Source of the DNA: Arcuatula senhousia
Lineage: Eukaryota > Mollusca > Bivalvia > Mytilida > Mytilidae
Direction of reading: 5' to 3'
Assembly (NCBI GenBank): GCA_963971305.1
Contig: OZ020303.1
Span: forward strand, 43,450,106-43,514,105
Length of the DNA: 64,000 bases
The position numbers were made by a program, and so were the translations under genes. This document shows positions 1 to 64,000 of the stretch, piece by piece. Below the pieces are notes generated by a model. That model saw only the letters and a program-made list of their open reading frames with translations. It searched no databases and was not told the DNA's origin. Position 1 is the stretch's first letter, and every line of letters starts with the position of its first letter.

Positions 1-1086
1 TGGTTCATTGTTCATGTAAAAGTGAAAGTGAAAGTAAAAGTAAAGTCAGGAAGTAGATTGGAATGGTGACACATACAAAAATATTATTTAATTTTCAAAA
101 GAAAACCAAATCAACTAAAAGTGTTGAGAAATGCAAATATTATATTCTGTTCAATGAAATTTATCACAATATAGGTATTTGGCAATTGATTATTGTTTGG
201 AAAATATTTCAGATTTTTTTTTTCTTGCACATGCGTAATTATGTAAACAAATGTATTTACAGTGTACAAACACTCTTTTGACCAATTGAGTGTGTTTTTC
301 TCAATTTTAGTGAAGGTCTGATTTCTAATAAACTAAACTTGGTACAGTTAATTAACATTATTGATTTAATTAAAACCATCTACAGGTAAATCTTCTTCAA
401 TGCACGTGGCCATGATCAGACAGGTGTAACAGATTACCTAATTAGCATAGCCTGTAGCAATTCACACCTGTGTTTGACACCACACTAACTTAATAATGAG
501 ATTAAATGACCACCCGACCGGATGCTCAGCAGGACAATTAATGAATTTATGACTGACTGTCAAAAAACATTGTCCAAAAAAAATTTGAAATGTCCGATTT
601 GGGGAATTTTTGATCGGTCATTTTGGACAAAATTTCGGACATGACCGGCAAATATGACCGTTTCCAGGGCCTTGCTACAGTTTATTTTATAATTTCAACC
701 TGGTAGTTAGCTGAAATACATTTATTTAGAAAAGAGTAAACATACTCCCACATGTATCAGTTATGACACAAAATTTTATTTTTCACAAACACTTGATAAA
801 CTCATTTGTACAATAAGGATAAACTTGTTGTATCTATTGGGAAAAGAAGCTGTATGCATATGGCATAGAATGTGAAGCAAAGCAGAACTTTTGTGCAACG
901 AGTTGTACTGCATCTATCTTTTGCAGATTATCACAACTTTTATTTCTTGTTTATAGAATCATGATTCATTAAAAGGTATCAACAAGCTTTTCGATCTCAA
1001 ACATCCAAGTAGAAAAGATAGATAAGGCAGAAATAAACCTTAGATATCCGGTTGTGTTATGCTTAGCATGACTTAGTCCAATCTTG

Positions 1087-1577
1087 TTATGTTGCCTGTA
1101 ACTTGTTGCAAAGCAACATGTAAGAGTAACTTTTCCGTCATCTTGTAGCATCATGTACCGTTATATATATAAGGATTATTTCAGGGTTAATTTTCACGGT
1201 TTTTGTTTAAAAAAGTATGTGGAAATTTTTGGCAGGTTTAATTTTCGCAGAATGTGAATGTGTTTGTTTATGATTTGCATTAGATGGATATTTTTGAGGT
1301 TTCCTTCGACCTGCAAAAATAAGCTAAAATTAAATCACCGCCAAAATAACCCTCTATATGGTATCCCACACTGTCCTAGGGCATCACAAAAAAAATTGTG
1401 ACAATTTTTGGATAAACCTACATACCACAAACTCTTGATAGTGGCATATGGCTTTGTCTGGTTATACTGTATGGTTTAATGCCATAGTACGTAACTCAGC
1501 AACTTTCTGTTCACTGAATATCAAAATATGCAGGCAACACTATGTTTTTCATAGAAGACCATTATTGTAGTTTGATT
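1087..1577 (+). repeat. Single-monomer interspersed repeat (GTTGC-head family) with a nested MITE
   Basis: The head at 1087-1124 folds as a hairpin, with GTTGC at the outside and an inner TTGC/GCAA stem. The tail at about 1531-1575 begins CAGGCAAC, the inverse of the head's GTTGCCTG, and runs through a phrase meaning 'catagaagaccattattgta'. The same head and tail phrases recur at 20408-20680, and the tail recurs at 32690-32890. A TIR element at 1156-1363 splits this copy. Removing that insert restores the internal sequence seen at about 20450. Confidence 0.55.
1156..1363. mobile_element. MITE, ~205 bp, TA target duplication
   Basis: The two ends are inverted copies. The left begins TACCGTTATATATATAAGG and leads to a stretch ending TTTCAGGGTT. 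The right, read in reverse complement, begins TACCATATAGAGGGTTATTT. No ORF is present. It sits inside the GTTGC-head repeat, so it is the younger of the two. Assignment to Tc1/mariner-like MITEs rests only on the TA at both ends. Confidence 0.5.
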
Positions 1578-1609
1578 TAGTTTTAGCAGCTATGACTTTC
1601 TTGTTGTAG

Positions 1610-31992
<30,383 letters not shown>

Positions 31993-32510
31993 ACAACAAA
32001 CTCTTAGTCTTAGATTACTACACAAAGTCATCAGTGGTGCCTCGATCCAAAACTAAATCTACCTTCCTTAAATGATCTTCCAGGCTTGGACTTTGATGGT
32101 CCCTTGTTTTTAGTGCTAGAAACTTTTTATACTTCAAGGAAAACTTTAGATTATTTAACTCTTACTTATCTTAATACAATGTATGTTTCTGAATAGTTAA
32201 GATGTTTTTGTTAAAAGGAAAATGAACATCTAGTTTTCTCTTTAAATCATATTTTAATGTTCTATATATATTACTTCTTAATAACTTGTTTCTGAATAAT
32301 GTTATTATTATGTTATAATATGGAAACACCTATATATTGTTTTTTTATCACTTGTATAAGGTCTTGACATCATGTATCCTTATAGACTCTCAATATATAC
32401 CAGCATACAGGTGCTTAAAACTTAATAAACATTATAACTGGGATGCTAGGTTCATTAAAATTTACTAACACTTATATATTTATGCAATAAAATCACTGTC
32501 TCCTGTATTA
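31993..32510 (+). terminator. ROCK: ROCK 3' UTR with two candidate poly(A) signals
   Basis: After the TGA at 31990-31992 the sequence is AT-rich with AATAAA at 32424-32429 and 32486-32491. Cleavage shortly after 32500 would give a ~500-nt 3' UTR. A further AATAAA near 33162 would allow a longer one. The signals are only motif matches. Confidence 0.5.
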
Positions 32511-32689
32511 TAAGTGTTTCAGCTAGTCATTTAAGTGTTCATTTCATTGGAAGTACTGTTTCATTTTTGTCTCGTTTGAAGTTACAATGTGAATTAGTAA
32601 AACAAAGTTTTGACTGAAGATTCTGATAATGTTAAAGTAAACTTTTCTAATTGAATCAACAATTATTGCTAAACTTTACCTTAATTTTT

Positions 32690-32890
32690 TTTTTTTTAAG
32701 GGGTGCAATGCATCTAGTTTTTCAGGCAACTTTATGACACAGCCTCGTTGATATTAGGCCTGTAGCTTTCTCCCATAGTACTATATGGTGTAAAGCAATT
32801 TTACAGCTTGAACTTACCTATTTCCTGTTTACTGAATATTTTAAAGCACAGGCGACATATGTCTACCATGGAAGACTGCCATTCTAGTTT
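32690..32890 (+). repeat. Single-monomer repeat, GTTGC-tail family, copy 3
   Basis: GTGCAATGCATCTAGTTTTT, then TTTATGACACAGCCTCGTTG and the tail ACCATGGAAGACTGCCATTC. It is homologous to 20490-20680. The head is degenerate. Confidence 0.5.
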
Positions 32891-33343
32891 CGAAATAGAA
32901 TAATTAGATTCTTATGCTTTGTGTTTTGCTGACAAAAGCAAATTTTGTAATTGAAAGATTAATTTTTGAATCACTTATAAAATTATTCATTGTAGTTTGT
33001 ACTGTATAAGTAGGGCTTAAAATGGTCAAAAGGGTACAACGTTTTATTTGCTGAATCAAAAAAAACTTCCACAATACATAGATGTGTGTTAAAAGATTTG
33101 TATTTCAATATTGTTAAATTTTACAGTTCTGCTAGTCTTCAAATGAATATAAATGTTAACCAATAAAGTAATTTAGAGGCTAGATCAAGTATTTTTAATA
33201 AGTTATGTAAAAAAATGTTCAGATAAAGTTAGACTAGTACAATATTAGGACCCTAGAAACCTAGAAATTGTTAGTACAGATTAGGCAGGATTTAGTTCAG
33301 TCTAGGAATGTATAGAAATAAAAGAACTTTTAGTTGTGGTATA

Positions 33344-34317
33344 ACGTGACGGTACCCAAATTGCAACAACTTTGACGGTTTTTGTATCGTATCTTTATCT
33401 GAACATGATTGCTTATTTTTTTTTGTCGGCTGTGTTTTAAGAGTAAGGTTTGCTGTATTTATCCATACAGAAAGAATTTTTATATTTGATACACAAATGT
33501 CATAAAACAGATTTAAAGACACTTGGGAACTACCCTAATTTTTCACATCAGGGGTACCCAAATTGCACATGGGGGTAAAAATTTTACTCCTTAAGATTTT
33601 TCTTTAAAATCTTGCTTCATTATTGAAAGTAATTATTTTCTTTTATTTCTATCTAAAAATCCAATCAAGAAAAGGTATGTCAAAAAAATTTAAAGGCATT
33701 TTATGACTCCTGGTCAGATTTTTAGACATTTGCACAGTATTTCCCTAAAAAGGCTGTATAATTGTGCATTTTCTTGTTTGCAGCTAAAACAACGGTATAG
33801 ACGTGCAAAGTACGTTGTAAATGAAGAATTTACATCTTTTGAATATTTAAAAACACAAAATACAAATATAACTGACCTGAAAACAAAGTTAATTTGAAGT
33901 CTAAATTTAGGTCTCCATTACGGCATCTAGTGCGGACGTGATAGAAAGCACTTTTATTTTAGTTCCGGGTTGAGATCTTGGAATATTCACATGAATTTTG
34001 CTGTCTAAATAATTTTGCAACAAATGATATTGCGTAAAATGAAAAATATACAACAATTGTAAAGATTTTCAACATCAACCAGAAGTCTTGTCTGTCGCAC
34101 GGCAATTTTCAATGTGGAGCCATATTGCATAAGGTATGCAGCTATCAATACAGTTGTATTTTTTCTATCGGAAATGACTTTTTAATTCATATTTTCGTTG
34201 AATACTTTAGAAAAATAATCAAATATTTATAATATGAAATAAGAACTGGTCTTACGAAACAATTCTATTATTTTAGAACAATTTATGTAGAGTGTTGCAA
34301 TTTGGGTAGCGTTACGT
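33344..34317. mobile_element. Non-autonomous TIR element (TA-flanked), ~974 bp
   Basis: The left end ACGTGACGGTACCCAAATTG and the right end (reverse complement) ACGTAACGCTACCCAAATTG are inverted copies, flanked by TA at 33342-33343 and 34318-34319. A second partial copy of the end (GGTACCCAAATTGCACATGG) lies inside at about 33552. No transposase is recognisable. A 64-codon frame inside is probably meaningless. Confidence 0.65.
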
Positions 34318-34332
34318 TAGAAAGTTACTATA

Positions 34333-34618
34333 CAGTGAAATGTGTCTTAATCAACCCCTTTTGAAACTGAAGAATTTATTTGATATAGGGGTGGATTCAG
34401 GATTTTAGTTTAGATTGAGGGAGGAGGCATAAAAATGTTTTTCGTTAAGTCAAGAGATGCGCCTTCACTCCCCCTTCTAAATCTGTACATGTGGTATAGA
34501 CAGGTGTTTGGTTTATTCAGGTTTAATTTGCATAGAAATTTAACACAGGAATTAAATACCAGTTTGGATTAGACAGGTTTTTGGTTAGTACAGGGTTCCG
34601 TTTAGACAAGTTTCACTG
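34333..34618. mobile_element. MITE, CAGTGAAA ends, TA target duplication, 286 bp
   Basis: The left end CAGTGAAATGTGTCTTAA and the right end in reverse complement CAGTGAAACTTGTCTAAA are flanked by TA. It is internally rich in AGACAGG phrases. Related sequence (CAAACCTGTTTTAAGAGG) is inserted at about 50759-50826. No ORF. Confidence 0.65.
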
Positions 34619-34726
34619 TATGGTCATTGAGGTGTATGGAGACTTAGATCAGAATCTCTATTTGTTGATATTTATTTTGTTATGTTATGTGACAACTGAC
34701 AAACATTTCCTATTAAAATGTATAAA

Positions 34727-34955
34727 ATACTGTGAAAATATTAAAAAAATGTATGGGCATCAATTTTCATGGAATTTGGAATAAATTGCATATTTGTGAA
34801 TTCATGAGTTCTTGGATTTAACATATTATTTATTGGAAGCAATTGTTAAATATCTTAATGGTCCTTAGTCATTGAAAATCTAATTTCGTGGTTTGCCAGA
34901 CCCTCAAAAATCATGAAAATTGGTATCCCCACAAAATTGATACTTTCACAGTATT
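34727..34955. mobile_element. MITE, ATACTGTGAAA ends
   Basis: ATACTGTGAAAATATT on the left is inverted as ACTTTCACAGTAT on the right. The inner arms CATCAATTTTCATGG and CATGAAAATTGGTATC are also inverted, so the whole unit folds on itself. It is related to the copies at 37025 and 47340. Confidence 0.6.
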
Positions 34956-37020
34956 GATTAATTGTATTAAAGCTAAATGACTTTTTTGGACACTGGTAAT
35001 GTTTGAAGTAGGAACAAACAACATATAATGTTAGGGACACTGGCCTTCTTATTTCAATTTTATGTCAATATTTGATATAGTTTGTTATTTTTGACTATAT
35101 GATAAAACTGCTGGAGATTTTATTTTCTTAAAAATATTATTGTTGATAAATAACAAAAAAAATGCTAATTTGATCACTTAGCTTTGTTCCAAGTTTATTA
35201 TTAATATAAATTCCATAATATAGTGCTTATTATTTCACGAAGTAGTGCTTAGATTCACAAAACCAATTTATTATAATTGTTTAACTATGTTTGGTCAGAC
35301 AAGTGTATTATATACTGTGTAAAGAGTGTAAATACACATACTTGTATATAACCTACATGTATATACATGTGTATATATTTATAGTGTGTACATTTAGCAA
35401 TATAATTGGTGCTGACTTTTTACAATCATTTGATGTAATGCTCATATAAGGTTGTAAAAAAATATTGTTATTTGGGAAATAACTTTTTTTCAAGAACCAT
35501 TGTCATTGCTAGGGGATAAATTATTTACATGTTTTCATGGTTTGACTCGAAGAATATGTTTTAAATATTGAATTAGGTTCTCTATTTACCTGATATAGTT
35601 ATTTCTGTCATATACTTTTCTACTGAACAAACTTATCTGATTGACTTTGTTAATATGGGTCTAAGTATGAATTTGTTTTGCTTTCGTTTTTTTTAAGAAT
35701 AGAAGATTTTTTTTTAAAGACTCTCATTTAAAGTTCTTGAATAGCAGAAACAAGTTTTGTATGATTTTTTTTTTTTCAATACTTAAAGTACACTAAATCT
35801 CTTTCAGATACTCTTTAAAAATTGAGATTTTATGTCATAAAATGCACAACATGACAAATATTTGTTTGCTGAATGTTTAGACATTAAATGTTATTGGTCA
35901 TTTTCAGATTTCAGTTTCTACTGAGTATTGAATCATTATACATATCAACCCCTCTATCCCTCAAAGCCAGTAGTATTATGATGCAGATTGCTCACCCTTC
36001 ACACTTCAGATTCATTCCAAATCATACAGACCTAATCATTGTTTACCTCTTATAAAAATGGAAACATAGATTTAATATTTTGTTTAAAATAGGGCACCAT
36101 TTTACCTGCATAAGTTATTTAGATTTGTAAACATTGAGCTTAAGTGGTGAGAAAATGGGATCTGGATTTAATTTTACCCTATCCCCACAAAAAAAGGATT
36201 TGTATAAAAATTTTCCCCTATCCCTAAAAGAAAACAGGATCTGTTAAGTTTACCTCATCCCCCCCCCCCAAAAAAAAATGGGATCTGTATTTTATCCCAT
36301 ACCCCAACTTAAGGCAATATGAAAAAGATATTTATAGGTTTTTCTCCCTTGATTTTTTTCTAATGTATCTTCACTTATTTGAACTAAGAAGTGTTAATTT
36401 TTGAATCAGCTTTATACATTATTCATGGCTAAATTTTGATATTATTAATTTATATTCATTATTATCATACAAAGCCTTTCGTTAAAAGATAACATTTTTG
36501 CTGAACCATCGTTTACATCAGCTTATCCTGTTAACCTCCTAATTCGAGATTGTTTTACATTCCTGTAGAGAAAACAGTGCTATATTGATGTGCTTTGAAT
36601 TGTTATAAACTTAAGTGTTATATTTGTTTTTTTATACTATTACTGTATATATTGGTGTACATAATCATGTCCTATTATAAAAAAGGCTTAATGACATTTT
36701 TATACATTACATGTACGACACTTGTATCTATCGATTATGTAGCAGATTGGTCTTATATTGTTTTGCATATAAAATGCAAGACTAAAATAATTAAATGCTA
36801 ACGAAATATATGTTGTTCTCTTAAAGATTTTAGACTGCCTTGCTTAAGAAGATAACTGGATGTAAAATAAGTGTGAGCAACATCACCTACATAATAACAT
36901 ATATCAATATATCAGTGGCAATTTAAAAATTCACTATGAAAAAAAGCAAGCAGCGCTAAATGTGACTTGTGATGGCTTTCGACCATTTTGCAGTTGGCCC
37001 GAGATTAAACAATATAATGC
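34956..37020. other. Intergenic, AT-rich, no gene seen
   Basis: I see only simple sequence: an AC/TA-rich run around 35320-35390 and a series of ATCCCC/AAAA blocks with an 11-C run at 36140-36300. There is no coding exon with splice borders that I can support. Confidence 0.5.
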
Positions 37021-37024
37021 ATGC

Positions 37025-37223
37025 TACTGTGGTTTCATTATTATTCCTGGGGTATCAATTTTCATGGGTAGTCTTTAACCATGAAATTTGATATCCCATG
37101 AAAATGAAATTTAACCTTGGTGTGTATGCTGCAGACTAAAGAACCATGAATTTAAGAATCCACGAACTGATACTTTTTTACCAAACTATGAAAATTGGTA
37201 CCTACGAAATTAAATGAATCCAT
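37025..37223. mobile_element. MITE, TACTGTGG ends
   Basis: TACTGTGGTTTCATTATTAT on the left and AAATGAATCCATGTA on the right form imperfect TIRs. The inner arms GGGGTATCAATTTTCATGG and CATGAAAATTGGTACC-like sequence pair with each other. It is very similar to 47340-47551. Confidence 0.6.
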
Positions 37224-37534
37224 GTATATTTATTTTGCTGTGTGGCATTTAGCTGCTGGTAACTATCATTGAAGCAAATCCCCCACATTAGTTGTTGGTT
37301 TGCAGTTTCCATTTTGTACACCTCTCCACCCCACATATAGTGGCAAGGTATTTTGTTCTGGTTTTATTGGTGTCTGTTCATCTAACTGTACATCTCTCTG
37401 GTCCCTGATAGTTTCTGGATGATAACCTGATAATGCTTTTAAGTATTCGAATACAATTTTGATGTTAAGTTCAATAAAGGAAAAGGAATCATTTCTAGCC
37501 AATTTGTGGCATGGTATCATATAATGACCCATTA

Positions 37535-37605
37535 TATGTTGTAGAAGAGATGACCCATTGATATGTCATAGAAGACATGACCCATTATATGTCATATATG
37601 ACCAC
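37535..37605 (+). repeat. Short tandem repeat, ~30-bp unit, three copies
   Basis: ATGACCCATTATATGTTGTAG recurs with small changes (ATGACCCATTGATATGTCAT, ATGACCCATTATATGTCATA). It is isolated, with no other structure around it. Confidence 0.5.
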
Positions 37606-38243
37606 GATTTTTTTTTGCAGTATGATGCTGTGGCCCAGGTCCATGTTTGTGTCTGGGTTGTCTGTTAACTGTTATTTGTTACCACAATAATTTTAGAGTT
37701 CTGGCAATCCTGTTGCTTTGAAATTTTATAAATGCAAAAAATGTTTCCACAATAACTGTAGTTTTGGTTGACCAAATGCAATGAAAGGACTAGAGCCACA
37801 AACCCCCATATTTGACCTATAAATGCAAAAAATATTAAAATTGGTTTGTTTTACTCAGTTATTTGTGCATTCATTGCTGAAATGAGAAAAGCTTTGTTTT
37901 TGATGTATTGGTCAATGTAAGAGTACCATGGTGCTTCTTAAATAGTCAGAATTCATTTTTTTTTTCATTTTTTGACCAAAATACCCAGTTTTTCAGTCAC
38001 ACTTGTGTGATTTTCCATGTGGCACCAAACGGCCCCTTGTCTATCGAATTTTTTGTTAAACAGTGAAGAAAATAATGTATTTATTAAATTTAACCAAACA
38101 TTTTTTTGGGCGAGGTGTGGTGCCACTATCATTTCTAACAAAATAGCTGAAGGAAAAATGACGAAATTCTGTTGAAATTAGCATATTTTCAATATAAGGG
38201 TCAGAATATGACATCATTTTAACGTCATTATTAAATCATTATG

Positions 38244-38655
38244 TATCCCCCCCCCACTTTTGTGGGAAGACATATTGTTTTTGTCGTGTCAGTCCGTCTG
38301 TCCGTCACAAAGTTTGTCAGTGCAACTCCTCGAAACTACTGAACCGAATTCAACCAAACTTGGTATATAGGACGGACACCATATGTAGTTGTGCATATTA
38401 CCAGGCAATTTTGATCCTCAAATTATTGTGGGAGTTATGTTCCTTTGAACTTAGCAAAATGGCTGAAAATCCTCATGTATCATCTTGTCAGCGCAAGAAA
38501 CTACTGAACCGAATTCAAAGAAACTTTGAATATAGGAAGGACACCATATGCAGTTGTGCACATTACCAGGAAATTTCGATCCTCAATTTTTTGTGGCAGT
38601 AATGGTCCTTTGAACTTAGAACTTTTGGGGGAAACGGGGGGGGGGCATCGTTTTT
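38244..38655 (+). repeat. Tandem-core element, TATCCCC family, two monomers
   Basis: The head is TATCCCC..CCCAC-TTTT-GTGGG, followed by GTCCGTCTGTCCGTC. Two monomers share CTACTGAACCGAATTCAA and a CACCATATGNAGTTGTGCA phrase. The tail is a G run and CATCG, roughly the inverse of the head. The monomers are close relatives of those at 41342-42898. Confidence 0.6.
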
Positions 38656-38859
38656 GTAGGCAAAAACAAACTTTAATTTTGTTTTGTGACAAGCAATTAT
38701 TCAAGACTTAATTGACACAATAGGCTTATCTGAAAAATGAATTTGAAAGGCAGTTGCTGCCTTTAGAGAGACATAGATTAAGGGCCAAAATAAGCAGTTG
38801 TGAACCTACTCCCTTTACAATTAAGTTTCGTCCTATGCAACAACAGATGGGGTTACGTT

Positions 38860-39445
38860 CGTACGTACATGCGTAATGGTTAACTTCGGAACGTTCATAA
38901 GCATCAGTATCAAAATTAAGAGTAACATTGAACTATATTTTCCGCATGATTGACAAAGGTTAAAGTTTTGGTTAAGGTTCATATCTCAGCAACTGAAAGT
39001 GATAGATACTGGGTCAGTGGGTGCATCTTGGACAGTACCAAATAAACAAGTGACGTAGACCTATATTTTCAACATGAATGACTTAAAGTTTTGATTAAGA
39101 CTGTGATCGAGTGATAGAGAGATGATATTGGGTTAGTGGGTCAGTCTGTGCATCTTGGGTAGTCACCAGCATCCGTACCAAAATTAAGTGACCTTGACAT
39201 TTATTTTCTGCATGAATGACTGGGGTTAAAGTTTTGGTTAAGATCCATATCTCAGCAACTGCAGCTGGTCAGTATGTACATCTTGGATAGCAACCAGCAT
39301 GCGTACCAAAATTAGGTGACCTTGACCTATATTTACCACATTAATGATTCCGGTTAAAGTTTTGGTTAAGGTCCACATCTCAGTAACTGAAAGTGATAGA
39401 GATCATATTAGGTAAGTAGATAGTAACCAGCATCCGTACCAATAT
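38860..39445 (+). repeat. Diverged ~140-bp tandem repeat
   Basis: About four units carry GTTAAAGTTTTGGTTAAG, CATATCTCAGCAACTG and AAAATTAAGTGACCTTGAC phrases. They are clearly related to the 146-bp satellite at 18830-19960 but much more decayed. Confidence 0.6.
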
Positions 39446-39983
39446 TTATTTTTATAGCACATCGCGACAAATATATTTTCTCATGATTTATCATTATTTT
39501 TATGGCAGAAATCCTTCTTCAGAATATTTTATTCTTCAACTCTGGCACCAAAATATTTTTTTCACCAAATTTTGGATTCAAAATATTTTTTAATGAAAAA
39601 ACCAAGCCCCTTACAGGTTAAATGGTCGTTCCCTCAGTGAAAACTCAGTGCTGATTAACTGATTTAAGATAGAATGTTCCAAGATAGGGCGAAAATCGGG
39701 GGTGGTTTACTGCTTCAGATAGAATGCTCCATTATGAAGTAAAAAATCGGGTGATTAACTGTTATCGGTAATCATTACCTTTTTCCTTTGAAATTTGCCG
39801 CTGATAAACCCTGTATCATGAACAGGTGTTTATCATCGAAATTATCGGGTCAGTACGGTGACGTAGCACATTGTAGCACGTTTTTTAACAGTGCGCAAAC
39901 AAAAAAGTTCCTTATAAAAACATTAAAAGACCCCTTATTAACGAAAAAAATCACATTTTGTTGCTCGGTGATTACCGATAAAG

Positions 39984-40103
39984 AGAATATAGGACTTTTT
40001 AAATCTTGAGATCGAGTTTATCACTGGTTTATTGGTTCACCCTTCGGGTTCACCATAAACCAGTGATAAACTCGATCTCAAGATTCAAAAGTCCTATATT
40101 CTA
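39984..40103. repeat. ~120-bp palindrome with near-perfect arms
   Basis: The arms run from GAATATAGGACTTTT to its inverse AAAAGTCCTATATTC, through CTTGAGATCGAGTTTATCAC and its exact inverse. They meet at a short centre around 40043 (GGTTCACCCTTCGGGTTCACC is the central 21 bases). It could extrude as a cruciform. It is not seen elsewhere in the window. Confidence 0.75.
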
Positions 40104-40370
40104 TATTTATTAGATACTAGTAGAATGTGTCATTATTGGGCGAAAATTGGGGGTGATTAACTGTTTAAGATAGAATGTTCCATTTTTTAATAAAAAAAAC
40201 TCAGGGGTGATTAATTGTTATAAAGTAGAATATGTTCTATTTTTGAGTGACAACTCAAGGGTGATTAACTGATATAAGATAGAATGTTCCATTATTGAGT
40301 TAAATCTCGGGTGGTTAACTTTTATATGTTGTAACATGAATTGAGAATTTTCCTTTGATTGGTTAAGTTA

Positions 40371-41034
40371 TATTTATAGCACAGTCCTACGAGTTATCCT
40401 AATAAACTTCGAACGCGAAGCGTGAGTAGTTTATTTGGATAACGAGGTAGGCGGTGCTATAAATTATTTCTAACATGAATTAACCCCGCCCACTGATTAA
40501 AAAAATACTTGAAAGGCGGAGCACATAATTGTAGCGTGATTAGATTTTAACCAATCAAAATAACTGGCTCGTGCCATTGTCTGGCGGGAAATATCAAATA
40601 AAATGAATATTCAAATACATGTATGTTTTTTCATTGTTTGAAGGAGGAGTCATGATTTGGAGGCGGAGCTTTTGGTATGCAATATTTGGGTCTTTGGTGT
40701 TGATTATTGCATGGAAATTTCCCATTGGGTTTATATGACACAGGTGAAATTTTATGCAATATTATTCAGTTGAGGTGATTTGGAAAACAAATGCTTATTA
40801 GTACTTATTTATTCTTTCTGAAGATCAAAGGAAAATTCTCAATTCATGTTACAAAATCTAATCACGCTACAATTATGTGCTCCGCCTTTCAAGTATTTTT
40901 TTAATCAGTGGGCGGGGTTAATTCATGTTACAAATAATTTATAGCACCGCCTACCTCGTTATCCAAATAAACTACTCACGCTTCGCGTTCGAAGTTTATT
41001 AGGATAACTCGTAGGACTGTGCTATAAATATAAC
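40371..41034. mobile_element. Element with ~175-bp terminal inverted repeats
   Basis: The left arm 40371-40545 and right arm 40858-41034 are inverted copies. Both hold TCCTACGAGTTATCCTAATA, CGAACGCGAAGCGTGAGTAG and GGCGGAGCACATAATTGTAG or their inverse. The ~310-bp spacer has no ORF. A 27-bp segment (AACATGAATTGAGAATTTTC) abuts the left arm on its outside at 40333. It abuts the right arm on its inside (inverted) at about 40810, so the two halves are not simple mirror images. It may be a foldback element or MITE. Confidence 0.65.
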
Positions 41035-41341
41035 ATAGAATGTTCAATTATTGGGCGAAAAGCTCATGAGTGATTAACTTTTTTAGATAGAATGCTCCAT
41101 TATTGAGTGAAAACTCATTGGTGATTAACTGTTATAAAGCAGAATGTTCCATTGTTTAGTGAAATTCGGGGGTGATTAACTGTTATATGATAAAAAATGT
41201 TCCATTATTGAGTGAAAACTCAGTGGTGATTAACTGCCATAAAATAAAATGTCCCATTGTTGAGTGGGAATCGAGGGTGATTAAATTTTATAAGAAGAAA
41301 TATCCATTTTTGAGTGAAAAGTCGGGGCGATTAACTGTTAT

Positions 41342-42898
41342 TATACCCCACGCAACGAAGTTGCGAAGGGTATAATGTTTTTGACTGGTCCGTCCGTCCG
41401 TCTGTGATCAAAGTTTGTAATCGCAACTCCTCTTAAACTACTGAACAGAATTTAATGAAACTTGGTATGCAAGAAGAACATCATATGTAGTTGTGCATAT
41501 TACCGGGAATTTTTTATTCACAAATTTTTGTGGGAATTATGGCCCTTTGGACTTAGAAATTTGCAGAAAATCATGATTACAGTTTGTAATCGCAACTCCT
41601 CTTAAACTACTGAACAGAATTTAACGAAACTTGGTATGCAAAAAGAACACCATATGTAGTTGTGCATGTTACCGGGAATTTATGATTCGCAAATTTTTGT
41701 GGGAGTTATGGCCCTTTGGACTTAGAAATTTGCAGAAAATCATGATTACAGTTTGTAATCGCAACTCCTCTAAAACTACTGAACAGAATTTAACGAAACT
41801 TGGTATGCAAGAAGTACACCATATGTAGTTGTGCATGTTACCGGGAATCTTTGATTCGCAAATTTTTGTGGGAGTTTTGGCCCTTAGGACTTAGAAATTT
41901 GCAGAAAATCATGATTACAGTTTGTAATCGCAACTCCTATAAAACTACTGAACAGAATTTAACAAAACTAGGTATGCAAGAAAAACATTATATGTAGTTG
42001 TGCATATTACCGGGAATTTTTGATTTGCAAATTTTTGTGGGAGTTATGGCCCTTAGGACTTAGAAATTTGCAGAAAATCATGATTACAGTTTGTAATCGC
42101 AACTCCTCTAAAACTACTGAACAAAATTTAACGAAACTTGGTATGCAAGAAGTACACCATATGTAGTTGTGCATGTTACCGGGAATTTTTGATTCGCAAA
42201 TTTTTGTGGGAGTTTTGGCCCTTAGGACTTAGAAATTTGCAGAAAATCATGATTACAGTTTGTAATCGCAACTCCTCTAAAACTACTGAACAAAATTTAA
42301 CGAAACTAGGTATGCAAGAAGAACACCATATGTAGTTGTGCATGTTACCGGGAATGTTTGATTCGCAAATTTTTTTGGGAGTAATGGCCCTTGGAACTTA
42401 GAAATTTGCAGAAAATAATGATTACAGTTTGTGATCGCAACTCCTCTTAAACTACTGAACAGAATTTAACGAAACTTGCTATGCAAGAAGTACACCATAC
42501 GTAGTTGTGCATTTTACCTGGAATTTTTGATTCGCAAATTTTTGTGGGAGTTATGGACCTTTGGACTTAGAAATTTGCAGAAAAACATGATTACAGTTTG
42601 TGATGGCAACTCCTCTTAAACTACTGAACGAACAGAATTTAATGAACCTTAGTATGCAAGAAGTACACGATATGTAGTTGTGCATATTACAAGGAATTTT
42701 TTATCCCCAAATTTTTGTCGGAGTTATGGCCCTTTGGACTAAGAAATTTGACATAACTTTGTTATGATATTCAAATACTTGCACATTCACTTTTACAATC
42801 ATTCAATATTATTGATTCCTGTAGCTAGATACTAATTCCTCAAGGATAACATTGATAGTCCATTAGCGGCACGCGTGGGGTATGTGAGCGTGCACACT
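41342..42898 (+). repeat. Tandem-core element, TATACCCCACGC family (169-bp monomers, ~7-8 copies)
   Basis: The head is a double hairpin: outer TATACCC/GGGTATA, inner CGCAAC-GAA-GTTGCG. A CCGTCCGTCCGTC microsatellite follows. Monomers repeat every 169 bp, with GGTATGCAAGAAG at 41465, 41635, 41803, 41972, 42141 and so on. The tail GCGTGGGGTAT repeats the head strand in inverse form, followed by GTGAGCGTGCACAC. The 65-codon frames that recur at a 169-bp spacing are repeat translated by chance, since 169 is not a multiple of three. Confidence 0.75.
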
Positions 42899-43002
42899 AA
42901 TATTGATTGAAAATTTGGGATGGTTAACTATTATCAGAACAAAAATTCATTTTTGAATTAAAGTTGGAGGAGGGGGTAAACTCTTATTAAAAAATAAAAT
43001 TT

Positions 43003-43200
43003 ATAGACAACAAATTTTGCTACGCCTGAACATTTCTGACCCTTGAATGAAGTGAAAAAGTCTAAGTTGACTCGTTAAACAGGAAGTAGATGATCGACAG
43101 ACCTGAAAAAGTATCCCACCATATGGTACCTCTACCTGAAGCTACATTTATATCAAATATCAAAAGAGGTACATAAGAGACACAATCCAACACAAAAAAA
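43003..43200. repeat. Remnant of the retrozyme-type unit joined to an inverted monomer repeat
   Basis: ACAAATTTTGCTACGCCTGA matches the same phrase in the 358-bp hammerhead repeat at 60891-62202. The match stops before the ribozyme core, so no hammerhead remains. What follows (AACAGGAAGTAGATGATCG, ACCATATGGTACCTCTACC) is the 9785-type monomer in reverse. Confidence 0.45.
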
Positions 43201-44402
43201 AAAAAGAAATGAAAACGCAATGGTTTCTTAAAATTCATTTAAGGCGAATATTGTGTTGTTTTTTCTCAATAAAAGGACATGCATAAAAACCAAGTAAACA
43301 CATTCACTCTTGCTGCATTACGAGCATTGAGACGCCGCCACATTCTTCAGGAGCAGTTTAGCATTTCTTTTAATGGAAATTGTTTTTTTTCCATATTGTA
43401 AAGCCTCTTAAGTTCAGATTTCAAAAACAAAACTAGTTATGGTTACAATGCTTTTATCTTACGTGTAATACCTGGGAAAATAGGGATTTCATGTAATCAC
43501 TGGTGTAACCCATGTTCATGTAACAGAAATACGGGATTTTTTTATAAGTATCGGAAACAGGAACAACTTGGTGGTACGTGATATCATTTTATTTCGTCTA
43601 GCAGCTCTAGCAATCTTTCAATTGTTTTTTTTTCATCATTTTTTAATGATATCCTCACTTTTTTCACCAAACAGCGTGCGCGTGGTATTTGAGACTTTAA
43701 TAGTTTTGTTTTGTATACATCTATGGTTTAACAAACACATTCACTAATCTGCAATAAGCTGGTTAGCAAAATAAATGTGAAACGAGAAAAATCTCAAGTG
43801 CCTCGGTAGGGCAAGAAGTTCTGTAATAGCACACCAGTGATCAATATTTAGTGTGGGTCAAATCGAGTAAAGGACCACAATTCAAACGCTTTATGACAAA
43901 ATCAGCTTCTGTATCCATCTAAGAGGTTATGAAACAAATAATATCTTTAGTAAGATTGGAAAAAAATGTCCACAAGACATAATGCCCATTCACGCAACAT
44001 TTGGGACGGACGGACTGACAAACAAACCCAAACAATATATGCCCCTACTTCAGTAGATGGGGAATAAAAAGTAGCGTAAAAGCAGTTAAAAAATAAGGAA
44101 ATATTTCACTAGTACATTATGTATTACATGCTACAGCATGGTTTAGACTGAAGTGAGTTATTAATCAATTCCATGTTTATACTATACATTTTTTTTTACA
44201 TCAGTCGATTGATGATTCTCAGCTAGCTGTCAGTAACAGCGAGTGTTCTAAAGAGAGTTCCTTTACCGTCCTTTCGTTTGTTCTTGTTTTTTGTCTTAGG
44301 TTCTCTCTAGTGGAATTGGACTTTGATCGATTTGATTTTTATTGTGTGTTTAGTTTTTGTGCTTTGTCTTGGAATATTGATAGGGGGAAGGTTGGGCCCA
44401 AA

Positions 44403-44722
44403 AAACTAGTTTAACCCCGCCACATATTACATGTGCCTGTCCTAAGCCAGGAATCTTTGACAAAGCTTTCGTTTGTACTTGTCTTTTTTATGTTTTCTGT
44501 TCCTTGTTTAAGAAGGGGGTCTATCTGTGACTATTTCAGGGCTGGATTTGAATTATATGCATTTTATTTAGACCATGGGCCAATTGCAGAACCGCGAGCA
44601 GTGCCAAATGGCCTCGTTGAAGGCTGCTGGCGGTTATCCATTGTGGTTTTTCTAAATTGCCGTTTAATTGTGGGTTGTGTCGCGTACACTAATTCCACAT
44701 CTCATTATTTTCTATGTAATTC
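44403..44722 (+). repeat. Interspersed repeat 'TTTAACCCCGCC', copy 2
   Basis: It is nearly identical to 31540-31860, with only a handful of differences over 320 bp. The shared sequence stops at CATCTCATTATTTTCTAT. The second copy is followed by TTCTGAAATAAAAAAAAAA, which may be its A-rich 3' tail. The retained frame is the same in both copies because the sequence is. Confidence 0.65.
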
Positions 44723-44893
44723 TGAAATAAAAAAAAAAATGCACTTTTGTACTAGAAAATATTTTAATACATTGGATTAACAGTATGCACTTGACAATAA
44801 GATACAGTACGGTAGGATATTGCAGAAAATAATATAATATTGCATATCATTCAATCTACAATCATTTTTTTTTCTAATTCTATGAAAAGCCAA

Positions 44894-46994
44894 TTAATCT
44901 TCTACTGCTGAGATACAGGCCAGTTTGCTCATCTGTCTTTGGATAAACTGGCCAACTCTTCTAAAACCATTTCTAATACGGCGACCGATCGGGACTTTCT
45001 GTGTAACATGGAATGCGCGCAACGGTCTCTCTGGGGGAATGGGCAAATGCTGGGATGCGATGACTGCATTGTTCTGCGAGGATGAGGAGGTGATTGACTG
45101 AAAAATGTCCATTTTGATATTCAGATTAATAATTAAACAAATAAATGAATAATGGAGAAAAAAACATAGAAACCTGACAAAAGTGAAAATTCTACGAAAA
45201 TGAAAGGAATTGAACCAGAACATTTTTAGAAACAATTAAAATAATTCTAGCTTATAGAATACTTAATTTGAAATTTTTGAAACGAGTACCAAAAAAGTTT
45301 TTTTATTTTTAAATCTGATACTGACCTGTATATCACTGTCATCATCATCATTTAACTGGTGAAAGAACTGTCTTTCTTCAATGGATGTCAAACTGATACA
45401 ACTAATTGTTGAATCAGACGGGGAGGGTGCGTTTTGAGGTTCAACATCAGCAGCAGGTGAATGAGATCTATCATCTTTTGCTAAAACATCAGCAGATCGA
45501 ACAGCCTCCGGAGTAGAAGATCTAGTTGTTGGATTTACTGGAGAGTACATTCTCAAAATCTTCTCTCTTTGAATTTGTCTCAATCTTTCTTCATGCGGTC
45601 TTCTAGTTGGTGTTTGCACCCTTGGAACTGTGTCAAGGGTAGATTGCATCATTTGGTCTTTGTACTTTCTGAATGGTGTTGTTGACCTGTCTGGCAGCTG
45701 CATGGCGGTAATTATCAAATCTGGTGGCTGGTGGTTAGGCGTGGTGACACCTGGTGTGGGTGAAACTATGTCACTTGCTCTGGGAGAAGATGGGATATCT
45801 TGCTCTTGCTAAATTAAAGAGAAATTTTGATTCAATAGACCTAGCATTTGGCAACAAAATGTAAGACTAAGCAACATATTTTTTTTTGTTTTTTAAGCAA
45901 TTATTGTGAAATCATTTGATTGCTTGAATTGCTTGATTTCATATAACGGTTTAATTTGTCAAATATCACATTTTATTGATAATTCTTATTAAATGTGTCA
46001 TATAAACTTATACACGTAGGCATGAATTAGTTCGATTTGTTAAAATAAATAAGGGTCATACCTTTAGTTTGTGCCCTTCTTCCATTGCTGCCATCTCCTC
46101 CCTTATAATCTTATCTATGTATTCTTCAGAATCTAATTCGTCTTCTTCTCTCGGTAGGTTTACTGTTGGTGTCTGTTTTCGACCTTCATTTTCCATTTCT
46201 TGTTCTTTATGGTCTTCTGTATCCTTTCCGTCTTCTTTTTGATTTTCGGTGCCGACTACTCCTTTTTCATCTTCGTATTCAAAGTGTTTTTCTTTTTGAT
46301 GTTCGAATTCCACTTGTTTTTCTTGCAGGTCTTTTTTAGTCAATGGCTCCTACAATTAAATTTTCCTTAATACATTTTTGCATGCATGCGAAAATTAGTG
46401 TTTTCATAATTTTCAAATAATAAAGGGCTTCAATAATCATATCACCTTGTTCCTAAGCTATAAGAGTCTCTTCTATGAGCTATTACCCGAATGGAGACCT
46501 TTTTAAAGCTTGCAAAGCTGCAAATGCTTTAAAAAATTGCCAAAATCATATATCCTATATATTTAAAGGAAGCTACAGCTTTTTTTACTATCTGCAACGC
46601 TTTTCATAGAAACTAATAATTAATTAGTATAACTTGTTAAAACAGTTATATAAATGTATTCAGCCAAGGACACTTTTCAAATTTATAGAGAATATTCCAA
46701 TCTCTTTATAAGTTTTTTCTCTATTTTAAGTGGTTATATTAACTTTTGGTACAATGATACTTACAATTAGCTTGTTATACTTTTTACTCTAAAATTTAAT
46801 ATTTTTCTTAAATTACGACAGCAAAAACCAAAGTAAAAAAAACCAAACATATTTAATGAAAATTATTGAAAACTCACATAGAAACTATTATATTTCTTTT
46901 CTCCTCCAATATCCATATCCCAAAAATCATCGTCGCTGGTTTCACCAGGATTGTTGTTATTCGAAGAATATGCCATGAAATTTGCGTTATTCAT
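44894..46994 (-). CDS. Uncharacterised 363-residue charged, low-complexity protein (four exons)
   Basis: Exons on the minus strand are 46994-46878, 46349-46062, 45808-45326 and 45097-44894. All borders are AG/GT, all introns are phase 0, and the sum is 363 codons plus TAA. I chose ATG 46994-46992 because it is the first ATG after an in-frame TGA. Residues 1-39 are polar with an acidic patch (TSDDDFWDMDIG). 40-135 are E/K/D-rich and probably helical or disordered (EYIDKIIREEMAAMEE). 136-296 are S/T/P-rich with repeated proline-directed sites (RASDIVSPTPGV, VQTPTRRP, RSSTPEAV, SHSPAAD) and an acidic end (NDDDDSD). 297-363 are basic (PIGRRIRNGFRRVGQFIQRQ). There is no signal peptide or membrane span. 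I do not recognise the family. A disordered phospho-regulated scaffold is only a guess. Confidence 0.75.
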
Positions 46995-47339
46995 GATTTC
47001 CTCTGTTGAGAGAATAGAAACGTGACTCTTTCCGCAAGGACGGTAGGTTGTCAAGTGGAGACGGACGTAACGTCACTGATTTGCCTGTCTGTTACGTTGC
47101 CATTTGTCCAAGAAACCATTGGAACGTTCTACTTTAGACAAGAAAGGATGTGAAAAAGTAAGAATGGGCCATTTGAATGTCGGCAAGAAAGGGGGAGTAC
47201 AAGCTGGGAATTCGAATGTCGGCAGACAGTCCGAAAAGACAAAGTCAAATTAAAATCAATAGACACATAAGACAGCAGCACAAAAGTTGAACACAGAACA
47301 TTACAAAACAAAAGAATAGCTGCTTACCCTGTATGTGTT

Positions 47340-47551
47340 TATGTGGTTTCATTATTATTCGTGGGGTATCAATCTTCGTGGTTTTTGTGGTTTGCGTTGA
47401 ACCACGAAATTTGATATCCCACGAAAAGGAAATTTAACATTGGTGTGTATTCTGCAGACTAAATAACCTTGAATTTATGAATCCACGAACTGATTCTTTT
47501 TCACCACACCACGAAAATTGGTACCCACAAAAATAAATGAATCCACAGTAA
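47340..47551. mobile_element. MITE, ATGTGGTTTC/CCACAGTA ends
   Basis: ATGTGGTTTCATTATTATTC on the left pairs with AATAAATGAATCCACAGT on the right. The inner arms GGTATCAATCTTCGTGG and CCACGAAAATTGGTACCC are inverted. It is the best preserved of the copies also seen at 34727 and 37025. Confidence 0.65.
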
Positions 47552-48433
47552 CTTTAATTGAGCATTGTGCAACCCAGTCCAGTTTATGACCAATGTATTT
47601 TTATGATAGATAAGTGAAGACAAAACATCGGGAAAAGACTGAATAGCAGAAATGTGTAACCCCAATTGGATAACCGCTATTCGAGTGAAGATGATCATGC
47701 CGTTAAGGTCTTATAATCACCCTATTACATGTCATGTAAATGAAACCTTGTACATTATCTAAAAGAGTGCCCTTACTTGCACATTTGCTTATACTTAAGG
47801 CGTACAAAAAGTAATGATTATTTTCATCTTCGTCGTTATGGCATTACACATGTAAATGTGAATCTCTGTCAAAAGCTAATGGTTGTACTCGTCGTCTTTA
47901 TGTTAAGTGGTCTATAGCCAAAAGTGGGTTATATTAGCGAGCCAAGCGAAGTGCCCACAAGACCGGAGAGCTCTACTGCAAAGTCCCGAGAAAAAATTGC
48001 CTAATGCTGATATTGATTTTATTTCGTCCGGATATGCTTCTCTAACTGGCCAACCTGTTCCAACGTACGTCTAGAAGTACAGAACGAAAGGTTTAGCAAA
48101 TTAATATGCTTCTCAAAGTTACAAATGCGGGGCGAATATTATTAATTTATCGATACTTAAAATATATTTTGTGTGTTAAAACGTTATGGATCGAAAAAAT
48201 TCTTAAGTATTTGTGGGGCAAATATTTATTAGCCTCGTAATTTATTTGCGCTTTTCATTGAATTTTGTACATTGCATATCAATAAAGTAAAATATCAACA
48301 TCATCATTCAAAATTTTGAAGGCTGCTGATTTTTGTGAATTTTTAAATAACCGTTTAAATATGTAGGTTGTTTCGCGTACACCTATTTCATATGTCACAA
48401 AAAGTACTTTATATTGAAATACAGATGGGTTAC
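47552..48433. other. Intergenic, no gene seen
   Basis: I find no exon-like frame with splice borders and no repeat with a second copy in the window. A GAGCCAAGCGAAGTGCCC-type palindromic phrase near 47940 is too short to classify. Confidence 0.4.
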
Positions 48434-48598
48434 TTAGCTGAATACCACCCGCATACGATGTTCATAGATACCACACGGCAAACACTCAGAATCCTTCGGA
48501 TCGTCGTGTTTGGGAATTCCGAAGACGATGGCGATTAAATCTGCTAACCTTTGATGTCCTTGAGGAAGATTCTCTATAGTTTTTGAAACTTCCGTCAT
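48434..48598 (-). CDS. Possible small ORF or first exon, 54 codons
   Basis: On the minus strand ATG at 48598-48596 opens 54 codons (MTEVSKTIENLPQG, then RLADLIAIVFGIPKHDD, then CLPCGIYEHRM) to TAA at 48436-48434. The composition looks like real protein rather than repeat translation. Donor-like GTATCT and GTATGC lie inside, so it could be a first exon splicing towards the four-exon minus-strand gene at 46994. No domain is recognised. Confidence 0.3.
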   Translation of the reverse strand: MTEVSKTIENLPQGHQRLADLIAIVFGIPKHDDPKDSECLPCGIYEHRMRVVFS

Positions 48599-48628
48599 CT
48601 TATGGAGATTTTGATTTATATGTTTAGT

Positions 48629-48895
48629 GGACGACCATTTGATTCTGAGGGGGGAGGGGGCTGACAGTTTCAGGTTGAGACAGATTATTTATTTTCAAAA
48701 TTTTGCGGGCCAGAATATTTATTTTTCGCCGCTACGCGTCAAGAATAATTATTTTCTGCATATAATAGCTTAATGGGACGGATTATTTATTTTCTTGCAA
48801 ACAGAGGCCAGATTATTGATTTCCAACTTTTTCCAGGCCATAATATTTATTTACAAAAGCTGCCAGGCCCCCTCCGCAAAATCAAATGGTCGTCC
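48629..48895. mobile_element. MITE with ~30-bp TIRs, 267 bp
   Basis: The left end GGACGACCATTTGATTCTGA and the right end in reverse complement GGACGACCATTTGATTTTGC continue into matching GGAGGGGGC tracts. Inside are four copies of a GATTATTTATTTTC-like phrase. No clear target duplication. No ORF of meaning. Confidence 0.75.
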
Positions 48896-49689
48896 TCTTA
48901 TTTCTTGCAAACAAGACTATGAATCTTACGGAAGCCCCGGAGGGACAATTGGACTTACTATTTACAGACTTTACTTTTGACTTATTTATTCTGATTTGTT
49001 TTTTTAATGAGGTGTGGATTTGGGTAACTTATTGGGGAAGGGACTGATACTCTGTGAAATGACCAATTTAACGTTCTAAGGGAAACAACGATCAAGAAAG
49101 GTCTTACAACTTTGACCCCATTGCATAATTTTTATATCTCTATGTGCTTAACCATATGCAATTAACTTTTTTCAAATATCTTGTATAATTTACAAGAAAT
49201 TAGTCTAAAAAAAGAGCAAAATTTGTCGAAAAAAAAATCAAAGAAAAAGGGCAATAACTCCTACAACCAGAGTCAGATCTTCTTTAAAAGTTCAGGGCAG
49301 GTAGATTTTGATGTGCTGATTACTACTTTCCTAGCCAGAATTTTTATTTCTGTTACCTTTTTTTAGCAAAAAAAACCCCCAAAAAACTGCAATTACCCTT
49401 ATGTTCTATTTTTAGCCGTGGCGGCCATGTTTTTTTGTTAAATCAAAATTTCAAACGACGGTTTTGTAGAAGACATACTACAGAACAACTCTAATATTAA
49501 AGTTTGATACATTTGGCAAAGCGGTGTTAAGAGAAGATTTTTGAATTTTGAACAAAAAGCTGTGAAAATGGTCATTTTTAACGATCTAAGGGTCATAATT
49601 CCTACAGTCCTATAATTTTGACTCTGCTACAACTTTTCTAGATCTTGATGTGCTTAACGATATAATTTTTTTTGGATATCTTGTATAAT

Positions 49690-50758
49690 AGTTTTCAAGA
49701 TTCATCACATTCGCACTAAATTGTATTCTATTCCTCTTTCCAAACTTCACACACTGTACAAAGAATGTCTCGAAAATCCAGTGACTGATTTTAAATCCAA
49801 CCTGTACCGTCTTACAGCCATTGTTCTTGACATTGAAAACAACCGATTATTTAAACCAGTCGGTGCACCACACGAAAACAACAAGGACAATCGCTCTTTC
49901 ATTTCTCTTCCATTTTTATGCAAATGTTTAGATGCCATAAATTTAGGAAATATTTTACACCATAAATCTGTTACAGAACATATCCCTCCTTATTTCAAAG
50001 ACAAAAGTGTTCCTGTCATTTCTTATTCCTATACTTCCACCATTGCACCTAAGGTATTTAACTACAAACAAGTTTTGCGGGATTACCAAATCAACGACCT
50101 CAAAGCAAAACCACCAGACTGTTCTTGTGACAAATCCCCATTCAAATGTAGTCCATCTGGCCACGTTATTACCGGGGACCTCAACATCGTGGAAAACGAC
50201 CAACTCCGCGATGTTTTGGCCAAAGGACCAAAATATCGTGAGCCTAGAGCAATCAACTGGAACCATAATTTCAAAACAATTATGGATTCAGTTGAAGACT
50301 ATGTCAGAAAATGGGCCAAAAAAGAACATGAAAAAGAAAGCGATGTTCTTTCTGAGTGGGTAAAGTCTGTGAGGTCGTTGGTTTTGAAAAGGATTAACTC
50401 TTTAAAAGACTCGATGAGCACCAAGGCAACATCTATTTTCAACAACCCTGATGTTGCGAAGACATTGTCAACCTTACATGACAAACATGTTGTCGTACCC
50501 GCTGATAAAGCGGCTAACAACATCATTTTCGTATGCAAAAGACACTATATTGATTGTTTAACAGCTGAATTAGGGGTTGGTTGTACTAGCAAAAGCACCA
50601 CCTATACAGCAACAACACTGTCAAAGGAGGAAATAATCAACAATCATAATTCTGTCATTTGTTCATTTGGCATTTCTGTTGACAAAAAGAACGATGACGT
50701 TCCATCCTTGTATTGGATGCAAAAGTTACATGAAACTCCATACAAGCAACGATTTTAG
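49690..50758 (+). pseudogene. Penelope-like reverse transcriptase, N-terminal fragment
   Basis: An open frame without a start runs from about 49702 to a stop at 50756-50758. It holds VVPADKAANNIIFVCKRHY and then LYWMQKLHETPYKQRF, which correspond to the conserved ADK and 'PKLHK..YK.R' motifs at the front of the RT domain in Penelope-like and related metazoan elements. Everything after that, including the catalytic palm, is absent. The frame breaks directly into a ~68-bp piece of the CAGTGAAA/CAAACCTG MITE family (50759-50826) and then the element's own 3' tail (50827-51150). The copy is therefore 5'-truncated and internally deleted and cannot be active. Confidence 0.75.
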
Positions 50759-50826
50759 TCAAACCTGTTTTAAGAGGTCACCCTTGGGACGTGAAAAAAG
50801 TGTTTACTTAAGACAGGTGACTGCTT

Positions 50827-51150
50827 AATTCAGGTTCATTTTTGTTGGTTTGACATAGAGTTTTGTAATGTCATCCTTTCCGGATTAGACCAAAACTAAA
50901 TCGATCTTTGGCAACATGACGGGTGTGCTATAGCAAACAGGAACTGCTTACTCTTACGGAGCACCTGAGTTCACTCTCGTTTCGACTTAATTGAGTTCAC
51001 GTTGCTGAATGCGGTTTTGTTGTTATGTGTGTGTGTATGTTTTTTTATGTTGTTATGTGGTTTGTTTTGTTATGATGATTTTTTGTCTACCGGTTTCGTC
51101 TCCTTCTTTACGGTTTTATGATACTGATTACCCCTTTGCTTCTTTCAAGA
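50827..51150 (+). mobile_element. 3' tail of the Penelope-like element, copy 1
   Basis: It runs from about TTTGTTGGTTTGACATAGAG to GATTACCCCTTTGCTTCTTT. The same tail appears at 55345-55531, 56085-56263 and 62536-62820. In the last of these it directly follows an RT C-terminal frame, which links tail and RT as one family. Confidence 0.7.
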
Positions 51151-51644
51151 TATTGGTATAAAAAGTGCAAAATTTGGAAAAAACAAGAAAAAGGGCAATA
51201 ACTACTACAATGAGTGTCGGATCCTCTTCGAAATTTCAGGGCTCTAGCCAGAATTTTGATATATGTTATGATTTTTTAGTAATTTGCAAAAAACTGCAAT
51301 TTACCTTCATGTTTTATCTTTAACCAGCCGAGTGCGGCCATGTTTTTTGTCGAATCAAAATTTCGAACGACAATTTGTAATGGACATACTACAGAACAAC
51401 CCTACCAAGTTTCATTACATTTGGCTCTGTGGTTTAAGAAAAGAAAATTTTTGAAAAGTTGAACGGACAGACGACGAACGCCAAGCGATGGCAACAGCTC
51501 ACCTGGCCGAGCTCAAAAGTAAAGTAGACCTTTTGTAGTTTTAAAGTGTAATTGATCTTTTGTTAAGTTAACCTATATCAATACCACAGGCGTTTGGGTC
51601 CAGGATTTTATTTTATTATAAATAACGTGTATATAATTTTTTTT

Positions 51645-51712
51645 TATCTCGTCTCTATACTATTTCCACAAGGCAAGAATGTTTGACAGCTCTAAAAATA
51701 GAACAAAATTTA
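51645..51712 (+). repeat. Inverted copy of a coding-like segment (pairs with 52385-52452)
   Basis: Here the plus strand reads RLYTISTRQECLTALKIE. At 52385-52452 the minus strand reads RLYTISTRQECLKVLKIE. The DNA differs at a few sites, some silent, some not. The two copies face each other over ~670 bp. Confidence 0.5.
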
Positions 51713-52135
51713 CTCGCGAAAAACCCCCATACATGTATTTTCTCACAGAAATAAATATTTTACATGAAATATTGGTGATTCTCTAAATCCTTTCAGTTTA
51801 ATCTCACAATTGGGAACACCATTATCGTGAAAAAATTGACAATGACTTTGAATCTAATCCTTTTTCCCCTGAAGCGAGCCAAACAAACCACCACGGACGG
51901 AAGTAGTTTAAAATTTCAAAGGGAGACAATATTCTTCTATTTTTTCCAATTTTATCATTAACCACGTATTTTTTTTTTTATCCTTGAACGTCTTTTTGAA
52001 AATTTATGGAACACACATCGGGTCCTAGTTTGTAGGTATGTTTTTATTATACTACCATCTCGTCATTAAAAATATTTCAAATGAAGTTGAGACCACATTT
52101 TCCTCCAAATGATTTTATTCGAACTCGCCAAGATT

Positions 52136-52483
52136 TTACCTTACTGTAGTGTCACTCGGAAGTCCTTTTATTTGGCGGAATATTGTTTCCCTTGAAAATC
52201 TTTGGCCACTTCCGTGGTGATATTTGGTTTCGCTTCGTAGGAAAAAAGACCCGATGTGAGATTTAAACATACTGACATGCTTAACTTTTGCTCCCGAAAG
52301 AGAGTTAAAGCTATAAGGAGTAATAGATTTTTCTAGTTGTTTATGGTAAAAGATATTTCTACAAGAAAAGGGAGTTTCCGTCAGTTCTATTTTTAGAACT
52401 TTCAAACATTCTTGCCTTGTGGAAATAGTATATAGACGAGGATGATTTTTTATTATTATCTTTTCCAACCTGGAAAGTAGCAT
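52136..52483 (-). CDS. Unidentified ORF, 115 codons, possibly a gene or transposon fragment
   Basis: The minus-strand frame holds RLYTISTRQECLKVLKIE, FSCRNIFYHKQLEKSI and RSETKYHHGSGQRFSRE. It has no family I recognise. A partial inverted copy at 51645-51712 suggests a multicopy sequence. No flanking exons are evident, so I would not call it a functional gene without further evidence. Confidence 0.3.
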   Translation of the reverse strand: MLLSRLEKIIIKNHPRLYTISTRQECLKVLKIELTETPFSCRNIFYHKQLEKSITPYSFNSLSGAKVKHVSMFKSHIGSFFLRSETKYHHGSGQRFSRETIFRQIKGLPSDTTVR

Positions 52484-53303
52484 ACATTTCGTACCTACAT
52501 TTAATTTACCTTCATATCGTGTTTATATTGAACAACTTATTCAATATGCCAGGGCTAATACAAAATTTTCAGATTTTTGTAGTAAACATAGTTCTCGATT
52601 CATAATCGGCTTTTAGACCAATGTTGTAAAAATACGTCGTCTCACGGTCTTTAAAACGTTTTTCTTTCGATATTAGTCACTGGTAGAAATTAGTTCAGAC
52701 AGAATTATTTGTGATTGTTTTGATTGGTGTTTACCTGTTGAACTGAGATGATTACCTCTTTATCCTATTAAGTCTCACAATTTGGTGTGTTTTATATTAC
52801 TACTGGACCCTAAAATCGTAATGGAAGATAGAGGTTTGGTGCAATAATACCTGGTTTAACTCACAAGTTCTTTTGAAATGTCTGTACCAGGTCAGGCATT
52901 GTGGCCTTAAATTTCTATGGTATGGCTGCCTTGTTTTGTGTTTCTTTCTCAAACATTTGAGACTGATCCCCGAAATTCGATAGTTTTGTTATTAATTCTA
53001 ATTGCACCCATCGTCATCCGCATCCTCCTCCAATATAACCCGATGGTGCCACAAGTGGAAACAAAACTCTTATCCGTACCCCCCTTCCCCCAAACCACTG
53101 AATGGATTAAAATGAAATTTGATTCAATATATCTAGTTTTGTAATTATCATTTTACATGTTTTCAAGCATTCAAAATAAATAACATTTATATATAACCTG
53201 TTTAATTGTAAAAAATATGGATACATTCAAATGCAAATAGTTTAAAACCCATTTTTTTTAAATTTCAAAAGAAAATCGAGCATGCGTATACATTATATTA
53301 CTC

Positions 53304-53310
53304 TATATAA
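53304..53310 (+). promoter_or_regulatory. TATA box, candidate promoter of the cGLR gene
   Basis: TATATAA lies 32 bp before the ATG at 53342. Initiation ~30 bp downstream of the box would leave only a few bases of 5' UTR. The ATG has a good context (A at -3, G at +4). Confidence 0.35.
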
Positions 53311-53341
53311 ACACACAGGACAAGTCTAACATATAGGGAGA

Positions 53342-53360
53342 ATGGACGAAGAAGTAATAT
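53342..53360 (+). CDS. Candidate first coding exon of the cGLR gene (19 nt)
   Basis: ATG GAC GAA GAA GTA ATA T, followed by the donor GTAAGC, encodes MDEEVI and ends in phase 1. The Mab-21 exon at 63032 needs exactly one base from the previous exon, and the join gives MDEEVIYVRPKEK. Supporting points are the TATA box and the start context. Against it, a phase match has a one-in-three chance, and the implied intron is ~9.7 kb. Confidence 0.35.
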
Positions 53361-53497
53361 GTAAGCTAAATTCTTACTTTTTTATGTCTGTTTAAATGAT
53401 TGTTAAAATATTGCGAAGACATTTTACTCTGCAAAAGCATAATTTAAATCTAGAAAAAAAGACACCTTTGACTTGATACGATGGAAAGGTAATATAC

Positions 53498-55892
53498 TGT
53501 AACAAGAGGATCGGGTTTTTATGCGGAACCGTCCCCTGGTGTCGAAAGAATAAAAGCTTCGTTCACTGGGATTGAGCTCTGGCATGTGACAACAAAAAGA
53601 CTGATGTTTAGATAATTTTATTCAATTCAAGTACAACTGCCACGTGGCTGTAATTTTCTAAAAGTACTTCCACAAGCCAAAAGTTGAAATTAAAAGAAAA
53701 GTTAACCCGGGTTGTAGCCATGCAGACAATCTACTGTGGTTCAATTCCGCACCAAGCCCTTAAGTTAAACAAAACACATCTTCAAAATCTAAAGTCTCTC
53801 ATAGATAGTATTATAGTCCAAATATTACTGCAATTAATTCAAAGTCTTTGGTTATAAATATCACAATTGAAATCATTCATGAGGTTTACTAGAAAATGTC
53901 TCTTCATATTAAAAAGTTTATAGTTCCATAACAGTAACTGCACATGGTTTACAGGTAACATCAAGGGAGATTACTTCGACTCTCCCGCTACACTCCTCCC
54001 CTCCATATTCAAATTAGAATGTTGTACATTTGAAACCATCGAATCAATCTTCATTCCAACAGTTCACCACTGCCTTTTCTATGCATGATAGCTGTTCATC
54101 ATCTCTTCCAAAACCATTTCCAGATTGCAAAGTAAAGGATTTTGTACCCTTTTCAACTGCAAAATAAATTCTGCTGCTTCACACTGAAAAAATGCTTAAA
54201 AACAACTTTGAATTTAAATGGCAAACGAAAAACATATTCACATTTTTTCAAACTTGTGTGAAATGATTTACAATTATGATCTAACATATCATACTCGTTG
54301 GTATACTAGTAAATACATCTCGTCTAAATTTAATGACTTTAAAAAGCAACATATGCATTGTCAATATACAAAATACATGATCAAATACACAAAAATAATG
54401 AATAATAACAAAAAAGACAATATCACATATCGCGAACACTACCAAAGCAAACCCTTAGTGCTTAAAACTCCACTGTAAAGGCTAGACTTAGATACCCCTA
54501 CTCTCAATTCGGAAGTACTAAATTAAGTCTTCTGACATCTAACTAGACTCTACAAAACATAAACTTCAACATAATAATTATCAACACGATAAATGCAAAA
54601 CATATCAAATATTGCATACATTATTACAATTCAAAAACAAATATTTTACCCCCTAAACATCCGCATACAAATCTAACATTCACATAATTCATTCTCACAG
54701 TTACAAACCGTCTCACCAATCAGAACAATCACTCATCAAACATCAAGTGCAATGTGCTCGTCACAACTGTATAGAAACTTTCTTGAAAAATAAGGCAGCC
54801 AATGAGTTATATCTTCTGATCCAAAAATATTACAAAGTGTGAAATATGTCCAACTTACATTTGAACCCAAGTTCTCTTCGTGTATAAAAGTTCCTTTAAT
54901 ATTCCTCTTTTACAATACAAAAATTCTTATGATTTAAAATACAAGTTTGTAAATGAATCTTAACATCATTTCATATAAAAATTATAACTTTTGTGGCATC
55001 TTCTACGTGTATAATACATCTTTAATTTACATCAAAATTAAGTTATAAATCTTTGAGCTAGATTTACAATTCCAATAAGCAATTGTCATCAGCTTTTCAT
55101 CCTCACAAACCAATAGTTTTAGCATCAATCCCCACAATGGTCATCAAAAATGTAACAGGAGGGTCGGGTTTCTATGCAGTTATAATTTTATTTACTGTCA
55201 CAAATTGTCATAATCACTTATATGTAATTGTATGCTCTATCATAGGGCCCTTAATTGGAATAAAGTCGAAACACCTTCTCGTGTCGAAAGAATAAAGGGT
55301 TCGTTCACTGGGATTGAGCTCTGGCATGTGAGAATGAAAAGGCTGCACCTGAGTTCACTCTCGTTTCGACTTGAGTTCGCGTTGCTGAATGCGGTTTTGT
55401 TGTTATGTGTGTGTGTTTTATGTTGTTATGTGGTTTGTTTTGTTGTGATGATTTTTTGTCTGCCGGTTTTGTCTTTGTCTTTACGGTTTTATGATACTGA
55501 TTACCCCTTTGGTACACCTTTGCTTCTTTCTGATGTTAAGATCTCTTTATTCATTCAAAAATTACAACTGCAACATGGGTGTAATCTTCAAAAAAAAGTA
55601 TTTCCACTAGCCAAAAGTGGAAATTAAAGAAACGTTAACCCCGGGATGTAGCCGTATACACTAGCTACTATGCTTCAATTTCGAACCTAGCTCAATAGTT
55701 ACTAGTAAACAAAAACAGGTTCAAAATTTGAAGTCTCTCATAGATGTTACTGCAAATAATTCAAAGTCTCTGGTTATAAAAAGTCCAAGCACAGTTGAAA
55801 TCATTCATAAGATTTACCAGAAAATGTCTCTTCATATTTAAAAGTTTATAGTTCCATAACAGTAATTCCACATGGTCGACTCTCCCGCTACA
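53498..55892 (-). mobile_element. Non-autonomous LTR retrotransposon (LARD/TRIM-like), ~2.4 kb
   Basis: Two direct repeats begin TGTAACA(A/G)GAGG and end CTCTCCCGCTACA: 53498-53992 and 55151-55892. They are flanked by ATAC on both outer sides (53494-53497 and 55893-55896), a 4-bp target duplication. Read on the minus strand, a polypurine tract GGAGGGGAGGAG (at 53993-54006) abuts the LTR at 53498-53992, so the element is on the minus strand and that LTR is its 3' one. The ~1.16-kb interior has no gag or pol frame. The LTRs differ in length: one has lost ~85 bp and the other carries a 187-bp retroelement tail. I see no clear primer-binding site. Confidence 0.75.
55345..55531 (+). mobile_element. 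Penelope-like 3' tail inserted in the LTR, copy 2
   Basis: Comparison with the other LTR shows a clean insertion between ...AAAAGGCTG and TGATGTTAAG. The insert runs from CACCTGAGTTCACTCTCG to GGTACACCTTTGCTTCTTTC and matches 50975-51150 and 62640-62820. It is a 5'-truncated copy, as expected of target-primed insertion. Confidence 0.7.
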
Positions 55893-56084
55893 ATACATTA
55901 CTCTCATTTACAATGTAGCAAACATGGTATAACATTTACCCGAGCTATTTAGTTATTTTAGATTTAAGACGTCTTCTATAAAAATAGTTGGTATGTAGTA
56001 TTACTTTAAATATTTTTTATATTAAGCACTATGAGCTCATATAATTTATTATAATTCAAATATCATATGTATCGTTGCTACGTA

Positions 56085-56263
56085 ACGGGTGTACTATAGC
56101 AAACAGAAACTGCTTACCCTTTAGGAGTGATTGGGAGTTGATTGTGGTGTAGTCATGCGTGTTTTTGTTTGTTGTATGGTTTGTTTTTGTGACAGTTTTG
56201 TATGTTCCCTTTCGCATTTATGACATTTTATTGCCCCTTTGGTACACCTTTGCTTCTATCATT
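56085..56263 (+). mobile_element. Penelope-like 3' tail, diverged copy 3
   Basis: It begins ACGGGTGTACTATAGCAAAC and ends CCCCTTTGGTACACCTTTGC. It is more diverged than the other tails, and the middle differs. Confidence 0.6.
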
Positions 56264-56690
56264 TTATAGTATGCCTTAACCAACCCATGATTATAACTCT
56301 TGACAAAACTATGACATCCATTGTACAAATTATCACTATTAAAAAAGTTTCTTTGCGAGAGCTAACACTTAAAAAAATGTATCAAATGATTGTTTGTATA
56401 GCAAATATTCTTTTTGTGTTTGAGATATAAAATTCTATTATTTTCAAAGTTGAACAAAAAATGTTTTTCCAGTATAATTTTGAGATTTTATTTATCGTGG
56501 AACAAAAATGTATTACAGTATAAATAAAAATTACCATATAAGTAGCTGGGAAACGCTAGACGTTTTCATTGTTGTTGGCATCATTATGATAATATTCCGT
56601 AAAAACCTGCGACCCCCTTGAACAAACTATGATGAAATCTCTTAAAAAAACGATTTATGATGTCATGACAGGCTATTAGTATACATTATT

Positions 56691-57556
56691 AAGTCACCTG
56701 AACCGAAGGGTCATGTGAGCTCTTGTCATCACTAGGCGTCCGTCGTCCGTTCGTTAACTTTTCTTTTCTGAAATCACTGTCACTGTTTGTACTATAGGAG
56801 AAGTTAGCATTGCAAAAAAGTCCACTTAGATCTACAATCAAAATTACGAGTTACCCTCATAATCTTTTTTCTATCAATTCTAACTAAAATTAAAAATCTT
56901 GTCTTAACCACTGAAGGGATTGCTAGCAAACTTTGTTAACTTGGTCTTAAGCATGTCCCAAGTTATGAAATTCATGCCCGCCGACCAACCAACATGGCCG
57001 CCGTTTCTAAAAACAGAGCAGGGTATCAGGTCATAGTTCTTGCCTTATAGCTAAAAAATATGAGAGATAGAAAAAAATCCGATGCAATCTTCCTTCTTCT
57101 GTATCAAACGCTCTGTAAAACTCTCCATTGAGTCAATTTGTGGGGCCACGCATTAAAGGAGTTATTTCCCCACAATCGCTAAAATTGTCCATTTTTGCAG
57201 ATTTGGGAATTTATATTAATAGCCGTAAAAAAAGTGCTACAGGAAAAGTTGGCATTTCAGAATTGTTGAGCTCATTGAGATTTACTAAAACAATTAGGGT
57301 CAAATTGTCATATCAGCCGTTTAAGAGTTATCTTCCTTTTACTGATTTCCACCAATTTTAACAAATGTTTAAAAAATATTTTCTTTTAAGTTTTGAGCCT
57401 TTTAGTTTATGTAATTGATCATTAGAGTGTTTTCTATATTAACTTGTTTCTTGACTGCTACTGACCAGGTACATGTATACCATGTTGTACACTTCATGCA
57501 ATAGTTCAGAAGATTTAGAGATCATGTGAGCGATTCAGGTTCTTGGGAGCCTCCAG
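56691..57556 (+). repeat. Pearl/HINE-like element, AGCTCACC family, old copy 3
   Basis: The head AAGTCACCTGAACCGAAGGG, the CGTCCGTCGTCCG microsatellite, the ACATGGCCGCCGTTTCTAAA phrase and the tail GTGAGCGATTCAGGTTCTTG are diagnostic. The core is diverged and the monomers are hard to align, so this is the oldest of the four copies. Confidence 0.65.
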
Positions 57557-58396
57557 TTTTTGTTTTTGTATATCAAGCCTATTAATGTTCGGACAAGAGA
57601 CCTACTCATACAGAACAGTTATTAAAAAATACAAAGCAAAGTAACTTAAGTGTCATTACGTTGTTGATAAGGAAGTAAACATATTTAGTAAATTCTTTTG
57701 AAATTGGTAAAAAAGAATTGAAAAAAAATGAATGAAGGTAAAAACCGCGATATATATCTTTGAATAGGAAACACTTATTAGCTCAAATATTTTTTACATT
57801 TTTGAGACACACAACAATGTAATACACTTTTGAACAACATTTTGCGTTTTGAGTTATATAAATGCATTGTTTAAAAACATTTTCAGAAACTGTCATTACC
57901 AAACATGTTCTCTCTATTTTATAATTTCGAACAAACATCTAACAGTTTGTTGTTTCTTTTAACGGGTATTTTTTTTTTAAATTCCGTCCAAGAAACTCCC
58001 AGATTGCTATTAGAATCCCAAAGTTACCCGAGGTATCCAATATATACTAAAAAATTGGTTAATATTGCGTTCAATAGATATCTATGTATTTAATCCGCTT
58101 TGTACGAATAAATAGGTATTATATTAAGATATTTAGAGTTCAACAGCAAACCTTATACGAAACTCAGCTATAAACAAATAAAAAACAAAAAAAAACTTGC
58201 ATTGACAATTTTGGTGGTATCTATGGGAAAACCAGTTACATAAATATATCAATACCAATTGTCATGCTTCCAGCTAGCCCTAAGTTACCGGTTAATGCTT
58301 TGGTCAATATTTAGTGGCATAAGAATGCAAACGTATGGATGCACACATGACCTGTACTATGATTGAAGTTTAAGGATGATCGCTGGTCATTTTTTT

Positions 58397-59532
58397 AGCT
58401 CACCAGGCCAGGTGAGCTATTGCCATCACTTGGCGTCCGTCGTCGTCGTTAACTTTTCTTCAAACTTCTTCTCCTCTGAAACGGCTGCACAGATTCAAAC
58501 CAAATTTGGTTTGGTGGTACTTTAGGGTATCCCCCACAGAACTGATGTGGAGAAAAACATGGCCGCCGTTGCTAAAAATAGACCACGGGGTTCAGACTAC
58601 TGTTTTTGGCTTGTAAATCAAAAAGTATAAGAGATAAATGAAATCTGTTGCCACCCTGCTGCTTCAGCATCAAAAGTTCTACAGAAGTCTCCATTTGGTC
58701 CAAGTTGTCAGATGACCCCTTATAGGGGTTACAGCCCCTTAAGGTGAAAAATAGCGTTTTTTTTTTCATGTTTTTGCCCTATAGTAAGAAAACTATTGCA
58801 GATAGAGAAAAGTGGTTGCTTGCTTAAATGTTCAGCTTATTTAGCTCTACAAAGGTCTCCATATGGTCGAAGTTGTCAGATGACCCCTAATAGGGGTTAC
58901 GGCCCCTTTAAGGCAAAAAATAGTGTTTTTGGCCGATATGATGAAAACTATTGCAGATAGAGAAAAGTTGTTGCTTGCTTAAATGTTCAGCTCATTTAGC
59001 TCTACAAAAGTCTTCTAGGGTCGAAGTTGTCAGATGATCCCTTATAGGGGTTACGGCCCTTTAAAGGCAAAAATAGTGTTCTTGGCCAATAGAATGAAAA
59101 CTATTGCAGATAGAGAAAAGCTGTTGCTTGCTTAAATGTTAAGCTCATTTAGCTCTACAAAAGTCTTCATAGGGCCAAAGTTGTAAAATGACCCTTCATA
59201 GTGGTTACGGCCCCTTAAAGTCAAAAAGTAGTGTTTTTGGCCTATAGGATGAAAACTATTGCAGATAGAGAAAAGTTGTTGCTTGCTTAAATGTTCAGCT
59301 TAATTAGCTCTACAAAAGTCTTCTTAGAGTCGAAGTTGTCGGATGACCCCTTTAAGGGGTTATGGCCCTTTAAAGGTGAAAAATTGTGTTTTTTGCTTTG
59401 GAATGAAAACTATTGCAGATAGAGAAAAGCTTTTTATTGCTTAAACATTCAGCTCATTTAGCTATACAAAAGTCTTCAAAGGGTCGACATCAAGACCAGG
59501 TGAGCGATTCAGGCTCCTGGGAGCCTCTCGTT
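58397..59532 (+). repeat. Pearl/HINE-like element, AGCTCACC family, copy 4
   Basis: The head is AGCTCACCAGGCCAGGTGAGC, followed by a CGTCGTCG run, about five ~155-bp monomers and the tail CCAGGTGAGCGATTCAGGCT with the GGCTCCTGGGAGCC palindrome. Here the head lacks the GGACC-GAA-GGTCC inner stem and instead reads CCAGGCCAGG, a shortened hairpin. Confidence 0.7.
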
Positions 59533-59539
59533 AAGATTT

Positions 59540-60890
59540 CTGTCAGATTTTCGGAATCCTCTGGAGTTTACCATTAAAATAGGGATAATTTTTTTTGCCC
59601 AGACGCCCCCTAATTTCTTTTCATATTAAGGTTTATTGAGTCATTTAGAGCCTATTAATAAAGTTTTATAAATTTCTTGTTACTATTTCATAGGTTTTTA
59701 CACTAAAACAAGCCTATTGCGTAACTTATGAAAGCCAGATAAAGCCTTTTACCGCCATATTTTGAACGATTATTGTCTCTTGAAAACGAATTCAGCAACT
59801 TATCAATTTTTAAGTTTATTTTGTATCTTTACCTATGGTCTATTCATCATTATATAAATTTAGATACCTTGCTGTTTTGAAGCTGACCAGCGAACATCAT
59901 AAAAAGCAGAAATTAGGTTAGCTTCGAGTTTACTTTTGACATTAGGTTAGCTTCGAGTCTTTGACCAAATGCTCCACTGCAGAAATTAGGTTAGCTTCGA
60001 GTTTACTTATGACTACTTTGTATGACTACAAACGCTCGACTGCTTTCAAGCTTAGTTGGAAAACATTCATAGTTCGTTCTCTGACTGATTTAAAAAGCAG
60101 TCGTGTGACCGTCAATTAAGTCACCTTCAAAAGTGGTTTGCTATTAGACTGAATTAAAAAGCTTTAGCACGGCATGTCTTTACATGACAATTTTGTGGTT
60201 TTTTTGTGGGGGATTGAAAGTCCTTTTCAAAACATCTGCACCATACAAGAACATACATGACGTTCAGATTAAATGGTGATAGAAATCTGAGTACCCGTAG
60301 CAAACAACTGACCAAAGGCAGTTAACTGACAAATTAAAGCTTATAACATAAAGTTGAGGAAGTCCAGTTCTTGAAAATAACAAAGTGTGATTTCGAGCGT
60401 TGATACAAGCTAGTGATCAATAAGATGTCATTAAATCCTGATTAAGAGAAGTCTGCTTATTGTGACTGGACTGGGTTTAGCAAATAACGACTTTGTTTTC
60501 TTTGACTTATCAGGAACTTAACATGGATGTTTTCTACAACAGACATGATCGGACATGAAAATTAGACACAAAGTTACTTCATGTTAACCTCCGTAAATGT
60601 AATGTGTGTATTAACCTGTAACAACTTATTTGTCAATTCCTTATGGCCCAATTTCTGTAATAATTATTACATGAGAACGCGGTGTTTCAGAAAAAGATAA
60701 TCCCGACGGCCGGATGGATGATCCGGATCAGATCACCCCTGTTAAAACAAAAGAGCTGGGATGAAATGTTTAATAAAACACAAAAACGTGTCATCTTATG
60801 AATGGATAAAGTTACCCTTTTGTGCTCCCCCTGAATGAAGCGTTGCATCAAAGAGGCTAGGAGGTCCGCTTCATATTTGGATCTTTTTCT
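59540..60890. other. Intervening sequence with a short triplicated motif
   Basis: GAAATTAGGTTAGCTTCGAG occurs at about 59911, 59985 and (partial) 59942 within 100 bp. The rest is unique sequence in this window, with no exon or repeat that I can define. Confidence 0.4.
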
Positions 60891-60930
60891 CGAAATACAA
60901 ATGACAACAAAGTTCCAGACAATAAATTTT

Positions 60931-60980
60931 GCTACGCCTGACGCGCGTTTCGTCTATTCAAGACTCATCAGAGGCGCTCT
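60931..60980 (-). ncRNA. Hammerhead ribozyme, unit 1
   Basis: Minus strand, 5' to 3': stem I GCGCCT, core CTGATGA, stem II GTCT-TGAAT-AGAC, core GAA, stem III ACGCGCGT, then C17 and stem I return AGGCGT. All catalytic-core bases are present. Cleavage is predicted between 60940 and 60939. Stem III is only ~2 bp as a hairpin but is self-complementary, so two copies could pair as a dimeric hammerhead, as known for short-stem-III animal hammerheads. Confidence 0.85.
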
Positions 60981-61288
60981 ACCAAAAATATTGAAAATGC
61001 CAAACACTGTATGAATATGAAGAGCATAGAACAGTATAACCAAAAATACCAAACTGGGAAACCAAATTATTACTAAGATATTCAACCTATGTCTGGGGTA
61101 GGAAGAACCTTAGGGTTTAAACAATTTTGAAATGTAGACGGATAATTTAAAGCTTTGATGTATTCTCCAACTCAAAAGTGTTGGTGCCGGAGCGGGCTAA
61201 CCTCGGGGAATTTAAACTCCACCAGCAGTGCTAACCTTCACGTGTGTTCGAAATACAAATGACAACAAAGTTCCAGACAATAAATTTT

Positions 61289-61338
61289 GCTACGCCTGAC
61301 GCGCGTTTCGTCTATTCAAGACTCATCAGAGGCGCTCT
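61289..61338 (-). ncRNA. Hammerhead ribozyme, unit 2
   Basis: Identical to unit 1, 358 bp downstream. Predicted cleavage between 61298 and 61297. Confidence 0.85.
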
Positions 61339-61646
61339 ACCAAAAATATTGAAAATGCCAAACACTGTATGAATATGAAGAGCATAGAACAGTATAACCA
61401 AAAATACCAAACTGGGAAACCAAATTATTACTAAGATATTCAACCTATGTCTGGGGTAGGAAGAACCTTAGGGTTTAAACAATTTTGAAATTTAGACGGA
61501 TAATTTAAAGCTTTGATGTATTCTCCAACTCAAAAGTGTTGGTGCCGGAGCGGGCTAACCTCGGGGAATTTAAACTCCACCAGCAGTGCTAACCTTCACG
61601 TGTGTTCGAAATACAAATGACAACAAAGTTCCAGACAATAAATTTT

Positions 61647-61696
61647 GCTACGCCTGACGCGCGTTTCGTCTATTCAAGACTCATCAGAGGCGCTCT
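61647..61696 (-). ncRNA. Hammerhead ribozyme, unit 3
   Basis: Identical to unit 1. Predicted cleavage between 61656 and 61655. Confidence 0.85.
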
Positions 61697-62004
61697 ACCA
61701 AAAATATTGAAAATGCCAAACACTGTATGAATATGAAGAGCATAGAACAGTATAACCAAAAATACCAAACTGGGAAACCAAATTATTACTAAGATATTCA
61801 ACCTATGTCTGGGGTAGGAAGAACCTTAGGGTTTAAACAATTTTGAAATTTAGACGGATAATTTAAAGCTTTGATGTATTCTCCAACTCAAAAGTGTTGG
61901 TGCCGGAGCGGGCTAACCTCGGGGAATTTAAACTCCACCAGCAGTGCTAACCTTCACGTGTGTTCGAAATACAAATGACAACAAAGTTCCAGACAATAAA
62001 TTTT

Positions 62005-62054
62005 GCTACGCCTGACGCGCGTTTCGTCTATTCAAGACTCATCAGAGGCGCTCT
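62005..62054 (-). ncRNA. Hammerhead ribozyme, unit 4 (in the partial last unit)
   Basis: Identical to unit 1. Predicted cleavage between 62014 and 62013. It is the first ribozyme met by a minus-strand transcript. Confidence 0.85.
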
Positions 62055-62202
62055 ACCAAAAATATTGAAAATGCCAAACACTGTATGAATATGAAGAGCA
62101 TAGAACAGTATAACCAAAAATACCAAACTGGGAAACCAAATTATTACTAAGATATTCAACCTATGTCTGGGGTAGGAAGAACCTTAGGGTTTAAACAATT
62201 TT

Positions 62203-62535
62203 AAATTGACACACTAGGAATTAAGACTTTGTACTAAGCTCTATGACAAACGTGATGGCTTCAAATTTCCAATAGTCAACTTTCCCTTTCCGTGAAAGGG
62301 CGCTCCAGCATATGAAGTTTACGTATCACAATTGATTCGTTATTCCAGAGAATGTGTGGATCATAACGAATTCCTCGATAAAGCTACACGGCTGACAAGC
62401 AAATTATTAACACAGGGGTATGTTGCTCCTAGGTTGTTGTCATCACTTAAGAAATTTTACGGAAAACATCATGTGCTTGTATACAAATACGGGATTTCTA
62501 TCTCTCAGATGAGCAAAGATGATGGTTTGACATAG
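62203..62535 (+). pseudogene. Penelope-like reverse transcriptase, C-terminal fragment
   Basis: From 62218 the frame reads TKLYDKRDGFKFPIVNFPF, then an in-frame TGA at 62293-62295, then APAYEVYVSQLIRYSREC and LLSSLKKFYGKHHVLVYKYG to TAG at 62533. This is the region after the catalytic palm in the same RT family as 49690-50758. It is 5'-truncated and carries a nonsense codon, so it is dead. The family's 3' tail follows directly. Confidence 0.75.
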
Positions 62536-62820
62536 AGTTTGGTTATGTCATCCTTCCCGGATTTGACCAACACTAAATCGATATTTGGCAACGTGACGGG
62601 TGTGCCATAGCAAGCAGGAACTGTTTACTCTTCCGGAGCACCTGAGTTCACTCTCGTTTTGACTTGAGTTCACGTTGCTGAATGCAGTTTTGTTGTTATG
62701 TGTGTGTTTTTGTTGTTGTTGTATGGTTTGATTCGTTATGATAATTTTTTGTCTACCTATTTTGTCTTTGTCTTTTCGGTTTTAAGATGTTGATTACCCC
62801 TTTGGTACACCTTTCCTACT
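62536..62820 (+). mobile_element. 3' tail of the Penelope-like element, copy 4
   Basis: From ATAGAGTTTGGTTATGTCAT to GATTACCCCTTTGGTACACC. It is the most complete tail and is contiguous with the RT frame. Confidence 0.7.
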
Positions 62821-63031
62821 TAAAATGAAATCACGTAGTGCCGGAACCAGAGGAAGTGCTACATTTTATCCTGCAGAATATGTTTGTCTGCATACTAAAT
62901 GTGTTTGTTAGTTACACAGTTTCTTGATTGGTTCTACAAATATCCAAAATAAGTGGTTTGTGTATAAAACAAACTTTCCATTTTAATAAAAATGCATTGA
63001 TAATAGATTTCTGCTTTTTCGTTCTATTTAG

Positions 63032-64000
63032 ATGTTCGACCAAAGGAGAAGCTTGGAAATGACACAGAAGTTTCTCTTTTATCACAAAGAGTCTGTAAAA
63101 TGCTTGATTTTAAAGGATTGTCAAAGAAAAAGATTAAACGGCAATCAGAGATAATGTTGATAGAGGCAATCCAAAACGGGTCATGGGACGATTCATCGGA
63201 TGTATTTGGAGGAAGTTTCGCCGAGGGATCAGATTTACTGTGTAGTGATATAGATAAAATGCTCCACGTACCCAATGTTAAAGTCGTATCATCACCGGAT
63301 GAAGCAAAACAGTTTTCAAAGAATGACGTGATATTGTTGATGTGCCCTGAAAATCACAGACCCTGTTATCAATCTTTAAAATTCCTAACCCCGATCAAGG
63401 AGGGAGATTTAAGGAAATGTAAAAGGCTAGATATAAGATGTTTTGCCGAAGAGGTAGATGGAATATATTTTGCGTCGAGTGACAAATATATAAAAGCACG
63501 CCTTGAATCTCATAATTTTTCCAATAAGAAATATCCATTTGTTCGATCGCTTAATCGACATGGCCCATGTTCCGCTTTTATTACAATTGACAACGACATC
63601 GATATGGTCTATGCATTATCCGCAACTAAATGGCCTAATCAAGCACATTCCTGGATATATAGAAAACGAAAATATGGCTGGCCAAACAAAGATTTGATAC
63701 AGAAAGTTGTTGAAACAAAGTGCTCGTTGGTTCCCCTTGGTAATCCTGTGTCAGCGTTAGCACATTTGGAATGGAGGCTTTCTTTCTTACTTGGTGAAAG
63801 ACTTCTCTTTTGGAGTTTCAATAAGATTCAGTATTACTGCTATATTATAGCAAAGGATATTTTGAATCAATTAATTGCTCCAGAATTTCCAGACACGGTT
63901 GACAGTTTCCTTTTAAAAACAACCATGTTCTGGATGATTGAAGGAACTCCCCAAGAATTCTGGTCAAAAGAGAATATTTTTTGCTGCATTAAGACGATAC
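63032..64000 (+). CDS. Mab-21/cGAS-like nucleotidyltransferase (cGLR), large catalytic exon, 3' end beyond window
   Basis: A frame of 323 codons opens after the acceptor TTCTATTTAG in phase 1 and runs off the window. The nucleotidyltransferase signature is intact: GGSFAEGSD about 60 residues in, then SDIDK, whose two aspartates (63247-63249 and 63253-63255) fit the first metal ligands. A third acid lies in the strand DNDIDMVYAL (D at 63601-63603). The Mab-21 C-lobe follows: KWPNQAHSWI, RKRKYGWPNKDLIQ, LEWRLSFLLGERLL, FLLKTTMFWMIE and PQEFWSKENIF. In animals such cGAS-like receptors sense foreign nucleic acid and make cyclic dinucleotides that activate STING; others in the Mab-21 family are not enzymes. 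No cGAS zinc ribbon is visible. The upstream exon is not certain (see 53342). An internal ATG at 63090 is an alternative start. Confidence 0.85.

What the first reader, a model, noticed from the sequence alone, without database searches (positions are those of the whole stretch)
60891..62202. Four tandem hammerhead ribozymes in a near-identical 358-bp array: an animal retrozyme
Seen: an exact 358-bp period, about 3.66 units, almost no differences between units, and on the minus strand the full hammerhead core (CTGATGA, stem II GTCT/AGAC, GAA, ACGCGCGT, C17, closing stem I). Known: retrozymes are non-autonomous elements of tandem hammerhead units that circulate as small circRNAs, described in plants and some animals. 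Inference: this locus is a young, possibly transcribed source of 358-nt circles, lying in what may be an intron of an innate-immune gene.
Basis: partly seen in the sequence, partly recalled or inferred. Interest (0 to 1): 0.88.

Follow-up and report, generated by a model that had tools for sequence, protein, structure and literature searches.

The report
Retrozyme sharing a Penelope docking hairpin
In what is probably a bivalve genome, a small jumping element made of tandem self-cutting RNAs carries the same RNA hairpin, at the same distance from the same fixed starting point, as an abundant Penelope-type retroelement, which points to that element's enzyme as the one that copies it into DNA.

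Summary
The array is real: 3.7 near-identical 358-bp units at 60890-62207, with four type I hammerheads on the minus strand above Rfam's cut-off. It is an animal non-LTR retrozyme, a known kind (PMC7229834). The genome adds something that my paper searches did not list. In 38 of 38 arrays with a usable 3' end, that end falls at unit 45-50 (..GTA-TTTC|), while 5' ends vary: the mark of reverse transcription from one fixed site. Just 3' of it lies a bulged hairpin. An abundant Penelope-like element (PLE), interrupted by this very array, has the same hairpin 21-22 nt from the same kind of T-rich start. A prediction noted beforehand, that PLE insertions end there, held in 20 of 20 copies. A second, 382-bp retrozyme family has the hairpin and ends there in 35 of 36 resolved arrays. 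A covariance model built without the 358-bp family finds only its three hairpins in 64 kb. So the PLE enzyme probably mobilises these retrozymes. Transcription, cleavage and circles were not tested; the intron idea is unsupported.

The parts
60890..62207 (-). RZ1 retrozyme array, 3.68 units of 358 bp (insertion proper about 60890-62202)
   Evidence: TRF; unit comparison; uninterrupted target copies
60934..60977 (-). type I hammerhead ribozyme 1 (expected cleavage between 60940 and 60939)
   Evidence: Rfam RF00163 36.5 bits; cleavage position by convention
61292..61335 (-). type I hammerhead ribozyme 2 (expected cleavage between 61298 and 61297)
   Evidence: Rfam RF00163 36.5 bits
61650..61693 (-). 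type I hammerhead ribozyme 3 (expected cleavage between 61656 and 61655)
   Evidence: Rfam RF00163 36.5 bits
62008..62051 (-). type I hammerhead ribozyme 4 (expected cleavage between 62014 and 62013)
   Evidence: Rfam RF00163 36.5 bits
61194..61237 (-). docking hairpin shared with the PLE, copy 1
   Evidence: covariance model R1 built without RZ1, 27.8 bits, E 3.5e-6
61552..61595 (-). docking hairpin, copy 2
   Evidence: model R1, 27.8 bits; fold
61910..61953 (-). docking hairpin, copy 3 (four ribozymes but three hairpins, because the array ends 5' of where the fourth would lie)
   Evidence: model R1, 27.8 bits
60892..60895 (-). inferred reverse-transcription start, TTTC (unit positions 45-48), at the 3' end of the array on the ribozyme strand
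   Evidence: 38 of 38 usable array ends at unit 45-50
60857..60889 (+). left piece of the 5'-truncated PLE copy that the array interrupts (L046 2255 onwards)
   Evidence: blastn 94.9% over 39 nt to L046 2255-2293
62203..62821 (+). right piece of the same PLE copy: end of the RT frame and 3' UTR, ending ..CCTACTT|
   Evidence: blastn 87.9% to L046 2291-2915
49658..50755 (+). part of a PLE open frame (query that found at least 112 genomic copies)
50843..51146 (+). 3' part of the same PLE copy after an internal deletion, ending ..GCTTCTTTC|, without the hairpin
55345..55530 (+). PLE 3'-end fragment, ending ..GCTTCTTTC|
   Evidence: 98.4% to L046 2731-2917
56077..56262 (+). diverged PLE 3'-end pieces, ending ..GCTTCTATC|
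   Evidence: 76-84% to L046 2681-2731 and 2818-2919
5489..5637 (+). remnant of the second retrozyme family RZ2 (82%), ending near RZ2 unit position 49
63007..63999 (+). open frame with a Mab-21 nucleotidyltransferase domain (runs off the window); neighbour, not part of the element
   Evidence: Pfam PF03281, E 3.6e-6; one homologue, Potamilus

Best explanation
The array is a copy of a non-autonomous retrozyme (RZ1). SHOWN from sequence: four type I hammerheads; insertion at a precise site inside a PLE copy; a fixed 3' end (unit 45-50) and variable 5' ends across the genome; a hairpin just 3' of that end; the same hairpin and the same kind of fixed end in an abundant PLE and in a second retrozyme family. 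INFERRED: minus-strand transcripts self-cleave, giving 358-nt units that circularise or stay as multimers. The PLE's reverse transcriptase/GIY-YIG protein docks on the hairpin, nicks DNA, often at a T-run, anneals the freed ..AAA-3' end to UUU(C) at unit 45-48 and copies the RNA 5'-ward, passing the cleavage junction one or more times. It stops at a variable point and leaves a 5'-truncated tandem array. Because copying starts 5' of the hairpin, a single-pass copy of one linear unit loses the hairpin. Only circular or multimeric RNA (or tandem PLE loci) keeps it in the new copy. That would explain why ribozyme-made circles or multimers, and tandem PLEs, are what persist.
For: RZ1 3' ends: 38 of 38 usable ends at unit 45-50 (5 of 43 array pieces set aside). 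5' ends are spread over the unit (39 listed). PLE 3' ends: prediction written first, then 20 of 20 copies (20 chosen of 112 scored) end at L046 2913-2918 by exact continuation; the window's four PLE 3' ends lie within a few bases of the same place. RZ2 ends: 31 of 32 resolved plus 4 of 7 query-limited ones = 35 of 36; 3 of 39 unresolved. Spacing from start to CTGCTGG: RZ1 22, PLE 21, RZ2 22 nt. Blind model R1 (PLE and RZ2 only) finds exactly the three RZ1 hairpins in 64 kb, E 3.5e-6. Five sequences folded alone give the same bulged hairpin. Covariation: 7 of 17 pairs change on both sides, 0 of 500 shuffles reach it, slid controls are far lower. RZ2 against PLE: 71% over 90 nt, E 8e-7. The hairpin is present in 7 of 8 regions (6 of 7 loci) of tandem PLEs looked at. 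Target: paralogues of the 3' flank exist for 13 of 38 arrays; in 9, including all with a paralogue at 84% or more, the uninterrupted site has TTT or more in common with unit 45-47 and beyond (TTT background 0.05). PLE open frames reach 1098 aa and many copies are 95-96% identical to the window copy.
Against: All evidence is DNA sequence; no RNA, binding or transposition was seen. The hairpin is not more conserved than the rest of the RZ1 unit (rank 196 of 358 windows). Plain BLAST finds no RZ1-PLE similarity up to E 1 and only 11- and 9-letter words at laxer settings; the RZ1 link rests on the model, spacing and end position. Bacterial sequences preselected for the apex motif reach 24-26 bits by chance, not far below RZ1's 27.8. 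The RZ1 circle does not fold better than shuffles (z +0.6). In 4 of 13 loci with a paralogous target (L011, L022, L023, L043; all 83% or less) the paralogue has no TTT at the junction, and the paralogue of L019 reads CTC where its own 5' flank reads TTTTC. The in vitro PLE of PMC11167929 starts at a site not homologous to the cut DNA. A clear TSD was seen in 1 of 38 array pieces tested (L019; L045 lies in a tandem repeat; ten others show 6-7 bp repeats that may be chance). One of 36 RZ2 ends and one of eight tandem PLE regions do not fit. Other PLE or LINE families of this genome were not examined. The covariation alignment was fitted to the model.
Confidence: 0.8

Rival explanations
1. The retrozyme is real and retrotransposed from a fixed start, but by another enzyme (a LINE, or a hammerhead-bearing PLE); the hairpin was inherited from or exchanged with this PLE and is not what docks.
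For: PMC7229834 names LINEs and PLEs among candidates and points to the hammerheads of PLEs. The PLE found here has no hammerhead in the one full period examined. Other RT families of the genome were not searched.
Against: Sharing the hairpin together with the start site and the 21-22 nt spacing, in three families with otherwise little or no detected similarity, is hard to explain if the hairpin does not act at initiation.
Confidence: 0.13
2. Within the same mechanism, the templates are linear multimeric transcripts, not circles: reverse transcription of partly cleaved tandem RNA gives the arrays.
For: Two independent arrays (L014, L016) begin exactly at the self-cleavage site with 1 and 3 whole units plus 47-48 nt, as expected if the enzyme ran off a cleaved 5' end (2 of 39 5' ends at one named site, p about 0.005). 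L031 shows several unit variants recurring along one array.
Against: Units within an array are more alike than between loci (0.6% against 2.0%) and L028 has 15 full units with no substitutions, which fits copying of one circle; local amplification could also do this. Circles are abundant for mussel retrozymes in PMC7229834.
Confidence: 0.4
3. Ordinary satellite DNA that happens to carry a hammerhead, spread by unequal exchange.
For: Long arrays (15-20 units) exist and may have grown by exchange.
Against: Many dispersed short arrays in different flanks, one fixed end, and uninterrupted copies of the target.
Confidence: 0.03
4. Assembly collapse or expansion artefact.
For: Near-identical units are hard to assemble, so the copy number 3.7 is not assured.
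Against: Units carry differences, both junctions are unique, and many other loci show the same layout.
Confidence: 0.02

Closest known systems
Metazoan non-LTR retrozymes, above all those of Mytilus galloprovincialis (Cervera and de la Pena 2020, PMC7229834)
   Same: Type I hammerheads in tandem repeats of about 350-390 bp, GC below 50%, many copies (about 5000 there), two ribozyme families in one genome, coexistence with PLEs.
   Different: In the parts I read, that work reports no fixed insertion end, no docking element and no identified partner; it suggests LINEs or PLEs. Here the partner candidate is a PLE without a detected hammerhead, found through a shared hairpin and start site. I could not compare sequences with theirs.
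Penelope-like element PAc of Anolis (Frangieh et al. 2024, PMC11167929)
   Same: RT starts at a fixed internal site, part of the required RNA lies 3' of the start, genomic copies end at the start site, elements stand in tandem.
   Different: PAc has RT before GIY-YIG, carries a hammerhead, starts inside an AC-rich stem-loop within its frame, and its start is not homologous to the cut DNA. Here GIY-YIG precedes RT, no hammerhead was found, the start is a T-run 5' of a bulged hairpin, and target and template often share T-runs.
SINE-LINE partnerships by a shared 3' stem-loop (recalled, e.g. eel UnaL2/UnaSINE)
   Same: A non-autonomous RNA shares the partner's recognition hairpin and so borrows its reverse transcriptase.
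   Different: There, as I recall, the hairpin is in the copied 3' tail; here it lies beyond the start site, so it is kept only by tandem or circular templates.
Plant LTR retrozymes (PMC4918200, search listing only)
   Same: Self-cleaving non-autonomous elements with circular RNA.
   Different: Type III ribozymes, LTRs, PBS/PPT and Gypsy partners (as summarised in PMC7229834).

Membership tests
Metazoan non-LTR retrozyme | type I hammerhead in each unit | tested here: met
   four RF00163 matches above gathering score; rule-based scan. Loop-loop tertiary contacts were not tested.
Metazoan non-LTR retrozyme | short tandem repeat (about 150-450 bp), GC below 50% | tested here: met
   358 bp, GC 38.8%
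Metazoan non-LTR retrozyme | dispersed in many copies from short arrays to long multimers, not one satellite block | tested here: met
   37 further loci in the list (a capped list), 35 complete arrays of 0.4-19.4 units
Metazoan non-LTR retrozyme | no LTR, PBS or PPT and no own protein | tested here: inconclusive
   flanks mostly differ between loci and only short frames lie in the unit, so no LTR or protein is seen; PBS/PPT were not searched for
Metazoan non-LTR retrozyme | target-site duplications, when present, longer than 4 bp | tested here: inconclusive
   clear TSD (10-14 bp) in L019 only, of 38 array pieces; 6-7 bp repeats near the junction in ten others may be chance
Metazoan non-LTR retrozyme | highly self-paired unit RNA | tested here: not met
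   circular MFE -70.0 against 100 shuffles -73.4 +/- 5.7; a description in the paper rather than a strict criterion
Metazoan non-LTR retrozyme | expression as linear and circular RNA, self-cleavage | not testable with these tools
   no RNA data or bench
Penelope-like element (the partner) | reverse transcriptase and GIY-YIG endonuclease in one element | tested here: met
   PF01541 E 3e-4 and PF00078 E 1.8e-5, both slightly below Pfam's curated cut-offs; EN precedes RT in L046, where a stop splits the frame; homologue P0004 has the GIY-YIG-like part before the matching part in one protein and P0061 is named GIY-YIG domain-containing
Penelope-like element (the partner) | tandem copies | tested here: met
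   periods of 3346-3361 bp; 3357
Penelope-like element (the partner) | hammerhead in the repeat (reported for many PLEs) | tested here: not met
   none in L046 by Rfam up to E 5 or by rule; only this one full period was examined. Fits the permuted Naiad/Chlamys type, a name I recall and could not read up.

The most novel reading that the evidence does not exclude
Animal retrozymes parasitise a permuted Penelope-like element by sharing its RNA docking hairpin. The hairpin lies beyond the reverse-transcription start, so it survives only in circular or multimeric RNA, and the hammerhead exists to make such templates. This gives hammerheads in animal retrozymes a concrete role and makes tandem organisation of both elements a consequence of one initiation rule.
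Probability: 0.6. Interest if true: 0.88.

Novelty: new variant of a known kind. Interest (0 to 1): 0.82.

Why it matters
Which enzyme copies animal retrozymes into DNA is an open question in what I read: PMC7229834 and the passages I saw of a 2020 review (PMC7761336) and a 2024 review (PMC11722881) name only candidates. A shared hairpin with a shared start site gives a testable answer, a way to look for partners in other animals, and a reason why these elements use self-cleaving, circularising or multimeric RNA.

Tried and rejected
TSD search around 38 array pieces gave one clear case (L019), one inside a tandem repeat (L045) and ten with 6-7 bp repeats that may be chance; TSD is not a general feature that I can show. 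Homology between RZ1 and the PLE by plain BLAST gave only short words; it was resolved with a model that left RZ1 out. I looked for hammerheads in one full PLE period and found none. Conservation of the hairpin within RZ1 is not above average, so I do not use it as support. The circle does not fold better than shuffles. I first took the interrupted PLE copy for a rearranged one with an inverted piece; comparison with L046 shows that it is a plain 5'-truncated copy in one orientation. I first counted six loci with an inferable target, all with a T-run; a systematic check found 13, of which 9 show it and 4 do not. L151 (third retrozyme-like unit) ends next to a bacterial gene at a GATC and may be a chimera, so its end is not counted. 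Most hits of the apex pattern in bacterial genomes look like chance. Species identification by the Mab-21 frame failed (one hit). The number of hammerhead copies in the genome did not complete. Dropped before counting RZ1 3' ends: L017 (duplicate of L016), L020_7284, L022_2539 and L031_2206 (end outside the piece) and L036_2787 (array interrupted by a PLE).

Full report
Observation. The 358-bp array is there as described: 60890-62207, 3.7 copies, 99% matches, with four Rfam type I hammerheads on the minus strand and no other family match in the window at gathering thresholds. Units 2 and 3 are identical and unit 1 differs by one base. I number the unit on the minus strand from the first base after the cleavage site (1) to C17 (358).

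Organism. The genome has 1.036 Gb in 1803 contigs. Named relatives of proteins in the window include Ostrea and Pinctada for the PLE and Potamilus for the Mab-21 frame, all bivalves. The species is not identified.

Insertion, not satellite. The array interrupts a 5'-truncated PLE copy (60857-60889 and 62203-62821, plus strand; L046 2255-2915), in the opposite orientation. L036 and L046 carry the same stretch uninterrupted (..GTGTGTCAATTTCGAGAAA.. on the ribozyme strand in L036), and ATTTCGA of the target equals unit 44-50.

Fixed 3' end. I fetched the 37 further loci of that list (37 pieces) and mapped the array ends. Of 43 array pieces I set aside five: one duplicate, three with the 3' end outside the piece, and one interrupted by a PLE. 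All 38 remaining 3' ends lie at unit 45-50, that is ..TTTGTA-T/TT/TTT/TTTC(GA)| (its row for position 44 is the interrupted array L036, whose true end, 47, is counted). BLAST ends agree within a few bases. The 5' ends are spread, more often in the second half of the unit (39 ends, KS p 0.004), and two independent ones fall exactly on the cleavage site. The search query began at the end of the window array; this favours arrays longer than about 1.1 units but not a particular end in longer arrays.

Target. For 13 of the 38 arrays a paralogue of the 3' flank is at hand. In nine the uninterrupted site has TTT or more in common with unit 45-47 and beyond: W, L012, L016, L019, L020, L025, L028, L036, L045 (for L019 by its own 5' flank; its paralogue reads CTC). 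These include all with a paralogue at 84% or more. In four with more distant paralogues (L011, L022, L023, L043) it has not. TTT precedes a random point in 5% of cases. This fits priming by a nicked ..AAA-3' end annealed to UUU(C), without proving it for every insertion.

The PLE. The open frame 49658-50755 has 401 homologues at E 1e-3 or better. In the genome 112 of 10,895 candidates were scored; frames reach 1098 aa, many copies are 95-96% identical to the window copy, and some stand in tandem with periods of 3346-3361 bp. L046 covers one period; its frame has GIY-YIG before RT (Pfam E 3e-4 and 1.8e-5, both just under the curated cut-offs) and is split by a stop. I recall the name Naiad/Chlamys for such permuted PLEs; no paper describing them was held. 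No hammerhead was found in L046.

The shared hairpin. Short words of the unit recur collinearly in L046. They are part of a hairpin of the same build in both: a basal stem of 6-7 pairs, one bulged base, CU/AG, bulged GC, UGG/CCG, bulged U, and an apical GGA(N).. stem. The basal stem differs in sequence but pairs in both (GGUUAGC/GUUAGCC against GAUGUC/GACAUC). It starts 13 nt 3' of the TTTC in both. From this I predicted, in a note made before fetching (a junction in L036 had already hinted at it), that PLE insertions end at ..GCTTCTTTC|. Of the 112 scored copies I took 20 (18 of the closer group, 2 of the 86-87% group) and read 400-600 bp around the predicted place. All 20 end there, at L046 2913-2918 by exact continuation. 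The four PLE 3' ends in the window agree, two at TTTC, one two bases before it and one at the variant TATC. Of eight regions of tandem PLEs (seven loci), seven (six loci) have the hairpin and one (L072) does not.

A second retrozyme family. In L013 lies a 382-bp array (3.8 units in the piece, 99%) that carries the hairpin and a hammerhead that Rfam misses but a strict rule finds in each of its three complete copies. From the TTTC/TTTT to CTGCTGG the distance is 22 (RZ1), 21 (PLE) and 22 nt (RZ2). RZ2 matches the PLE over 90 nt at 71%, E 8e-7. Of 39 RZ2 arrays in the rows used (a capped list), 31 end at RZ2 unit 47-54, one elsewhere, and seven reached the end of the query. Four of those seven end at 47-52; three run on beyond the pieces fetched. 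That is 35 of 36 resolved.

Blind test. A covariance model from the PLE and RZ2 hairpins only (A3) gave in the 64-kb window three matches up to E 10, exactly the three RZ1 hairpins. There are four hammerheads but three hairpins because the array stops 5' of the fourth. On 45 matches (31 distinct rows, fitted to the model) 94.6% of cells pair, 7 of 17 pairs change on both sides, 0 of 500 shuffles reach this, and slid structures pair in 32-61% of cells. On the other side, bacterial sequences preselected for the apex motif reach 24-26 bits against RZ1's 27.8, and the hairpin is not more conserved than the rest of the RZ1 unit.

Other animals. Two records are likely contaminated by animal DNA. L119 is a contig filed under a Bathymodiolus symbiont, with 23.5 copies of a 74-bp repeat that is this hairpin (87% to the PLE, E 4e-14); no complete hammerhead by rule. 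L151 has a 401-bp unit with a rule-based hammerhead and the hairpin. Only 20 of the 119 rows, plus the 11 viral rows, were scanned with the model.

Reading. The RT start lies 5' of the hairpin, so a single-pass copy loses it; the window's PLE copies indeed give no model match. Only tandem loci, multimeric RNA or circles keep hairpin and start together. This makes sense of tandem PLEs and of the ribozyme in retrozymes. The last step, that ribozyme-made circles or multimers are the templates, is inference. Arrays starting exactly at the cleavage site suggest that linear multimers serve at least at times, whereas within-array identity (0.6% against 2.0% between loci; L028 has 15 units without a substitution) is what circle copying would give.

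Literature. I read PMC7229834 (text parts 1-3 of 6 and the discussion), PMC11167929 (main text), and passages of PMC7761336, PMC11722881 and PMC3846280. The first, third and fourth name LINEs, PLEs or Terminons as possible partners. Nine searches listed, by title and start of abstract, no paper on a shared hairpin or fixed start of retrozymes; most subscription papers and all preprints are missing from the library.

Limits. Everything is from sequence. RZ1's link to the PLE rests on model, spacing and end position, not on plain similarity. Other RT families of this genome were not examined.

Noticed in passing
L013:1-1453 (minus) and loci: Second retrozyme family (382 bp) with a type I-like hammerhead ending in A17 that Rfam does not report; 894 first-look candidates in the genome (39 scored).
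   Followed up: yes
L151:700-1290 (minus): Third retrozyme-like unit (401 bp) with hammerhead and docking hairpin in a contig filed as a gammaproteobacterial MAG, next to a bacterial gene; probably animal contamination or a chimeric contig.
   Followed up: partly
L119:4551-6307: 74-bp tandem repeat (23.5 copies) made of the docking hairpin in a contig filed under a Bathymodiolus septemdierum symbiont; a degenerate hammerhead-like stretch, by eye only, lies just before it (about 4490-4532).
   Followed up: partly
L036:6909-7601: A PLE fragment inserted into an RZ1 array with a 5-bp duplication (unit 32-36), so this PLE was active after that array formed.
   Followed up: partly
L028:2291-7801 (minus): RZ1 array with 15 full units without a single substitution, inside a flanking sequence that is itself repetitive.
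   Followed up: partly
L014 and L016: RZ1 arrays whose 5' end is exactly the self-cleavage site, with 1 or 3 whole units plus 47-48 nt.
   Followed up: partly
L016 and L017: Two RZ1 loci 65 kb apart on C7 with identical 500-bp flanks: segmental duplication or assembly duplicate.
   Followed up: no
window 8501-9462, 17446-18567, 58769-59487, 16154-16962, 18840-19928, 41405-42750: Other tandem arrays of 146-182 bp units; sequence of the 155-158-bp kind recurs at three places in the window and in flanks of some other retrozyme loci.
   Followed up: no
window 24992-25366: Coiled-coil exon that resembles Rho-associated kinase (recalled; Pfam gave only a weak DUF641 match).
   Followed up: no
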